Below are positions 1 to 64,000 of a stretch of 64,000 bases of DNA, one piece after another. The stretch covers positions 62,001 through 126,000 of the forward strand of contig BGOS01000027.1 in NCBI GenBank assembly GCA_003569365.1, written 5' to 3'. The notes below the pieces were generated by a model. That model saw only the letters and a list, made by a program, of their open reading frames with translations, ran no database searches and was not told the DNA's origin. The translations under genes and the position numbers were made by a program. Position 1 is the first letter of the stretch. The number at the start of each line of letters is the position of its first letter. This stretch comes from Anaerolineaceae bacterium (GTDB lineage Bacteria; Chloroflexota; Anaerolineae; Anaerolineales; UBA11657).

Positions 1-242
1 AAATCCGGGCGCCACCACATGAACACTTGAATGCTATACGACGGCGACGCCACTTGTGGCCATGCGCGTACAACGGGGGTAGGCACCGGGATCGCAGTTG
101 CGGTGGGCACCGGCAGCGGCGTGGGTGTGGGGCGCGCAAGCCACGGCGCTGAGCAGGCTGCAAGTATTGCGGCGAGCACACCAGCAGCCATAAAACTACT
201 GCGGCGCCAGAGCACGCTTAAGCGAGGGGCAAGGCGCTGCAT
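1..242 (-). CDS. Partial lipoprotein, 5' end only
   Basis: The reading frame opens at an ATG whose first base is 242 on the minus strand and stays open to the window edge, giving about 80 residues. An N-terminal basic stretch is followed by a hydrophobic run ending in a lipobox (LAAC) near residue 31, then a Pro/Thr-rich stalk. The last visible residues (YSIQVFMWWRPD) resemble the start of a secreted glycosidase-like barrel, as in the two genes downstream of it on the same chromosome stretch. That resemblance is inference. The gene runs in the same direction as its neighbours 354-1631 and 1709-4338, so it is probably a third member of a tandem family. Function beyond an exported lipoprotein cannot be assigned. 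Confidence 0.6.
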   Translation of the reverse strand, partial: MQRLAPRLSVLWRRSSFMAAGVLAAILAACSAPWLARPTPTPLPVPTATAIPVPTPVVRAWPQVASPSYSIQVFMWWRPD

Positions 243-353
243 CAAAATGTGTCCATCGCTGCCGAGTGCGGGCGGCTGGTCAGCTGCAATGGCAGAGTTG
301 TTCCGGTGCGCGCTGCGGTTGGCGCTAATGCGCAGGCGCACCAGTCGCGGCCG

Positions 354-1631
354 TTAGCCGGGCTGCATCGCAGCGCGCAGCGTATCGCAGGCCGGGCAGC
401 TTTCATTAGGCCGGATGATCGAGTAGCCCGCCTGCGGATCATCCGCGAGATCTTTTTTCAAGACGGCGAAGTCCATGTTGAACACAATGATCATGCGAAT
501 ATTGCCAGCGCTGCGCGCGAGCTTGACCGCAGCTCCCAGATACTCCGCCTGCTGCGCCACCTTCATGTTGATGGGCGGGTTCCATCTAAAGTTGGCCGGA
601 AGTGTGCCCCACTCTTCACCGCTCAGGTAACCCAGCTCGGTGAAGCAAAGCGGCTTGGTGCCGCCCAGAATTCCAAGGTACGTATCGAGCATGCCTTTGA
701 AGTAGCGTGTGTAATGTTGGGAGTTTCCGCGCGGGTCGCCGGAAGTGGCGCTGGGCGGCAGCAGCCCTTCGTTGTAGTGGATGCCGACGCAATCCAAATA
801 GTCGAGCGCACCGGACGCAACCATCTTCTCCAAAAACGGCTTGTCATCGCAGCCCAAAACGTCGCCGATTGAGCCGCAACCGCCGTTGAATGCGCCGGTG
901 GGTGAAAGCGCCGCGCTAATGACGAGTGTGTTGGGGTTGGCAGCCTTGATTCGCGTGTACGCCTTTTTCAGCAACTCTGTGTAGTAGGCGCCGCCCATTT
1001 TGTTGGGGGGCCACTCGCGGCTAAGGTTTGGCTCATTCCAAACTTCGATGGCGTCGGCGCCCTTGGTCGCCAGGCCTTCCAGAAACTTCAACAATTGTTC
1101 CTGGTAGTCCGGGTCAGTTACACGCATGTGGTTTGCGTTATCTTTAACGCTCAGCAAAATGCGGAAGTTGTTGCGGTGGGCGTTCTCGATGTCTGGCTTA
1201 AAGTCTTGCGTGATGTCGTAGGCCTGCAACTTCGCCCAAGTCATGCCGATGTTGTGCATTTTGTCTTGCGCCAACAGGCCACCATGAATGACCTGCCCGC
1301 CCAGCCCGAACACTTCTGCCACGGGCGCGAGAGTGGGCGTAACTTCCGGAATTGCGGTGGGCGCGATTGGTTCAATCAGCGGCAGCACATCCGGCGTTAC
1401 TTGTTGCGGCTCGGCAGCAGCGGTGGCGTCAGCTGCGGCTGCGGCCGCCACTTCCGGCATTGCGGTCGGTGCCGTGGCGGGCACGTCCATTCCGCCCAGC
1501 GCCCAGAAAAGCGTGGCAAATGTGCCCAATCCCACCACCAGCGTGAGCGACACCCAGGCTGTGATGAACATGCGCACATTTGGTGTATTTGGCTGCTTTT
1601 CGGCGGGCGGTTCAAAGTTCGGTTCTTGCAT
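354..1631 (-). CDS. Membrane-anchored glycoside-hydrolase-like protein (clan GH-A type)
   Basis: A 425-residue protein. Residues 1-20 are polar, 21-46 form one membrane segment, and about 50-105 are an Ala/Pro/Thr-rich stalk, so the C-terminal domain should lie outside the membrane. From residue 108 it looks like a TIM-barrel glycosidase. The motif EVWNEPN carries the probable acid/base Glu200, and CFTELGY carries the probable nucleophile Glu332. Such paired glutamates are typical of clan GH-A (families such as GH5 or GH39); I cannot assign family or substrate. The C terminus holds a CPAC motif shared with the neighbour. A weak ribosome site (TGGAGAC) precedes the ATG. It lies 77 bp downstream of the paralogue ending at 1709 and is likely co-transcribed. 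Confidence 0.8.
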   Translation of the reverse strand: MQEPNFEPPAEKQPNTPNVRMFITAWVSLTLVVGLGTFATLFWALGGMDVPATAPTAMPEVAAAAAADATAAAEPQQVTPDVLPLIEPIAPTAIPEVTPTLAPVAEVFGLGGQVIHGGLLAQDKMHNIGMTWAKLQAYDITQDFKPDIENAHRNNFRILLSVKDNANHMRVTDPDYQEQLLKFLEGLATKGADAIEVWNEPNLSREWPPNKMGGAYYTELLKKAYTRIKAANPNTLVISAALSPTGAFNGGCGSIGDVLGCDDKPFLEKMVASGALDYLDCVGIHYNEGLLPPSATSGDPRGNSQHYTRYFKGMLDTYLGILGGTKPLCFTELGYLSGEEWGTLPANFRWNPPINMKVAQQAEYLGAAVKLARSAGNIRMIIVFNMDFAVLKKDLADDPQAGYSIIRPNESCPACDTLRAAMQPG

Positions 1632-1708
1632 TTAGTCTCCAGTATTCGGCAACTGCCGGCAAATTGCGTGTTGAACGGTGCATATGCTGTGCCAGCGGGG
1701 CGCCCGTA

Positions 1709-4338
1709 TCATTGCATGCTGGCAGCCAGTGCGCCGCACGCGGGGCAGCTGCCATCGGGCCGGATTATGGCGTAGCCCGCCATCGGGTCATCGCCATAGT
1801 TGGCGTAATCCACGTTAAACACCATGATCATGCGCACGCGGCTGTTGGACCGCGCAAGGCGCACAGCCTCGCCAAGATACGCCGCCTGCTCAGCCACCGT
1901 GTTGTTAATGGGCGGCTTCCACAGGTAATGTTTGGGGACGTAGCCCCACTCCTGGCCGCTGAGGTAGCCGAGCTCGGTAAAGCACATTTGGCGGTTGCCG
2001 CCAAAGGCTGCTGAATAACGTTCAATCATGCCGGGAAAATAACGCGTGTAGTGGTCGTCACGCGGATCAACACCGCCCCCGTATGCAGAGGGTGGCACCA
2101 CTCCCTCATTGTAATGTATGCCCACGCAATCCAAATAATTGCCGGCACCGGCTCTGGCTATGCCGGCCACCCAGAAGGCATCATCGCAGCCACGGCTTGA
2201 GCAGCCGCCAAAGAAACCGGTGGGTGATGGCGCTGCGCTGATGACCAGCGTGTTGGGATTGGCAGCTTTGATGGCGTTATAGGCGGCGCGCAACAATGCA
2301 GTATAGCTTTTGGTGCTGATCTTTCCGGCGGGCCATTCGCGGTCGAGGTTTGGCTCGTTCCAGACCTCAATGGCATCAGCGCCTTGTGCAGCCAAAGTTG
2401 CAAGGTAAGCTGCAAATGTGGCGTGGTAAGCGGGCAGATGCGGCTGGTTGCGGTCGCCCACGGCGCTCAACAGCACTTTAAATCCCAGCGCATGTGCGTT
2501 TGCAATTGCGGCACCCATGTCATAGCCGGGCAGCGCTTGCAGCTTGACCCATGTCATACGGCTGGCGCGCATCTTGTCCGCTGGCGCAATGCCGCCATGT
2601 GTCACTTGTCCGCCAAGTTCAAACGGCCCAATCGGGCGCGCGGCCATGCTTGGCATAACCTGCGCCACCTCGGTCGCCTCTGCGCCAGCCGGCACATTTA
2701 CCGGTACGGTTCCCAGCGCCAGCGGCGTGCCAAGGTTAAGCATGGCGCGCACGGTGTAATCGCCAGCTTCGGCGGGTGTCCATTCAAAAGGCTCGCCAAG
2801 CGCGGTAGCCATTTCTAAAATCGTGTTGCTGTCGCGCTGCACTTGCCACGCAATGGTTGCAGCGCTGGCGGGCATGTCTTGCATGCCGCGATATTGGGCG
2901 AGAGTCTCTGCCAGCCCGCCCGCAGGCGCAGCAAAGTAACCGGAGACTGATACACCGCCAAGCTGTAGTTGCTGCGCCAGCTGCAGCTGCTGGGCCAGTG
3001 CCGCCGTTGTTGTGTGCAGCAGCGTGCGTTTGCTGCCGTCCGCAGCCGTATAGCTGAAGCTTAGTGCACCCCAGCGGGCGTCTGTGCCGGGCTGGTTGCT
3101 CAAGGTGAAGTTGGTTGGAGTGGCAATTGCCAGTGCGCTGTTTGCAGCGGGCAATAGATTGGCGGACAGCCACTGCAGCTCCTCGGCAGCTGGTACAGTG
3201 CGCACGCTGGCTGCATTCAGCTCTACGCTGCCAAAATTTATTTGCAGCCGCAAGCGGCGGCGGCCGCTGGCACGCGCAGCTGCGTTGATGGTTTGCCGGA
3301 GGGCTGCTTCATCTGCTGCCATCAATCCGCTTTCAAACCGCAGTTCAATCCAGTCGGCTTCGGCGCCAAGGCTGCGCAGATCGTATCCGTTTGCATTCGG
3401 GTCAGCACCGGCAGTGGCGGGCACCACCACGCCCAGCTGCTTTTGCTGCGCGTGCAGCAGGGCGGCGAGTTCGCGAATGAAGGCGGACCACTCTGCGCGC
3501 AGTGCCGGCTGCAGTGAGCCATAGTCCAGCACCACACCATGGTGGGAACTGTTGGTGGCCAGGTCCCGCAAGCCATTAAATTCAGCTGGCGCGCGGCTGG
3601 GCTGGCAAGCATGGCCGCCACAATGCTGGTGCCTTCGTTCTCTGGCGCGCGCACTATCGGCATCACGCGCTGGCCGGCTGCCGGTGTAATGCCGTCTGCC
3701 AATGTGCCCCGCAGGCTGCCGTCTTTTTGCAACAGCAGGCCGGCGGGGAACACCACTTCCAGTGCAGTGCTTGATGCGGCAAATGTTTCGCCAGCTTCCA
3801 GCACACCTCCCACAATTGGGGGCGCCGGCACCCCGCGCACGATTGCAACCGCGCGCGGCATGCCGGCAATCTCGGTTTGCAATTCCGCAGTGCTCAGCAG
3901 CGATGGAACAAAGCGCCATGTGTTGCCGTCCCACGCGTGCAGTTCCAAGAGTTCCGCGTCTGTGGCTGCGGGTGGCAACGGAATGCTTAGCGCCACGCGG
4001 GCTGGCAGCGCACCGGTTGTTTCGATCTGGAAGATTGGCCCGGCGGCCGAGCTGAATTCCGGCAGCTTTCCGTTGGCTGCTTGCCGGCTGAATGCAGCGG
4101 CAGTGAGCTCGCGAATGCTGAATTTGAAATCCTGACCCGCTTTGCCGAGCGGTTGTAGGCGCAGCCCGAAATTGTTTTCAACGACGACGGCTGGTGCCGG
4201 CACGGAAACTGCAGCCGGTGGGGAAGACTGGCGCGCAAATGCAACCGCGGCAAAAATGAGAGTGCCACCACCGGCAAAAACAAACAGTGCGCTAAGCGCA
4301 GATATCGCAAACGGATGTATTCGTGAGGGCATTTGCAT
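1709..4338 (-). CDS. Glycoside-hydrolase-like protein, paralogue of the gene at 354-1631; frameshifted
   Basis: Two overlapping frames make one protein of about 875 residues. The first frame runs from the ATG at 4338 (alternative ATG 4332) with a membrane anchor (FAISALSALFVFAGG) and then a long beta-rich region. The second runs to the TGA at 1709 and holds the barrel with WNEPN and CFTELGY, closely like the downstream gene, and the same C-terminal CPAC motif. Sensible sequence leaves frame one and enters frame two near 3585-3615: frame one reads ...MLASPAAR, frame two continues ...APAEFNGLRDLA. The shift is -1. It may be a sequencing deletion, a real mutation or a programmed shift; I see no slippery heptamer. 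Compared with its paralogue it has an extra N-terminal module of about 450 residues. Confidence 0.7.
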
Positions 4339-4355
4339 TTGAATGCGCGGGGTGC

Positions 4356-4389
4356 AAAAAAAACGGCGACTGCATTGCTGCACGTCGCC
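4356..4389 (-). terminator. Intrinsic terminator-like hairpin in a gene leader
   Basis: Read on the minus strand, GGCGAC + TGCA pairs with TGCA + GTCGCC around a four-base loop with one bulged base, followed by eight T residues. This is a canonical rho-independent terminator. It sits after the gene ending at 4438 but also only 18 nt upstream of the next start codon (4338), and downstream of a good promoter at 4402-4430. It could therefore end the upstream transcript, attenuate the downstream gene, or both. Confidence 0.75.
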
Positions 4390-4401
4390 TGATTGCATCG
4401 G

Positions 4402-4430
4402 ATTTTAGCATTCTGCCCACACTCCCGCAA
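4402..4430 (-). promoter_or_regulatory. Predicted sigma-70-type promoter for the gene starting at 4338
   Basis: On the minus strand TTGCGG (4430-4425) and TAAAAT (4407-4402) are separated by exactly 17 nt. Transcription would start near 4395 and read straight into the terminator-like hairpin before reaching the start codon. Prediction from sequence only. Confidence 0.5.
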
Positions 4431-4437
4431 TCGGGTG

Positions 4438-5379
4438 TCAATCAGTGAGCTGCAGTAAATCCCATGTGGTTGGATTTCCGAGATCGCGACCCGGCGTGCT
4501 GGACAGCAAAGTCTGCTGGTCGGCTGTGTTTGGCAGGTCATTATCAGACACAGATATCACAAAGCCGAAGATTCGGTTGTCTGCAATTGCAACTCCCAGC
4601 GCGCTCCAGGGAATTGCGGCCTCCAGCTGGTAACCACCATCGGTGGGGCGCGCTGCAACCAGCACTTCTGGCAGGCTGGCCGCTTGCTCTAACGGATACC
4701 AGCGGTAAGCCTGTGCGAACGGCGCGTTTGCCTGCAATGCCCCCGGTGACAGGCCAATTTGATAATCATCAAAGTTCGGGTAAGGAAAGTCCGCGTCAAC
4801 CACCAGATTGGCATCCAGTAAAAGATCCACGCCGTCACCCTTGAACAAGTCGCGCCCCTGTTCGGTCTGCACGTGCGCATCATCCGTCACATTCAGCGCC
4901 AGATACAAATTGTTGCTGTCCCATGCAGCCGCAAATGTTGCGCTCAGGTCAGCGCTGCCGCTCCAATTCTCCGGCTTGTAAATCACATTTGCAATCTGCC
5001 CGTAAAGTTCGGGCCAGTCGCTGATGTCGCCGTCAATGTTTGGCGGCGTGCCGGCGTACGCAGCCAAAAATGTTTGCGCGTTCGGGCGCAGGCTCGCAAT
5101 ATCCGGCAGTGCCGCCGTAGGGGCTGCTTCTGCAGTGAGGAATGGCAGCAGCGTGGGCAACGGCGTGATGCCGAGCGGTGCCGGTAGTTGTGCAGGCAGT
5201 TGCGGCTGCCCGGCTGCTGCGGTGGGTGCTGCCGTGGCTTGCGGCGCAAGCTGCCCATTGTCTGCAGCTGCCAATGCAAAGCTGCACGCCATGCTGCTGC
5301 CCAGCAATGCCACAATTGGCACCAGCACCCAACGGCGTTGCGCAGGCCACCCGCAGTGCATTGACCGGACAGCTTGCAT
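4438..5379 (-). CDS. Exported protein with CBM9-like carbohydrate-binding domain
   Basis: About 313 residues from the ATG at 5379; a longer frame begins at 5454 but would overlap the divergent gene at 5443, so 5379 (or 5361) is preferred. A basic N terminus and hydrophobic segment end near Ser-Met-Ala-Cys at residue 32, an imperfect lipobox, followed by an Ala/Pro/Thr stalk. From about residue 100 the sequence reads PPNIDGDISDWPEL, then AAWDSNNLYLALNVTDD and GDGVDLLLDAN, the pattern of the family 9 carbohydrate-binding (DOMON-like) fold. It likely binds glycans at the cell surface, fitting the neighbouring glycosidase-like genes. No catalytic residues are recognised. Confidence 0.7.
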   Translation of the reverse strand: MQAVRSMHCGWPAQRRWVLVPIVALLGSSMACSFALAAADNGQLAPQATAAPTAAAGQPQLPAQLPAPLGITPLPTLLPFLTAEAAPTAALPDIASLRPNAQTFLAAYAGTPPNIDGDISDWPELYGQIANVIYKPENWSGSADLSATFAAAWDSNNLYLALNVTDDAHVQTEQGRDLFKGDGVDLLLDANLVVDADFPYPNFDDYQIGLSPGALQANAPFAQAYRWYPLEQAASLPEVLVAARPTDGGYQLEAAIPWSALGVAIADNRIFGFVISVSDNDLPNTADQQTLLSSTPGRDLGNPTTWDLLQLTD

Positions 5380-5442
5380 CGTCAATAATTCTGCAAGGGC
5401 TTGGCGCGTGCGCGCGGTGCAGCCCGCAAGGACGGAAATATT

Positions 5443-5955
5443 ATGAACTGGCAAGTTGTGGGTGCGGTGGTTTTGATTTTTGTTTTGCGTGTCGCCAACA
5501 TGTCACTGGATACGCTGCGGCTTGTGCTGGTGGTGCGCGGGCAGCGCCTGCTGGCTGCCGCGGCCGGATTTTTTGAGGCGCTGATTTTTGTGCTTGTGCT
5601 GGGCCAAGTGCTGCGCGACCTCACCAATATCTGGAATGTACTGGCGTATTCTAGCGGGTACTCAGGCGGCATTCTGGTTGGCATGTGGCTCGAGGAGCGC
5701 CTTGCACTGGGCTTCGGGCATGTGCGTGTGATCACGGCGCCGGACAAGGCTGTTGCCGCAACGCTGCGCGCCATGGGTTTCGCGGTGACCGAGCTGCGCG
5801 GCCAGGGGCGCTCGGGTGAGGTGAGCGTCATCAATTGCACTGTGCAGCGCCGCGATGTGGGGCGCGTGCAAGCGGCCATCAAGGCTGTGGACGAAGCCGC
5901 CTTCATTACCGTGGATGAGATTAGGCCGCTGCATCGCGGCTTTTGGCCATCCTGA
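5443..5955 (+). CDS. UPF0316 (DUF2179/DUF5698) membrane protein
   Basis: A 170-residue protein from the ATG at 5443, chosen because AAGGACGG lies just upstream; a longer frame opens at 5401. The N-terminal half has about three membrane segments. The signature SLDTLRLVLVVRG near residues 18-30 and the soluble C-terminal half are typical of the UPF0316 family. The soluble half resembles the DUF2179 domain also found in other bacterial membrane proteins, proposed to sense a small ligand. Biochemical function is not established. It is transcribed divergently from the CBM9-like gene, with about 63 bp between the starts. Confidence 0.8.
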   Translation: MNWQVVGAVVLIFVLRVANMSLDTLRLVLVVRGQRLLAAAAGFFEALIFVLVLGQVLRDLTNIWNVLAYSSGYSGGILVGMWLEERLALGFGHVRVITAPDKAVAATLRAMGFAVTELRGQGRSGEVSVINCTVQRRDVGRVQAAIKAVDEAAFITVDEIRPLHRGFWPS

Positions 5956-6241
5956 TTTAGCTGGCGCGGCGTGAATTTGAGTGCGCGGTGCCATAGCTGC
6001 CGCACCCCAAAATGTTCGCCGCGCAAACCAATCAGCTGGCTGGTCCGCGCCAGTGTTGCCTGTGACCAAACTGAAAGTGTACCCAAACAACCACATAGGG
6101 CTGCGCACGCAAAATCAGCTATTGATGCGCCGGGCCTGACCTCCGGGCTGTGAGGCAGGTGTGCTGCCGGGAGCGCGCTGCGGGTTTCGGCAACTACAGA
6201 TATGCGGCGCGTGCCCGCACCAGCGCGCTGCCGTCTATAAA

Positions 6242-8725
<2,484 letters not shown>

Positions 8726-8954
8726 AGGCTTGTTTCCCCAAAATCAGGTAACGCTTGGAGTGTACCCGTGGAACTCGAACTTGATAACTCGTAATTTATC
8801 GGCGTGAAGTAAGAGCTTCGTTAGCGCGGACACGCGGAGTTGCCCGTGCCGTCCCCGCGCTTCTGTGTGAAACCAGCGGATCGGCCGTAAATTCCGCAGT
8901 TTTCGGGGCTTTGGCAGGCGGAGGTCTGGGGCATGCCCGTGCTGTAAAGTTTCA

Positions 8955-10130
8955 TCAGAGGGCTTGATGCAAGATCGCTGCCAGCTCGCCGTCCAATAGC
9001 GGCAGTGAATTGCCCTGCATGCTGCTGGAGGCTTGGGCTTTGGACACCAGCTCCGGAATGAGTAGCGGCGTCAGGCCACACTCTGCGAGCGGGGCGATGC
9101 CCATCTCGGTGGCAAGTGCAGCCACCCACGCAGCGCCGTCGGCCGGCTGCGCCTGCGGGTTTCCGGTCAACCACTGCGCAATTTCGGCGTAGCGCTGCAG
9201 CGCGGACGCGTTTGGCGAGCGCTGCTTCAGTGCCTGCACATTGGCAGACATTACAAGTGGCAGCAGCCGGGCACAGATGCTGCCGTGCGCTGCCGGCAAG
9301 CTGCCGCCCAGCACCGCTGCCAGCCCATGCACTGCACCAAGGCGCGCGTTGGCCAGAGCCAGGCCGCCGCACACACTGGCTAGCGCCATGTCTTCGCGCG
9401 CAGCCAGATCAGTGCCGTTGTGCCACGCCTGCCGCAGACTGCGCGCAGCGCGCGGCAGCGCCATGCGCACCAGCGCATCCGTAAGCGGGTTGGCGCGCGG
9501 CGAAACATACGGCTCGATCAGCTGTGTGAGCGCGTCCATGCCGGTGCTGGCAGTTATTGCCGGCGGCAGGCCCAGTGTGAGCTGCGGGTCCACCAGCGCC
9601 ACGCGCGGCAGCAGAAACGCGCTGCGCAAACTAACCTTGATTTTTTGAGCGGGCACCGACATGACAGAGTTGCGCGTGACTTCCGCGCCAGTGCCCGCGG
9701 TGGTGGGCACAGCGATGCAGGCAACTGCCGGATTTGCCAGCGGCTGCCCGCGGCCGGCCACTTCCACATAGTCAAGCAGGTCGCCCGTGTTAGTGAGCAG
9801 TGCAGCCACCGCCTTGGCGGTGTCCAGTACGCTGCCGCCGCCCAAGCCGATCACCACATCGCATTTTGCAGCCCGCGCCTGCGCCACAGCGGCGGCAACG
9901 CTGCTAAGCGTTGGCTCGCCATGCACTTGCAAGAGCTCCACTTGCAGCCCGTGCGCAGCCAGCTGCGTTTGCAAGCCAGCGGCTGCGTCAGCGCGGCTGC
10001 CAATTGCCAGCAGCACCTTGCGCCCCATGCCGCTGGCAAGTTCCGGCAGCTGCTGCAATGTGCCGCACCCAAAGATGATGCGCGTGGCAGTTGCAAACTC
10101 AAACTGTGGCTGCGGTGCGTGGGCTTCCAT
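8955..10130 (-). CDS. Iron-type (group III) alcohol dehydrogenase family protein
   Basis: A 391-residue protein from the ATG at 10130; the longer frame to 10241 would overlap the upstream gene and adds no conserved sequence. The dinucleotide-binding motif GLGGGS is at residues 95-100. Fe-ADH family metal ligands are D199, H268 (AVHG) and H282 (AHG). The fourth usual ligand, a His four residues after the Asp, is Gln203 here (GMDALTQLIEP). Members of this superfamily reduce aldehydes or ketones with NAD(P)H, or are maleylacetate reductases; the substrate is not predictable. It lies 37 bp downstream of the decarboxylase gene in the same direction and is probably co-transcribed, which may mean it acts on an isoprenoid-related alcohol (inference). 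Confidence 0.85.
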   Translation of the reverse strand: MEAHAPQPQFEFATATRIIFGCGTLQQLPELASGMGRKVLLAIGSRADAAAGLQTQLAAHGLQVELLQVHGEPTLSSVAAAVAQARAAKCDVVIGLGGGSVLDTAKAVAALLTNTGDLLDYVEVAGRGQPLANPAVACIAVPTTAGTGAEVTRNSVMSVPAQKIKVSLRSAFLLPRVALVDPQLTLGLPPAITASTGMDALTQLIEPYVSPRANPLTDALVRMALPRAARSLRQAWHNGTDLAAREDMALASVCGGLALANARLGAVHGLAAVLGGSLPAAHGSICARLLPLVMSANVQALKQRSPNASALQRYAEIAQWLTGNPQAQPADGAAWVAALATEMGIAPLAECGLTPLLIPELVSKAQASSSMQGNSLPLLDGELAAILHQAL

Positions 10131-10167
10131 CAAGCTGCGCGGTGGGGGAGAACCGGCTGCATCGCAG

Positions 10168-11355
10168 CTAGGACTCGAGCTGCTGGCGCGCCACAAGCGC
10201 GTCCACTGTTTGGGCGGGCCCACCGATGCTGCCGCGCACAACTGCAGCGCCCGGCAGTGTGGCGTTGATTGCCTGTGCCACGGCGTCCGCGTGCTGGGCG
10301 CTGGTTATAAACACGGCCGTCGGGCCGGTGTCTGTGCTGCAGTACACCGGCGTGCCGGCGCTGCGCAGCGTATTGCACATGCGAAAGAGCGTGATGTTCT
10401 CAGGCTCCCACGCAAATATTTTGTTGGCGCGGCTGCCGGACATGGTGATGCCGTGCAGCCGGATGCTGTCCAGCTCCGCCCACTCGCCAAGACATTGCCA
10501 GTCGCCGCGCTGCGCTGCAACAATGCACTGCAGCACCTCGGCCGTGCGGCTTTGCAGCCACGCGCCAAAGAAGCTGCTGCGCGGCGCATCCATGTGCGCG
10601 GCTTCGGTGCGCAGCCCGGCGCGCGAGGGCAGCGGCACCGTAAGCAGGCGCACATCGCGCAGCGCATCTTGCATGTCGAGCCGCACGGCATAAGAGTCCG
10701 CGTGTGGAATACCGGGATAAGAGAGCCAGAGTGCCAGCCCGCCGGCTGCGCTGCGGCAGCCAGAGCCGGCGAGCAAACGCGCTGTGCACGTGAGCAAGCG
10801 CGGGTGAGCGCCCAGTTCCGGACCAAATGCGGCTGTGAGCGCAGCCATGGCGAGTGCGGCCGAGCCGGATGCGCTGGTGCCGAGCCCCTTCGCGCTGCCG
10901 TCCGCTGCGCTGCCATTTAACTGGTTGCGCGTGAGCACGCGCGCGCGGCTGCTGATGCGTGCCTGCTCGCGCACAAACTCTAGGCAGCGCACAACGCGCT
11001 CAAGTTCACGGCCGCCGGCCGGCACGCCGCCAATTGTTACTTCGTCGGCAGCCAGCCGGGGATCAAACTGGACCCATGTGAGCGTCTGGGCTGCGTCATT
11101 GTTGAGGGAAATGCTGGGCAGATAGGCGGTGCGCCAGTCCCAATCTGCGAGCCCGTGATACTTAAGCACACCCTGCATCACGAACGCGCGCGCAGCGGCA
11201 ATGCCTTCAGGGTTGCCGGCCGGCAGCGGCTGCGGGTAGGGTGGCGCTGCCAGGCCTGCCGCTTGCAGCGCTTCAAGAATTGCGGCATGCCCGGTGCGCA
11301 GCGCCGGCACCAGCTCCGCGCATTCTTCGGGCACGCTGGTGGGCATGCCGAACAC
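10168..11355 (-). CDS. Diphosphomevalonate/phosphomevalonate decarboxylase family protein
   Basis: A 395-residue GHMP-kinase-fold protein starting at GTG 11355. The ATP-binding loop is GLGTSASGS; GSGCRS corresponds to the GSACRS phosphate-binding motif of mevalonate diphosphate decarboxylases; DSIRLH and STDTGPTAV match the conserved C-terminal regions, the latter with the catalytic Asp. The N-terminal motif is KYHG instead of the classical KYWGK. Chloroflexota such as Roseiflexus are known to use a phosphomevalonate decarboxylase, which makes isopentenyl phosphate in an alternative mevalonate pathway; this protein may belong to that type, but substrate choice cannot be read with certainty. 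The start lies 7 nt after an extended -10 (TGCTAAAAT), so the mRNA is probably leaderless. Confidence 0.82.
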   Translation of the reverse strand: MFGMPTSVPEECAELVPALRTGHAAILEALQAAGLAAPPYPQPLPAGNPEGIAAARAFVMQGVLKYHGLADWDWRTAYLPSISLNNDAAQTLTWVQFDPRLAADEVTIGGVPAGGRELERVVRCLEFVREQARISSRARVLTRNQLNGSAADGSAKGLGTSASGSAALAMAALTAAFGPELGAHPRLLTCTARLLAGSGCRSAAGGLALWLSYPGIPHADSYAVRLDMQDALRDVRLLTVPLPSRAGLRTEAAHMDAPRSSFFGAWLQSRTAEVLQCIVAAQRGDWQCLGEWAELDSIRLHGITMSGSRANKIFAWEPENITLFRMCNTLRSAGTPVYCSTDTGPTAVFITSAQHADAVAQAINATLPGAAVVRGSIGGPAQTVDALVARQQLES

Positions 11356-11361
11356 ATTTGC

Positions 11362-11380
11362 ATTTTAGCATGGGTATACT
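11362..11380. promoter_or_regulatory. Divergent leaderless promoter pair
   Basis: Minus strand: TGCTAAAAT with the -10 hexamer at 11367-11362, placing +1 at about 11355, the first base of the GTG of the decarboxylase gene. Plus strand: TATACT at 11375-11380, placing +1 at about 11387-11388, the GTG of the next gene. Only 32 bp separate the two start codons, so both -35 regions must lie inside the opposite gene. Confidence 0.55.
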
Positions 11381-11387
11381 CTGCGCC

Positions 11388-11879
11388 GTGAAGTGTTCAG
11401 AGTTCATGCGTGCGCTGCCCGAGCAAGTGCGCAGCCAGGCGGACCCGGCGCTGCGCAAGATTCGCAGTGCGCACCGGCCGTGGCTGTCGCAGTTGTATTT
11501 TGCGGACGCCACTGTGCATTACGAATTGTGGAGCATGGGCATGCAGCGCGGACCGGCCGGCGTGGCCATGCTGGAGCTGGGCTTGCATTTTGAGAGCCGC
11601 GACCGCGCAGTCAACGCCAAACTGCTTGCAGCTTTTGACCGGCGCATGATCGAGGTGAAGCGCGCGCTGGGGCGCCAGTGGGAGGCGGAGCCGTGGGATC
11701 GCGGCTGGGCCAAGGTGTATGAAACCTTTCCGCGTGAGGCGCTCGAAGACGAGTATTTGGACCGCATCGCCGCGCGTTTTGCAGCGGTGATCAAACTGCT
11801 GCAGCCCATTGTGGAAGAGACGCTCTCCGGCAACCACTCCCCGGTTCGCAAATCTCGGTTGGCACCGCGCAAAACTTAG
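11388..11879 (+). CDS. Conserved-looking protein of unknown function
   Basis: A 163-residue soluble protein, acidic and basic residues mixed, no membrane segment. GTG 11388 is chosen because it sits 7-8 nt after TATACT; in-frame alternatives are ATG 11370, which overlaps the -10, and ATG 11406. The sequence is mostly helical with aromatic-rich stretches (HRPWLSQLYFADATVHYELW near residues 25-45). I do not recognise a family. The codon and amino-acid pattern is that of a real gene and it has no overlap conflict. It is transcribed away from the decarboxylase operon and toward the MFS transporter gene. Confidence 0.6.
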   Translation: MKCSEFMRALPEQVRSQADPALRKIRSAHRPWLSQLYFADATVHYELWSMGMQRGPAGVAMLELGLHFESRDRAVNAKLLAAFDRRMIEVKRALGRQWEAEPWDRGWAKVYETFPREALEDEYLDRIAARFAAVIKLLQPIVEETLSGNHSPVRKSRLAPRKT

Positions 11880-11928
11880 CACCATCTTCAACTGCCCCGC
11901 AACTGCCCAACAATTTTATGAAAGCCAA

Positions 11929-11961
11929 CGCAAACCGCGGTGCACGCACGCTGCGGTTGCG
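11929..11961 (+). terminator. Possible hairpin terminator
   Basis: CGCAAACCGC and GCGGTTGCG form a stem with one or two mismatches around a 14-nt loop, followed by CTGGCACATTTT. The T run is short and displaced, so this is a weak call. It would separate the unknown gene ending at 11879 from the transporter gene. Confidence 0.3.
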
Positions 11962-12017
11962 CTGGCACATTTTAAAAAACCAGCGGCCTTCAAAATACGC
12001 CGGCTTATGGTGATTGC

Positions 12018-13205
12018 ATGAGGGCTACGCTGCTGCACTACCGCTGGCAGCTGCAGACTGCGGCGTACTTCGGTGTGATGGTAAGCCTGGGGCTGGCGGA
12101 TGCGGCGCTTGGCCCAACGCTGCCCCGGTTGGCGGCGCAGACCGGCGTTTCCATCGGCGCCATCAGTGTTTTATTTTCAGCACGCTCGTTGGGCTATCTG
12201 TGCGGGTCGCTTTTGTCCGGGCGCCTGTACGACCGGCTGCCCGGCCATCCGGTAATGGCTGTGGCCGCACTTTTGCTTTCCGCAATGCTGCTGCTGGTGC
12301 CCCATGCGCCGGTGTTTTGGATGCTGACAGGAATTGCGGGCGGCTGGGGCTTGGCCGAAGGCGGGCTGGATGTGGGCTCCAACGCACTTTTAATTTGGGT
12401 GCATGGCAGCACGGTTGCGCCTTACATGAACGCGCTGCATTTTTGTTTTGGGTTGGGTGCGTTGCTCTCTCCAATTATTGTGGCGCGCGTGATGGCGGCC
12501 AGCGGGGCGCATGCCAGTGCTTACAACGTGCTTGCAGTAATGGTATTGCCAGTGGTTTTGCTGGCTTTTCTGCCCGGCCCGCGTCCCCCGGCTGCAACTG
12601 CGGAGCATGCGGGCATGCAGCGCCCGACCGGTCTCCTGCCGCTCATCATGGCTTTTTTCTTTTTGCATGTGGCAGCAGAGGCGAGTATGGGCGGCTGGAT
12701 TTATACCTACGCTCTGCGCCGTGGGCTGGCGGATGAAGCTGGTTCGGCATACCTCACGGCTGCGTTTTGGGCCGCGCTCACAGCGGGGCGCCTGCTCAGC
12801 ATCCTGCTTTCGGCGCGCTTGCGGCCGCGCACACTTTTGCTGGGTGGCTTGGCGGGAGCCCTTGCGAGTGTTGCGGTGATAGCTGTGTGGCCCGCCAACC
12901 CGGCAGCGTTGTGGCTGGGTGTTGCTGGCAGCGGGCTTTGCATTGGCCCGATGTTTGCTGCCACGGTGCTGCTGGCCGAGCGGCGCATGCCCATCAGCGG
13001 TGCAACCACGGCGTGGTTTTTTGTGGGCACCAGCTGCGGCGCAATGACCGTGCCGTACATCATCGGGCAGCTGTTTGAATGGCGCGGCCCGCAAATGCTG
13101 CTGCTTGCACTGGGAGTGGTGCTGGTGCTGGCAATGCTGGTGCTGGCTGCACTGCTCGCTTTCTTCCCCGTCCAGCCGGTTTCCCGGCAGCAGGCTACAG
13201 GATAA
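12018..13205 (+). CDS. Major facilitator superfamily transporter
   Basis: A 395-residue integral membrane protein with about 12 hydrophobic segments in two halves. The loop after the second segment (GYLCGSLLSGRLYDRLPG) matches the MFS signature region G-x-x-x-D-R. A second such region appears after the central loop (AALTAGRLLSILLSARLRPR). The substrate cannot be predicted; the overall look is like fucose- or hexose-type permeases of the FucP/FHS kind, with low certainty. The ATG lies 7 nt downstream of TATGGT, so it may also be leaderless. No obvious operon partner. Confidence 0.85.
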   Translation: MRATLLHYRWQLQTAAYFGVMVSLGLADAALGPTLPRLAAQTGVSIGAISVLFSARSLGYLCGSLLSGRLYDRLPGHPVMAVAALLLSAMLLLVPHAPVFWMLTGIAGGWGLAEGGLDVGSNALLIWVHGSTVAPYMNALHFCFGLGALLSPIIVARVMAASGAHASAYNVLAVMVLPVVLLAFLPGPRPPAATAEHAGMQRPTGLLPLIMAFFFLHVAAEASMGGWIYTYALRRGLADEAGSAYLTAAFWAALTAGRLLSILLSARLRPRTLLLGGLAGALASVAVIAVWPANPAALWLGVAGSGLCIGPMFAATVLLAERRMPISGATTAWFFVGTSCGAMTVPYIIGQLFEWRGPQMLLLALGVVLVLAMLVLAALLAFFPVQPVSRQQATG

Positions 13206-13218
13206 GGGGCGTCACTCG

Positions 13219-13389
13219 TGGTACAATTCCTCAACTTCAGCGGCAAAATGTTGCTGAAAATTTGCGTGCCGCCGGCATTATCGGGCGGCAAAATTTCACA
13301 CGCCAGGCGGACCAAACCGGCCGTGCCGCAGAGACATGCGGAACCGGGGCGGGTTGATGCGGGCGGAAGATAAAACGGAGGACCCCGCT
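13219..13389 (+). promoter_or_regulatory. rpsB promoter and structured 5' leader
   Basis: An extended -10 (TGGTACAAT, hexamer 13222-13227) starts a leader of about 155 nt before rpsB. It holds two clear hairpins: TTCAGC...GCTGAA around 13235-13258 and GCCGCC...GGGCGGC around 13268-13289. A GGAGGA ribosome site lies about 8 nt before the ATG at 13390. In many bacteria S2 represses its own operon through the rpsB leader, so these hairpins are candidates for that site; I cannot match them to a described leader class. Confidence 0.45.
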
Positions 13390-14241
13390 ATGGCTGACGT
13401 TTCTATGAAGGCGCTGCTGGAAACTGGCGTGCACTTTGGGCATCGCACCCACAAACGCGAACCCAAAATGAAGCCCTATATCTTCACTGAGCGCAATGGC
13501 ATCCACATTTTGGATTTGCAGCAGACCACCAACTCAATCCGGGGCGCATTTAAAATTGTGCGGGAAGTGGTTGCGGCGGGTGGTGTTGTGCTGTTTGTGG
13601 GCACCAAGCGCCAGGCTCAGGACTCAATCCAGACCGAGGCTGAGCGCTGCGGCATGCCGTACGTTTCCAATCGCTGGCTGGGCGGCCTGATGACTAACTG
13701 GCGCACTATCAAGGATCGCATTCGCGACCTTGAGCGCATGGAGCGCGCACAAGCTGCCAACGAGTGGGACAAGCTCAAGAAGAAAGAGCGCCTGATTCTG
13801 GAGCGCAAACTTTCCAAGCTGGTGGACCGCCTTGGTGGCATTCGCAACATGGCAAAGACGCCGCAGATGCTGTTCATTGTGGATGTGCGCCGCGAAGAGA
13901 CGGCCGTGAAAGAGTCCAACAAGTTGGAAATTCCGGTGATGGCAATGGTGGACACCAATTGTGATCCCAGCAACATTGACCATGTCATTCCGGCCAACGA
14001 CGATGCGATCCGGGCAATCAAGCTGGTGCTGGCGCACATGGCGGATGCCGTGCTTGAGGGCATTGGCATGCGCAAGGACGATCCAAACGTGGAGAGCGTT
14101 GCGGCAGACACTGATGAAGTAATTGACGAAGACACCGTGGACTGGGTAAGCCAGGGCGTGAAAGACAAAGTGAGCGTTGGCATCGGCGCGGACGACGGTG
14201 ACCTGCCTCGAGACGCCGCTGCAGATGCGGAGCAGAAATAA
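13390..14241 (+). CDS. rpsB: 30S ribosomal protein S2
   Basis: A 283-residue protein from the ATG at 13390, selected for the strong GGAGGA upstream. It begins MADVSMKALLETGVHFGHRT, the standard S2 N terminus, and contains FVGTKRQAQD and RWLGGLMTNWRTI, also diagnostic. An acidic C-terminal tail beyond about residue 235 is longer than the core family. It is the first gene of the rpsB-tsf-pyrH-frr-uppS-cdsA-glpX run and is followed after 2 bp by tsf. Essential for docking of S1 and mRNA on the small subunit. Confidence 0.98.
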   Translation: MADVSMKALLETGVHFGHRTHKREPKMKPYIFTERNGIHILDLQQTTNSIRGAFKIVREVVAAGGVVLFVGTKRQAQDSIQTEAERCGMPYVSNRWLGGLMTNWRTIKDRIRDLERMERAQAANEWDKLKKKERLILERKLSKLVDRLGGIRNMAKTPQMLFIVDVRREETAVKESNKLEIPVMAMVDTNCDPSNIDHVIPANDDAIRAIKLVLAHMADAVLEGIGMRKDDPNVESVAADTDEVIDEDTVDWVSQGVKDKVSVGIGADDGDLPRDAAADAEQK

Positions 14242-14243
14242 CA

Positions 14244-15570
<1,327 letters not shown>

Positions 15571-15599
15571 GGCGGCGCTGGCAGGCGCAGCGGGTGCGC

Positions 15600-15605
15600 T
15601 ACAAT
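15600..15605 (+). promoter_or_regulatory. Possible internal promoter (-10) before frr
   Basis: TACAAT lies in the 69-bp gap between pyrH and frr, about 35 nt before the frr start. No convincing -35 at 17 nt spacing. It could allow separate expression of frr-uppS-cdsA-glpX. Confidence 0.3.
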
Positions 15606-15639
15606 ATCAGCTGGGCGCCGGTCCGCCCCTGAATCAAAA

Positions 15640-16197
15640 ATGATTAAAGAAGCGCTAAAGGACGCAGGCGACCGCATGCAATCGGCGGTGCGCGTGCTCA
15701 ACGAAACCCTCACAACCATCCGCACCGGGCGCGCGTCGCCATCGCTGGTGGAAACTCTTTTGGTGGACTATTTTGGCCAGCCGACACCACTCAACCAGTT
15801 GGCATCCATCTCCGTGCCGGAGGCGCGCATGTTGCTCGTGCGCCCCTTCGATGTCTCCACGCTCAAAGAAATTGAGCGCGCGATTCTGGGCTCTGACCTG
15901 GGCTTGACGCCCAACAGCGACGGCAAGACAATCCGCCTTGTGCTACCGGCGCTCACCGAGGAGCGCCGCCGCGACCTCACAAAAATGGTGGGCACGCGCA
16001 TGGAAGAAGCGCGCGTGGCCGTGCGCAATGTGCGCCGGGACGTGCACAACCTCATTCGTGACAAAGAGCGCGAGACGGACATCTCCAAGGATGAGGCAGA
16101 GCGCGCACAGAAAGATTTGCAAACAATCACCGACCGCAATGTGGAAGAGATTGCAAAGATCGGCCAGCACAAACAGGATGAACTGATGCACGTCTAA
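15640..16197 (+). CDS. frr: Ribosome recycling factor
   Basis: A 185-residue protein of normal RRF length. Diagnostic regions: LTTIRTGRASPSLVE near residue 25, GQPTPLNQLASISVPEAR near 48, and the C-terminal helices RDVHNLIRDKERETDISKDE. It splits post-termination ribosomes together with EF-G. It is followed 3 bp later by uppS, indicating tight coupling of translation. Confidence 0.97.
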   Translation: MIKEALKDAGDRMQSAVRVLNETLTTIRTGRASPSLVETLLVDYFGQPTPLNQLASISVPEARMLLVRPFDVSTLKEIERAILGSDLGLTPNSDGKTIRLVLPALTEERRRDLTKMVGTRMEEARVAVRNVRRDVHNLIRDKERETDISKDEAERAQKDLQTITDRNVEEIAKIGQHKQDELMHV

Positions 16198-16200
16198 GGC

Positions 16201-16971
16201 GTGCCTGTGACTGCTGCCCGCCCCCGCAAAATGCCGCCGCTGGATCAAACAAATTTAGGACACGTGCCCGAGCATATTGCCATCATCCTCGATGGCAACG
16301 GGCGCTGGGCCAAGAAGCGCGGCTTGCCGCGCCTGTTTGGGCATCAGGCCGGCACCCAAAACCTGCGTGGCATTGTTGATGCGTGCGCCGGTTACGGCAT
16401 CAAATACCTAACTATTTTTGCATTCTCAACCGAGAACTGGAAGCGCCCGCCGGATGAAGTGTCCGGTTTAATGGCATTGCTCGAGGATCGCATCGAGCAC
16501 TGGTTGTTGCAGCTGCATGAGCACGGCGTGCAGCTCCGGCATCTTGGGCATCTGGAAGGCGTCCACGCGCGGCTGGCAGAAAAAATTCAAAATGCAATTG
16601 AGCTGACGCGCAACAACACGCGCATCGTGCTCAACTTCGCTTTCAATTATGGCGGCCGCGATGAAATTGTGCGCGCCGTGCAGCATATGATTGAAGATGG
16701 CCTGCACTCGTGGGAGATCACTCCCGAGCGCATCAGCGAATATCTTTACACCGCAGGGCAGCCGGACCCGGATCTCATCATTCGCACCAGCGGAGAATTT
16801 CGCACCAGCAACTTTTTGGTTTGGCAGAGTGCTTACTCCGAGTGGTACTTTACGCCGGTGTTTTGGCCGGACTTTGACGAGCGCGAGTTGCGCAAGGCGC
16901 TGGAGTTTTTTGCCAAGCGCGAGCGCCGCTTCGGCAAGGTGCCCGAGCAGGTTACCCCCGCCGCTGGCTGA
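16201..16971 (+). CDS. uppS: Isoprenyl transferase (undecaprenyl diphosphate synthase family)
   Basis: A 256-residue cis-prenyltransferase from GTG 16201. [16 protein letters not shown] holds the catalytic Asp31, followed by HQAG; later conserved regions are [22 protein letters not shown] and DLIIRTSGE with the final substrate-binding arginines. It joins isopentenyl units into the lipid carrier for cell-wall glycans. Its stop overlaps the cdsA start (ATGA). Prenyl precursors probably come from the mevalonate route suggested by the decarboxylase gene at 10168-11355. Confidence 0.95.
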
Positions 16972-17789
16972 TGCTGCGCCAGCGTCTCATCACCGCGATC
17001 ATTCTGGCGCCCACCCTTACGTATCTCATCTACGCAGGTGGATGGTGGTACGGTGCGCTTGTTGTTACACTGCTTTCAATTGGAACATGGGAGTTCATTC
17101 GGCTGGCGCACGGCAGTGGAGTGGTGCCAGCCCGCTGGCTGATGCTGCCGGGCGTGTGGGCGCTTGCCGGCGGAGTGCTTTGGCAGTCCGGCGAGTGGCT
17201 GGGGCTTGCGATTGCAGCGCTGCTGGTGTCCGCAACTGCATGGCACGCGTGGCAGTACGAGCACGGCGCAGCGGATCCACTGCAAGGCTGGGCGGTGACA
17301 ATTGCAGCGCCGCTGTACCTCGGCGTGCTGGGCGGCTACCTGCTTGCGCTGCGCGCGCTGCCGGACGGGTTGTGGTGGACCTTAACAATCTTGCCGGCCG
17401 TGTGGGTTGCGGACGGTGGCGCATACATGGTGGGCAGGCTGGCGGGCAAACACAAGCTGAGCGTGCGGCTGAGTCCAAACAAAACTTGGGAAGGCCTGGT
17501 GGGTGGCTTGGTGCTGGGGCCGTTGTTTGGTGCGTTGCTGGCAGCGCTGTGGGAGTTCAAGGTGCCAGCCGGCAGCCTGCTCACATGGCAGCATGCGCTG
17601 CAGGTTAGCTTTCTGGTGGCGCTGGTAAGCCCGGTTGGCGATCTCGGCATCTCCATGCTGAAGCGCCAGGCGCTCGTAAAGGATACGGGCAGTTTGTTTA
17701 TGGGGCACGGCGGTGTGCTGGACCGGATCGACTCGTGGCTGGTGGCGGGCGTTGTGGGATACATGTACATAACTGCGATTGGCGGCTGA
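16971..17789 (+). CDS. cdsA: Phosphatidate cytidylyltransferase
   Basis: A 272-residue membrane protein with about seven hydrophobic segments. The C-terminal CDP-diglyceride synthetase signature is clear: SPVGDLGISMLKRQALVKD followed by GHGGVLDRIDSW near residues 222-254. It makes CDP-diacylglycerol for phospholipid synthesis. The ATG overlaps the uppS stop by one base. The glpX reading frame begins around its stop, so the run uppS-cdsA-glpX is an operon. Confidence 0.95.
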   Translation: MLRQRLITAIILAPTLTYLIYAGGWWYGALVVTLLSIGTWEFIRLAHGSGVVPARWLMLPGVWALAGGVLWQSGEWLGLAIAALLVSATAWHAWQYEHGAADPLQGWAVTIAAPLYLGVLGGYLLALRALPDGLWWTLTILPAVWVADGGAYMVGRLAGKHKLSVRLSPNKTWEGLVGGLVLGPLFGALLAALWEFKVPAGSLLTWQHALQVSFLVALVSPVGDLGISMLKRQALVKDTGSLFMGHGGVLDRIDSWLVAGVVGYMYITAIGG

Positions 17790-17808
17790 GAGCCGCCTGA
17801 GAATTCTG

Positions 17809-18795
17809 ATGGAACCGAAGACCGAACGTAATCTGGCACTGGAGCTGGCGCGTGTCACCGAAGCTGCGGCGCTGGCTGCGGGGCGTTTTATGGGCCGCAA
17901 CGACAAGCATGGCAGCGATGCCGCAGCTGTGAACGCCATGCGCGTGATGCTGAACCAGATTGAAATGGACGGCGTGGTGGTGATTGGCGAGGGCGAGAAG
18001 GACGAGGCGCCGATGCTGTTCAACGGCGAACGCATCGGCACCGGTGTTGCGCCGCAGGTGGACATCGCCGTGGACCCAATTGACGGGACGCGGCTGCTGG
18101 CCTTGGGGCGTGCCAACGCACTGGCCACCGTTGGCCTGGCGGATCGCGGCTCGATGTACGACCCCGGCCCGTTTGTTTATATGGACAAGCTGGCGGTGGG
18201 TCCAACGGCGCGCGGCGCCATCGACATCAATGCAACACCGGCAGACAACTTGCGCAGCGTTGCGCGCGCCAAAGGCTGTGACGTGCAGGACTTGACGGTT
18301 GTGTGCCTGGACCGCCCGCGCCACGATCAGCTGGTAGCTGCAATTCGCGCAATGGGTGCGCGCATCCGGCTGGTGACCGACGGCGATGTGGCCGGTGCAT
18401 TGATGACAGCATGGCCCGAATCCGGCATCGACATTTTGATGGGGGTGGGCGGTTCGCCGGAAGCAGTGCTGGCGGCGTGTGCGCTTACCTGCATGGGCGG
18501 CGAGATTCAGGGCAAGCTGTATCCACGCAACGCAGATGAAATTGAGCGCGGGCGCGCAGCCGGTTACGACACCAGCCGCATTTTGCACACTGCGGATCTG
18601 GTGCGCTCCGACAATTGTTTTTTTGCGGTCACCGGCATTACAGATGGAGAACTGCTGCCCGGCGTGAAATATTTTGGGCAGGGTGCCCGCACGCACTCAC
18701 TGGTGATGCGCTCTAAATCCGGTACAGTGCGGGAGATTACGGCAACCCATCGGCTGGATAAGCTGATGAAGTTTTCTGATATCAAGTACGACTAG
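17809..18795 (+). CDS. glpX: Fructose-1,6-bisphosphatase class II
   Basis: A 328-residue GlpX-type phosphatase from ATG 17809; an in-frame TTG at 17779 would extend it by 10 residues into cdsA. It begins MEPKTERNLALELARVTEAA, then VVIGEGEKDEAPML and DIAVDPIDGTRLLA, the Li-sensitive phosphatase metal-binding motif. GVGGSPEAVLAACAL is also typical. It hydrolyses fructose 1,6-bisphosphate in gluconeogenesis. Its place directly after cdsA, where many bacteria have dxr, is noteworthy. Confidence 0.94.
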   Translation: MEPKTERNLALELARVTEAAALAAGRFMGRNDKHGSDAAAVNAMRVMLNQIEMDGVVVIGEGEKDEAPMLFNGERIGTGVAPQVDIAVDPIDGTRLLALGRANALATVGLADRGSMYDPGPFVYMDKLAVGPTARGAIDINATPADNLRSVARAKGCDVQDLTVVCLDRPRHDQLVAAIRAMGARIRLVTDGDVAGALMTAWPESGIDILMGVGGSPEAVLAACALTCMGGEIQGKLYPRNADEIERGRAAGYDTSRILHTADLVRSDNCFFAVTGITDGELLPGVKYFGQGARTHSLVMRSKSGTVREITATHRLDKLMKFSDIKYD

Positions 18796-18804
18796 AAATC
18801 AAGC

Positions 18805-18829
18805 GGCTGCATGCGCGCACGCTGCAGCC
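18805..18829. terminator. Hairpin between convergent genes glpX and prmA
   Basis: GGCTGCA and TGCAGCC are perfect inverted copies separated by 11 nt that include TGCGCGCA. It sits in the 76-bp gap between two convergent stops. No T tract follows on either strand, so it may be a structure that protects or ends both transcripts rather than a classical terminator. Confidence 0.35.
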
Positions 18830-18871
18830 ACCGAGATTGGTTATTGGCTGCACTTGAGCGCAGCGCAAAAG

Positions 18872-19840
18872 TTAAACAGTTGCCGGCGGGTGCTGCGCCA
18901 CAATCGCCACCCACTCGCCGGATTGCGGCACAGCTTTCACCACCAGCCCCGCAAGTTCCACCGCAGCCGTTACATCGGCGCACTGTTCCTGCAATATTCC
19001 GGAGAGGATTAAAGTTCCGCCGGGTGCGAGGGTGTTAGCCAGCCCTTGCTGCAACATCTCAATGATGATGCGCGAGAGCAGGTTGGCCAGTACCAGCGGG
19101 TAGGGCGCATGCGCGTGCGCCTCAGCCAGCGAACCGCGCAGCGCAAGCAGGCGGTCCGCCACACCGTTGGCTGCTGCATTTTCAATTGTGGCAGCGACCG
19201 CCGCCGGATCAATATCAAGCGCTGTGGCATGCGCGGCATCCAGTAGCAGCGCCGCGATGGCAAGAATGCCGGAGCCGCACCCTAAATCCAGCACGCGCTG
19301 TCCGGGTTGCAAAGCATCTTCAAGTGCGGCAAGGCACAGCTGTGTGGTGGGATGTGTGCCGGTGCCGAATGCCTGGCCGGGGTCGATGCGCACCACCACT
19401 GCGTCGCTGGCAAGCTGCAAAGTTTCCCACGGCGGAGCCACCAATATGCGGCGGCCAATGCGCATGGGTTTGTAGTGCGCGCGCCACTGTTGCTCCCAAT
19501 CAGCAGCAGCCACCTGTGTGAATACAGCCGCGGGCACGGCCAGCCCGCTGTTGCGCGCAATCATCTGCAGCGGCCACAACGCGCGCTCTACCAGCGTCCG
19601 CTTTTCATCCAAATCACTGTCAACCGGCAGAAATGCGCGCACGCGAATGCGTGCGTCGCTGGAGAGTGGTTCGGCAGGCGGGAAGTCCGGGTCGGCTGGC
19701 GGGCCCTCGTTTTCCAGCGCGACGCCCTGGTGCGCGATGCGGCCGAGCGCTTCGGCCACGGCTTCCGCCATCTCGCCATTGACTGTGACAGAGACTTCAA
19801 GCCACGCCGTGGGCGGCGTGGAGCCGGGCTGTGCGGCCAC
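18872..19840 (-). CDS. prmA: Ribosomal protein L11 methyltransferase
   Basis: A 322-residue class I SAM-dependent methyltransferase. The N-terminal part is the PrmA substrate-recognition domain; the catalytic half holds GQAFGTGTHPTTQLCL and the SAM motif LDLGCGSGILAIAA, then ATALDIDPAAV and VLANLLSRI (the family NxPP-like region). It methylates L11. The GTG start overlaps the dnaJ TAG stop by one base (TAGTG), so it is the last gene of the heat-shock operon, as in several Gram-positive lineages. Confidence 0.93.
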   Translation of the reverse strand: MAAQPGSTPPTAWLEVSVTVNGEMAEAVAEALGRIAHQGVALENEGPPADPDFPPAEPLSSDARIRVRAFLPVDSDLDEKRTLVERALWPLQMIARNSGLAVPAAVFTQVAAADWEQQWRAHYKPMRIGRRILVAPPWETLQLASDAVVVRIDPGQAFGTGTHPTTQLCLAALEDALQPGQRVLDLGCGSGILAIAALLLDAAHATALDIDPAAVAATIENAAANGVADRLLALRGSLAEAHAHAPYPLVLANLLSRIIIEMLQQGLANTLAPGGTLILSGILQEQCADVTAAVELAGLVVKAVPQSGEWVAIVAQHPPATV

Positions 19841-20967
19841 TACAGGCCGAGGGTCTCGCGGATGCTCTCGAAGAAGCCGGGCTCGCGCCCTGGTTCGTGC
19901 GGACGCGCGCCGTGTTTAAAAGTGGCGCCAAGCTGCTTGAGCAGCTTGCGCTGCTCGCTGTTGAGGCTGGCCGGAACATCCACCTTGAAGATCACAATCT
20001 GGTCGCCACGCCCGCCGCGTTTAATGCGCGGCGCGCCGAGCCCGCGCATGCGCACTGCAGCTCCAGGCTGCGTGCCGGCCGGCACACTTAGCGGCCGGTC
20101 ACCATCGATGGTGGGCACGGTGACTTCTTCGCCCAGCGCAGCTTGCGCCAAGTTGATCTCGAGCTCCAGCACGATGTCGTCTTCATGGCGCCGGAAGTAG
20201 CGATGCTCCGCAACGCTTAGCACCACATACAGGTTGCCGGTGGAGCCGCCGTTCTCGCCCGGCCCGCCTTCGCCAGACAGGCGGATTTGTGTTTCATTGT
20301 CTACGCCCGCCGGAATATTTACAGACAACTTGCGGCGCCCCTCTACCTGCCCGGCGCCGCGGCAATCATGGCACGGTGATGCGATGCGCTGGCCGGTGCC
20401 GCGGCAATCGCCACAGGCAGCTACGTTTACCATCGACCCGAGAAAAGTCTGGCGTACCTGCCGCACTTCGCCGGTGCCTTTGCACGCAGCGCATTTGACC
20501 GGCGTGGTGCCCGGCTCGGCGCCATTGCCACTGCAGCGGCCGCACGCTTCTGCGCGCGCAATTTCAATCTCGCGCACCACGCCGTGCACGGCATCTTCGA
20601 AGCTGATGCTCATGTCATAGCGCAGGTCGGCGCCGCGCCGCACAACGCGGCCGCTGGCGTTGCGGCGCGTGGTGCCGCCAAAGAACTGCTCAAACAAATC
20701 CTCGAATGGCGACCCGCCGTTGCCATCGCCACTGCCCATGTTGGCAACACCGGCATGCCCAAAGCGGTCATAGGCCGCGCGTTTGTTGCCGTCAGAAAGC
20801 ACGCTGTAGGCCTCATTAATTTCTTTGAACTGTTCCTCAGCAGCCGGCGCCTTGTTTACATCCGGATGCAGCTGCTTGGCAAGCTTGCGGTAAGCGGCCT
20901 TCAGCTGGTCGGCGTTGGCGTCACGCACCACGCCCAGCGCATCATAGTAGTCCCGTTTGTCAGCCAT
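19840..20967 (-). CDS. dnaJ: Chaperone protein DnaJ
   Basis: A 375-residue type I DnaJ. The J domain (residues 5-70) has the HPD motif; a Gly-rich linker follows; four zinc-binding repeats are intact (CGRCSGNG, CAACKGTG, CGDCRGTG, CHDCRGAG). The C-terminal substrate-binding domains are complete. It stimulates DnaK ATPase and delivers substrates. It lies 32 bp after dnaK and overlaps prmA by one base. Confidence 0.97.
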   Translation of the reverse strand: MADKRDYYDALGVVRDANADQLKAAYRKLAKQLHPDVNKAPAAEEQFKEINEAYSVLSDGNKRAAYDRFGHAGVANMGSGDGNGGSPFEDLFEQFFGGTTRRNASGRVVRRGADLRYDMSISFEDAVHGVVREIEIARAEACGRCSGNGAEPGTTPVKCAACKGTGEVRQVRQTFLGSMVNVAACGDCRGTGQRIASPCHDCRGAGQVEGRRKLSVNIPAGVDNETQIRLSGEGGPGENGGSTGNLYVVLSVAEHRYFRRHEDDIVLELEINLAQAALGEEVTVPTIDGDRPLSVPAGTQPGAAVRMRGLGAPRIKRGGRGDQIVIFKVDVPASLNSEQRKLLKQLGATFKHGARPHEPGREPGFFESIRETLGL

Positions 20968-20999
20968 TATCTTTTGAGTGAATGCAAGCCGGCAGCGCG

Positions 21000-22883
21000 C
21001 TAGGCTTCGCGATAGTCGCCGTCGATCACGTCGCCATCCGCAGTGTTGGCGGCTGCCGGGCCGGCTGGCGCGCTGCCGGCTGCCTGGTAGGCGACTGCGC
21101 CCAAGCGCTGCACGGCAGCATGCAGCGCACTGGTTGTGCTGCGCAGCGTTTCCAAATCAGAACCAGTCAGCGCAGCGCGGGCCGCAGTAATTTGTGTTTC
21201 CAGCTCTTGGCGCAGCTGCGGGTCAAGCTTGTCTCCCAACTCGCGCAAAGTTTTGTCCGCAGCATATACCGCATTGTCGGCGGCGTTGCAAGCCTCCACC
21301 AGCGCTTTGCGCTTGCGGTCTTCCACCGCGTATTTGTCCGCGTCCTGCACCAGCTGCTCAATCTCAACATCTGTCAGGCCGGAGGACGCCTGAACGGTTA
21401 CTTGCTGCCGGTTGCCGGTGGCATTGTCTTGCGCAGACACATTCAGGATGCCGTCTGCGTCAATGTCAAAGGTTACTTCCACTTGCGGCACGCCACGCGG
21501 TGCGGGAGGTATGCCATCAAGGATGAACTTGCTCAGGCTCTTGTTGTCGGACGCCATCGGGCGCTCACCCTGCACCACATTAATTTCCACCGAGCGCTGC
21601 ATGTCCGAAGCCGTGGAGAAGCGCTGGCTCTTTTGCGTGGGGATGGTGGTGTTGCGCTCGATGAGCGCGGTGGCCACACCGCCCAGCGTTTCGATGCTTA
21701 GCGTCAGTGGTGTTACATCCAGCAGCAGCACGTCTTTCACATCGCCGCCCAGCACACCGGCTTGGATGGCAGCGCCAATGGCGACAACCTCGTCCGGGTT
21801 GACGCCCTTGTGCGGTTCGCGGCCGAAAAATTTGCGCACTGCCTCCTGCACAGCAGGCATGCGCGTCATGCCGCCCACGAGCACCACTTCATGAATTCCA
21901 GTGGGCGTCACGCCCGCATCCTCAAGCGCGCGGCGCACCGGCGCCATCGAGCGCTCCACCAAATCGGCGGTCAGCTGTTCCAGTTTGCTGCGCGTTAGCG
22001 TGCTCGCCAGATGCTTGGGTCCGGCAGCATCAGCCGTGATGAACGGCAGGTTGATCTCAGTTTGCATTACCGTGCTCAATTCAATCTTGGCCTTCTCGGC
22101 AGCTTCTTTTAATCGCTGCAGTGCCTGCCGGTCTTCGCGCAGGTTGATGCCCTGATCGGTGCTGAACTCGCCCACCAGCCAGTCGATGATGCGCTGGTCA
22201 AAATCGTCACCGCCCAGATACGTGTCGCCGTTTGTGGCGCGTACTTGAAACAGGCCTTCGCCCACATCTAATATTGAAATATCAAAGGTGCCGCCGCCGA
22301 GATCGAAGACCGCAATGGTCTGGTCTGTTTTGCGGTCGAGGCCGTAAGCCAGTGCGGAAGCAGTCGGCTCGTTGATGATGCGCAGCACTTCAAGCCCGGC
22401 AATGCGGCCGGCATCTTTGGTCGCCTGGCGCTGCCCGTCGTTGAAATATGCCGGCACAGTAATCACTGCCTGGGTAACCGCCTGGCCCAGATAGGCTTCG
22501 GCGTCAGCCTTCAGCTTGCTCAAAATCATCGCAGAGATTTCCTGCGGAGAGTAATCCTTGCCGCCAAGGCGCACGCGCACGTCGTTGTTGGGGGCAGCGC
22601 TGGCTTCATAGGCCACGCTCTTGAGCGCCTGTTCCACCAGCGGGTCGGAGAACTTGCGGCCCATAAAGCGCTTTATGGAATAGACGGTGTTGGCTGGGTT
22701 TGTGATTGCCTGGCGGCGTGCCACCTGGCCAATCAGGCGCTCGTTGGATTTGGTGTTAACCGCCACAACCGATGGCACCAGGCGCGCCCCTTCGGCGCTG
22801 GCAATGACGGTGGGCTCGCCGCCTTCCATCACCGCCACAACGGAGTTGGTTGTGCCAAGGTCAATACCGATTATTTTTGCCAT
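21000..22883 (-). CDS. dnaK: Chaperone protein DnaK (Hsp70)
   Basis: A 627-residue Hsp70 of typical length. It starts [22 protein letters not shown]; phosphate-binding loops [14 protein letters not shown] and [13 protein letters not shown] are present; the substrate-binding domain begins at [16 protein letters not shown]. The C terminus ends in an acidic [12 protein letters not shown] that resembles the usual DVIDAE tail. An AGGA ribosome site precedes the ATG. It lies 24 bp after grpE and 32 bp before dnaJ. Confidence 0.98.
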
Positions 22884-22907
22884 GATTGTGAATCCTGTGC
22901 GGGTGCG

Positions 22908-23447
22908 TTACTTGGCCACGCGCACCTGCGCCGGCCGCAGTATGCGCTCGCCCAGCTGGTAGCCATGGCGCACAACTGCAATGATTGTGCCCGCCGCAAA
23001 TTCTTTGCTGTCTTCCTGCACAATGGCTTCATGCACGGCCGGATCAAATTGCTGGCCGGGTTCGGCTCCCACAAGCTTGATGTCTTCGGCCTCGATTGCT
23101 GCGCGAAACTTGCGCTGCACCAGGCTGACGCCCGCCTGCCACGCGCTGCTGTCGCTCTTGCCGTTGAGCGAGCCAAGCGCCAGCTCCAAGTCATCCAGCA
23201 CCGGAATGACGCGGCTGAGCGCACTGCCGGCTGCGTACTGGCGCGCCTGCTGCAGCTCGCGTTCCATGCGGCGCTTGTAGTTTTGGAACTCTGCCAGCGC
23301 ACGCATTTTGCCATCCCAGTTTTCTGCAGCCTGTGCCTTGGCAGCGGCCAGCTGCTCTTCGAGAGTGGGCTCGGCTGTGCCTTGTGTTTCTTCGGCCTCG
23401 GCCGGTGCTTCCGTGCCGGCAGCCACCCCAATGTTTGAGTCGCTCAC
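22908..23447 (-). CDS. grpE: Nucleotide exchange factor GrpE
   Basis: About 179 residues from GTG 23447, favoured because CGGAGAA lies 6-7 nt upstream, right after the hrcA stop. An in-frame ATG at 23468 would give 186 residues and overlap hrcA by 8 bp. The N-terminal 50 residues are Ala/Glu-rich and likely helical; the core has NYKRRMERE, VIPVLDDLELAL and the C-terminal GYQLGERILRPAQVRVAK, diagnostic of GrpE. It exchanges ADP on DnaK. Second gene of the CIRCE-controlled operon. Confidence 0.95.
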   Translation of the reverse strand: MSDSNIGVAAGTEAPAEAEETQGTAEPTLEEQLAAAKAQAAENWDGKMRALAEFQNYKRRMERELQQARQYAAGSALSRVIPVLDDLELALGSLNGKSDSSAWQAGVSLVQRKFRAAIEAEDIKLVGAEPGQQFDPAVHEAIVQEDSKEFAAGTIIAVVRHGYQLGERILRPAQVRVAK

Positions 23448-23460
23448 AGACTGTTCTCCG

Positions 23461-24498
23461 TCAAGCATAGTTTTCCACCACCAGATTGGTCATAAGTTCG
23501 GCCACAAAACGCACCGTGCCAATTGCACGATCGTAGGCCATATGCGTGGGCCCGAAAACACCGACTGTGCCGGTGGCCACATCATCCGCGCCGTAGCGGG
23601 CCAGCACCATGGAGCATGCGCGCAGTTCTTCCCATTTGCCCTCGCCGGCAATCACCACTTGCACGCCACCCACTTGCGGGCCGAGCGCCTGCGCTAAAAA
23701 GTCTTCGAGAAAGTCGCGCTGTTCGAGTACCTGCATGGCGTTGCGCACCGGCGTGGACTGGGCCGGATCGTTGTCAGCCAGCAGAGTTTGGAAGCCGTCC
23801 AGATATATTTCTCCAGACGCGAAGGCATCGTCACTGTGCATCACGCCAACCACCAGTTGCAGCACTTGAATTTGAACATCAGACATTTCCCACGGTCCGG
23901 ATTCAATTTCCTGCGCCACCATGCCCTGGCAGGCTTGTGTGACTTTTGTGGCTACTGCAGATAGTTCAGTTTGCGCCAGCTCGCGGTCAAAGCTCACAAT
24001 TTGCTGGTGCACCTGGCCGCTTTGCAGCACCAGCACCATCAATACCTGCCGTTCGCGGGTTGCAATCAGCTCCAGATGTTTGAAGCGTGCGTGGCCGCTG
24101 TGCAGCGCAGTCACCAGCGCCGCGGATTGTGTGTGGCGCGCCAGCACGGAAGCTGCCAGCCGGCTCCACTGCCCAACATCGGCCCGCGCCTGATAGAACT
24201 GGTGGCTGATGAGCCGTTGCTCGGGGGCCGGCAGCGTGTCGTCCTGCACCAGCCGCTGCACAAAATAGCGGTAGCCGCCATCGCTGGGCACCCGCCCGGC
24301 AGAGGTGTGCGGTTGATAGAGCAGGCCGGCGTCCCCAAGCGCAACCATTTCGCTGCGCACCGTAGCCGGGCTCAGGCTCAAGTCGTATTTTTCCACCAGA
24401 GCTTTTGAACTGATGCCGCCGGAACGGGGCAGCTGCATGTACTCGCGCACAATCAGGCTGAGAATTAATTCTTGGCGGGCGGAAAGCGTGGAACTCAT
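23461..24498 (-). CDS. hrcA: Heat-inducible transcription repressor HrcA
   Basis: About 345 residues from ATG 24498, chosen because GCGGAGA lies just upstream and the sequence MSSTLSARQELIL is the normal HrcA start. The N-terminal winged helix (residues 5-75) contains SSKALVEKYDLSLSPATVRSEM and HTSAGRVPSDGGYRYFVQRL, both signature regions. The C-terminal GAF-like dimerisation half ends in GVFGPTHMAYDRAIGTVRFV. It represses its own operon by binding CIRCE, found 17 nt upstream of its start. Confidence 0.96.
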   Translation of the reverse strand: MSSTLSARQELILSLIVREYMQLPRSGGISSKALVEKYDLSLSPATVRSEMVALGDAGLLYQPHTSAGRVPSDGGYRYFVQRLVQDDTLPAPEQRLISHQFYQARADVGQWSRLAASVLARHTQSAALVTALHSGHARFKHLELIATRERQVLMVLVLQSGQVHQQIVSFDRELAQTELSAVATKVTQACQGMVAQEIESGPWEMSDVQIQVLQLVVGVMHSDDAFASGEIYLDGFQTLLADNDPAQSTPVRNAMQVLEQRDFLEDFLAQALGPQVGGVQVVIAGEGKWEELRACSMVLARYGADDVATGTVGVFGPTHMAYDRAIGTVRFVAELMTNLVVENYA

Positions 24499-24514
24499 AA
24501 ATCTCCGCAAAATA

Positions 24515-24541
24515 TTGGCACTGTACGGTGGGGAGTGCCAA
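24515..24541 (-). promoter_or_regulatory. CIRCE operator
   Basis: The inverted repeat TTGGCACTG - 9 nt - GAGTGCCAA fits the CIRCE consensus TTAGCACTC-N9-GAGTGCTAA, with eight of nine arm bases paired. It lies between the predicted promoter and the hrcA start, starting about +7, where bound HrcA would block transcription of hrcA-grpE-dnaK-dnaJ-prmA. Confidence 0.9.
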
Positions 24542-24554
24542 CGATTGCCCGAAG

Positions 24555-24583
24555 ATGTTACCACTCGGCGGGAGGCGGGTCAA
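24555..24583 (-). promoter_or_regulatory. Promoter of the hrcA operon
   Basis: On the minus strand TTGACC (24583-24578) and TAACAT (24560-24555) are spaced by exactly 17 nt. The predicted start near 24548 lies just before the CIRCE element, giving a leader of about 50 nt. Confidence 0.75.
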
Positions 24584-24629
24584 GAAAACGAAGTGCGATC
24601 GGATGAAACTGGTTGAAAATTGTGTGCGC

Positions 24630-24635
24630 TATACT
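24630..24635 (+). promoter_or_regulatory. Predicted -10 for the mutase B12-binding subunit
   Basis: TATACT lies 12 nt before the ATG at 24648; with +1 near 24642 the leader would be about 6 nt, too short for a ribosome site. No good -35 is seen at 17 nt. It faces away from the hrcA promoter. Confidence 0.4.
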
Positions 24636-24647
24636 TGCGCGAGTCAC

Positions 24648-25061
24648 ATGTCGCGCAGCCAACTTCGGGTGCTAATTGCCAAGCCGGGCCTCGACGGCCA
24701 CGACCGCGGGGCAAAAGTGATAGCGCGCGCTTTGCGTGACGCCGGCATGGAAGTGATCTACACCGGCCTGCGCCAAACGCCAGACATGATTGTGGAAGCG
24801 GCGCTGCAAGAAGATGTGGACGCAGTGGGGCTGTCCGTGCTGTCGGGCGCACACAATGTACTGGTGCCGGCGGTGCTGCAGGCACTGCAAGCGCGCGGGC
24901 TGGGCGATGTGCCTGTGTTTGTTGGCGGCATTATTCCTGAAGACGATGCGGCAGCGCTGCGGGCCCAAGGTGTAAGCGCAGTGTTTGGCCCGGGTACCAG
25001 CACCAGCGAAATCATTCGCGTGATGGAAAGCGTGGTGGCTGACCGGCCGCCAGTCAACTGA
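24648..25061 (+). CDS. Cobalamin-binding subunit of methylmalonyl-CoA-mutase-type enzyme
   Basis: A 137-residue single-domain protein from ATG 24648; the frame is open further upstream but the homologous region begins [15 protein letters not shown]. That motif contains the cobalamin-ligating His18 in the D-x-H-x-x-G signature. GLSVLSGAH and VGGIIPEDD complete the B12 Rossmann domain. In many Chloroflexota, archaea and actinobacteria the mutase is split, with this domain as the small subunit and a separate catalytic TIM barrel. The catalytic subunit is not in this window. The meaB chaperone gene follows after 88 bp. Confidence 0.9.
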
Positions 25062-25149
25062 GCTTGGCGCAAGCGGACAGAGCGGGCTGCCCGCAAGCGG
25101 CTCAACAGCCTGGTGGCACCAGCGCCCGCGCAAATATTTCCCCAAACCC

Positions 25150-26091
25150 ATGACACTGGCAGACGATGTGCTGGCTGGTGACCGGCGTGCACTGGCGCGC
25201 GTGCTAACGCTGGTGGAGCGCGCTGCCCCGGAGGCGCGCGAAATATTAGCCGCGCTTTACAGCGCCACCGGTCGCGCGCATTTGGTGGGCATCACAGGTG
25301 CCCCCGGCGCCGGCAAGTCCACGCTCATCAATGCGCTTGCTGCGCAGCTGCGTGCTAGCGGGGACACAGTGGCCGTGCTGGCAATTGACCCAAGCTCTGT
25401 GTTTTCGCGCGGTGCCGTATTGGGTGATCGCATCCGCATGCAGGACCTGGTGCATGACGCGGGCGCTTTTGTGCGCAGCATGGCCAGCCGCGGCGCGGTG
25501 GGCGGCGTGGCGCGTGCCAGTGCAGCTGCCATCGATGTGCTGGATGCGGCCGGGTTTGACCGAGTGCTGATTGAAACCGTGGGTGTGGGCCAGTCTGAGC
25601 TGGACATCGCTGCTTTGGTGCACACAGTGGTGCTGGTGGAGGCGCCCGGGCTGGGCGACGAAGTTCAGGCGATCAAAGCGGGGGTGTTGGAGATTGCGGA
25701 CATTGTGGTGCTCAACAAAGGCGACCTGCCGCACGCGGATATTGCGCTGCGCACATTGACGCTGGCGCTCTCTCTGGCACAGCCCGCTGCGGGTGCCGCT
25801 GCGTGGCAGCCCCGCTTGCAGCGCACCGATGCGCTCAGCAAGCACGGGATTGAAGGCTTGCGCGCAGCGCTGGATGCGCACCGCACGCATGCGCGCGAAG
25901 GCACGCGCTGGGCGGAGCAGCAAGCTGTGCGGGCCAAAGCCGCCCTCGTCAGCGAACTGCGCGAGCAGTTGTATACTTCATTTATGGAGCAGCTGCCGCC
26001 GGCGCAACTGGCCGAGATTGTTGCGGCAATCGCCGCCCGCACCCGGGATCCCTACTCTACTGCCCGGCATTTGCTCGCCGCCCACAGTTAG
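25150..26091 (+). CDS. meaB: MeaB/ArgK family GTPase (mutase chaperone)
   Basis: A 313-residue SIMIBI-class GTPase. Walker A GAPGAGKS is at residues 50-57; IDPSSVFSRGAVLGDRIRM and FDRVLIETVGVGQSELDI are characteristic of the MeaB/ArgK/YgfD family, and LNKGD replaces NKxD as guanine-specificity motif. The protein protects and reactivates B12-dependent methylmalonyl-CoA mutase. Adjacent to the B12-binding mutase subunit, which strongly supports that role over the old name lysine/arginine transport kinase. The C-terminal helical dimerisation arm is present. Confidence 0.93.
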   Translation: MTLADDVLAGDRRALARVLTLVERAAPEAREILAALYSATGRAHLVGITGAPGAGKSTLINALAAQLRASGDTVAVLAIDPSSVFSRGAVLGDRIRMQDLVHDAGAFVRSMASRGAVGGVARASAAAIDVLDAAGFDRVLIETVGVGQSELDIAALVHTVVLVEAPGLGDEVQAIKAGVLEIADIVVLNKGDLPHADIALRTLTLALSLAQPAAGAAAWQPRLQRTDALSKHGIEGLRAALDAHRTHAREGTRWAEQQAVRAKAALVSELREQLYTSFMEQLPPAQLAEIVAAIAARTRDPYSTARHLLAAHS

Positions 26092-26102
26092 GCTTTTCCA
26101 AC

Positions 26103-27083
26103 ATGCCCGTCATCCGCAACCGCAACCCGCGAATTTACGGAGAGATTGTGCTCTACGCTGGTTCGGCTTGCCCGGAAATGGCGCAGGAGGTTTCTGACAT
26201 TCTTGGCGTCCCGCTCAGTGGCCGCGACCTTGTGCGTTTCCCGAACTCCAATATTTTTTGCCGGCTGCATTCCAGTGCGCGCGGGCAGGATGTTTATGTA
26301 ATCCAAACCACGGCGCCGCCCGTGAACGACAACTTAATGGAACTGCTGATCATGCTGCAAACGCTGCGGCTTGACTCGGTTGGGCGGCTGACGGCGGTGG
26401 TGCCGTACTTGTGTTATGCACGCTCGGACAAGAAGGACCAGCCGCGTGTACCCATCACAGCGCGGCTGGTGGCAGACATGATAGAAGTGGCGGGCGCGAT
26501 GCGCTACATGACGATGGACTTGCATGCGGGCCAGATCCAGGGCTTTTTCTCGATTGCCGGCGACACGCTGACTGCTTTCCACCTGCTCAGTGACTACTTC
26601 AAAGAGCGCAGCCGCAGTATGCATCAACCCGTTATTTTGACGGCTGATCTGGGCTTTGCCAAGAAGGCGCGCAACTTTGCCGCCAAGCTAAACATACCGA
26701 TGGCTTTCATTGAAAAGCGGCGGGCGGGAAACGACTCGTCCGCAGAGGCGCTCACCATCGTCGGTGATGTGAACGACCGCGATGTGATCATTGTGGATGA
26801 TGAGTGCGACACCGCTGGCTCTGTTACCCAGGCGTGCCGCATTGCGCGCGAGAACGGTGCGCGCGACATTTACCTTTCGTTTGTGCATGCGGTGCTTTCG
26901 GGGCCGGCGGTGGAGCGCTTGCGCGATGCAAACTTTCGCGAGATTGTAACCACCAACACGATTCCCGTACCGCTGGAAAAACGCCTGCCAAACATGAACG
27001 TGCTCTCCGTGGCGCCAATGCTGGCCGAGGTAATCCTGCGCGCGCACGAGGGGCGCAGCGTGGGCGAGCTGTTCAACGAGTAG
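26103..27083 (+). CDS. prs: Ribose-phosphate pyrophosphokinase
   Basis: A 326-residue PRPP synthetase. It shows the N-terminal SGSACPEMAQEVSDILGVPL-like region (beginning YAGSACPEM), the flexible-loop RSDKKDQPRVPITARLVAD, DLHAGQIQGFF, and the PRPP-binding loop VIIVDDECDTAGS. The usual loop is DDMIDTAGT, so this is a divergent but intact version. It makes PRPP for nucleotide and amino-acid synthesis. It lies 11 bp after meaB. Confidence 0.93.
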   Translation: MPVIRNRNPRIYGEIVLYAGSACPEMAQEVSDILGVPLSGRDLVRFPNSNIFCRLHSSARGQDVYVIQTTAPPVNDNLMELLIMLQTLRLDSVGRLTAVVPYLCYARSDKKDQPRVPITARLVADMIEVAGAMRYMTMDLHAGQIQGFFSIAGDTLTAFHLLSDYFKERSRSMHQPVILTADLGFAKKARNFAAKLNIPMAFIEKRRAGNDSSAEALTIVGDVNDRDVIIVDDECDTAGSVTQACRIARENGARDIYLSFVHAVLSGPAVERLRDANFREIVTTNTIPVPLEKRLPNMNVLSVAPMLAEVILRAHEGRSVGELFNE

Positions 27084-27133
27084 TTGGCCCGCGTGGCCGG
27101 CCCCGCGCACGCGCCTGCCGCGTGTTTGTTGGG

Positions 27134-27139
27134 TAACAT
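27134..27139 (+). promoter_or_regulatory. Predicted -10 for leaderless secA
   Basis: TAACAT ends 7 nt before the A of the secA ATG at 27146, so the predicted transcription start coincides with the start codon. No Shine-Dalgarno sequence is present. Confidence 0.4.
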
Positions 27140-27145
27140 CAGTAA

Positions 27146-30100
27146 ATGTTTAAGCGCATTATTACGGCTCTTGGCGGCAATCCCACTGCCCGCGATGTAA
27201 AGCGTTATGAGGAGATTGCCGCCCTGATTGATGCGCGCGAAGCGCATTTTCAGAAGCAGAGTGACGCCGGGCTGCAGGCACAGACCGGAGCTTTCCGGCA
27301 GCAGTTAGCGGCTGCCAGTGCGGCGGGTGGCACACTCGCAGAGCAGCAGGCGGCTGAAGCCGTGGTGCTCGACGAAATTCTGGTGGATGCGTTTGCCGTG
27401 GTGCGCGAGGCCACGGTGCGCACGCTAGGGCTGCGCCACTACCCCGCGCAGCTGGTGGGCGGGCAGGTGCTGCATGCCGGCCGCATTGCGGAGATGCGCA
27501 CCGGAGAAGGCAAGACACTGGTTGCCACACTGCCGTTGTACCTCAACGCATTGACCGGGCGCGGCGTGCATCTTGTCACCGTCAACGATTATCTTGCGCG
27601 GCGCGATGCGCGCTGGATGGGCCCGGTGTTTCACTTTCTGGGTTTGCAAGTGGGCATTCTGCAGGATGCGGCGCGCACTGATTACGCGCAGAAGGCGTTC
27701 ATGTACGCGCCCGACCACCCCTCGGCGCAGGAAGACTCCGATCAGATGCTTGTTGTGCCGCGCCGTGATGCTTACAACGCGGACATTATTTACGGCACCA
27801 ACAATGAGTTTGGCTTCGATTACCTGCGCGACAACATCTCCAATTCACTTGCGGAGCGCCGCCAGCGCGCCCACTTCTTTGCCATTGTGGATGAGGTGGA
27901 CAATGTGCTGATTGACAGCGCGCGCACCCCGCTGATTATTTCCGGCCCGGCGCAGGATGACCCGCGCATGTATGAGGAGCTGGCACGGGTGGTGCGCCAG
28001 CTGCGCCCCGAGCACTTTGAAATTGACGAGCGCAACAACAGCATCTCGCTGCAAGATGAGGGGTACGACCGCATTGCGGAGCTGCTGGGCCGCCCGCTGC
28101 GCGACGCGGAGCGGCCGGAGGAAGTGACTCCGGAGCAGGCGCAGCTGCTCTCGCATGCGGAGCAGGCACTGCGCGCCGAGTTTTTGTACAAGCGCAACAA
28201 GGACTATTTGGTGCAGGCCGGCCGGGTGGTGATCGTTGACGACTTCACCGGGCGCGTGATGCCCGGCCGGCGCTGGAGTGACGGGCTGCATCAGGCAGTG
28301 GAAGCCAAGGAAGGCGTAAAGGTGCAGGCCGAGAATGTCACCTACGCCACCATCACGCTGCAAAATTATTTTCGCCTGTACCCCAAGCTGGCCGGCATGT
28401 CCGGCACCGCAGTCACTGAAGCCGAAGAGTTCAACAAAATTTACAAGCTGGATGTGGTGCCAATCCCAACCCATTTGGATTATCGCGCGCGCCATGATCC
28501 GGATCTGATGGAGGTGAACTTTCGCGAGAACGGCGGCAAGTTTTCCTACATTGCGCGCCGCTCGGCGCCGGACAAGCCGCTGCTGCACCGCCGCAAGGAC
28601 TACGACGACCTCGTCTTCCGCACTGAAGAGGCCAAGCTGCGCGCGCTAACGCGCGATGTACTGGCGCGCCACGCTGCCGGGCAGCCGATGTTGATCGGCA
28701 CCACGTCGGTGGAGGCATCCGAGCAGCTCTCGCACCGGCTGCGGGCTGAAGAGTTAAAGAAGGTGGCGCTGGTGTTGCTGCTGCGCGCGCGCTGGTTCAG
28801 CGTCAACAAAAAAGAAGAAGACGGCCGCGCGATAGCAGAGTTGGCGGTATTGCTGCCCGCGCTGGATGAACTCAAGACAGCCGACCTGCGCCCACTGGCG
28901 CGCGAACTGGAATTGCGCCTCAACCCGGTGGATGCAGACAACCTGAAGCAGCTGGCGGACTTGCTGCAACTGGGCGCCGATGACATTGCGCGGCTGGCGA
29001 CCGCGCTTGAGGGCGGCATTGTGCATCAGGTGCTGAACGCCAAGCACCACGATTCTGAATCACAGATCATTGCGCGCGCCGGCGAGCTGGGGGCCGTCAC
29101 CATCGCCACCAACATGGCCGGGCGCGGTGTGGACATCAAGCTGGGCGGTGAAATCCCGGAGCAGACAATTGGCAATGTGAACCGCGTGCTCAAGCGCGCC
29201 GGCGCGCCCGACCCTTCGGGGTTGACCAATCCGGAACGGGCTGATGCACTGCGCGCACTGGACGCCGAACAGCTGGGCATTTATGCCGGCGATGCGCAAT
29301 CGTTTTTGCAGCATCTGGAGGATGAGCACAAGGTGCGCGAGCTGGGCGGGCTGCATGTCATCGGCTCCGAGCGCCACGAGGCGCGGCGCATCGACAATCA
29401 GCTGCGCGGCCGTGCCGGCCGCCAGGGCGACCCCGGCTCGAGTCGTTTTTATCTTTCACTGGGTGATGAACTGATGCGGCGGTTTGGCGGCGCAAACGTG
29501 GCCAGCATTATGGAGCGCCTGCAGATTGATGACGCCATGCCGATCGAGCATGGCATTGTCAACAAAAGCATTGAGCAGGCGCAATCGCGCGTGGAAGGGT
29601 CGAACTTTGATGTGCGCAAGCATTTGCTGGAATATGATGATGTGCTCAACACCCAGCGTTCCAAGTTTTATGATCAGCGCCAGCGCATTTTTACCAAAGA
29701 TGACTTAACAGAAGATGCCGAGGACATGCTCGAGGCGGAAGTGAAGCTGCGCGTACAGGTGGCTGCCGGGGAGCCGCAGGGCTGGTGGCGGCTGCTGGAC
29801 TGGCTGGAAGTTGTGCAACCCGCACTCATCACGCCCGAGGGCGGGATCCTGTTCTCCTTCGCAATTGAGCGCTTGCTGGATACACTGGCGGAGCAGGTAC
29901 CGGCCCTGGGTGAGATCTGGCAGGCGCATGCGGCTGCGGTTGAATCACTGCAAGTGGCGCGCAGCGCGCTGGCGGATCCGGCCGCAGCGCAGCCGGCTGC
30001 GCCCGCGCTGGCAACTTTGCAGCAGCATGCCAGCAATATTATGGAGCACGCGCCCGCATTGCGCGCATGTGTGCTGGCAATGGCGCGCTCGGCTGCCGAG

Positions 30101-31369
30101 CGGACTGAGGCGCGCTACCTCGAATTAGTGTCCGAGCGCGTGGCGCGCTGGGCCGAGCAGTTGCCGGCGCGTGCCAAGTCACGCGGGGAGCTGGCGGAGC
30201 TGGCGTACGATGGCGCGCTGGAAGATGCGCGCGAGAACGGGCGCCCGCTGCAGGTGCGCGTGGTGGCCAAGGCGATGTTTGATAATGCCGGCCTTGGGCA
30301 GCTGCTGCCGCGCGCCGAGCTGCAGCACGTAACGCCGGAAAATCTGCGCGTGGAAGTTTCGCGGCAGGTGGAGCAACTGTCCGGTGCGGAGCAGCTGCAA
30401 ACGGCGCTGCGCGGGCTGCAAGTGCAGTACAAACTGCCGGCCATCACCGCAGTGCCCGCATGGGATGCATTGGATTGGGACGCACTGCAGGATGCACTGG
30501 AAGAATCTGCGCGCGCAGCCCAGGCCGCAATGAACGCGCAGCTGCAGCGCGAACTGGCGCAGCTGCTGGAGTTGCGCATCACACGCGCGGAGCATCTCAC
30601 CCGCGCCGAGCTCGGGCGCATTATTGTGGATGTGTCCTTTAACCGCGAGGCCACAGTCCAGGGTGCGCGGGCGCAGCCCGGCCGGGTTGTGCAGCGCTTT
30701 GCCTACACCGGTTATGTGGCAGCCGAGCTGGAAGATGCAAACGATACAGCCGGCATGCAAGCTGATTTGATGGAGCACTTGATGCGCGCCTTTGATGCGC
30801 GCACGCACGCGCTGGGTGAAGCTGAAATCCAGCGCCTCAGCAGCGCCAAAGTTGCCGACCTGGAGCCGGCCGCTGCCGCCGCATTCAGTGCAGTGCTGCA
30901 AGCCGAGGGTCACGTGCTTGACGCCAGTGCTAGCTTCAGCGAACTCACCGCGGGTGCGCGCAGTGCTGCGCAAATTGTGCTTGGCCGGCGCGTGGCCACC
31001 GAGACCATGCGCCAGCTGATGCTCTCCGTCAGCAGCCAGTTGTGGGTGGATTTTCTTACCTCGATTGAAAGCCTGCGCACCTCCATTGGCTTGGAAGCCT
31101 ACGCCCAGCGTGACCCCCTGATGGCTTACAAAAGCCGGGCATTTGATGAGTTCAAGCAGCTGCTGAATGACATGCGGTCCACTGTTGTGGCGCGGATGTT
31201 TACGTGGCAAGTGCGTCCCGCTGCGCCGGCAACTGCGGCAGCTGCAGCAGCCGCACCCGGTGCCACACCAAAAGGTGCGCCAGCCGCCGCACTTGGCCGT
31301 AACGATCCGTGCCGTTGCGGCAGCGGCAAGAAATACAAAAATTGCTGCATGAAATCCGACGGCGCCTAA
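27146..31369 (+). CDS. secA: Preprotein translocase ATPase SecA, unusually large
   Basis: A 1407-residue SecA; most bacterial SecAs have about 800-950. Walker A MRTGEGKT is near residue 116 and the DEVD box near 247; SGTAVTEAEEF and ATNMAGRGVDIKLGG and RGRAGRQGDPGSS (second nucleotide-binding domain) are intact. An insertion of about 90 residues, Leu/Asp-rich and helical, interrupts NBD2 between LSHRLRAEEL and HQVLNAKHHD (about residues 535-625). A second extra segment of about 60 residues follows LGGEIPEQ. The helical wing/scaffold region is also expanded by roughly 250 residues. The C terminus is a normal zinc-binding SEC-C motif, CRCGSGKKYKNCC. It drives protein export through SecYEG. Confidence 0.95.
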   Translation: MFKRIITALGGNPTARDVKRYEEIAALIDAREAHFQKQSDAGLQAQTGAFRQQLAAASAAGGTLAEQQAAEAVVLDEILVDAFAVVREATVRTLGLRHYPAQLVGGQVLHAGRIAEMRTGEGKTLVATLPLYLNALTGRGVHLVTVNDYLARRDARWMGPVFHFLGLQVGILQDAARTDYAQKAFMYAPDHPSAQEDSDQMLVVPRRDAYNADIIYGTNNEFGFDYLRDNISNSLAERRQRAHFFAIVDEVDNVLIDSARTPLIISGPAQDDPRMYEELARVVRQLRPEHFEIDERNNSISLQDEGYDRIAELLGRPLRDAERPEEVTPEQAQLLSHAEQALRAEFLYKRNKDYLVQAGRVVIVDDFTGRVMPGRRWSDGLHQAVEAKEGVKVQAENVTYATITLQNYFRLYPKLAGMSGTAVTEAEEFNKIYKLDVVPIPTHLDYRARHDPDLMEVNFRENGGKFSYIARRSAPDKPLLHRRKDYDDLVFRTEEAKLRALTRDVLARHAAGQPMLIGTTSVEASEQLSHRLRAEELKKVALVLLLRARWFSVNKKEEDGRAIAELAVLLPALDELKTADLRPLARELELRLNPVDADNLKQLADLLQLGADDIARLATALEGGIVHQVLNAKHHDSESQIIARAGELGAVTIATNMAGRGVDIKLGGEIPEQTIGNVNRVLKRAGAPDPSGLTNPERADALRALDAEQLGIYAGDAQSFLQHLEDEHKVRELGGLHVIGSERHEARRIDNQLRGRAGRQGDPGSSRFYLSLGDELMRRFGGANVASIMERLQIDDAMPIEHGIVNKSIEQAQSRVEGSNFDVRKHLLEYDDVLNTQRSKFYDQRQRIFTKDDLTEDAEDMLEAEVKLRVQVAAGEPQGWWRLLDWLEVVQPALITPEGGILFSFAIERLLDTLAEQVPALGEIWQAHAAAVESLQVARSALADPAAAQPAAPALATLQQHASNIMEHAPALRACVLAMARSAAERTEARYLELVSERVARWAEQLPARAKSRGELAELAYDGALEDARENGRPLQVRVVAKAMFDNAGLGQLLPRAELQHVTPENLRVEVSRQVEQLSGAEQLQTALRGLQVQYKLPAITAVPAWDALDWDALQDALEESARAAQAAMNAQLQRELAQLLELRITRAEHLTRAELGRIIVDVSFNREATVQGARAQPGRVVQRFAYTGYVAAELEDANDTAGMQADLMEHLMRAFDARTHALGEAEIQRLSSAKVADLEPAAAAAFSAVLQAEGHVLDASASFSELTAGARSAAQIVLGRRVATETMRQLMLSVSSQLWVDFLTSIESLRTSIGLEAYAQRDPLMAYKSRAFDEFKQLLNDMRSTVVARMFTWQVRPAAPATAAAAAAAPGATPKGAPAAALGRNDPCRCGSGKKYKNCCMKSDGA

Positions 31370-31425
31370 GGATTGGGTTACTGGCCGCCACCCCACGGCA
31401 ATAATCTGTTAAGATTGGGTCCAAG

Positions 31426-32481
31426 ATGACAGCTGTAAAGAAGCAGGACCTGCGCGCCCAGCTGGCTGCTTTGCCAAAGGTAGAGCTGCACTGCCATCTT
31501 GAGGGTGCGCTGCGGCTTGCTACGCTGCTAGAGGTGGGCCGCAAATATGGTGTGGATCTGCCGCTCGCAGATGCTGAAGCCCTGCGCCCACTGGTGCAGG
31601 TGACGTATGCGGGCGGTGATTTTGCCCAATTCCTGTCCAAGTTTCCGGTGCTGCGAAAGTTTTATCAAAGCCCGGAAGTGATTGCGCGCTTTACGCGCGA
31701 AGCAGTGGCTGATGCCGCTGCACAAAATATCCGCTACATGGAGCTGCGCTTCAATCCGGTGGCGTTGGCGTCCACGCGTGGCTATACCTTGGCTGAGGTG
31801 TGCGATTGGGTGAGCACGGCTGCGCAGGCTGCAGCCCGCGAGCACAAAATGCAGGTGGAGTTGATCATCACCGTCAACCGCATGGAGCCGCAGCGCGGGC
31901 GGGAGATGCTGCAGGTTGCACTGGATTTCGGGAGCCGCGGTGTGGTGGGCATTGATCTGGCTGGCGACGAAGTGAATTTCCCCGCCGAGCCGTATGTGCC
32001 GTTGTTTCAAGAGGCGCGCGCCGCGGGCTTGCGGATCACTGCGCATGCCGGCGAATGGACGAGTGCGGACAGCGTGCGCTACGCGATTGAGGTTTTGGGC
32101 GCTCAGCGCATCGGGCATGGTGCCCGCATAGTGGATGATGAGAATGTGATGGCGCTGGCGCGCGAGCGTGGCGTTGCGTTCGAAGTTTGCCTCACCAGCA
32201 ACATTCAAACGAGCGTGGCAGCCTCCATCAAGGACCATCCGGTGCGGCAGATGATGAAGTACGGGTTGGCAGTCTCGCTGAACACGGATGATCCCGGCGT
32301 GCAAAACTCAACGCTTACCGACGACTTCTTTCACGCCCACCAGGAGCTGGGAATGGACATACCCGCGCTGGAGCGGGTGGTGTTGCGCGGGGCGGAGCAT
32401 GCCTTCATTTCTGTTGCGCGCCGCGCAAAGCTGGTAGCAGACCTGCAAAACGAGTTCGACTTACTTTCTGGCTCGCGTTAG
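31426..32481 (+). CDS. add: Adenosine deaminase
   Basis: A 351-residue amidohydrolase-fold enzyme that converts adenosine to inosine. Zinc ligands are in ELHCHLEG (His22, His24), the catalytic HAGEW pair near residue 206, RIGHGAR near 229 and SLNTDDPGV near 286, all matching adenosine deaminases rather than adenine deaminases of another fold. TAAGAT sits 11 nt before the ATG, so the leader is very short. The last 21 bp overlap the convergent mutM gene. Confidence 0.93.
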   Translation: MTAVKKQDLRAQLAALPKVELHCHLEGALRLATLLEVGRKYGVDLPLADAEALRPLVQVTYAGGDFAQFLSKFPVLRKFYQSPEVIARFTREAVADAAAQNIRYMELRFNPVALASTRGYTLAEVCDWVSTAAQAAAREHKMQVELIITVNRMEPQRGREMLQVALDFGSRGVVGIDLAGDEVNFPAEPYVPLFQEARAAGLRITAHAGEWTSADSVRYAIEVLGAQRIGHGARIVDDENVMALARERGVAFEVCLTSNIQTSVAASIKDHPVRQMMKYGLAVSLNTDDPGVQNSTLTDDFFHAHQELGMDIPALERVVLRGAEHAFISVARRAKLVADLQNEFDLLSGSR

Positions 32482-33276
32482 GCGCTGGCAGTGCGGGCAG
32501 AAGTGCGTGCCGCGCTGTGCAACCACGATGCGCCGCACCAGGGCACCGCAGCGCAGGCAGGGCTGGCCGGCGCGCTGGTAGACGCGAAAGTGCAGCTGCT
32601 GCTGCCCGCCCCGATACACCCAATCTATGCTGGCGCCGTTATGCCGAATACCGCTGCGCAGCGCGCGCCGCAACGCCAGCCACAGCGCATGCGCCTCCGC
32701 CAGGCTTAATGATGCGCTCCTGCGCTGCGGATGCAAGCCCGCAATAAATAAAGCCTCGTCTGTGTAGATGTTGCCCAGCCCCGCCAGAAACGACTGATCC
32801 AGCAGCAGCGGCTTCAGGGCGCGGTTCTTGGCGCGCAACGCAGTGTGCAGCTGCCTGGCATTGAAGGCGGCCGCGAGCGGCTCCGGCCCAAGCTTGCCCA
32901 CTATTTGCTGCGCATCGCCCACCAAATACACGCGCCCGAACTTGCGGGCATCGCTGAAGCGCAGCTCATGGCCGTTTTCAAAACGCAGGCGTGTGTGCGT
33001 GTGGGGTTCGGCCGCACTGTTGCCCGGCTGCACGCACAGGTCACCGCTCATGCGCAGGTGAATCAGCAGCGCGTCGCGCGTCAGGTCAAAGATGAGGTAC
33101 TTGCCGCGCCGCCACAGCTGCGTCACCGTCTGGCCGTGAATGCGCTCCGCAAATTGCTGCGGTGAAAGCTGGTGCAGATGGCGCGGCCAGTCCAGCTGCA
33201 CGCCGCAGATGGTGCGGCCCACGCATGGCTGGCGCAGCTCGCGCACGCGCGTCTCCACTTCCGGAAGCTCAGGCAT
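32461..33276 (-). CDS. mutM: Formamidopyrimidine-DNA glycosylase
   Basis: A 271-residue Fpg/MutM. The catalytic N terminus MPELPEVET (Pro2, Glu3) and Lys59 (RRGKYLIF) are intact, and HLRMSGDL follows. The C-terminal zinc finger has CLRCG...HFCPHC with the finger Arg between. It removes 8-oxoguanine. Its stop overlaps the adenosine deaminase stop (tail to tail). It lies 12 bp downstream of the amidotransferase gene and is probably co-transcribed with it. Confidence 0.95.
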   Translation of the reverse strand: MPELPEVETRVRELRQPCVGRTICGVQLDWPRHLHQLSPQQFAERIHGQTVTQLWRRGKYLIFDLTRDALLIHLRMSGDLCVQPGNSAAEPHTHTRLRFENGHELRFSDARKFGRVYLVGDAQQIVGKLGPEPLAAAFNARQLHTALRAKNRALKPLLLDQSFLAGLGNIYTDEALFIAGLHPQRRSASLSLAEAHALWLALRRALRSGIRHNGASIDWVYRGGQQQLHFRVYQRAGQPCLRCGALVRRIVVAQRGTHFCPHCQRLTRARK

Positions 33277-33288
33277 GCGGCGCCGGCT

Positions 33289-33990
33289 TCACGCGCGGCT
33301 GCGCGCTGCACCGGCCAGCTGCACAAAGTTGCGCACCAGCTGCGCAGCCTGTTGCTGCAGCTGCGGGGCGGCAGCAGCCACCACAAGCTGCAGCGTTTCA
33401 CGCCGCGCAGCGTCTTGGGCGGATAAATCCAACAGCCAGCGCTCCCACATGTCCGGCATCACCTCCGGATGAAACTGCAGCGCGTAGGCCCGCGCGCCGA
33501 TGCGAAAAGCCTGGTTTGCGCAGGCGCCGGAGCTGGCGAGATGCACTGCGCCGGCAGGCAGCGCAAAACTGTCGTAGTGCCATTGTGCGGCGGAGATTTC
33601 CGGCAGGCCCGCAAACAGCGGGTCCACGCGGCCGGCCGCGGTGAGGTGCACTGCGTGCAGCCCGATCTCTGATGAAGTGTTGAGGTGCACGGGCGCGTCG
33701 AGGGCTTTGGCAAGCAGTTGCCCGCCGAGGCATACACCCAGCACGGGCACATCGGCGGCCAGTGCTGCGCGCAGGGCTTCATCTACGGCGCGCAGCCAAG
33801 GGTGCGCCTGCTCCATGTAAACATTCATCTCTCCGCCCAGCACAATCAGCATGTCGTAGCCGGCGGGGGCGGCCACGGCGTCGCCGGCTTGCAGCTGGCG
33901 CACGTCTGTTTGTACGCCTAGCTCTGCCAGCGGTTCGGCAAAGTAGCCAAGGCCGGCATCCGCGTGATGCTGGAAGACGAGAGCGCGCAT
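33289..33990 (-). CDS. Class I glutamine amidotransferase-like protein
   Basis: A 233-residue single-domain GATase. The nucleophile elbow GVCLGGQ holds Cys87; His174 and Glu176 lie in LQFHPEV, completing the triad. GGEMNVYMEQAHPWL is typical of the free-standing subgroup related to GMP synthase-like amidotransferases, including peptidases and hydrolases of gamma-glutamyl compounds. No partner synthase is adjacent. TAGAAT on the minus strand (34005-34000) ends 10 nt before the ATG, so the transcript is probably nearly leaderless. Confidence 0.87.
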   Translation of the reverse strand: MRALVFQHHADAGLGYFAEPLAELGVQTDVRQLQAGDAVAAPAGYDMLIVLGGEMNVYMEQAHPWLRAVDEALRAALAADVPVLGVCLGGQLLAKALDAPVHLNTSSEIGLHAVHLTAAGRVDPLFAGLPEISAAQWHYDSFALPAGAVHLASSGACANQAFRIGARAYALQFHPEVMPDMWERWLLDLSAQDAARRETLQLVVAAAAPQLQQQAAQLVRNFVQLAGAARSRA

Positions 33991-34013
33991 AAGAGCGGGA
34001 TTCTAATCTGAGT

Positions 34014-35312
34014 TTAGTGATAGCGCGGCAGCCAGGTGCCGTGTGCTGCAATCAACTCGTCCACCAGTGACCAGATTTGTGCGAGGTCCAGCTCTGCGGC
34101 AGTGTGCGGGTCCAGCATGGCAGCGTGATAGATGTGCTCGCGTTTGCGCGTGAGCGCGGCTTCCACAGTGAGCGCCTGTACATTAATGTTTGTTTGCATG
34201 AGCGCCGCCAGCTGCGGTGGCAGCGTGCCGATGCGCGTGGGCTGGATGCCGTTCCTGTCCACCAGGCATGGCACCTCCACGCAGCAGCCCGCTGGCAAGT
34301 TATCGATCAGCCCGGTGTTGGGCACGTTGCCGTAGACCACTTGGGGCGAGTTGGTCTCAATGGCGTGAATGATGCTGGCCCCGTATTCGTGGCTGCGTTC
34401 CACGGCGAGCGTGGTCGCGGCGTCCTCCAACACGGCGCGCATTGCGTGCCAGCCTTCAATCTGGTTTTCGCAGCGCGTAATGTACTCGTCCAGCGGTATG
34501 TTGAAGTCCTCCAGCAGCTCGGGCCGGTCGCGTTTGATGAACCACGGCACATACTCGCTGAAGTGCTCGCTGGATTCAGTTACAAAGTAGCCCAGCCGCG
34601 CAAGCATTTCATAGCGCACGCGGTTCCACGCGGGCTGGCGGCCGGCTGCGTGCACGGCGCGCAGCTGCGGGTAAAGGTCCGTGCCTGCATGCTCAAACTT
34701 GAGATAGAACGCAACATGATTGATGCCGGCGCAGACATAGTTAATATCTGCGGGCGGGATGCCGATGTCGCGGGCGAGCTGCTCGGCAGTGCCTTGCACG
34801 CTGTGGCACAGGCCCACAGTGCGAATGCTGCTGGCGCGGCTCAGGGCCCAGCAGTTCATGGCCATCGGGTTCACGTAGTTGAGGAACAGTGTCTGCGGGC
34901 AAAGCGCTTCCATATCGGCCGCCATCTCAAGCAGCACCGGAATGGTGCGCAGGCCGCGCATGATGCCGCCGATGCCCAGCGTATCTGCAATTGTCTGGCG
35001 CAGGCCGTAGCGCTTGGGCACTTCAAAGTCCACAACTGTGGCCGGCTTGTAGCCGCCCACTTGAATCATGCAGATCACATAGTCAGCGCCGTCGAGCGCT
35101 GCGCGCCGGTCTGTGCTTGGCGCAATCACTGGCTGCGCAGCCAGCGTCTCGGCCACTTTGTGCGCCACCACGGTTGATGTTTGCAGGCGCGCTTCGTCGA
35201 TGTCATGCAGGGCGATGTGGGCATCCGCCAGCTCTGGATGGCTGAGGATGTCGCCCAGCAGCGTTTTTGCAAACACGGTGCTGCCGGCTCCGAGAAATGT
35301 GATTTTTGGCAT
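34014..35312 (-). CDS. Family 4 glycoside hydrolase (alpha-glucosidase/alpha-galactosidase type)
   Basis: A 432-residue GH4 enzyme starting at ATG 35312; the frame stays open to 36359 but that extension is antisense to the next gene and is not conserved-looking. The Rossmann motif FLGAGSTVFAK, NYVNPMAMNCW, and metal ligands Cys169 (GLCHSVQG) and His199 (INHVAFY) fit this NAD- and Mn-dependent family, which cleaves by redox elimination. The CHSVQ sequence favours AglA/MelA-type alpha-glycosidases over 6-phospho enzymes. AAGGA lies upstream, and TACAAT (35368-35363, minus) is a likely -10. Confidence 0.92.
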   Translation of the reverse strand: MPKITFLGAGSTVFAKTLLGDILSHPELADAHIALHDIDEARLQTSTVVAHKVAETLAAQPVIAPSTDRRAALDGADYVICMIQVGGYKPATVVDFEVPKRYGLRQTIADTLGIGGIMRGLRTIPVLLEMAADMEALCPQTLFLNYVNPMAMNCWALSRASSIRTVGLCHSVQGTAEQLARDIGIPPADINYVCAGINHVAFYLKFEHAGTDLYPQLRAVHAAGRQPAWNRVRYEMLARLGYFVTESSEHFSEYVPWFIKRDRPELLEDFNIPLDEYITRCENQIEGWHAMRAVLEDAATTLAVERSHEYGASIIHAIETNSPQVVYGNVPNTGLIDNLPAGCCVEVPCLVDRNGIQPTRIGTLPPQLAALMQTNINVQALTVEAALTRKREHIYHAAMLDPHTAAELDLAQIWSLVDELIAAHGTWLPRYH

Positions 35313-35362
35313 TTGGTGTTGGTCCTTGTGCGGCTGCTGCAGTGCGCAGGATAGCCGGGCGG

Positions 35363-35391
35363 ATTGTAATCGCACGCGTGCCCTGTAAAAT
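35363..35391. promoter_or_regulatory. Overlapping divergent promoters between GH4 gene and glycerophosphodiesterase gene
   Basis: Plus strand: TTGTAA, 16 nt, TAAAAT (35386-35391), with +1 near 35398. Minus strand: TACAAT at 35368-35363. The plus -35 and the minus -10 share bases, so the two genes may compete for polymerase. Prediction from sequence. Confidence 0.45.
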
Positions 35392-35397
35392 TGCCGC

Positions 35398-35439
35398 ATG
35401 CAAACTGCGCAGCTGCTGTGCAACTGGCGGTGGCTGTGA
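35398..35439 (+). other. Possible leaderless mini-ORF upstream of the glycerophosphodiesterase
   Basis: ATG at 35398 lies 7 nt after TAAAAT. The frame encodes [13 protein letters not shown] and stops at TGA 35437-35439, which overlaps the GTG start at 35436 (GTGA). It could couple translation of the next gene. A one-base sequencing deletion that hides a longer N terminus would also fit. Confidence 0.3.
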
Positions 35440-36320
35440 ACCGCGCCGTGGTCGCGCTGGGTGCGGTGTTGGGCGGGGCACTGCTGTTGTTTGCGATTGC
35501 GGTGGCTTTCAGCGCCCCGGCTGCGCCGCGCGCGCTTTTTGCCGCGCCCTTGCCGGTGCCGCTGGTGATTGCACATCAAGGTGGCGATGGGTTGCGTCCC
35601 GGCAACACGCTGGCTGCGTTTGAAAATGCGGTGCGCCTGCGGGTGGATATGCTGGAGATGGATGTGCAAAGCACCGCGGACGGGGCGCTGGTGCTGATGC
35701 ATGACAGCACGGTGGACCGCACCACGGATGGCAGCGGGTCGGTGGCGGGCTTTAGCCTGGCCGAGTTGCAGCAGTTGGATGCTGCCTACGACTGGTCGCC
35801 GGATGGCGGGCAGAGCCACCCATTCCGCGCCACGGATGTGCGCGTGCCGGCGCTGCAGGAAGTGCTGGCTGCGTTTCCGGAGATGCGCATGATTATTGAA
35901 ATCAAGCAAGAGGCGCCAGCGCTGGGCATGCCGTTGTGCACGCTGCTCGCTGCGCACAATATGCAGCAAAAAGTTCTGGTGGCGGCGTTCAGTGCGGTTG
36001 CGATTGCGGATTTTCGCAAAGCGTGCCCACAGGTGGCAACGGCCGCCAGCCAGCGCGAGGTGGCCACTTTTTATTTGTTGAATCTGGTGTTTGTGGGCGC
36101 GGCCTACAGCCCGCCGTTTTCTGCGCTGCAGGTGCCGGAGCAGCGCAGTGGCTTGCAGCTGATCACGCCCAGTTTTACAGGCACGGCGCACCTGAAGCAG
36201 CTGCATGTGCATGTGTGGACCCTGAACGAGACTGATGACATGCGGCGCATGATGGATGCCGGTGTCGACGGTATCATTACGGATTATCCGGACCGGCTGC
36301 TGGCGCTGCTCAACCGTTAA
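35436..36320 (+). CDS. Glycerophosphodiester phosphodiesterase
   Basis: About 294 residues from GTG 35436; in-frame GTG 35430 and TTG 35391 are alternatives, but the promoter would start transcription near 35398, so the TTG is excluded. One membrane segment (residues 5-26) anchors the protein outside the cell. The GDPD barrel has [26 protein letters not shown] (metal ligands Glu and Asp) and LMHD (second catalytic His). The usual PENT is PGNT. It hydrolyses deacylated phospholipids to glycerol 3-phosphate. A 13-codon ATG mini-ORF (35398-35439) precedes it and its TGA overlaps this GTG. Confidence 0.85.
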
Positions 36321-36352
36321 GCCGCCGGCCTGCCCAAACATGGAGGCAACGC

Positions 36353-36709
36353 ATGGCAATCGAAACCATCTTCAGCAAAATCATCCGCCGCGAAGTGCCG
36401 GCGCAGATTGTGTACCAGGACGAACTGGTGACTGCTTTTCGCGACATTCATCCGCAGGCGCCCACGCATGTGCTGATTGTGCCAAACAAGGTGATCCCCA
36501 CGGCGGCAGATGTGACCGCCGCAGATGAGCCGCTGCTGGGGCGCATGTTCACCGTGGCGGCGCAGATTGCGCGCACGGAGGGCATTGACGCGGATGGCTA
36601 CCGGCTGATTGTTAACTGCCGCGACCATGGCGCGCAAGAGGTCTACCACCTGCATATGCATCTCTTGGGTGGCCGCAAACTGGGTGCGATGCTGGGGCGT
36701 GCGCAGTAG
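36353..36709 (+). CDS. HIT family hydrolase (HinT-like)
   Basis: A 118-residue histidine-triad protein. The active-site motif HLHMHLL is at residues 100-106, and the N-terminal [18 protein letters not shown] is typical of HinT/PKCI-type purine nucleoside phosphoramidases. These hydrolyse AMP-lysine or similar adducts; the physiological role is unclear. A strong GGAGG precedes the ATG. It follows the phosphodiesterase gene by 32 bp in the same direction. Confidence 0.92.
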
Positions 36710-36810
36710 CAAGGCGGCAGCTGCTTGCATACCGGCCGCAGCTGCGCCAGTTGTGGCGCACTGCCCGCGCCCCAATTGTTCGCCGCCAACTGATCGCTGA
36801 CCGCAGCAAA

Positions 36811-37980
36811 ATGTCCATCCTCGACGCACCGCAGACCACGCAGCTGCAGCTGCGCCCCGGCATCATCGAGCTGAACTGGGGCCAGCCCGACCCGGCACTG
36901 CTGCCGAAGGAAGCTGTTAGCAGCGCGGCCGCTGCGGTGCTGGCGCAAGTGGGCGGCGATGCGTTGTCTTACGGTGCGGCGGCTGGCGCCGGGCCACTGC
37001 TGGCGTGGCTGCGGGCGTATCTTGCGCAGACCGAGCCGCAGGCGGTGGCTGCCGATGAGATTGCGATTACCGCCGGCAACTCTGATGCGATTGACCAGAT
37101 TTGCACGCTGTTCACGCAGGCGGGAGATGTGGTGCTGGTGGAGTCGCCCAGCTATCACCTTGCACTGCGCATCATGCGTGATCATCCGCTGCGGCTGGTG
37201 CCGGTGGCAACGGACGGGCACGGCTTGCAGGTGGAACTGCTGGCGCAAACCGTGCGCGACCTGCAGCGCGCCGGCAGCCGCGTGCGCATGCTCTATACCG
37301 TTCCCACGTTTCACAATCCCACCGGTGTTTCGCTGAGCGCGGAGCGGCGCCAAGCGCTGGTGCAGCTGGCGCAGCAAGCCGGCTTCTTCATTGTGGAGGA
37401 TGATGTGTACCGCGAGCTGCACTACGATGCGCCCGCCCCGCCGGCTTTGTGGACGATGGCGCCGCGCGGGACCGTGCTGCGACTGGGGTCATTTGCAAAA
37501 TCGCTTGCGCCGGGCCTGCGCCTGGGCTGGCTGAATGGCAGCGCGCAGCAGGTGCGCCGGCTGGTTGACGGCGGCCTGCGCGACAGCGGCGGCGGCGTGA
37601 ACCACTTGACTGCAATGGTGGCCGGCGAGTTGTGCACAACCGGCGGCTTTGACTTGAATGTGCAGCGCTTTCGCCATGCCTATCGTGAGCGGCGCAACGC
37701 ATTGCTGGCTGCTCTAAGTGAGCACATGCCCGCTGGCTGCAGCTGGCTGGTGCCGGCGGGCGGCTTTTTTGTGTGGGTGACGCTGCCAGCGGATTTGGAT
37801 GCGACTGCGCTGCTGCCGCACGCCGAAGCGGCTGGCATGGCTTTCATTCCGGGCGCAAATTTTCATCTGGACGGGCGCGGATCCAACACGCTGCGCCTGG
37901 CGTTCAGCTTGTATCCGCCGCAAGAACTGGCACAGGCAGCGCAGCGTTTGGGACAAGCTGTGCGATTGCAGCTTGCCTGA
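36811..37980 (+). CDS. PLP-dependent aminotransferase, class I/II
   Basis: A 389-residue fold-type I aminotransferase from ATG 36811; a longer frame begins at 36751. It has LSYGAAAGAGPLLAWLRAYL, PTFHNPTGVSLS, the Asp/Tyr pair in VEDDVYREL and the Schiff-base Lys in LGSFAKSLAPGLRLGW (about residue 230). The pattern resembles LysN/2-aminoadipate and aromatic aminotransferases, and the C-terminal half of MocR regulators, but no DNA-binding domain is present. Donor and acceptor are unknown. Confidence 0.88.
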   Translation: MSILDAPQTTQLQLRPGIIELNWGQPDPALLPKEAVSSAAAAVLAQVGGDALSYGAAAGAGPLLAWLRAYLAQTEPQAVAADEIAITAGNSDAIDQICTLFTQAGDVVLVESPSYHLALRIMRDHPLRLVPVATDGHGLQVELLAQTVRDLQRAGSRVRMLYTVPTFHNPTGVSLSAERRQALVQLAQQAGFFIVEDDVYRELHYDAPAPPALWTMAPRGTVLRLGSFAKSLAPGLRLGWLNGSAQQVRRLVDGGLRDSGGGVNHLTAMVAGELCTTGGFDLNVQRFRHAYRERRNALLAALSEHMPAGCSWLVPAGGFFVWVTLPADLDATALLPHAEAAGMAFIPGANFHLDGRGSNTLRLAFSLYPPQELAQAAQRLGQAVRLQLA

Positions 37981-38104
37981 CAAAAAATTTTGCAATCCGG
38001 TCGTTGCGCAAGCTCACCTTTCATAAGAAATCATGCGCAAATTGTCTGCTGTTAGACGCCAGGATTTCATTGGTTGAAAAACAGTCCGCCTCCAACGGCA
38101 GCGC

Positions 38105-38133
38105 TTGACGGTGACAGCTCACTATGTTAAATT
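38105..38133 (+). promoter_or_regulatory. Promoter of the peptide ABC transporter operon
   Basis: TTGACG (38105-38110), exactly 17 nt, TAAATT (38128-38133). An AGGAG ribosome site lies 6-7 nt before the ATG at 38161. The 180-bp intergenic region before it is AT-richer than its surroundings. Confidence 0.65.
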
Positions 38134-38160
38134 GGGTTTAGATTGTTGCAAGGAGTTAGC

Positions 38161-39927
38161 ATGTTCAAATTAATTTCACGCCTGACCGCAAGCATTGCAG
38201 TGGCCAGCCTTTTGCTTGCTGCTTGTGCGGCACCGGCTGCGCCCGAAGCGCCGGCCGCCGTCGCCACCACGGCGCTTGAACCAACAATGGCGGCGGCGCC
38301 TACGGCACTGCCGGAACCTGCAACCGCGCAACCAGAGGCTGCGCCCAAGGTTGTAACGATTACGTTTACACAGGAACCGGACAGCTTGAGCCCGCCCTAC
38401 ACGGGCATGTGGTTCTCGTGGATCACGCAGCCGTTTTGGCTGCGCGGCCTCTGGCGCTTTGACGCGCAGGGCAATCCCGTGCTGGATGTTGCAGCGGAAG
38501 TTCCCACCAAGGAAAATGGCGGCGTCAGCGCTGATGAGAAAACGATCACCGTAAAACTCAACCCGGATGCCAAGTGGTCTGATGGTGAAATGATGACCGC
38601 GGATGATTTTGTGTTCACATACCAAATGATCATTTCGCCCAAGAACGCAGTGGTCACCACTTATCCATACACGGACCATGTGGCATCTGTGGAGGCAAAA
38701 GATGCGCACACTCTGGTGATCAAGTACAACGACCCGTTTGCGCCGTGGATTACCAGCGTATTTGCAGGCGGAGGGGCCGCGACTCCGGTGCTGCCCAAAC
38801 ACATTCTGCAACCGGTGTTCGAAAAGGATGGCACGCTGGACAAAGCCGGTTGGAACCGGGCGCCGACCGTTGGCAATGGCCCGTTTGTTTTTAAGGAGTG
38901 GGAGTCGGGCAGCCACATTCTTTTTGTGCGCAACGAAAACTGGTTTGGCGAAAAACCGAAGGTGGACCAAATATTTTTGCGGATGGTGCCGGATGATGCT
39001 GCCCAAATGGCTGCAATTAAAGCCGGCGACACTGACATTGGGGTTTATCTTTCATTTTCTGATATTCCCGAAATCGAGAGTTCCGGAGCGGCCGGTATTG
39101 GAATTGATCAGGGTGGATATGTGGAGTCGTGGTTCATGAACTTTGACCCCAAGCGCTCGCATCCAGCGATGCAAGATCCGAAAGTGCGCCTGGCGATCGC
39201 ACTCGCTACTGACCGCTTCAAGATCACGAAGGACCTGCTCAACGATAAGACCGCGCCGGTCGGCACATTCTGGGAAGCCACGCCGCCTTACGGCGACCCT
39301 GCCATCAAGGCGTACCCTTATGACCCGGCGAAAGCTGCGGAGTTGCTGGATGGGGCCGGGTGGAAGCTGGGTGCCGACGGCATTCGCGAAAAAACTGTTG
39401 ACGGAAAGGTGGTGAAACTCAAGCTGCGCTACATTAGCAACAGTCGCCAGCTGCGCAAGGATCTGATGGCGGTGGTGAAGCAGATGTGGGCGGCGGTCGG
39501 CATTGACACAGAACTCGTGAACAATGCCAGCGACATTTACTTCAACAGCTATGCCGAAAACGGGCCGCTTTATGGCAATTACGACATTGCTGAATATTCC
39601 GATGCGCCATCGTTTCCGGACCCGGATGTTGCGCACTTTAAGTGCAACGAAATCCCTACGCCGGACTTGCCCGCAGGCGGCAACTTTCAGGGCTATTGCA
39701 ACCCGGCGCTTGATGCCTTGTTTGACCAGCAGGCAAAGACCGTTGATCGCGATGCGCGCATCAAGATTTTCTATGAAATCGAAAAGATCATGTATGACGA
39801 AGTGATCTGGGTGGGCATGTGGAACGATACCGATCTCTGGTCGGTGAGCAATCGGTTGAAGAATGTTGTGTTTTCGGGCGGCACCTCGTTTTGGAATGTG
39901 ACCGAGTGGGACATAGAAGCTCCTTAG
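38161..39927 (+). CDS. Peptide/nickel-type ABC transporter substrate-binding lipoprotein
   Basis: A 588-residue family 5 solute-binding protein. Signal peptide with lipobox LLAAC (Cys22), then an Ala/Pro/Thr stalk of about 45 residues. The body has the family pattern: PDSLSPPYTG near the start, VKLNPDAKWSDGEMMTADDFVFTY, GNGPFVFKEWESGSHI and a C-terminal DRDARIKIFYEIEKIM. It captures oligopeptides or other short ligands at the cell surface for the two permeases encoded next. Substrate specificity cannot be read. Confidence 0.92.
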   Translation: MFKLISRLTASIAVASLLLAACAAPAAPEAPAAVATTALEPTMAAAPTALPEPATAQPEAAPKVVTITFTQEPDSLSPPYTGMWFSWITQPFWLRGLWRFDAQGNPVLDVAAEVPTKENGGVSADEKTITVKLNPDAKWSDGEMMTADDFVFTYQMIISPKNAVVTTYPYTDHVASVEAKDAHTLVIKYNDPFAPWITSVFAGGGAATPVLPKHILQPVFEKDGTLDKAGWNRAPTVGNGPFVFKEWESGSHILFVRNENWFGEKPKVDQIFLRMVPDDAAQMAAIKAGDTDIGVYLSFSDIPEIESSGAAGIGIDQGGYVESWFMNFDPKRSHPAMQDPKVRLAIALATDRFKITKDLLNDKTAPVGTFWEATPPYGDPAIKAYPYDPAKAAELLDGAGWKLGADGIREKTVDGKVVKLKLRYISNSRQLRKDLMAVVKQMWAAVGIDTELVNNASDIYFNSYAENGPLYGNYDIAEYSDAPSFPDPDVAHFKCNEIPTPDLPAGGNFQGYCNPALDALFDQQAKTVDRDARIKIFYEIEKIMYDEVIWVGMWNDTDLWSVSNRLKNVVFSGGTSFWNVTEWDIEAP

Positions 39928-39977
39928 GCCCCGGCTGTTAGCGGCCAGGCCTCCGGGGGTAACCGCAACCGGGGGCC
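39927..39977 (+). other. Intercistronic hairpin after the binding-protein gene
   Basis: GGCCCCGG and CCGGGGGCC pair with one bulge around about 34 nt of mostly GC sequence. It starts within the stop codon of the binding protein and ends 9 nt before the permease GTG. Such structures often stabilise the upstream mRNA so that the binding protein is made in excess over the permeases. No T run follows. Confidence 0.45.
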
Positions 39978-39986
39978 ACAGCACCT

Positions 39987-41018
39987 GTGTTCAACTACAT
40001 TGTCCGGCGCCTGCTGCAGGCAGTTCCACAATTATTTGTGATCAGCCTGGTGCTGTTCACGCTGATGCAATCCTTTGGGGATCCATTGGCCAGCATGGGC
40101 GCGCGCACGCCGGCGCGCCCGGAAGACCGCAAGCGCCTGGAGCGCCAGCTGGGGCTGGACCAGCCCGTCATCTTTCAATACGTTGTGTGGCTGGTGGGCA
40201 ACGACTGGATGAAGATTGACCTTGATGGCGACGGCGTGCGCGAAACGCCCGGCAAGCGCCAGGGCGTGCTGCGCGGAGACTGGGGCACATCACTGGTAAC
40301 CAAGACGCCGGTCACGCGCGTTATTGGCGACCGCATCCCAAACACTCTGCTGCTGATGATCCCAGTGGAAATCATCATCATTGTTTTCTCGCTGGGGATC
40401 GGCGTGTACTCCGCGCTGCGCCGGTACACACTGGCAGACAACGTTATCACCACACTCTCCTTCGTGGGCTACTCCATGCCCGTGTTTTGGCTGGCACTGA
40501 TGCTGATGTATGTGTTTGGCGTGTACTTCAAGCGCTGGGGCCTGCCGCACCTGCCCACGGTGGGCATGTACGATCCGCAAGTAGGTAAGACCGTGCAGCA
40601 AGTTGTACTGCATATGGTGCTGCCGGTGCTCACGCTCTCCATCATCAGTGTGGCTGCATACGGGCGCTACGTGCGCTCCAGCATGCTGGAAGTGCTGGGG
40701 CAGGATTACATTCGGGCGGTGCGCGCCAAGGGCGTGCAACCCTTCACAGTGATTATGCGCCACGCGCTCAAAAATGCATCCCTGCCCTTTGTGACTCTCA
40801 TCGGGCTGGATGTGCCATTCCTGCTGGCTGGCGCCGTGGTTACCGAAAGTATTTTTGCGTGGCCCGGCACCGGCCGTTTATTTATTGACCACACCGAACG
40901 CGCCGACTTCCCGGTGCTGATGGGTATTCTGATGATGATCTCAGTGCTGGTGGTGGTGTTTCAGATTGTCACCGACATCACCTATTCCTTCTTGGATCCG
41001 CGCATTCGCATTGAGTAA
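39987..41018 (+). CDS. ABC transporter permease, DppB/OppB type
   Basis: A 343-residue membrane protein from GTG 39987. It begins MFNYIVRRLLQAVPQLFVIS, typical of the first permease of peptide importers, and has about six membrane segments. The EAA-loop region that docks the ATPase is present (RAVRAKGVQPFTVIMRHALKNA). It follows the binding protein by 59 bp. The periplasmic loop is longer than usual, with a WLVGNDWMKIDLDGDG insert near residue 65. Confidence 0.9.
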   Translation: MFNYIVRRLLQAVPQLFVISLVLFTLMQSFGDPLASMGARTPARPEDRKRLERQLGLDQPVIFQYVVWLVGNDWMKIDLDGDGVRETPGKRQGVLRGDWGTSLVTKTPVTRVIGDRIPNTLLLMIPVEIIIIVFSLGIGVYSALRRYTLADNVITTLSFVGYSMPVFWLALMLMYVFGVYFKRWGLPHLPTVGMYDPQVGKTVQQVVLHMVLPVLTLSIISVAAYGRYVRSSMLEVLGQDYIRAVRAKGVQPFTVIMRHALKNASLPFVTLIGLDVPFLLAGAVVTESIFAWPGTGRLFIDHTERADFPVLMGILMMISVLVVVFQIVTDITYSFLDPRIRIE

Positions 41019-41030
41019 TGGGTGCATGAG

Positions 41031-42020
41031 ATGACCGCAGTCGCGCTGCCGCCATTCGCCGGCACAGTCGATGCCGCTGAAATCAAAATGCTGTCGCCCG
41101 GCCAGCTGGCGTGGCAGCGCTTTCGCCGGCACAAGATGGCTATGGCCGGCTTGTTTGTGCTGGCCGGTTTGTTCGTGTATGTTTTTGCGGCCGGCGCAAT
41201 CCTCTCGCGCGGGATGTGTGCGCCGCTTGGCCAGGCGTTGAGCGGCGAAGCCTACGCCAACTGCAATGACATCGCCATCAAACTGCAGGCGCCTTCGGCT
41301 GTGCACATCTTTGGCACGGACACGATCGGCCAGGATATTCTGGCGCGCACAATTTATGGCGGGCAAATCTCGCTGCTGATCGGTGTTTCCGCGGCGCTGA
41401 TTGAGGTCATGCTCGGCACCTTGGTGGGCGCAATCGCTGCCTATTACGGGGGCTGGGTGGATAGCGTGCTGATGCGCTTCACCGAAGCCATGCTAAACAT
41501 CCCGAGTTTGTTTCTGTTAATTGTGGCGGCAAAATTTCTGGGCGGCACTATTCCGGAAATTACGCTGCTGGGCCGCACTTTCAGCAGCAGTGTGGTGGTG
41601 ATCATTGTAATCATTGGCTTCACAAGCTGGATGTATCTGGCGCGCATTGTGCGCGCGAATATTTTGTCGCTCAAAGAGCAGGATTTTATTTCCGCTTCGC
41701 GCTGCCTCGGTGTGTCCAATCGGCGCATGATACTCAAGCACCTGCTGCCGAACACGCTTGCACCCGTGATTGTGACCGCAACCCTCGGCATCGCCAATGC
41801 CATTCTGAGCGAGGCGTATGTGAGTTTTCTGGGGCTGGGTGTGAAGCCGCCCACTGCCAGCTGGGGCAACATGCTGGAGAACTCCTACCGCTATTTGGAG
41901 AGCGCGCCGTGGTTGTGGGTGTTTCCCGGCTTGTTTGTTTTGATTACTGTGCTGAGCGTGAATTTTGTAGGTGATGGCCTGCGGGATGCGCTGGACCCGC
42001 GCGGCACCCGCGCCGTGTGA
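41031..42020 (+). CDS. ABC transporter permease, DppC/OppC type
   Basis: A 329-residue membrane protein from ATG 41031 (an in-frame GTG at 41022 adds three residues). An N-terminal OppC-N segment (WQRFRRHKMAMAGLFVL) is followed by a short outside loop, then the permease domain with HIFGTDTIGQDILARTIYGGQ and the ATPase-coupling SASRCLGVSNRRMILKHLLPN. It pairs with the DppB-type protein just upstream (12 bp). No ATP-binding subunits (DppD/DppF) follow, so they must be encoded elsewhere. Confidence 0.9.
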   Translation: MTAVALPPFAGTVDAAEIKMLSPGQLAWQRFRRHKMAMAGLFVLAGLFVYVFAAGAILSRGMCAPLGQALSGEAYANCNDIAIKLQAPSAVHIFGTDTIGQDILARTIYGGQISLLIGVSAALIEVMLGTLVGAIAAYYGGWVDSVLMRFTEAMLNIPSLFLLIVAAKFLGGTIPEITLLGRTFSSSVVVIIVIIGFTSWMYLARIVRANILSLKEQDFISASRCLGVSNRRMILKHLLPNTLAPVIVTATLGIANAILSEAYVSFLGLGVKPPTASWGNMLENSYRYLESAPWLWVFPGLFVLITVLSVNFVGDGLRDALDPRGTRAV

Positions 42021-42460
42021 CTGCGCTGCCCGGCTGGCGGGCTGCGGCGCACGCCGGCTGAATGCCGCTTGACAGCGGTCGCTGCCGGACGAAGTGAGCA
42101 ACTGACCGCAACCGCATTGCTGTACAAGCTGAGTGCAGTGCCTGCATTTTTTGTGAGCACCACTTGGTCGTGGGGGTGCAATGTGCCAAGAAAGCGAAAA
42201 GCCATTGCCGGGTGGAGGCCAAGTTCCCAATCGAAGTTTGTGAACATGCCCGAGGGTGAACCATCCTTCACGCCGCGCAGAGCCTTCAGCCGCCTCCGGA
42301 TGTAGCGACGATTTGCCGCAGGGCTGCGCCCCGCGCAACCTGGCTGGCGTAAAATGACGCCAGTAATAGAAGCGTCCGAGCTCTAAACAATTCAACGGAG
42401 TTGCGGGCATTTCGGCGCTATTCAAATCTAATCCGTGGTTCCTCTGCGTTCGCTTATCCC
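42021..42460. other. Intergenic stretch of 440 bp
   Basis: No convincing gene. It contains the inverted repeat CTGGCGT - 6 nt - ACGCCAG at 42344-42363, whose loop includes a TAAAAT hexamer that could be a -10 for the gene at 42461. A TTGACA occurs at about 42070 without a matching -10. No terminator with a T tract is seen after the permease gene. Confidence 0.4.
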
Positions 42461-44887
42461 ATGACAACGAGCAGGCCCTTCATTCGCCGCGATTGGCTGC
42501 CGCTTGGCTTATTTAGTTTTGCCTTGGCTTTGCATTCGGCGCGCCTTTTTTTGGGGCCGCCGGGCATCAGCGGCGATTCTGCGCGCCTTGCAATTCATGC
42601 GCTGGATTTCTTGCGGCGCAATGTATGGGACTTCTATGTTTACATCCTTTTTGCGCCCAATCCTTTAATAATTTACCTTGACGCAGTCACGCTAAGTGCG
42701 TTGGGATTTAACTTTTTTGCGCTTTGCTCCATTCCATTGCTAAGTGCGGCGCTAATATCGCCGGCCGCGTACCTTGCCGCCCGCCAGCTGTTTGCGGATG
42801 CGGGGCGTGATTTTGCGCGGCTGGCTGGGTTGATAGCCGGTATCGGACTGGCGCTCTCCACGGCATTTGGCATTTTTGTTTCCCAAGGCACCGAGCATGT
42901 ACTGTTGCCGCTGCTGGAGCTCGCAGCTGTAGCTGCTCTCTGGCGTGCGTTGCGATTGCAGCGCCGGGCTGATTTCATAATGGCGGGTGTTTGCATTGGC
43001 GTAAGCCAGTACGCATATATTGTGGCGCGTGCATTTCCGGTGGCATTGGCTGGCGCACTGCTGGCTGCTGCGCTGGTGCCGGGCTCGGTGCTGCGGCGGC
43101 GCTGGCGCGGGTTGGTGTTCACTGGTGCGGTGGCAGCGCTGCTGGCGCTGCCGCAATGGATCTTGTTCTTGCGCACCCCGTTCACCTTGTTTTCCCGCAC
43201 TGAACAAACAGCAGGCCGCTTTATCTTTTCAATGGCGGATCCCGCTGCGTTGTTTATTGGCAAATTAGCCAATCTACTTTTGATGTTTGGCGTGCAGTGG
43301 GACAACAGTTCGCATCCTGGCATGCCGCTGCTGGACCCGGTGTTGTTTGTTGGATTGCTGGCGGGCTTGGTCGTGGCGCTGCGCCAGCGCCGCGCGGCGC
43401 AATTATTTTGTGTGGCGATCGCGGCGCTGTTGTATGTACCGGAGCTGCTTACCTTTGAGCGTATGGCTCCTGCCCCCACGCGTACGTTGGCTGCGCTGCC
43501 GTTTGTATTTTTGCTGGCGGGCATGGGATTGGCGGCAATTTGGCAGTGGGTGCAGGCGCGCTGGCAGTTGCCGCGAAGGTATGCGCTGCTAATGCTTGGG
43601 GCGGTTGTGCTGGCCGGGGCCGCGCGCCAATGGGATTACGCTGCGCGCGTCACTGCAGCCCTCAACAAACTGCCCGGCCGTGAGTGGGATGGCAGCTTGG
43701 TGGATATGGCGCAGGCAGAATATATTTTGCAGAATCGCAATCGCACAATTTTGGTTGCGTCTTCGGAGTATCAGCGGCCACCACTGGCGTTCTTGATTGC
43801 GGATGGTTTTCCTGAGCGGGCGGGTGGCTTGCAACCGCCATTGCAGCCCGGCGAGCTGGTGACTGTGATTACGCCGGCGCAGCCGGAACGTCCAACAACT
43901 GATGGCAACCCCGCCGGCTACCGGCCAGATGAGTGGGTTGCGCTGAAAAATGGCATCGCGTACCTTCTTCCACCGCTGCCGGACGCACTGGAGTACACAG
44001 GCGCAGCGCAGCCGCTGCCGGCAGCAAATGGCGTGCTGGGTGCCACCATCAGGGCAGCGCGCTGGCGGGGATTGCAACCGAGCCACACGCCGGCAGCTGT
44101 GGCGTTCTCGAATGGTCTGTCTGTCAACGCATATCACTCCTCCACGCTCACTCCCGGCCAACCGCTGACGGTTACGCTCTACTGGCAGGCGCAGCAACGC
44201 GTTACGCGCGATGTGCAGATTTTGACGCAGCTAATAGATCGCGAAGGCAATGCGCTGGCAACGGCGCACACTTGGCCGCTGCACGGCGTCTACCGCGTTG
44301 TTGCGTGGCGCGCCGGCGAAACAGTACCGCTGACAACCACGCTGACGATTCCGGCCGGCGCTGCGCCGGGTGCTTACCGGCTGATGGCGGGCGTTTGGGA
44401 TGTGTTGCGGCAGGAGCGTGTGCCCGTGGTTGGCGGCGAAGAAATGGGCACCGTGGGGCAACTCAAAATTCCGCTTGAGCAAGCTGCCCGGCTGCCGGAC
44501 AACAGGCTTGCTGCTGAGTTTGATGATGGCATTGCCCTGACCGGCTACACCCTAACTCCGGCCAGTGCTGGATTGCGCTTAACCCTGTTTTGGAATGTGC
44601 GCGCTGCACCCCTGGCTGATTACAGCATCTTTGTGCACGTTGTAGATGCTGCGGGCAGCATCGTGGCACAAGCGGACGCGCAACCGATGGCTGGCAGTTA
44701 CCCCACTTCAATCTGGAGCGCCGGCGAAACGGTGGTGGATACTATCCAACTGTCGGTCGCCCCTGGCGATTATCAAGTGTATGTTGGCCTCTACCGCTGG
44801 GACACACAGGCGCGGCTCCAGGTAAAAGTGGCGGGTGCTGCCGTGCCGGATAATCGGCTGAGTTTGGGAAGCGTGCGCCTGCCGTAA
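42461..44887 (+). CDS. Large membrane protein, GT39/GT83-like glycosyltransferase with extracellular beta domains
   Basis: An 808-residue protein from ATG 42461 (the frame is open from 42401). The first 390 residues hold about 10-12 membrane segments. A GDSARLAIHALDFLRRN sequence after the first segment fits the acidic loop motif of GT-C lipid-dependent glycosyltransferases such as the PMT/ArnT group. The C-terminal 350 residues are soluble and beta-rich, with two similar modules (LTVTLYWQAQQ...YRLMAGVWD and LRLTLFWNVRA...YQVYVGLYRW). Likely a surface sugar transferase; donor and acceptor unknown. Confidence 0.7.
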   Translation: MTTSRPFIRRDWLPLGLFSFALALHSARLFLGPPGISGDSARLAIHALDFLRRNVWDFYVYILFAPNPLIIYLDAVTLSALGFNFFALCSIPLLSAALISPAAYLAARQLFADAGRDFARLAGLIAGIGLALSTAFGIFVSQGTEHVLLPLLELAAVAALWRALRLQRRADFIMAGVCIGVSQYAYIVARAFPVALAGALLAAALVPGSVLRRRWRGLVFTGAVAALLALPQWILFLRTPFTLFSRTEQTAGRFIFSMADPAALFIGKLANLLLMFGVQWDNSSHPGMPLLDPVLFVGLLAGLVVALRQRRAAQLFCVAIAALLYVPELLTFERMAPAPTRTLAALPFVFLLAGMGLAAIWQWVQARWQLPRRYALLMLGAVVLAGAARQWDYAARVTAALNKLPGREWDGSLVDMAQAEYILQNRNRTILVASSEYQRPPLAFLIADGFPERAGGLQPPLQPGELVTVITPAQPERPTTDGNPAGYRPDEWVALKNGIAYLLPPLPDALEYTGAAQPLPAANGVLGATIRAARWRGLQPSHTPAAVAFSNGLSVNAYHSSTLTPGQPLTVTLYWQAQQRVTRDVQILTQLIDREGNALATAHTWPLHGVYRVVAWRAGETVPLTTTLTIPAGAAPGAYRLMAGVWDVLRQERVPVVGGEEMGTVGQLKIPLEQAARLPDNRLAAEFDDGIALTGYTLTPASAGLRLTLFWNVRAAPLADYSIFVHVVDAAGSIVAQADAQPMAGSYPTSIWSAGETVVDTIQLSVAPGDYQVYVGLYRWDTQARLQVKVAGAAVPDNRLSLGSVRLP

Positions 44888-45033
44888 ACGGCCTATGCCG
44901 GCGTTTGCACTATTTGCATGGATTGAACATGAGGTTGGCTAATCAAATGATAGGCGACTTGCAATGAACATTCTTTACTTGGGGGCTTGCTGTGCAGCGG
45001 GGTTTGCCGCAGCGATTGCCGGGAACAAAACTT

Positions 45034-45786
45034 ATGCGCCTCGCCAATAAAACGGCGTTGATAACTGGCGGTACGTCCGGCATCGGGCGCGCCACTGTTG
45101 CGCTGTTTGCCGCCGAGGGTGCGCGCGTGGCGTTTACCGGGCGGCGCGCGCAGCTCGGGGCGCAGGTGGCGCGCGAGACGGGCGCGCACTTTGTGCTGGC
45201 GGATCAGCGCAGCCTTGCGGATTGCGAGCGCAGCGTGGCTGAGGCGCTGGCCGTTTTGGGCAGCCTCGACATTTTGTTTAATAATGCCGGCATCGTGCTG
45301 GGCGGCACTGCGGAAACCACTTCTGAAAGCGACTGGGATGCGGTAATGCAGCTCAACGTGACGGCTGTGTGGCATATGAGCCGGCTGGTGCTGCCGGCCA
45401 TGCGCACAGCCGGTGGCGGCGTGATTGTGAACAACGCCTCGGACTGGGGTCTTGTGGGCGCACCTAACGCGCTGGCCTACAGCGTTTCAAAGGGCGCTGT
45501 GTTGCAGCTGACGCGTTCCATGGCACTGGATCACGCGCGCGAAAATATCCGGGTGAATGCAATTTGCCCGGGCGACACCCAGGTGGAACGCTGGCAGCAA
45601 GCCGGGTACCACCGCGATGGCGGCGACCAGCAGGAGCTGCTGGCGCGCCTTGGCGCTGCACTGCCCATGGGCCGGGTGGGCAGCGTTGCGGAAATTGCGC
45701 GCGCGGTGCTTTTCCTGGCGTGCGCCGACTCCAGCTTTATGACCGGGGCCGCACTTCCGGTGGATGGCGGCAACACGGCGCAATGA
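45034..45786 (+). CDS. Short-chain dehydrogenase/reductase
   Basis: A 250-residue classical SDR from ATG 45034; a GTG at 44992 would extend it without adding conserved sequence. Cofactor motif TGGTSGIG is at residues 10-17, NNAG near 86, the active site AYSVSK near 149-154, and ICPGDTQVE near 180. The C-terminal MTGAALPVDGGNTAQ is typical of 3-oxoacyl-ACP reductase-like or 2-deoxygluconate-dehydrogenase-like members. NAD/NADP preference and substrate are not predictable. It is followed 49 bp later by the GMC oxidoreductase gene. Confidence 0.9.
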   Translation: MRLANKTALITGGTSGIGRATVALFAAEGARVAFTGRRAQLGAQVARETGAHFVLADQRSLADCERSVAEALAVLGSLDILFNNAGIVLGGTAETTSESDWDAVMQLNVTAVWHMSRLVLPAMRTAGGGVIVNNASDWGLVGAPNALAYSVSKGAVLQLTRSMALDHARENIRVNAICPGDTQVERWQQAGYHRDGGDQQELLARLGAALPMGRVGSVAEIARAVLFLACADSSFMTGAALPVDGGNTAQ

Positions 45787-45835
45787 AGCGCTGCGCGATG
45801 CTTCGTAAACGCAAACCGACTCCGCAGCACTGCGC

Positions 45836-47806
45836 ATGAAACTGAATCCAGCGCAGATGAACACGCTGCGTGCGCTGTGCCGGGCTTTCATTCCTTCACT
45901 GGAAGTGCCCGGACCACAAGCAGAATTTTGGCGGCGGTCGGCTGACACGCTGCAACTTGCTGACCGCATGGTGGAAGTTGTGGGCGCACTGGGCGCGGAG
46001 CAGCAGGCCGAGGTGCAACAGGCATTGCAACTGCTGGGCAGCCCGCTTGTCGGGCTCACATGGGGCGGTGCGCTGCGGCCGCTTGCGCAGCTCTCCAGCG
46101 CGCAGGCAGAGCAGCTGCTGCAGTGCTGGGCGCGCAGTGATATCGCGCTTCTGCGCAAAGCCTTCATGGGCCTCAAGAAGCTCGTCACTTTCACCTACTA
46201 CAGCGACGCGGCCGCTGTTCCCAACCCCAACTGGGCAGACATCGGCTACGGCGGCCCGCTGGCGCAGCCGGTTGCAGCGCAGCGTCCGCTGCAAATGCTG
46301 CGCTGCGCCGCAGACACTGCGCTGCATTGTGACACGGTTGTAGTGGGCAGCGGCGCTGGCGGCGCGGTGGTGGCTGCGGAGTTGGCGGAAGCCGGCCACG
46401 ATGTAATCATTGTTGAAAAGGGCGCATACGTGCCTGAGGCTGAATTCACGCAGCGCGAGGCGGAGATGCTGGGGCGCCTGTACGAGCAGCGCGCGGCGCT
46501 TACTTCCAGCAACGGCGGCGTCACTATGTTTGCCGGCAGCTGCCTCGGCGGCGGCACCACAGTTAATTGGGCAGGTGCCTTCCGCACGCCGGACTACATC
46601 CTGCAGCAATGGGCAAGCGCCCATCATGTGCCGCACTTCACCACGCCCGAGTATCAGCGCAGTATCGATGCCGTGGCGGAAGCCGGGCATGTGGGCACGG
46701 ATGAGTCGCCGCATAATTTTCAGAATCAGGCGTTGTGGGATGGGGCGCAGGCCCTTGGTTATGCGGTGCAATTAATTGCGCGCAACACTGACGGCTGCCA
46801 GCAGGCGGGCAGCTGCCAGGCCTGCGGCTATTGCCTGTTTGGCTGCCGCAGCGGCGCCAAGCAGGGCGGCTTGCGCACGCACATCTGGCGCGCCCAGAAC
46901 AGTGGTGCGCGTGTGCTGGTGGATGCAAATGTGCAGCGCGTGCTGCTGCAGCGCGGACAGGCCGCGGGCGTCCTCGTGCAGCAGGGTGCGGCGCGCGTCA
47001 CAATTCATGCGCGGCGGGTGGTGGTGGCCGCGGGTGCATTGCATACGCCGGCGTTGTTGTGGCGCAGCGGCTTGCGCCATGCGCAGCTGGGGCGCAACTT
47101 GTACTTGCATCCCACGCTGGCCGTGGCCGCGGACTACGGGCGCCCGATGCGCGCCTGGGAGGGGCCGATGATGAGCGCAGTCTGCAACCACTTTGCGCAG
47201 CTGGACGGCAACTACGGATTCTTGATTGAGACTCCGCCGGCACACCCCGGGCTTTTTGCGCTGGCGATGCCATGGCATTCCGGCCGGGCCCACAAGCAGG
47301 CAATGCTGGCGAGCGAGCGGCTGGGCGGTTTCATTGTGCTCTTGCGTGACCGCGACCCCGGGCAGGTGGTGGCGGACCGGCATGGGCAGCCGCGCATCCG
47401 GCACCGCCTGAGCAACTATGATGCAGCGCATTTGCTGCGTGGCATGCAAACGGCAGCCCGCATTCACGCCGCGGCGGGTGCGCAGGCCGTCTACTTGCCG
47501 CATGCCGCTGCACCGGAAGCGCTGCACGTGGCATCGCCGCATTTTGCAGCAACATTGGCGCAGGCTGGCACTTGGTCCATGCAGCCCAACCGCTTTCCGC
47601 TTTTTAGCGCGCACCAAATGAGCACCTGCCGCATGGGTGGCAATGCGCACACGCATCCACTCGCGCCATCCGGTGAGCTGCGCGCGGCGCGCGGTGTGTA
47701 CGTGGCGGATGGCAGCGCGCTGCCGGAATGCTCCGGCGTGAATCCGATGCTGTCGATTCAAGCCCTGGCGCACTTTGTTGCGCAGGGCATCAAAGCCGCC
47801 ACCTGA
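45836..47806 (+). CDS. GMC family flavoprotein oxidoreductase (long-chain alcohol oxidase-like)
   Basis: A 656-residue protein. The N-terminal 140 residues are a helical domain like the gluconate 2-dehydrogenase subunit 3 or alcohol-oxidase N-terminal region. The FAD motif VVVGSGAGGAVVAAELAEAG begins near residue 165, and GGGTTVNWAG near 238. A Cys cluster CQACGYCLFGC near residues 324-334 is characteristic of the long-chain fatty alcohol oxidase subgroup. The C-terminal GMC part has HQMSTCRMGG and YVADGSALPECSGVNPM. It oxidises an alcohol, probably long-chain. Adjacent SDR genes may act on the same product. Confidence 0.88.
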   Translation: MKLNPAQMNTLRALCRAFIPSLEVPGPQAEFWRRSADTLQLADRMVEVVGALGAEQQAEVQQALQLLGSPLVGLTWGGALRPLAQLSSAQAEQLLQCWARSDIALLRKAFMGLKKLVTFTYYSDAAAVPNPNWADIGYGGPLAQPVAAQRPLQMLRCAADTALHCDTVVVGSGAGGAVVAAELAEAGHDVIIVEKGAYVPEAEFTQREAEMLGRLYEQRAALTSSNGGVTMFAGSCLGGGTTVNWAGAFRTPDYILQQWASAHHVPHFTTPEYQRSIDAVAEAGHVGTDESPHNFQNQALWDGAQALGYAVQLIARNTDGCQQAGSCQACGYCLFGCRSGAKQGGLRTHIWRAQNSGARVLVDANVQRVLLQRGQAAGVLVQQGAARVTIHARRVVVAAGALHTPALLWRSGLRHAQLGRNLYLHPTLAVAADYGRPMRAWEGPMMSAVCNHFAQLDGNYGFLIETPPAHPGLFALAMPWHSGRAHKQAMLASERLGGFIVLLRDRDPGQVVADRHGQPRIRHRLSNYDAAHLLRGMQTAARIHAAAGAQAVYLPHAAAPEALHVASPHFAATLAQAGTWSMQPNRFPLFSAHQMSTCRMGGNAHTHPLAPSGELRAARGVYVADGSALPECSGVNPMLSIQALAHFVAQGIKAAT

Positions 47807-48156
47807 TTAGCGGCGCGCAGGCGCTCAAGGTGGCAGCAAGCTTTCAGGCTTGCCGCCCAGCCGCTTTGTGAGCCAGCCCGGGATGCGCAAACTTCTCGTT
47901 TTGTGCGCACCGCGTGCAGCCATTTACGGCGCCTTTAATTCTTCTTCACAAACTACATACACCGGCAACCGCGGCAACTTCCTAGACTGTAGGCAGCCGA
48001 ATTGGCGCGCTTTGCAATGTTGCCCAGATTTCAACGCAGACGGTGCGGCTTTTGGCCGGCCCTGAAGTGGCGCAATCCTTGCAACGCTACTTGATCCAGC
48101 CTGATTTATCGGGAATGTTTGATTTGAATGTGGTCGTGCTAAACTTTCGAGAGGCT
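47807..48156. other. Intergenic stretch of 350 bp
   Basis: No gene is supported. A hairpin lies at 47832-47857 right after the oxidoreductase. Near the right end TGCTAAACT (extended -10, hexamer 48140-48145) lies 12 nt before the ATG at 48157. The middle, about 47930-48000, is AT-richer and featureless to me. Confidence 0.4.
47832..47857 (+). terminator. Hairpin after the GMC oxidoreductase gene
   Basis: GGC-A-GCAAGC and GCTTGC-C-GCC form a 9-bp stem with one mismatch and a six-base loop, 26 nt after the stop. There is no T run directly after, so efficiency as a terminator is uncertain. Confidence 0.4.
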
Positions 48157-49197
48157 ATGAAATATGAGCCGTTGCCAAGGCTAATTGCGAAATTGGCGGC
48201 AGCTGCCTGCCTGCTGAGTGCTGCTTGCTCCCCAACGGGTGCCGTGGTGCAGACTAGTATTGACCAAATAGACGCCATTTCGGCGCATGCGACGCTGGTG
48301 GCTGGCGGGCCGCTGGCTGTGAATGCGGCGGTGGCCGCGACCGAAACCGCAATGGCTGTGTTGGCGGCGGGGTACGCAGCGGCAGCGACGGCCGGGGCGA
48401 CGCTGGAAACACCCACCAAGGTTAGTGCCAACGCGACGGCAACTATTGCGCCAGCCGTGATTGATTCGACTGCATCACCTGAACCAACTGCCGCGGCTAG
48501 CGCCGTGCCTGCGCTGCCGGTGTGGGGCTACAGCGGTGATTACGGCCCGCAGGCGTGGGCGCAAATGGAACTGGCGTTTGCGCTGTGTGGCTCGGGGGCC
48601 GCGCAATCCCCGATCGATCTTACTGGCGGCACCAGCGCAGACTTGGCAGACCTGCGCGTGAATTACATGCCGGCGCAGCTTGCGTTGGCGAACGATGGCT
48701 ACACTGTGCGCGCCGATTACCCGGCGGGCAGCAGCTTGCAGGTGGACGGCGTGGACTACGCGCTGCTGAATTTTGAGATGCATCATCCCAGCGAGCACAG
48801 CGTGAACGGCGTGCCATTCGCAATGGAATTGCAGCTGATCCACCAATCTGCAGCGGGCAGCATTGCGGTGCTGAGTGTGTTTGCCACGGCCGGTGCGCCC
48901 AATCCGGCATACCAGTTGCTGTGGGACAAACTGCCGGCGCAGGCTGGCGCCGCCGAACCGGTTCCGGCAGCATTCAATGCTGCCAGCCTGCTGCCCGCCG
49001 ACCGGCGCACAGCGCGCTACAACGGCTCGTTCACTGCACCACCGTGCACTGAGGGCGTGCGCTGGCTGCTGTTTGTGCAGCCGGTGGAGCTCTCGGCTGC
49101 GCAGATTGAAGCGTTTGCTGCGATCTTTCCCAACAACAGCCGCCCGCTGCAGCCTGCAGCCGGGCGCGTGCTGCAGCTGGATTCTAAGAGCCGCTAG
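48157..49197 (+). CDS. Alpha-carbonic-anhydrase-fold lipoprotein with degraded zinc site
   Basis: A 346-residue protein. Lipobox LLSAAC ends at Cys24; an Ala/Thr-rich stalk runs to about residue 118; the alpha-CA domain starts WGYSGDYGPQAW at 122. The fold motifs are kept: QSPIDL, HPSEHSVNG, FTAPPCTEGVRWL (Thr293 at the Thr199 position). But the zinc ligands differ: FEMHH places Glu207 where His94 (human CA II numbering) belongs, His209 equals His96, and MELQLIH places Gln226 at His119. NDGYTV has Tyr at the His64 proton-shuttle position. It may be inactive or use a different metal. It is followed 8 bp later by an SDR gene. Confidence 0.88.
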   Translation: MKYEPLPRLIAKLAAAACLLSAACSPTGAVVQTSIDQIDAISAHATLVAGGPLAVNAAVAATETAMAVLAAGYAAAATAGATLETPTKVSANATATIAPAVIDSTASPEPTAAASAVPALPVWGYSGDYGPQAWAQMELAFALCGSGAAQSPIDLTGGTSADLADLRVNYMPAQLALANDGYTVRADYPAGSSLQVDGVDYALLNFEMHHPSEHSVNGVPFAMELQLIHQSAAGSIAVLSVFATAGAPNPAYQLLWDKLPAQAGAAEPVPAAFNAASLLPADRRTARYNGSFTAPPCTEGVRWLLFVQPVELSAAQIEAFAAIFPNNSRPLQPAAGRVLQLDSKSR

Positions 49198-49205
49198 GCA
49201 CTCGC

Positions 49206-50030
49206 ATGCGCGCCGTACTTGTTACCGGGGCAAGCACCGGCATCGGCCGGGCCTGCGCACTGCATTGCGCGCAGCGCGGCTGGCAGGTGTTTGCGGGCGT
49301 GCGCAGCGCAGCGGATGGCGCTGCACTGAGCGCACAGGCTGCGGCCATCACGCCGCTGCTGCTGGATGTGACTGTGGCGGAGCAGGTGGCAGCTGCAGCG
49401 CAAACGCTGGCGGCCAGTGTTGGTGGCGGCTTGCATGGGCTTGTGAACAACGCTGGGATTGCGGTGGCCGGCCCGCTGGAATTTTTGCCGCTGGCACAGT
49501 TTCGGCGGCAGCTGGAAGTTAATGTTGTGGGCCAGCTGGCGGTGACACAGGCCGTGCTGCCGTTGTTGCGCAGCGCACGCGGGCGCATCATCAACATCAG
49601 CTCCGTGAGCGGGCGGGTGGCAGCGCCGTTACTTGGCGCGTATGCTGCCTCCAAGTTTGCACTGGAAGCGCTCTCGGATGCATTGCGCTCAGAGCTGCGC
49701 CCGTGGGGCATGCATGTCTGCAGCGTGCAGCCCGGACCGATAGACACGCCCATTTGGGGCAAGTCCCGCAGTGCAGCTGCGGCGCTACAGGCCGGGCTTC
49801 CGCCGCAAGCAGACAGCTTGTACGGGGCTGCCATGAAGGCCGCCGCGCTGCAGGTGGCCGGGCTGCAGCCCGTGATGCTGCCGCCGGAGCAAGTGGCGCG
49901 CGCCGTATGGCATGCGCTTACTGCGCGCTGGCCGCGGGCGCGCTACCCGATTGGCATGCCGGGATACAGCGCGGAATTTGTGGCGCGCTTTGCGCCGGAC
50001 CGCTTGCGCAACTGGCTGGTGCAGGTGTAG
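49206..50030 (+). CDS. Short-chain dehydrogenase/reductase
   Basis: A 274-residue classical SDR. TGASTGIG is at residues 7-14, NNAGIAVAGP near 82, ISSVSG near 131 and the active site YAASKFALE near 145-153. SVQPGPIDTPIWGK is typical of members acting on retinol, steroids or other lipophilic alcohols, though the substrate is unknown. It lies 8 bp after the carbonic-anhydrase-like gene and is probably co-transcribed. It is not closely similar to the SDR at 45034. Confidence 0.9.
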   Translation: MRAVLVTGASTGIGRACALHCAQRGWQVFAGVRSAADGAALSAQAAAITPLLLDVTVAEQVAAAAQTLAASVGGGLHGLVNNAGIAVAGPLEFLPLAQFRRQLEVNVVGQLAVTQAVLPLLRSARGRIINISSVSGRVAAPLLGAYAASKFALEALSDALRSELRPWGMHVCSVQPGPIDTPIWGKSRSAAAALQAGLPPQADSLYGAAMKAAALQVAGLQPVMLPPEQVARAVWHALTARWPRARYPIGMPGYSAEFVARFAPDRLRNWLVQV

Positions 50031-50128
50031 TCCTGTGATGTGGTCAACGATGCCGGGCACCGGCGCGACTGGCATTGATGCAGCTGCGCTTTTGCGCAGC
50101 CCAGAATTGAGAGAAAGGATTTATTAGT

Positions 50129-51565
50129 ATGAATGGTTGGAAGTACAAGACACCGCCGCTGCTTGCGATCGCGCTGCTGCTGTTTGCGTGCAACAGCCCC
50201 ACGCCTGCTCCCGTGCCCGACAATCCGCTATCCGGAACCGCGCTCGCTGCCGCCCGCACGCGGGTGCCAGAGCGCAAAGCACTGGCAACCCAGCAGGCAA
50301 AACAGACAGTGCAGGCAATGGCCGGATTGACCACTGCCAAGGGATCGGAAACACCCGGCGCCAGCGTGCCTGCCACAGCAGTGACTGCCAGCACCACACC
50401 TGCTGCCCAGCCAACGGCCGCCAGCAGCGCAAGCGAAGCCACCAGTACAGCGCAGCCCTCACTAACTCCCAGCTGGACGCCTACGCCCAGTTGGACGCCC
50501 ACCGCCAGCTGGACGCCCACTCCCAGCTGGACGCCCACGCTCAACCCTACTATTACCGGCACGCCCAGTATGACGCCGTCCCCCACTACCACCTTAACTG
50601 CCACGCCAACAATCACCCCGACTGCGGCGGGCGGCGGTGGCACCCGGATTGCGTTTGTGGCTGCACGCGATGGCAACCGCGAGATTTACACCATGCTGCT
50701 GGATGGCAGCAGCGCGCTGCGCCTGGCCGAGGCGCCCGCGGATGACTCCGCGCCGGCGTGGTCGCCCAACGGCACGCGCATTGCGTTCCATAGTTCACGC
50801 AATGGCAACTTTGAGATCTACGTGATGAATGCCGATGGCAGCAATATTGCGCGCCTAACCACCGCCACCGGCGATGACCAATACCCGGTCTGGTCTAAAG
50901 ACAGCAGCAAGATCGCCTTCACTTCCAACCGCGATGGCAATCAAGAAATCTATGCAATGAACGCGGACGGCTCATCGCAGACGCGCCTGACGCTGAGCAC
51001 GAAAGAAGACGGCGGCCCGCAATGGTCGCCGGATGGCACAAAGATTGTGTTTACCTCCCTGCGCGATGGCGACGCGGAAGTGTATGTAATGGGTGCGGAC
51101 GGCTCGGCGCAGACCCGCCTGACTTACAATACTGCTTACCAAGGCGATGCTGTTTGGTCAGCGGATGGCACACTGCTGGCTTTTGTATCAGCTGCCGATG
51201 GCAACAAAGAGATCTACACTATGAAGCCGACCGGCGCTGAAACCAAGCGCCTCACTACAAGCAGCGGTGACGATATTGCGCCGCAATGGTCGCCGGACGG
51301 CAGCAAGCTGGTGTTCGTTTCGGCGCGCGATGGCAACAACGAGATTTACTCAATGAACAATGCCGGCACTGAACAGGTGCGCCTGACAAGCAACTCTGCG
51401 GACGATAGTGCGGTGCGCTGGTCGCCGGACGGCTCGCAGCTTTTGTATGTGAGCAGCCGGGACGGCAACACTGAAATCTACAGCATGCTGGCGAATGGCA
51501 GTTCGCAAACAAATCTGTCGCGCAACAGCAGCGCTGATGTGGAACCCGTGTGGCAGTTGAAGTAA
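50129..51565 (+). CDS. Lipoprotein with seven-bladed PD40 (TolB-like) propeller
   Basis: A 478-residue protein with an AAAGGA ribosome site. The signal peptide ends in LLFAC (Cys21). A Thr/Pro/Ala-rich stalk (residues 25-165) contains four tandem PSWTPT repeats. From residue 170 seven PD40 units follow, each with a core like RDGNxEIYxM and xWSPDGxxIxF, enough for one closed seven-bladed beta propeller like the TolB C-terminal domain. Probably a surface protein that binds ligands or partner proteins. No Tol-Pal genes are nearby. Its 3' end overlaps the annotated thrC start. Confidence 0.88.
50468..50539 (+). repeat. Four tandem 18-bp repeats encoding PSWTPT
   Basis: Units read like CCCAGCTGGACGCCCACT with few mismatches, in frame within the stalk of the PD40 lipoprotein. 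Copy number changes here would lengthen or shorten the stalk in steps of six residues. Confidence 0.9.
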
Positions 51566-52959
51566 ACGCGGTGCTTCAGGCTGCCGGGCCGGCGGCCACC
51601 TTGGCGGGCAGCTTCCGCTCGCATTTGCGCTGCTTCAACGGCTGCGGTGGCAGCTACCCGGTTGATTCGATTGTGTATCTCTGTCCGCACTGTGGCGGCT
51701 TGCTGGAGGTGCACCATGATGTGGACGCACTAGTACGGCACGCGCCGGCAGAGTGGCGCAAGCTGCTGGACAGCCGCGCAGCCACCACGCGCTGGCCGTA
51801 CGGCGGCGGCGTGTGGAGCATGAAGGAGTGGGTGGCGCCGGAGCTGCGCGCTGAAAATGTTGTCAGTATGTACGAGGGCAACTCCAATCTCTTTTGGGCT
51901 GATCGCTTTGGCAAAAGCATCGGGCTGGATGACCTGTGGGTAAAGCTGTGCGGCAACAGCCACACCGGCAGCTTCAAGGATCTGGGCATGACGGTGCTGG
52001 TGAGCGTGGTGAAGCAGATGATTGCGGACGGCAGTCCGGTGCGCGCCGTGGCATGTGCCAGCACCGGTGACACCAGCGCGGCCCTTGCCGCGTACGCTGC
52101 GGCTGCTGGCATTCCGGCAGTTGTATTCCTGCCACGCAACAAGGTGAGCGATGCGCAGCTGGTGCAGCCGCTGGCGCATGGCGCGCACGTGCTGGCACTG
52201 GACACAGACTTTGACGGCTGCATGCGCGTGGTGCGCGAGGTGACGCAGGACAACAGCATCTATTTGGCCAACTCGATGAACAGCCTGCGCATTGAGGGCC
52301 AGAAGACCGTGGGCGTGGAGATTGTGCGCCAGTTTGACTGGACCGTGCCGGACTGGATCATCATTCCGGCGGGCAACCTGGGCAATGTTAGCGCGCTCTA
52401 CAAGGGGCTAAAACTGCTCCAAGACCTCGGAATAATCACGCGCCTGCCGCGGCTGGTGGCTGCGCAGGCCAGCCGCGCCAACCCCTTTTACCAGAGCTTT
52501 TGCAATAATTTTGCGGCGCCGGTGGCCATGCAAGCAGAAGCCACGCAGGCATCGGCCATCCGCATTGGTGCGCCGGTGAGCTATGCCAAGGCGGTGCAGG
52601 CCATTCTGCAGACGGATGGCTTGGTGGAGCAAGCCAGCGAGCAAGAGCTGGCGACAGCGGCCGCACTTGCCGATAAAACGGGCATGTATGCCTGCCCGCA
52701 TACCGCTGTGGCGCTGGCGGCGCTGTGCAAACTGCGCCAGAACAATACCATCCAGCCTGGTGCGCGCGTGGTGGTCATCAGCACCGCGCACGGCCTCAAG
52801 TTCAGCGGCTTCAAGTCCGGCTATCACGAGGGCAGCTTGCCGCTGGTTACCAGTGACCATGCCAACCCGCCCCTGCAGTTGCCGGCGACAGCAGCGGCGG
52901 TGCGGGCTGTTTTGGACAGCCGGCTGCCTGGCCTGCCGGCTGCGAGCGCGCGTGTTTAA
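51550..52959 (+). CDS. thrC: Threonine synthase
   Basis: A 469-residue PLP enzyme from GTG 51550; GTG 51571 is an alternative start that would avoid the 16-bp overlap with the upstream gene. An N-terminal zinc-ribbon-like region (CFNGCGG...CPHCGG) is followed by the catalytic core with the PLP lysine in [10 protein letters not shown] (about residue 143), [17 protein letters not shown], and [15 protein letters not shown]. It converts O-phosphohomoserine to threonine. No other threonine genes are nearby. Confidence 0.93.
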
Positions 52960-52974
52960 TCAGCTGGTGCTGCA

Positions 52975-54516
52975 ATGAGCGCGCCACCGGACGCCGTGCG
53001 CAGCGCACGCGGCCATACGCTGGAGCAGACTGCCAGCCTGCCGGGCGTGGACTTTAGCGGTGAAGACCTGCATGGCGCCACGCTGAGCAGCGCGGACTTG
53101 CGCGGCGCAGACCTGTCGCACAGCAATCTAACTGGTGCTGACCTGTCTAATGCCATGCTGAATGATGCCAACCTGTCCCATGCCAATCTGACGGATGCAA
53201 AGCTGGGCGGTGCCAGCCTGTACGGTGCCGATCTAACCGCTGCCTGCCTGCTGCGCGCCGCGCTGCAGAACTGCAATCTGGACCAAGTGCGGGCTGCCGG
53301 CGCCAGCTTTGAACACGCGCAGCTCACATCTGCGCTGCTGCGCAATGCCAGTTTTCAGCGCGCCAACTTGATGCATGCAATTTTAGTGGATGCAGACCTG
53401 ACTGAAACCGACTTCACAGATGCGAATCTAAGCCACGCCAATCTGCTGAATGCGCTTGTGCTGGGCATTGTGATGTCCGGCGCGGATCTGCGCTGGGTGC
53501 GCATGAACATTAGTGACTGGAGCACCACGCGCCAGCTTGCAGAGAAGCACCGCTTGGTATGCAAGGTTCATCAGACCGACATTAGCGGCGAGGACGGCGT
53601 TGACATTAATTTGCAAAATGTGGACCTGTCAGAGTGCAATTTTGATGGCGCAAATCTTGTAAACGTTTTGCTGGGTGGAAGTAATCTGACAGATAGCACC
53701 TTGCGCAGCGCGCACTTGGACAAAGCCCAATTTAATTTGTGCAATCTGACCCGGGCAGACTTTAGCGCTGCCGCCCTAACGCAAGCGAATTTTCGCAATG
53801 CGATTCTGGTGGGGGCAAACTTTCACGCAGCGGACCTGACACAGGCATTGTTCGTGGATGCTGACTTAATGGATGCCGACCTGAGCAAGGCCCGCTTGGT
53901 GTCCGCCAACCTAAGCGGCGCAAAGCTGCGCAATGCAAATTTTTCGGGGTCCATCTTGCGCGGAGCTTCGCTGGTGGATGCGGACCTGACGGGTGCCAGT
54001 TTGGAAGGTGCCAGCCTGCTCAACACGGACTTCCGCCGTGCCAATCTGTTGAATATTAATTTGCGCTACGCAATTATTAACGATGGTACGCAATTGAGTG
54101 ACAAACTGCGCGTAGTGCGAAATCTGACCAGCTTGTCTTCAATCAAAGAGAGTATGCGCGGGGTTGACCTAAGCGATGTGAACTTAAGCCACGCCAACTT
54201 GTCCAAGGTTGATCTGACCGATGCAAATCTGCGCCGCAGCAATCTTACTGGCGCGGATTTTCGCGGAGCAACACTGACAAATGCTGACCTGCGGGATGTG
54301 AGGCTGCGCTATGCCCGCTTTGAAGGCGCCTATTTAGTTGGAGCGGACTTGCGGGGCGCCGACTTGCTGATGGCGCGTATATCCACGAGTCAGCTGCTGA
54401 GTGCGCGCTCATTGGTTGGGGCCCGCCTGCCGGGTGGCGTGACGCCCGAAGAATTGCGGCGCAGCGTTAAGGTACTTGGCCTGCCCACCGCGCTGCCGCC
54501 ACTGCGGCGCACCTGA
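52975..54516 (+). CDS. Pentapeptide-repeat protein
   Basis: A 513-residue protein made almost wholly of A(D/N)Lxx-type pentapeptides (for example ADLRGADLSHSNLTGADLS), which fold as a right-handed quadrilateral beta helix. Two interruptions, near residues 180-205 and 360-395, break the helix into three sections. No signal peptide or membrane segment. Some family members mimic DNA and protect gyrase, but most have no known role; nothing here points to a specific one. It lies 15 bp after thrC and 17 bp before the small gene at 54534. Confidence 0.9.
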   Translation: MSAPPDAVRSARGHTLEQTASLPGVDFSGEDLHGATLSSADLRGADLSHSNLTGADLSNAMLNDANLSHANLTDAKLGGASLYGADLTAACLLRAALQNCNLDQVRAAGASFEHAQLTSALLRNASFQRANLMHAILVDADLTETDFTDANLSHANLLNALVLGIVMSGADLRWVRMNISDWSTTRQLAEKHRLVCKVHQTDISGEDGVDINLQNVDLSECNFDGANLVNVLLGGSNLTDSTLRSAHLDKAQFNLCNLTRADFSAAALTQANFRNAILVGANFHAADLTQALFVDADLMDADLSKARLVSANLSGAKLRNANFSGSILRGASLVDADLTGASLEGASLLNTDFRRANLLNINLRYAIINDGTQLSDKLRVVRNLTSLSSIKESMRGVDLSDVNLSHANLSKVDLTDANLRRSNLTGADFRGATLTNADLRDVRLRYARFEGAYLVGADLRGADLLMARISTSQLLSARSLVGARLPGGVTPEELRRSVKVLGLPTALPPLRRT

Positions 54517-54533
54517 TTTCAGCCGGCGGATGC

Positions 54534-54956
54534 ATGGCCGGGCAGGCATTGTTTGCGGGCCTTGTCTTCAGCGTGGACGGCTTGCCTGCGGGCACGGCGC
54601 ACGTAGGTGCCGAGCCGCAGTATGTGGTCGCAGAGGATGGCTTCAACTGGCACGTGCCCAGCGCCAGCATCGACCGCGCCGTGCTCGGCGCCCTGCGCGA
54701 GCAGATTCTGGAACACAAGGATTTGGTGGGCAGCAGCACACTGCAGTTGCTGGGCAAGGATGACCTTTTCACAAAAGCGATGGTGGACTCATCATTGCGC
54801 AACCTTGACCAGCATTTTGAGCAATTGCTGGCAGCGGGACTGCCGTCCGCAGCGCGCCAATGGCTGGGCATGCTCGGTTTTCGCATCGTTGTAAACCATC
54901 GCGGGGAAATCCTGCGCATCGACCAGCCGGCCGCAGCCGGCCCGGACAGCGAGTGA
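54534..54956 (+). CDS. Conserved-looking small protein of unknown function
   Basis: A 140-residue soluble protein from ATG 54534. The first 45 residues are beta-like (ALFAGLVFSVDGLPA, EPQYVVAEDGF), the middle is helical with IDRAVLGALREQILEHKDLV, and the end is short beta. I do not recognise the family. It lies 17 bp after the pentapeptide-repeat gene, so the two are probably in one operon and may work together. Confidence 0.6.
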   Translation: MAGQALFAGLVFSVDGLPAGTAHVGAEPQYVVAEDGFNWHVPSASIDRAVLGALREQILEHKDLVGSSTLQLLGKDDLFTKAMVDSSLRNLDQHFEQLLAAGLPSAARQWLGMLGFRIVVNHRGEILRIDQPAAAGPDSE

Positions 54957-54971
54957 TTTCTGCCATGTGTA

Positions 54972-54980
54972 TGGCATAAT
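54972..54980 (+). promoter_or_regulatory. Extended -10 promoter before the LysM lipoprotein
   Basis: TGGCATAAT fits an extended -10 (TGn plus hexamer), about 47 nt before the ATG at 55028. The overlapping GCCAT...ATGGC inverted repeat could be an operator. GGAGAAG is the ribosome site. Confidence 0.45.
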
Positions 54981-55027
54981 CACGCATCGCTAGGCGGCGG
55001 CCAATTGCCTGCCGCGGGAGAAGCCCC

Positions 55028-55873
55028 ATGAAGCCCCAAGTACTTTATACAGCGCTGCTTTTGTCCGGCACGCTTGCCATGGCCGGCTGTACGCGCTCTG
55101 CCACAGATGCCGTGCTGCCAGAAGAAACTGCGCCCGCCGCGGATGAAGCAGCGGCAGTGGATGCCGAACTGGCCGCGCAAAATGCCACCATGCAGGCGCT
55201 GCTCGACAGTGGCCTGACGCAAACTGTGGCAGCGCGCACGGGCGCGGCTGTCACTGAAGCCAGCAGTACACCGCAGCCGGAGCCGCCCACCATGCCGCCG
55301 GCAACCACAGTCCCCGTGGTTGCGGCGCTTGAACCGGCAGCCATAACGCAGACCGCGCTGGTAGACCAGGTAGTGCAAACCATGACGGCGCAGGCTGCCG
55401 TTGCGTCGGCTGGTCCCGCTGCAACGGTGGCGCCCGCAGCCACCGCTGTGCCGCAAGCAGGCGCAGCCCCTGCCGCAACTGTTGTGCCGGCTGCAACTGC
55501 CGTGCCCCAAGCCACTGCCGGTCCCGCCGCAACCGCTGTGCGGCCGGCGACTGCTGTCAAGTACACAGTTCAAGCGGGTGACTGGGTTTATAAAATTGCG
55601 CGCGCTTACGGCATCAGCGTGGAAGAGCTGCTGGCGGGCAACCCCGGGATGGACAAGGATGCCCTTGTGCCCGGCCAGGTGATTACAATCCCGGCTGCGG
55701 GTCAGGTGGTTATTGCACCCACCAACACCACGGTCTACACGGTGCAGGCGGGAGATACTTTGTTTGCGATTGCGCTGCGCAACAACACCACCACGGCAGC
55801 GCTTGCCACGCTGAACAACATCACCGACCCGGACACGCTGGCTCCGGGTGATGTGCTGCGCATCCCCAAGTAG
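55028..55873 (+). CDS. LysM-domain lipoprotein
   Basis: A 281-residue protein. The signal peptide ends LAMAGC (Cys22). A long Ala/Pro/Val-rich linker with imperfect repeats of AATAVPQA type spans residues 70-175. Two LysM domains follow: YTVQAGDWVYKIARAYGIS at about 178-221 and YTVQAGDTLFAIALRNN at about 236-280. LysM binds GlcNAc-containing polymers such as peptidoglycan, so this protein probably tethers at the cell wall. No hydrolase domain is present. Confidence 0.9.
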   Translation: MKPQVLYTALLLSGTLAMAGCTRSATDAVLPEETAPAADEAAAVDAELAAQNATMQALLDSGLTQTVAARTGAAVTEASSTPQPEPPTMPPATTVPVVAALEPAAITQTALVDQVVQTMTAQAAVASAGPAATVAPAATAVPQAGAAPAATVVPAATAVPQATAGPAATAVRPATAVKYTVQAGDWVYKIARAYGISVEELLAGNPGMDKDALVPGQVITIPAAGQVVIAPTNTTVYTVQAGDTLFAIALRNNTTTAALATLNNITDPDTLAPGDVLRIPK

Positions 55874-55884
55874 CACTGCAGCCC

Positions 55885-56442
55885 GTGGCTGCCGCACCCG
55901 CCTCGGAGATCACCTATCGCGGGCGCGCGTTTAACCTGCGCACCGTAACTGCGCGCTTGCGCAGCGGCCGGCAGGGCACTTGGGAAGTGCTCGACCATCC
56001 CGGCGGCGTGGCGATGGTGGCGGTTGACGCCGGGGGTGGTGTGCTGCTCGTGCGCCAGTTTCGCGCCGCGATTGGCGCGCAGCTGCTGGAGGTGCCAGCC
56101 GGCACGTGCGAGGCCGGCGAGCAGCCGCACGAAACCGCCGCCCGCGAACTGCAGGAAGAAGTGGGCATGCGCGCCGCCCAACTGGTCCTGCTCGGAAAAT
56201 TTTATGTGGCGCCCGGCTATACCAGCGAGCTGCTGCATGCCTACCTTGCCACTGGGCTCACTGCTTCCGTTCTGCCGGCCGATGAAGATGAAGAACTCAG
56301 CATCGAGCGCGTTCCATTGGCTGAACTGCTGCTGATGATTAAACGCGGCGAGATTGAGGACGGCAAAACGATTACCGCTGTGCTGCTGGCTGCGGCCCAC
56401 CCGTTACTTGCTGCCGGTGCGCCGGCAGCTGCCACACCCTAA
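55885..56442 (+). CDS. NUDIX hydrolase, ADP-ribose pyrophosphatase-like
   Basis: A 185-residue protein from GTG 55885. The Nudix box reads GTCEAGEQPHETAARELQEE plus VGM (about residues 73-95) and fits GX5EX7REUXEEXGU. Upstream VLLVRQFRAAIGAQLLEVPAG and downstream VAPGYTSELLHAYLA are typical of ADP-ribose pyrophosphatases (NudF group). It removes ADP-ribose or related dinucleotides. It lies 11 bp after the LysM gene, likely one operon. Confidence 0.9.
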   Translation: MAAAPASEITYRGRAFNLRTVTARLRSGRQGTWEVLDHPGGVAMVAVDAGGGVLLVRQFRAAIGAQLLEVPAGTCEAGEQPHETAARELQEEVGMRAAQLVLLGKFYVAPGYTSELLHAYLATGLTASVLPADEDEELSIERVPLAELLLMIKRGEIEDGKTITAVLLAAAHPLLAAGAPAAATP

Positions 56443-56466
56443 GCTGCGCCGGGCAGCGCTCGCGCT

Positions 56467-56474
56467 GATATAAT
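56467..56474 (+). promoter_or_regulatory. Extended -10 promoter before dnaE
   Basis: TGATATAAT contains a perfect TATAAT (56469-56474) with TGn. +1 would be near 56481, giving a leader of about 90 nt. Confidence 0.5.
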
Positions 56475-56570
56475 GCGCGCGCGCTGGCGGCCGGCCTGCG
56501 CCGCAATTGGCCCGCAGACCCGCGGCCCGGCGCACCGCCGCTGTGTGCCGGCACAAGCGCCCCCAACCAC

Positions 56571-59500
56571 ATGAGCTTTGTTCACCTGCATACACATTCG
56601 GCATACTCGCTGCTGGACGGGCTGAGCAGCCCGCTGCAGCTGGTGAAGCGCGCAGTGGAGCTGCACATGCCGGCGCTGGCGCTCACCGACCACGGCACGA
56701 TGTACGGCGTGCTTGATTTTTATAAAGTGTGCAATGCCGCGGGCATCCGGCCGGTGCTGGGCATGGAGGCCTATCTGGCAGTGCGCGGCATGCAGGACCG
56801 CGACCCCAAAATCGACTCGCGCCGCAACCACATTTTGCTGCTGGCCGAAAATGAGACCGGCTACCACAACCTGGTGAAGCTGGCGACGGCTGCGCAGCTG
56901 CAGGGCTACTACTACCGGCCGCGCATCGACACCACGCTGCTGGCCGAGCATGCTGAGGGCCTGATCTGCACCACCGGCTGCATGCAGGGCGAAGTGCCCG
57001 TGGCGCTGCTGGCCGGCAACGAGGAGCGCGCGCGCGCCCGCCTCGATTTTTACTACCAGCTGTTCGGGCCGGATCGCTTTTTCTTTGAGCTGCAGGACCA
57101 CTCGCTGCCGCAGCTGACCGGGCTCAACAAACAGCTGCTGGAGCTGGGGCGCCACTACAACGCCAAGTTTGTGGCCACTGCAGATGTGCATTACGCACGG
57201 GCGGAAGACGCCGTGCTGCAGGATGTGCTGCTGTGCATCCAGACCAATGCGCTGCTGGCGGACACGCGCCGCATGCGCATGACCGGCGACGGTTACCACC
57301 TGCGCTCGGCGCAGGAAATGGAACTGCTCTTTGGGCATGTGCCGGGCGCGCTTTCCAATACAGTGGAAATTTCTGAGCGCTGCAATGTGAACCTGGACAC
57401 CACTGGCTATCACCTGCCGGACTTTCCTGTGCCGGCCGGCCAAACCGTGGATGGCTACCTGCGCCAGCTTTGCCTGCAGGCGCTGCCGCGCAAGTATCCA
57501 CAGCCGGTGGATGGCACCGCGCTGCACGCGCGGCTGGAGCTGGAGCTGCAGACCATTAAGAGCATGGGCTTCGCCGGTTACTTTTTGCTGGTGCAGGACT
57601 TGTGCACCTACGCTGCGCAGCAGGGCATCTGGTTTAACGCGCGCGGCTCGGCAGCCGGCTCGCTGGTGGCGTACCTGTGCGACATCACGCTGGTGGAGCC
57701 GCTGCGCCACGCGCTGGTTTTCGAGCGCTTCCTCAACACAAACCGCGGCGACATGCCCGATATCGACCTCGACTTTCAGGATGACCGGCGCGGCGAGATG
57801 CTGGAGTATTGCGCGCAGCGCTACGGGCAGGATCGCGTGGCGCACATCATCACCTTTAACACACTCAAGGCGCGCAACGCGCTGCGCGACGTGGGGCGCG
57901 TGATGGGCATTCCGCTGGCGGATGTGGGCCGCGTGGCCAAGCTGGTGCCGCAAATTCCTGCCGATCCGTACACCATTGAGCGCGCGCTGGCGGAGATCCC
58001 GCACTTCCGGCAGGCGGCAGCAGAGCCGCAGCTGGTGGCGATGGTGGATACGGCGCGCCAGCTGGAAGGCTCCTTCCGCTCTGCCGGCACACATGCAGCC
58101 GGACTCGTGATTAGCGACCGGCCGCTGCTGGACTACCTGCCGCTGCACCGCCCCACCGGCGCCTCAGCCGAAGCCAGCCCGGTGCAAAACACCACCCAGT
58201 ACGAAACTGACATGCTCAAACATCTGGGAATGCTCAAGGTGGATTTTCTGGGATTGCGCACGCTGACGGTGATGCAGCGCGCCTGCCGCATGATTGGCGC
58301 ACGCCACGGCATTGAGCTCACGCTGCATAACATTCCCACGGACGCGGCCGAGAGCTACGCGCTGCTCGGGCGCGGCGAAGTGGCGGGCGTGTTCCAATTG
58401 GAAAGCTCCGGCATGCGCCGCTATCTGACTCAAATGCGCCCCACCCAGCTGGAGCATGTGGTTGCAATGGTGGCGCTGTACCGCCCGGGGCCGATGCGCT
58501 TCATTCCCGAATACATTGAGCGCATGCACGGGCGCAGCCCGCTGGTTTACCGCCATCCAGAGCTGGAGCCCATCCTGCGCGAGACCTACGGTGTTACGGT
58601 TTACCAGGAGCAGCTGATGCTGGCGGCCATGCGCCTCGGCGGCTACAGCGCCACAGACTCAGACGACCTGCGCGTGGCCGTCTCCAAAAAAGATGCGCGC
58701 AAGGTGGCCACGCACCGCCCCAAGTTTGTGAGCGGTGCGGTGGCGCGCGGAATTCCCCAGGCCACAGCTGAAGCTATCTTTGCGGACTGGGAAGAGTTTG
58801 CCAACTACGCCTTCAACAAATCGCATGCTGCGGATTATGGCGTGGTGGCCGTGCAGACCGCACACCTCAAGGCGCATTACCCGCTGGAATATATGACCGC
58901 GCTGCTCAGCGCGCACATGGGCGACACTGAAGCCAAGCTGCCGCTCTACGCCGCGGAGGCGCTGCGCCTGGGCATCGAGCTGCTGTCGCCGGATGTCAAC
59001 CTGAGCCGCATGGAATTTGAAATTGAAGCGCGCGCGGACAAGCCGGCCGCCATTCGCTTTGCGCTGGGCGCCATAAAAAATGTGGGCAGTGGCCCGGTGG
59101 AAGAATTGCTGCGCGCGCGCGACAGCGGTGGCGCGTTTAAGAATCTTGATGATTTGTGCACGCGCGCAGACTTGCGCCTTGTGGGCAAGCGCGCGCTGGA
59201 GTGCCTGGCCAAGGCCGGCGCGCTGGACGCATTTGGCGGGCGCGCGGCGCTGCTGGCCGGGCTGGACGGCATGCTCTCAGCCAGCAGCTCAATCTTCCGC
59301 GCCGCCGATGCCGGGCAGTTCCACATGTTCGATATGCTCAGCGGCCCGGCGCAAAGCCGCGTAGTGCTGCCAGCTGCCGAGCCGGCCAGCGACCGCCAGA
59401 TGCGCGCGTGGGAAAAAGAACTGACCGGCATGTACCACGGCGACCATCCATTGGTGGCGCGCCTTGGAGAAATTCAAGGCGTCATCACCGCCTACAGCAA

Positions 59501-60257
59501 TGACCTGGATGAAAGCTGGCACGAGCGCTCCGCCACACTGGCGGGCACCATTGCATCACTGCGCCCGCACACCACGGCCAAGGGCAAGCCCATGGCGTTT
59601 GCAAAACTTGAAGATCTGGGCGGCACGGTGGAGCTGCTGATCTTTCCCGGCACGTGGGCCAAGGTGCAGAGCTGGCTCAGCCTGGAGCAGCTGGTGCTCG
59701 TCACCGGCAAGGTGAGCTACGAGGGCGGCGCAGCCAAGCTGCTGGTGGACCGCATCGACCGCGAGCTGAAGCTGGTAGTGGCTGCGGATGCCAGCCCGGG
59801 TGATGAAATGGCAGCTGGCGAAATTTTTTCCGGCGAGGCTGCGCCCGGTGAGATGCCCGTGGACGAAGCGTTTGCAGATGCGCCGGCGTGGGATGAGCCC
59901 GGTCCGGGGAGTGTGGCCGATGCAATGCCCGTGCCCGCACAGGCAGCTGTCTTAAGTGTGGAGCCGCTGCCCGCCCGAAAAGTGCAGCCCCCGGCTGCGG
60001 CGCGGCATCGCATCACCGTCACGCTGCGACCCGGCAAGGACATTACAAATTACAAACAGCGCGTCAACCGCGCCCACAATGTGCTCGCCAGTTTTCCGGG
60101 CCCGGACCAGTTTGTAATTGTGGTCTTCGAGGATGAGCGCTGCTTTGAGCTGGACTTTGGCGGGCAGACCACCGGTCACTGCGCCGAGTTGCTGCAGCAG
60201 CTGGCCGCGGTAGTGCAGAGCCCTGAAGATATTGATGTGCAGCCGCTGCTGCTGTAA
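56571..60257 (+). CDS. dnaE: DNA polymerase III subunit alpha
   Basis: A 1228-residue DnaE1-type replicative polymerase. The N-terminal PHP domain keeps HLHTHSAYSLLDG, LALTDHGTMYG and ADVHYA, so its metal-binding residues look intact and it could have exonuclease activity. The catalytic triad is in MPDIDLDFQDD (about residues 394-404) with GSAAGSLVAYL before it. A tandem HhH region (LDDLCTRADLRLVGKRALECLAKAGALD) and an OB domain (ATLAGTIASLRPHT near 985) follow. A Pro/Ala/Glu-rich linker of about 70 residues and a small C-terminal domain complete it. Confidence 0.96.
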   Translation: MSFVHLHTHSAYSLLDGLSSPLQLVKRAVELHMPALALTDHGTMYGVLDFYKVCNAAGIRPVLGMEAYLAVRGMQDRDPKIDSRRNHILLLAENETGYHNLVKLATAAQLQGYYYRPRIDTTLLAEHAEGLICTTGCMQGEVPVALLAGNEERARARLDFYYQLFGPDRFFFELQDHSLPQLTGLNKQLLELGRHYNAKFVATADVHYARAEDAVLQDVLLCIQTNALLADTRRMRMTGDGYHLRSAQEMELLFGHVPGALSNTVEISERCNVNLDTTGYHLPDFPVPAGQTVDGYLRQLCLQALPRKYPQPVDGTALHARLELELQTIKSMGFAGYFLLVQDLCTYAAQQGIWFNARGSAAGSLVAYLCDITLVEPLRHALVFERFLNTNRGDMPDIDLDFQDDRRGEMLEYCAQRYGQDRVAHIITFNTLKARNALRDVGRVMGIPLADVGRVAKLVPQIPADPYTIERALAEIPHFRQAAAEPQLVAMVDTARQLEGSFRSAGTHAAGLVISDRPLLDYLPLHRPTGASAEASPVQNTTQYETDMLKHLGMLKVDFLGLRTLTVMQRACRMIGARHGIELTLHNIPTDAAESYALLGRGEVAGVFQLESSGMRRYLTQMRPTQLEHVVAMVALYRPGPMRFIPEYIERMHGRSPLVYRHPELEPILRETYGVTVYQEQLMLAAMRLGGYSATDSDDLRVAVSKKDARKVATHRPKFVSGAVARGIPQATAEAIFADWEEFANYAFNKSHAADYGVVAVQTAHLKAHYPLEYMTALLSAHMGDTEAKLPLYAAEALRLGIELLSPDVNLSRMEFEIEARADKPAAIRFALGAIKNVGSGPVEELLRARDSGGAFKNLDDLCTRADLRLVGKRALECLAKAGALDAFGGRAALLAGLDGMLSASSSIFRAADAGQFHMFDMLSGPAQSRVVLPAAEPASDRQMRAWEKELTGMYHGDHPLVARLGEIQGVITAYSNDLDESWHERSATLAGTIASLRPHTTAKGKPMAFAKLEDLGGTVELLIFPGTWAKVQSWLSLEQLVLVTGKVSYEGGAAKLLVDRIDRELKLVVAADASPGDEMAAGEIFSGEAAPGEMPVDEAFADAPAWDEPGPGSVADAMPVPAQAAVLSVEPLPARKVQPPAAARHRITVTLRPGKDITNYKQRVNRAHNVLASFPGPDQFVIVVFEDERCFELDFGGQTTGHCAELLQQLAAVVQSPEDIDVQPLLL

Positions 60258-60311
60258 CGCGCGTGGCTTGGCGCTGCCCGCCGGGGCGCGCAACAGCCAA
60301 CTTCCGGGAGA

Positions 60312-61037
60312 TTAAGCGCGCTGCTGCAACGCGGCGCTGGTAAGCGCAGACAGCGCGCTGCGCTGGCGGCCGGCTGCGTCAAAGTTTTCCGGCGCCAGCC
60401 AGCGCTCAAATGCAGCTTGCAGCGCCGGCCACTCTGTGTCAATCATTGCATACCAGGCGGTGTCGCGGTTGCGCTGTTTGTACACTGTAGCCTGCCGGAA
60501 CACGCCCTCAAAGCTGAAGCCCAAGCGCAGCGCTGCCGCGCGCGAGGGCGCGTTTAATGCATCGCACTTCCATTCATAGCGCCGGTAGCCCAGCTGGAAC
60601 GCCTGCTGCATCAGCAGGTACATGGCTTCGGTGGCTGCGCGTGTGCGCGCCAGCACTGGCGAATAATGAATGTGCCCCACCTCAATCGAACCGCTGGCTG
60701 GCGTGATGCGCAAGTAACTTGCCACGCCGGTTGCGCGGGTACTGCCGCGCTCAATGATGGCAAAGAAGAGCGGGTCCGCACTGCGGGCCCATTGCTCCAC
60801 CCAGCGCTGATAGTCTGCCAGCTGCGCGAACGGCCCGTAGGCCATGTAGGTCCAGCTGTGCCCGCTGGCATCGGGCGCATTGGCTGCGTACAGCGCTGCA
60901 GCGTGCTGCGCAGCGTGCAGCGCTTCCAGCCGGCAGTAGCGGCCTTCCAGTGCCGTGTTTTTTGGCGCAGGTGGCGCCTGCCAACCCGGCAGCGCGGCGC
61001 CAATTGCGGGTGAAGTTTCTAGGTTGGCGGCTGCCAT
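60312..61037 (-). CDS. GNAT family N-acetyltransferase
   Basis: A 241-residue protein of the RimJ/RimL-like subgroup. IEVGHIHYSPVLARTRAATEAMYLLMQQAF fits the acetyl-CoA-binding region (here beginning near residue 117), then YRRYEWKCDALNAPSRAAALRLGF, the familiar conserved end. Related proteins are often annotated as acting on ribosomal proteins or small molecules; the substrate is unknown. It is convergent with dnaE (54-bp gap) and lies 19 bp after the DedA gene. Confidence 0.9.
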   Translation of the reverse strand: MAAANLETSPAIGAALPGWQAPPAPKNTALEGRYCRLEALHAAQHAAALYAANAPDASGHSWTYMAYGPFAQLADYQRWVEQWARSADPLFFAIIERGSTRATGVASYLRITPASGSIEVGHIHYSPVLARTRAATEAMYLLMQQAFQLGYRRYEWKCDALNAPSRAAALRLGFSFEGVFRQATVYKQRNRDTAWYAMIDTEWPALQAAFERWLAPENFDAAGRQRSALSALTSAALQQRA

Positions 61038-61056
61038 GCGCGTGTTGCAGCCGGTG

Positions 61057-61722
61057 TTAGTGCGTGGCGTTGGGCGGCAGTTGGCCGGCTTCGCGGCGCG
61101 CCTTGAGCAGCTCCCACACCATGGGCATCACAGAGATTAAAACAATGCCAACCACCACCAGTGAAAAGTTTTTCTTTACAAAATCGAGGTTGCCAAAAAA
61201 GAATCCACCCAGCGTGAACATCGCCACCCACAAGCAGCCGCCGGCAACGTTGTACACAACGAAGCGCCCGTACTTCATTGTTCCCACGCCCGCCACGAAC
61301 GGGGCAAAGGTGCGCACAATTGGCACAAAGCGCGCCAAAATTATGGTCTTGCCGCCGTGCTTCTCGTAGAACTGCTGCGTGCGCTTCAGATACTCGCGCT
61401 TTAGAAAGCGCACGTTGCTGGTGAATGCGCGCGGCCCAATTGCTTTGCCGATTGCATAGTTGACGGTGTCGCCGAGGATGGCTGCCACGCCCAGCAGCAT
61501 TAGCAGCAGCTTCACATCCAGCGCCGGTACTGTGGCCGCCAGCGCCCCGGCCGCAAACAGCAGCGAGTCGCCGGGCAGAAACGGTGTCACCACCAAGCCG
61601 GTTTCACAAAACACAATCAGGAACAGCATTAAATAGGTCCACGTGCCATAGTCGCTGATTGCCTGCCCCAGATATTTGTCCAGATGCAGAAAGATGTTGA
61701 TCAGTTCAATTAAGTGATTCAT
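61057..61722 (-). CDS. DedA family membrane protein
   Basis: A 221-residue protein from ATG 61722 (MNHLIELINIFLHLDKYL); a longer frame begins at 61761. Motifs ETGLVVTPFLPGDSLLFAAGAL and FARFVPIVRTFAPFVAGVG-like region (ILARFVPIVRTFAPF) are diagnostic of DedA/VTT proteins, which act as lipid carriers such as undecaprenyl-phosphate or phosphatidylethanolamine flippases. About five membrane or re-entrant segments. The conserved Glu, Asp and Arg are present. Co-directional with the acetyltransferase gene. Confidence 0.93.
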   Translation of the reverse strand: MNHLIELINIFLHLDKYLGQAISDYGTWTYLMLFLIVFCETGLVVTPFLPGDSLLFAAGALAATVPALDVKLLLMLLGVAAILGDTVNYAIGKAIGPRAFTSNVRFLKREYLKRTQQFYEKHGGKTIILARFVPIVRTFAPFVAGVGTMKYGRFVVYNVAGGCLWVAMFTLGGFFFGNLDFVKKNFSLVVVGIVLISVMPMVWELLKARREAGQLPPNATH

Positions 61723-61868
61723 GAGGTGTATTCTCAGTTTGCCCGCTGCCCGCCAGCACAACGGCTGCCGGCAGGCGCTTGCAGTTTAGGCGCGGGCAGC
61801 GGGCCGCCGCAGCGCACGGACTAATTCTTCGGATGTGATTTCTTTTGTCAGTCTTGCGGCAAGCCGGT

Positions 61869-62498
61869 TTAGGGCTTGTGTGCCAGTTTCTCAGCAGCGG
61901 CGGTATACAACACGTCGGAAAGTACACCGCTCTGCTTAAGCATGTCCAGGCGCGCTCTTTCCACCGGGCGCAGCTTGGCCCTATCCACACTCTTCAGGTA
62001 CATCTCGACAATTGCAGGCACACCCTTGGCCAGCGCCGCTTTCAAGGCGTCAGTGGTGGCAGCATCGGACAGCAGGCTCAACTCCGCCAGCAGTGCAAAA
62101 AATTTCGCCTCGCCTTCCCGCAGCTGGTCCGCGTCATGCAACCGGGCCTCCAGGTTTTCAGACATGCGCTCCGCGAGCATCCGGCCCCAGCGCTTGTTGG
62201 CGAGAATAGATTCGATGTTGGCTTTTGGAAAAGCGTAAAGAACGGCCTTGTCTGACTTGACCGTCACCGTTGCAGTGCGCGGTTTGCCCGTCAGCGCTGC
62301 CATCTCCCCAACAAACTCCAGCGCGCTTATATCGCCCAAGGAGCGGCCACCGCGCTCTATATGCACTTCGCCCTGCCGCAGAAGGTAGATGCAGCCATCT
62401 GGCGCATCATTTTCTTTGAAAACCACATCACCGCGCTTTAGCTCACGCACATAGTTTTTGAACTGCGTGAGTTCTGCAGTTGGAATAGCTAAGAACAT
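61869..62498 (-). CDS. Cyclic-nucleotide-binding domain protein without DNA-binding domain
   Basis: A 209-residue protein with an AAGGAG ribosome site. Residues 10-110 form a cNMP-binding domain with the phosphate-binding cassette FVGEMAALTGKPRTATV (Glu65 and Arg74 kept), so it may bind cAMP or cGMP. The C-terminal half is helical but has no recognisable helix-turn-helix, so it is not a usual Crp/Fnr activator. It probably controls another protein. Partner unknown. Confidence 0.85.
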   Translation of the reverse strand: MFLAIPTAELTQFKNYVRELKRGDVVFKENDAPDGCIYLLRQGEVHIERGGRSLGDISALEFVGEMAALTGKPRTATVTVKSDKAVLYAFPKANIESILANKRWGRMLAERMSENLEARLHDADQLREGEAKFFALLAELSLLSDAATTDALKAALAKGVPAIVEMYLKSVDRAKLRPVERARLDMLKQSGVLSDVLYTAAAEKLAHKP

Positions 62499-62548
62499 GG
62501 CGGGAAACTCCTTGCGATTTACAAAATGCGCAGCAACAGCGCTGCACT

Positions 62549-63481
62549 TCAGGCTGGCACAGCCACCGGCTGGGCGCTGCCCAGCGACTCGATCAGCGCT
62601 TCAAAATCCGCCGTGTGCTCGCACGTAAGCAGCGCCAGGCGCAGGCTTTCTCCACGGGCAGTGTGCTGCAGGTAGTGCGCCACATGTTTGCGGAACAGCA
62701 CCAGCCCGGCTGCGGCGCCGTAAAACTGCTGGTTGAGCGCCAGATGGCGGCGCACCAGCGCAATCTTCTCCGCGGTGTTCACAGACTCGGCTGCCTTGTG
62801 CTGGAAGATCCACGGGTTGCCAATTGCGCCACGGCCGATCAGCACTGCAGCGCAGCCGGTGTGCTGCTGCATGCGCCGGATGTCTGCGGGCGAGCGCACA
62901 TCGCCGTTGCCCAGCACAGGGATGTGCAGTTGCTGCCGGATCTCCGCAATTGCGTCCCAGTCCGCTGCGCCCTTGTAAGCCTGCGCGCGCGTGCGCCCGT
63001 GCACTGCCAGCGCACTTGCGCCGCAGCCCGCCACTATCTGCGCAATCTCAAGATAGTTGCGCTGGTTGTCGTCCCAGCCGATGCGCATCTTGGCGGTCAC
63101 CGGCACTTGCAGCTCGCGCGACAAAGTGCTGAAAAGCTGCGCCACTCGGTCCGGAAAGCGCAGCATGCCCGCCCCGGCGCCGCGTTCTGAAATGTTTTTT
63201 ACGTAGCAGCCCATGTTTATGTCAATGATGTCCGGCTGCATTTCCTGCAGGCGCACCGCCGTGCGCACAATGCGGTCCACATCGTGCCCGTAGATCTGAA
63301 AGGAGATGGGCCGCTCGGCGGGGTCAAACACCAGTTTTTGCTGTGTGCGCCGGCTGCCGCCGTGCCGGCCTTGCAGCTCGTCCACATTCACAAATTCTGT
63401 GTAGCTCATGGCGGAGCCCAAAGCGCGGCACACCGAGCGAAACGGCAAGTCCGAGTAGCCGTCCATTGGCGAAAGAATCAC
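62549..63481 (-). CDS. tRNA-dihydrouridine synthase
   Basis: A 310-residue FMN enzyme (Dus family) that reduces uridine in tRNA. LSPMDGYSDLPFR starts the barrel; the catalytic Cys92 is in INMGCYVKN; KMRIGW, VHGRTRAQAYKG and GNGDVRSP bind FMN and tRNA. The open start is GTG 63481. However, the same frame upstream reads HIREIPIYGDVILSPMDG back to about 63532, which looks like genuine N-terminal sequence with no standard start; an ATG at 63528, exactly +7 from TATAAT, is one base out of frame. A missing base or true frameshift is likely there. Confidence 0.9.
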   Translation of the reverse strand: MILSPMDGYSDLPFRSVCRALGSAMSYTEFVNVDELQGRHGGSRRTQQKLVFDPAERPISFQIYGHDVDRIVRTAVRLQEMQPDIIDINMGCYVKNISERGAGAGMLRFPDRVAQLFSTLSRELQVPVTAKMRIGWDDNQRNYLEIAQIVAGCGASALAVHGRTRAQAYKGAADWDAIAEIRQQLHIPVLGNGDVRSPADIRRMQQHTGCAAVLIGRGAIGNPWIFQHKAAESVNTAEKIALVRRHLALNQQFYGAAAGLVLFRKHVAHYLQHTARGESLRLALLTCEHTADFEALIESLGSAQPVAVPA

Positions 63482-63525
63482 ATCGCCATAGATTGGAATT
63501 TCGCGAATGTGGAAGCTTGGCTCAG

Positions 63526-63540
63526 CATGCAGGCATTATA
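63526..63540 (-). promoter_or_regulatory. Extended -10 promoter and leaderless ATG before the Dus gene
   Basis: On the minus strand TTGCTATAAT has a perfect hexamer at 63540-63535 with TGn. The ATG at 63528 lies at the predicted +1. Its frame runs 16 codons (starting MLSQAS) to a TGA that overlaps the GTG at 63481. Confidence 0.5.
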
Positions 63541-63588
63541 GCAAGCGCACCCTGCAGATCGCTTTTGCCAGGTGCAGCCAGCCGCGCT

Positions 63589-63596
63589 GCTATACT
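63589..63596 (+). promoter_or_regulatory. Extended -10 promoter before the Trm112-like gene
   Basis: TGCTATACT (hexamer 63591-63596) predicts +1 near 63603. The 24-nt leader carries GGAGA as ribosome site before ATG 63627. Confidence 0.5.
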
Positions 63597-63626
63597 CGCG
63601 ATGGTCAAATATGGAGAACAAATCTC

Positions 63627-63854
63627 ATGATTAGTGCTGATCTGCTTGAAATTTTGCGCTGTCCGGCGTGTGTGCAGCAAAGCCCCGGCATGCTCGTGCT
63701 TACCCACGCCACGTGGCTGGTGTGCCAGGAAGCCGGCTGCGGCCGCAAGTACCCGATTGTGGAAGATATTCCAGTGATGCTGGTGGAGGAAGGAGACAAG
63801 TGGGTGGCCACGCTGCCGGACAAGCTGCCCGTTCCCCCGCCGCCGCGGCGCTGA
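63627..63854 (+). CDS. Trm112-like zinc-binding protein
   Basis: A 75-residue protein. It begins MISADLLEILRCPACVQ and continues CQEAGCGRKYPIVEDIPVML, the standard bacterial Trm112/YcaR pattern with two Cys pairs for zinc. In other organisms Trm112 activates methyltransferases; bacterial homologues are less well understood. It is transcribed divergently from the Dus gene, both concerned with RNA modification, though the link is only suggestive. The C terminus is a Pro/Arg tail. Confidence 0.9.
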   Translation: MISADLLEILRCPACVQQSPGMLVLTHATWLVCQEAGCGRKYPIVEDIPVMLVEEGDKWVATLPDKLPVPPPPRR

Positions 63855-63860
63855 GCTCCC

Positions 63861-64000
63861 CGTTGCGCGCTGCGCAGCTGCTGACACAGCTGGCGGCAGC
63901 GGCGCAGGATGCCGCAGCTGCGGAGGCAGCTTTGGCTGCGCTGCCGGCGCTGGGTGCGGCTGTGCTGCCCGGCTTGCAGCAGCTTTGCCAGAACCCCGAT
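63861..64000 (+). CDS. Partial gene, 5' end only, unknown
   Basis: From a possible TTG at 63861 the frame reads RAAQLLTQLAAAAQDAA and stays open to the window edge (46 codons). It is Ala/Leu-rich and helical, as in HEAT-type or other helical proteins. No motif to identify it. The start is uncertain. Confidence 0.35.

Follow-up and report, generated by a model that had tools for sequence, protein, structure and literature searches.

We found that P0001, a predicted lipoprotein encoded in the window (the whole 64,000-nucleotide stretch of DNA analysed here), has an alpha-carbonic anhydrase (alpha-CA) domain in which Glu, His and Gln stand at the positions of the three zinc-binding histidines. 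Reasoning from its sequence, we read P0001 with moderate confidence as a bacterial carbonic anhydrase-related protein (CARP), that is, an exported binding or partner domain that would be zinc-free and catalytically silent. A preliminary description of this DNA had reported an alpha-CA lipoprotein that lost two of its three zinc histidines and the proton shuttle; codons, alignments and orthologs agree with that report, the lipoprotein itself being predicted. The interval it gave, 48769–49060, holds the zinc-site residues, but the full gene is larger. The features, all on the + strand, are:

48157–49197, +: whole gene of P0001, a predicted lipoprotein of 346 amino acids; orthologs align from residue 1
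48157–48228, +: putative signal peptide with a lipobox-like end, LLSAAC, judged from sequence; Cys24 at 48226–48228
48229–48519, +: Ala/Thr/Pro-rich low-complexity linker, to about residue 120, fast evolving
48520–49179, +: alpha-CA domain, PF00194, by Pfam, phmmer and AlphaFold/Foldseek
48586–48588 and 49045–49047, +: Cys144 (position 23) and Cys297 (position 203), a putative disulphide pair
48700–48702, +: Tyr182 (TAC) at the proton-shuttle position His64, by alignment and codon reading
48769–48783, +: N205-F-E207-M-H209, positions 92–96, with Gln92 changed to Asn, His94 to Glu (Glu207, GAG, 48775–48777) and His96 kept (His209, CAT, 48781–48783)
48826–48834, +: E224-L-Q226, positions 117–119, with Glu117 kept and His119 changed to Gln (Gln226, CAG, 48832–48834)
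49030–49035, +: Phe292-Thr293, positions 198–199, with Leu198 changed to Phe and the gatekeeper Thr199 kept
49206–50030, +: short-chain dehydrogenase (SDR) gene, 8 bases past the CA stop

A ribosome-binding-like site, GAGAGG, lies directly 5′ of the ATG, and the lipobox cysteine is kept in both orthologs (LLGAAC and LAVAAC); judged by this lipobox, P0001 is probably exported and lipid-anchored. Both sequence and fold place the protein among the alpha-CAs. PF00194 matches residues 130–338 with 107.7 bits (cut-off 27), and Foldseek, queried with an AlphaFold model of moderate quality (pLDDT 70, pTM 0.74, five sequences), returned top matches that were all alpha-CAs, led by 6im0 (E 1.2e-18); no NCBIfam family model matched P0001. 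The Cys23/Cys203 pair is the conserved pair of exported bacterial alpha-CAs, and the best solved relatives of P0001 are thermophilic bacterial alpha-CAs.

By aligning P0001 with 85 bacterial CAs and with human CA II, whose numbering is used here, we found Glu94, His96, Gln119 and Tyr64 at the site. Only the His96 ligand position is kept, as the preliminary description had it, and the motifs it named (QSPIDL, HPSEH and FTAPP) are correct. In phmmer comparisons with 6im0, 6eki and 8w7x, FEMHHPSEH falls on FHFHAPSEH and ELQLIH on EAHFVH, and both motifs align ungapped with the bacterial alpha-CA structures; zero chance occurrences of the site pattern are expected in the window. The changes extend beyond the ligands to Gln92 and Leu198, which 54 and 52 of the 54 canonical relatives have, respectively; in addition, Asn62 is replaced by Asp and Arg stands at position 67. 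His64 is present in 46 of the 54 canonical relatives, and a shuttle is not strictly required. Because Gln92, His64 and Leu198 are lost together with the ligands, normal CA activity of P0001 is unlikely. The CA domain contains four histidines (209, 210, 214 and 229), and since there are only these four, each at an ordinary CA position, the lost ligands have no substitute; the filling of the site by other histidines, a caveat raised in the preliminary description, was looked for and no case was seen.

These residues determine how P0001 compares with the recognized classes. An alpha-CA enzyme carries zinc histidines at 94, 96 and 119 and a His64 proton shuttle, in place of which P0001 has Glu/His/Gln and Tyr182, while the gatekeeper pair Glu106 and Thr199 is present. 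The eta class is marked by His94/His96/Gln119, and P0001 has Glu at 94. A CARP is an alpha-CA fold that has lost at least one zinc histidine and is kept by selection instead of decaying, and P0001 is of this kind on both counts. Retained residues are E106, H107, E117, T199, V143, V207 and W209. That the catalysis-serving residues among them (E106, E117, T199, V143, V207 and W209) are kept counts against a zinc-free reading, as does the ability of Glu to ligate zinc.

We scanned 84,980 species genomes for a DNA pattern encoding Phe93-Glu94-x-His96-x-Pro-Ser-Glu-His followed by Glu117-x-His/Gln119. The scan yielded five matches: the two orthologs, a Methylococcales MAG (L039), an alphaproteobacterial MAG (L041) and one from Chitinophagaceae (L037), which was rejected as a CA, being a chance DNA match. 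Every real match has Gln119, though the pattern permitted His119, and the scan undercounts because it demands Phe93 and a fixed gap. The search proposed in the preliminary description implied a restriction to Chloroflexota, and this restriction does not hold, as members of Methylococcales and of an alphaproteobacterial clade also have this triad. The Methylococcales protein (L039/L043) has Glu94/His96/Gln119, and is the sole alpha-CA of its genome. In the alpha-CAs of about 150 relatives that were read, no other copy combines Glu94 with Gln119, and the protein closest to L039 (52%) is canonical.

The alphaproteobacterial clade (L041 and L079–L105, from genomes of 1.0–1.7 Mb) is the more informative about position 94. 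Gln119 is found in 26 of 26 members in the tree, whereas residue 94 may be any of E, V, S, I, A, L, Y, Q, K or T. Arg replaces His three times at position 96, and position 121 is mostly Tyr. These proteins carry the HHPSEH motif, often with Glu94 and Tyr64, are predicted to be exported, and keep most of the catalysis-serving residues that P0001 keeps, at 26% identity between P0001 and L041. In most of its genomes the clade's protein is the only alpha-CA. Several of the loci adjoin trmFO-like and uvrD-like genes, named by inspection. An intracellular-symbiont explanation for the clade is unsupported: an ATP/ADP translocase is absent from all 12 tested alphaproteobacterial genomes with the CA-related protein, and present in three more distant alphaproteobacterial genomes. 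Among viral contigs, a protein query gave no relative, the Glu94 pattern gave no match and an alignment query gave one end fragment; among plasmids, 194 records carry CA relatives, all less than 60% identical.

With the four site columns left out of the alignment, the tree places the genus of the window among Chloroflexota CAs and L039 among Methylococcales CAs, and it groups the alphaproteobacterial proteins in one clade. That all Gln119 forms lacking His94 go back to one origin is rejected (AU p = 0.00013), and at least two origins are supported by these sequence trees, with three in the best tree. The data do not reject a common origin of the window's genus and the alphaproteobacterial proteins (AU p = 0.114), and we therefore do not claim three independent origins. 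A sign test for coupling between positions 94 and 119 was not significant, with few independent pairs.

We propose that a duplicated, exported alpha-CA domain would have lost its catalytic zinc, and CO2 hydration with it, so that the Glu94/His96/Gln119 cluster may now form a metal-free, hydrogen-bonded core. In CA, His119 forms a hydrogen bond with Glu117. Gln119 would stand in for His119 next to the invariant Glu117 and could pair with it, as that bond suggests, leaving position 94 freed from ligand duty to drift or to make local polar contacts once zinc is gone. Position 94 can be V, A, S, I, T, K or yet another residue in bacterial relatives that have Gln119, and members of the L041 clade with Val, Ala or Ile there still hold Gln119 and mostly His96. 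Because an aliphatic residue at 94 allows no ordinary zinc site, Gln119 with a free position 94 would mark a zinc-free CA fold; and because x-His-Gln recurs with position 94 free, the Glu94 of P0001 need not be a ligand. By analogy, this suggests that x-His-Gln is the state in which the CA fold settles after zinc is given up. The fold itself may be retained for binding: the former active-site cavity could take up a small anion or other ligand, or the domain could pair with another protein, for which the cell's two active alpha-CAs are candidates; a role as a binding protein is plausible from the sequence.

A possible but less probable alternative is that Glu/His/Gln is a working, altered site that would hold zinc more weakly, bind another divalent ion or shift the pKa of the bound water, with slow CO2 hydration, esterase-like activity or metal storage as its predicted outcomes. 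Plasmodium PfCA works with His-His-Gln, and human CA II with His94 changed to Asn is reduced but active (PMC5437132); by analogy with the Plasmodium enzyme, Gln119 alone is compatible with activity, which speaks against a silent P0001. All Glu94 proteins of the scan have Gln119, as if the two were a matched pair, and the Methylococcales copy keeps His64, Gln92, Glu117 and Thr199. However, P0001 also lacks Gln92, His64 and Leu198, and the Methylococcales copy has Arg121 in its CO2 pocket. The L041 clade moreover swaps Glu94 for V, A, I or S while Gln119 stays, and because of this interchange Gln119 needs no metal there.

We hold as doubtful a more ambitious proposal, that bacterial alpha-CAs have repeatedly been converted to x94-His96-Gln119, with Glu94 and Gln119 occurring together in at least two independent lineages, and that the proteins with Glu94 have a new, purpose-built site, displayed on the cell surface of freshwater Chloroflexota. 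Such a site might bind a metal other than the zinc of CA, or act as an anion sensor or carrier.

The genome that encodes P0001 also encodes two canonical alpha-CAs, L001 (G000:C3:177383-178015) and L002 (G000:C4:137848-138453), both with His94/96/119 and His64; consequently, CO2 hydration is covered in this cell. By their domains, named by eye, the canonical paralogs are fusions, a FAS1-FAS1-CA lipoprotein of 673 aa and a LysM-LysM-CA protein of 442 aa, and each type of fusion recurs in one sister species. Across overlapping sets of 400 genomes of the phylum and 396 of the class, all other Chloroflexota alpha-CAs with readable ligand positions keep three histidines, except L009 (G301:C208:23929-24582), which has His94, His96 and Gln119, the ligand set of the Plasmodium eta class.

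All three sequenced species of the genus carry P0001, the other two copies being 81% and 71% identical to that in the window, and the Glu/His/Gln/Tyr set is identical in both other species, known from independent assemblies. The ortholog copies are in the MAGs ZE-17mar17-73 and ZSMay80m-chloro-G1, the latter, by its name, apparently sampled at 80 m in Lake Zurich; none was seen in the family's seven remaining genomes, some of which are incomplete. Among the orthologs the CA domain has a dN/dS of 0.13–0.22, against 0.05–0.10 for the canonical paralogs of the same genus, and the N-terminal part has 0.36–0.44 (NG86), with linker identity of 58–73%. The domain is thus under purifying selection, looser than that on the canonical paralogs, and this difference indicates a different or weaker constraint. 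The order CA, SDR, PD40 gene is common to all three loci; in the ortholog locus L040 a PALP enzyme gene comes next, and the other, L038, ends earlier. Genes for an SDR and a GMC oxidoreductase precede P0001 (window 44992–47806, +). Both are present in L038; in L040 neither had a match ahead of the CA gene. Elsewhere in the window are a 513 aa protein made nearly entirely of pentapeptide repeats (52975–54516, +; PF00805, 12 stretches) and a 1407 aa SecA-like protein whose Pfam SecA domain matches are separated by long stretches (27146–31369, +).

Ortholog conservation together with purifying selection indicates that P0001 is a genuine gene and not an error or pseudogene. A redundant third alpha-CA, drifting without function after its activity was lost, might evolve as P0001 does, faster than its neighbour genes and the canonical paralogs, and might be missing from the seven other genomes; yet the frame is open and the same four changed residues persist in three species at 71–81% identity, dN/dS is far below 1 and gene order is conserved, so that we judge such decay improbable. 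That the histidines are present or shifted, and their loss an artefact of sequencing, assembly or alignment, is scarcely credible, for although both ortholog records are metagenome assemblies and the genome of the window is in 30 contigs, the ungapped motifs, the four ordinarily placed histidines and, decisively, the identical residues in two independent assemblies stand against it.

Carbonic anhydrase-related proteins have been described in animals, viruses and Toxoplasma. We found no report of bacterial CARPs in the open-licence literature; relative to the open literature, the bacterial host and the recurrent Glu-His-Gln or x-His-Gln pattern are new, and the fold is ordinary. If two or more bacterial lineages have CARPs with the x-His-Gln seen in animals, the frequent His96/Gln119 endpoint becomes accessible to comparison across lineages, and small bacterial CARPs would be material for structural and binding work. 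PF00194 matches in environmental genomes should not be counted as carbonic anhydrase activity.

Compared with canonical bacterial alpha-CAs (Persephonella marina 6im0, Neisseria 1kop and Thermovibrio 4c3t), P0001 shares the fold (Foldseek E values of 1e-18 to 1e-17, 36–37% identity), the Cys pair, the Glu106/Thr199 gatekeepers and Glu117, but differs in His94 to Glu, His119 to Gln, His64 to Tyr, Gln92 to Asn and Leu198 to Phe. With the L041 clade it shares Gln119 and HHPSEH, the sequences being only distantly related. It has Gln119 in common with PfCA, where His94 is kept. The Toxoplasma protein TgCA_RP, with F-H-Q, was measured to be inactive (PMC5437132); like P0001 it is a CA-related protein with x94-His96-Gln119, and P0001 is, as a prediction, membrane-anchored as well, whereas TgCA_RP has Phe at 94, is eukaryotic and GPI-anchored and belongs to an eta-like lineage. 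Unlike the animal CARPs (CA VIII, X and XI), P0001 is a bacterial lipoprotein with Glu94 in place of Arg, arose independently, out of bacterial CAs, and is presumed inactive from its residues. Human CARPs are reported to recover zinc and activity when histidines are put back (cited in PMC4981384). The likeness to animal CARPs drawn in the preliminary description nevertheless holds, and is stronger than was stated: these proteins reached a conserved R-H-Q triplet repeatedly, and P0001 shares with them the loss of zinc histidines, the retained His96, Gln119 and a fold conserved under selection (PMC4981384), a pattern that also extends to the F-H-Q of TgCA_RP.
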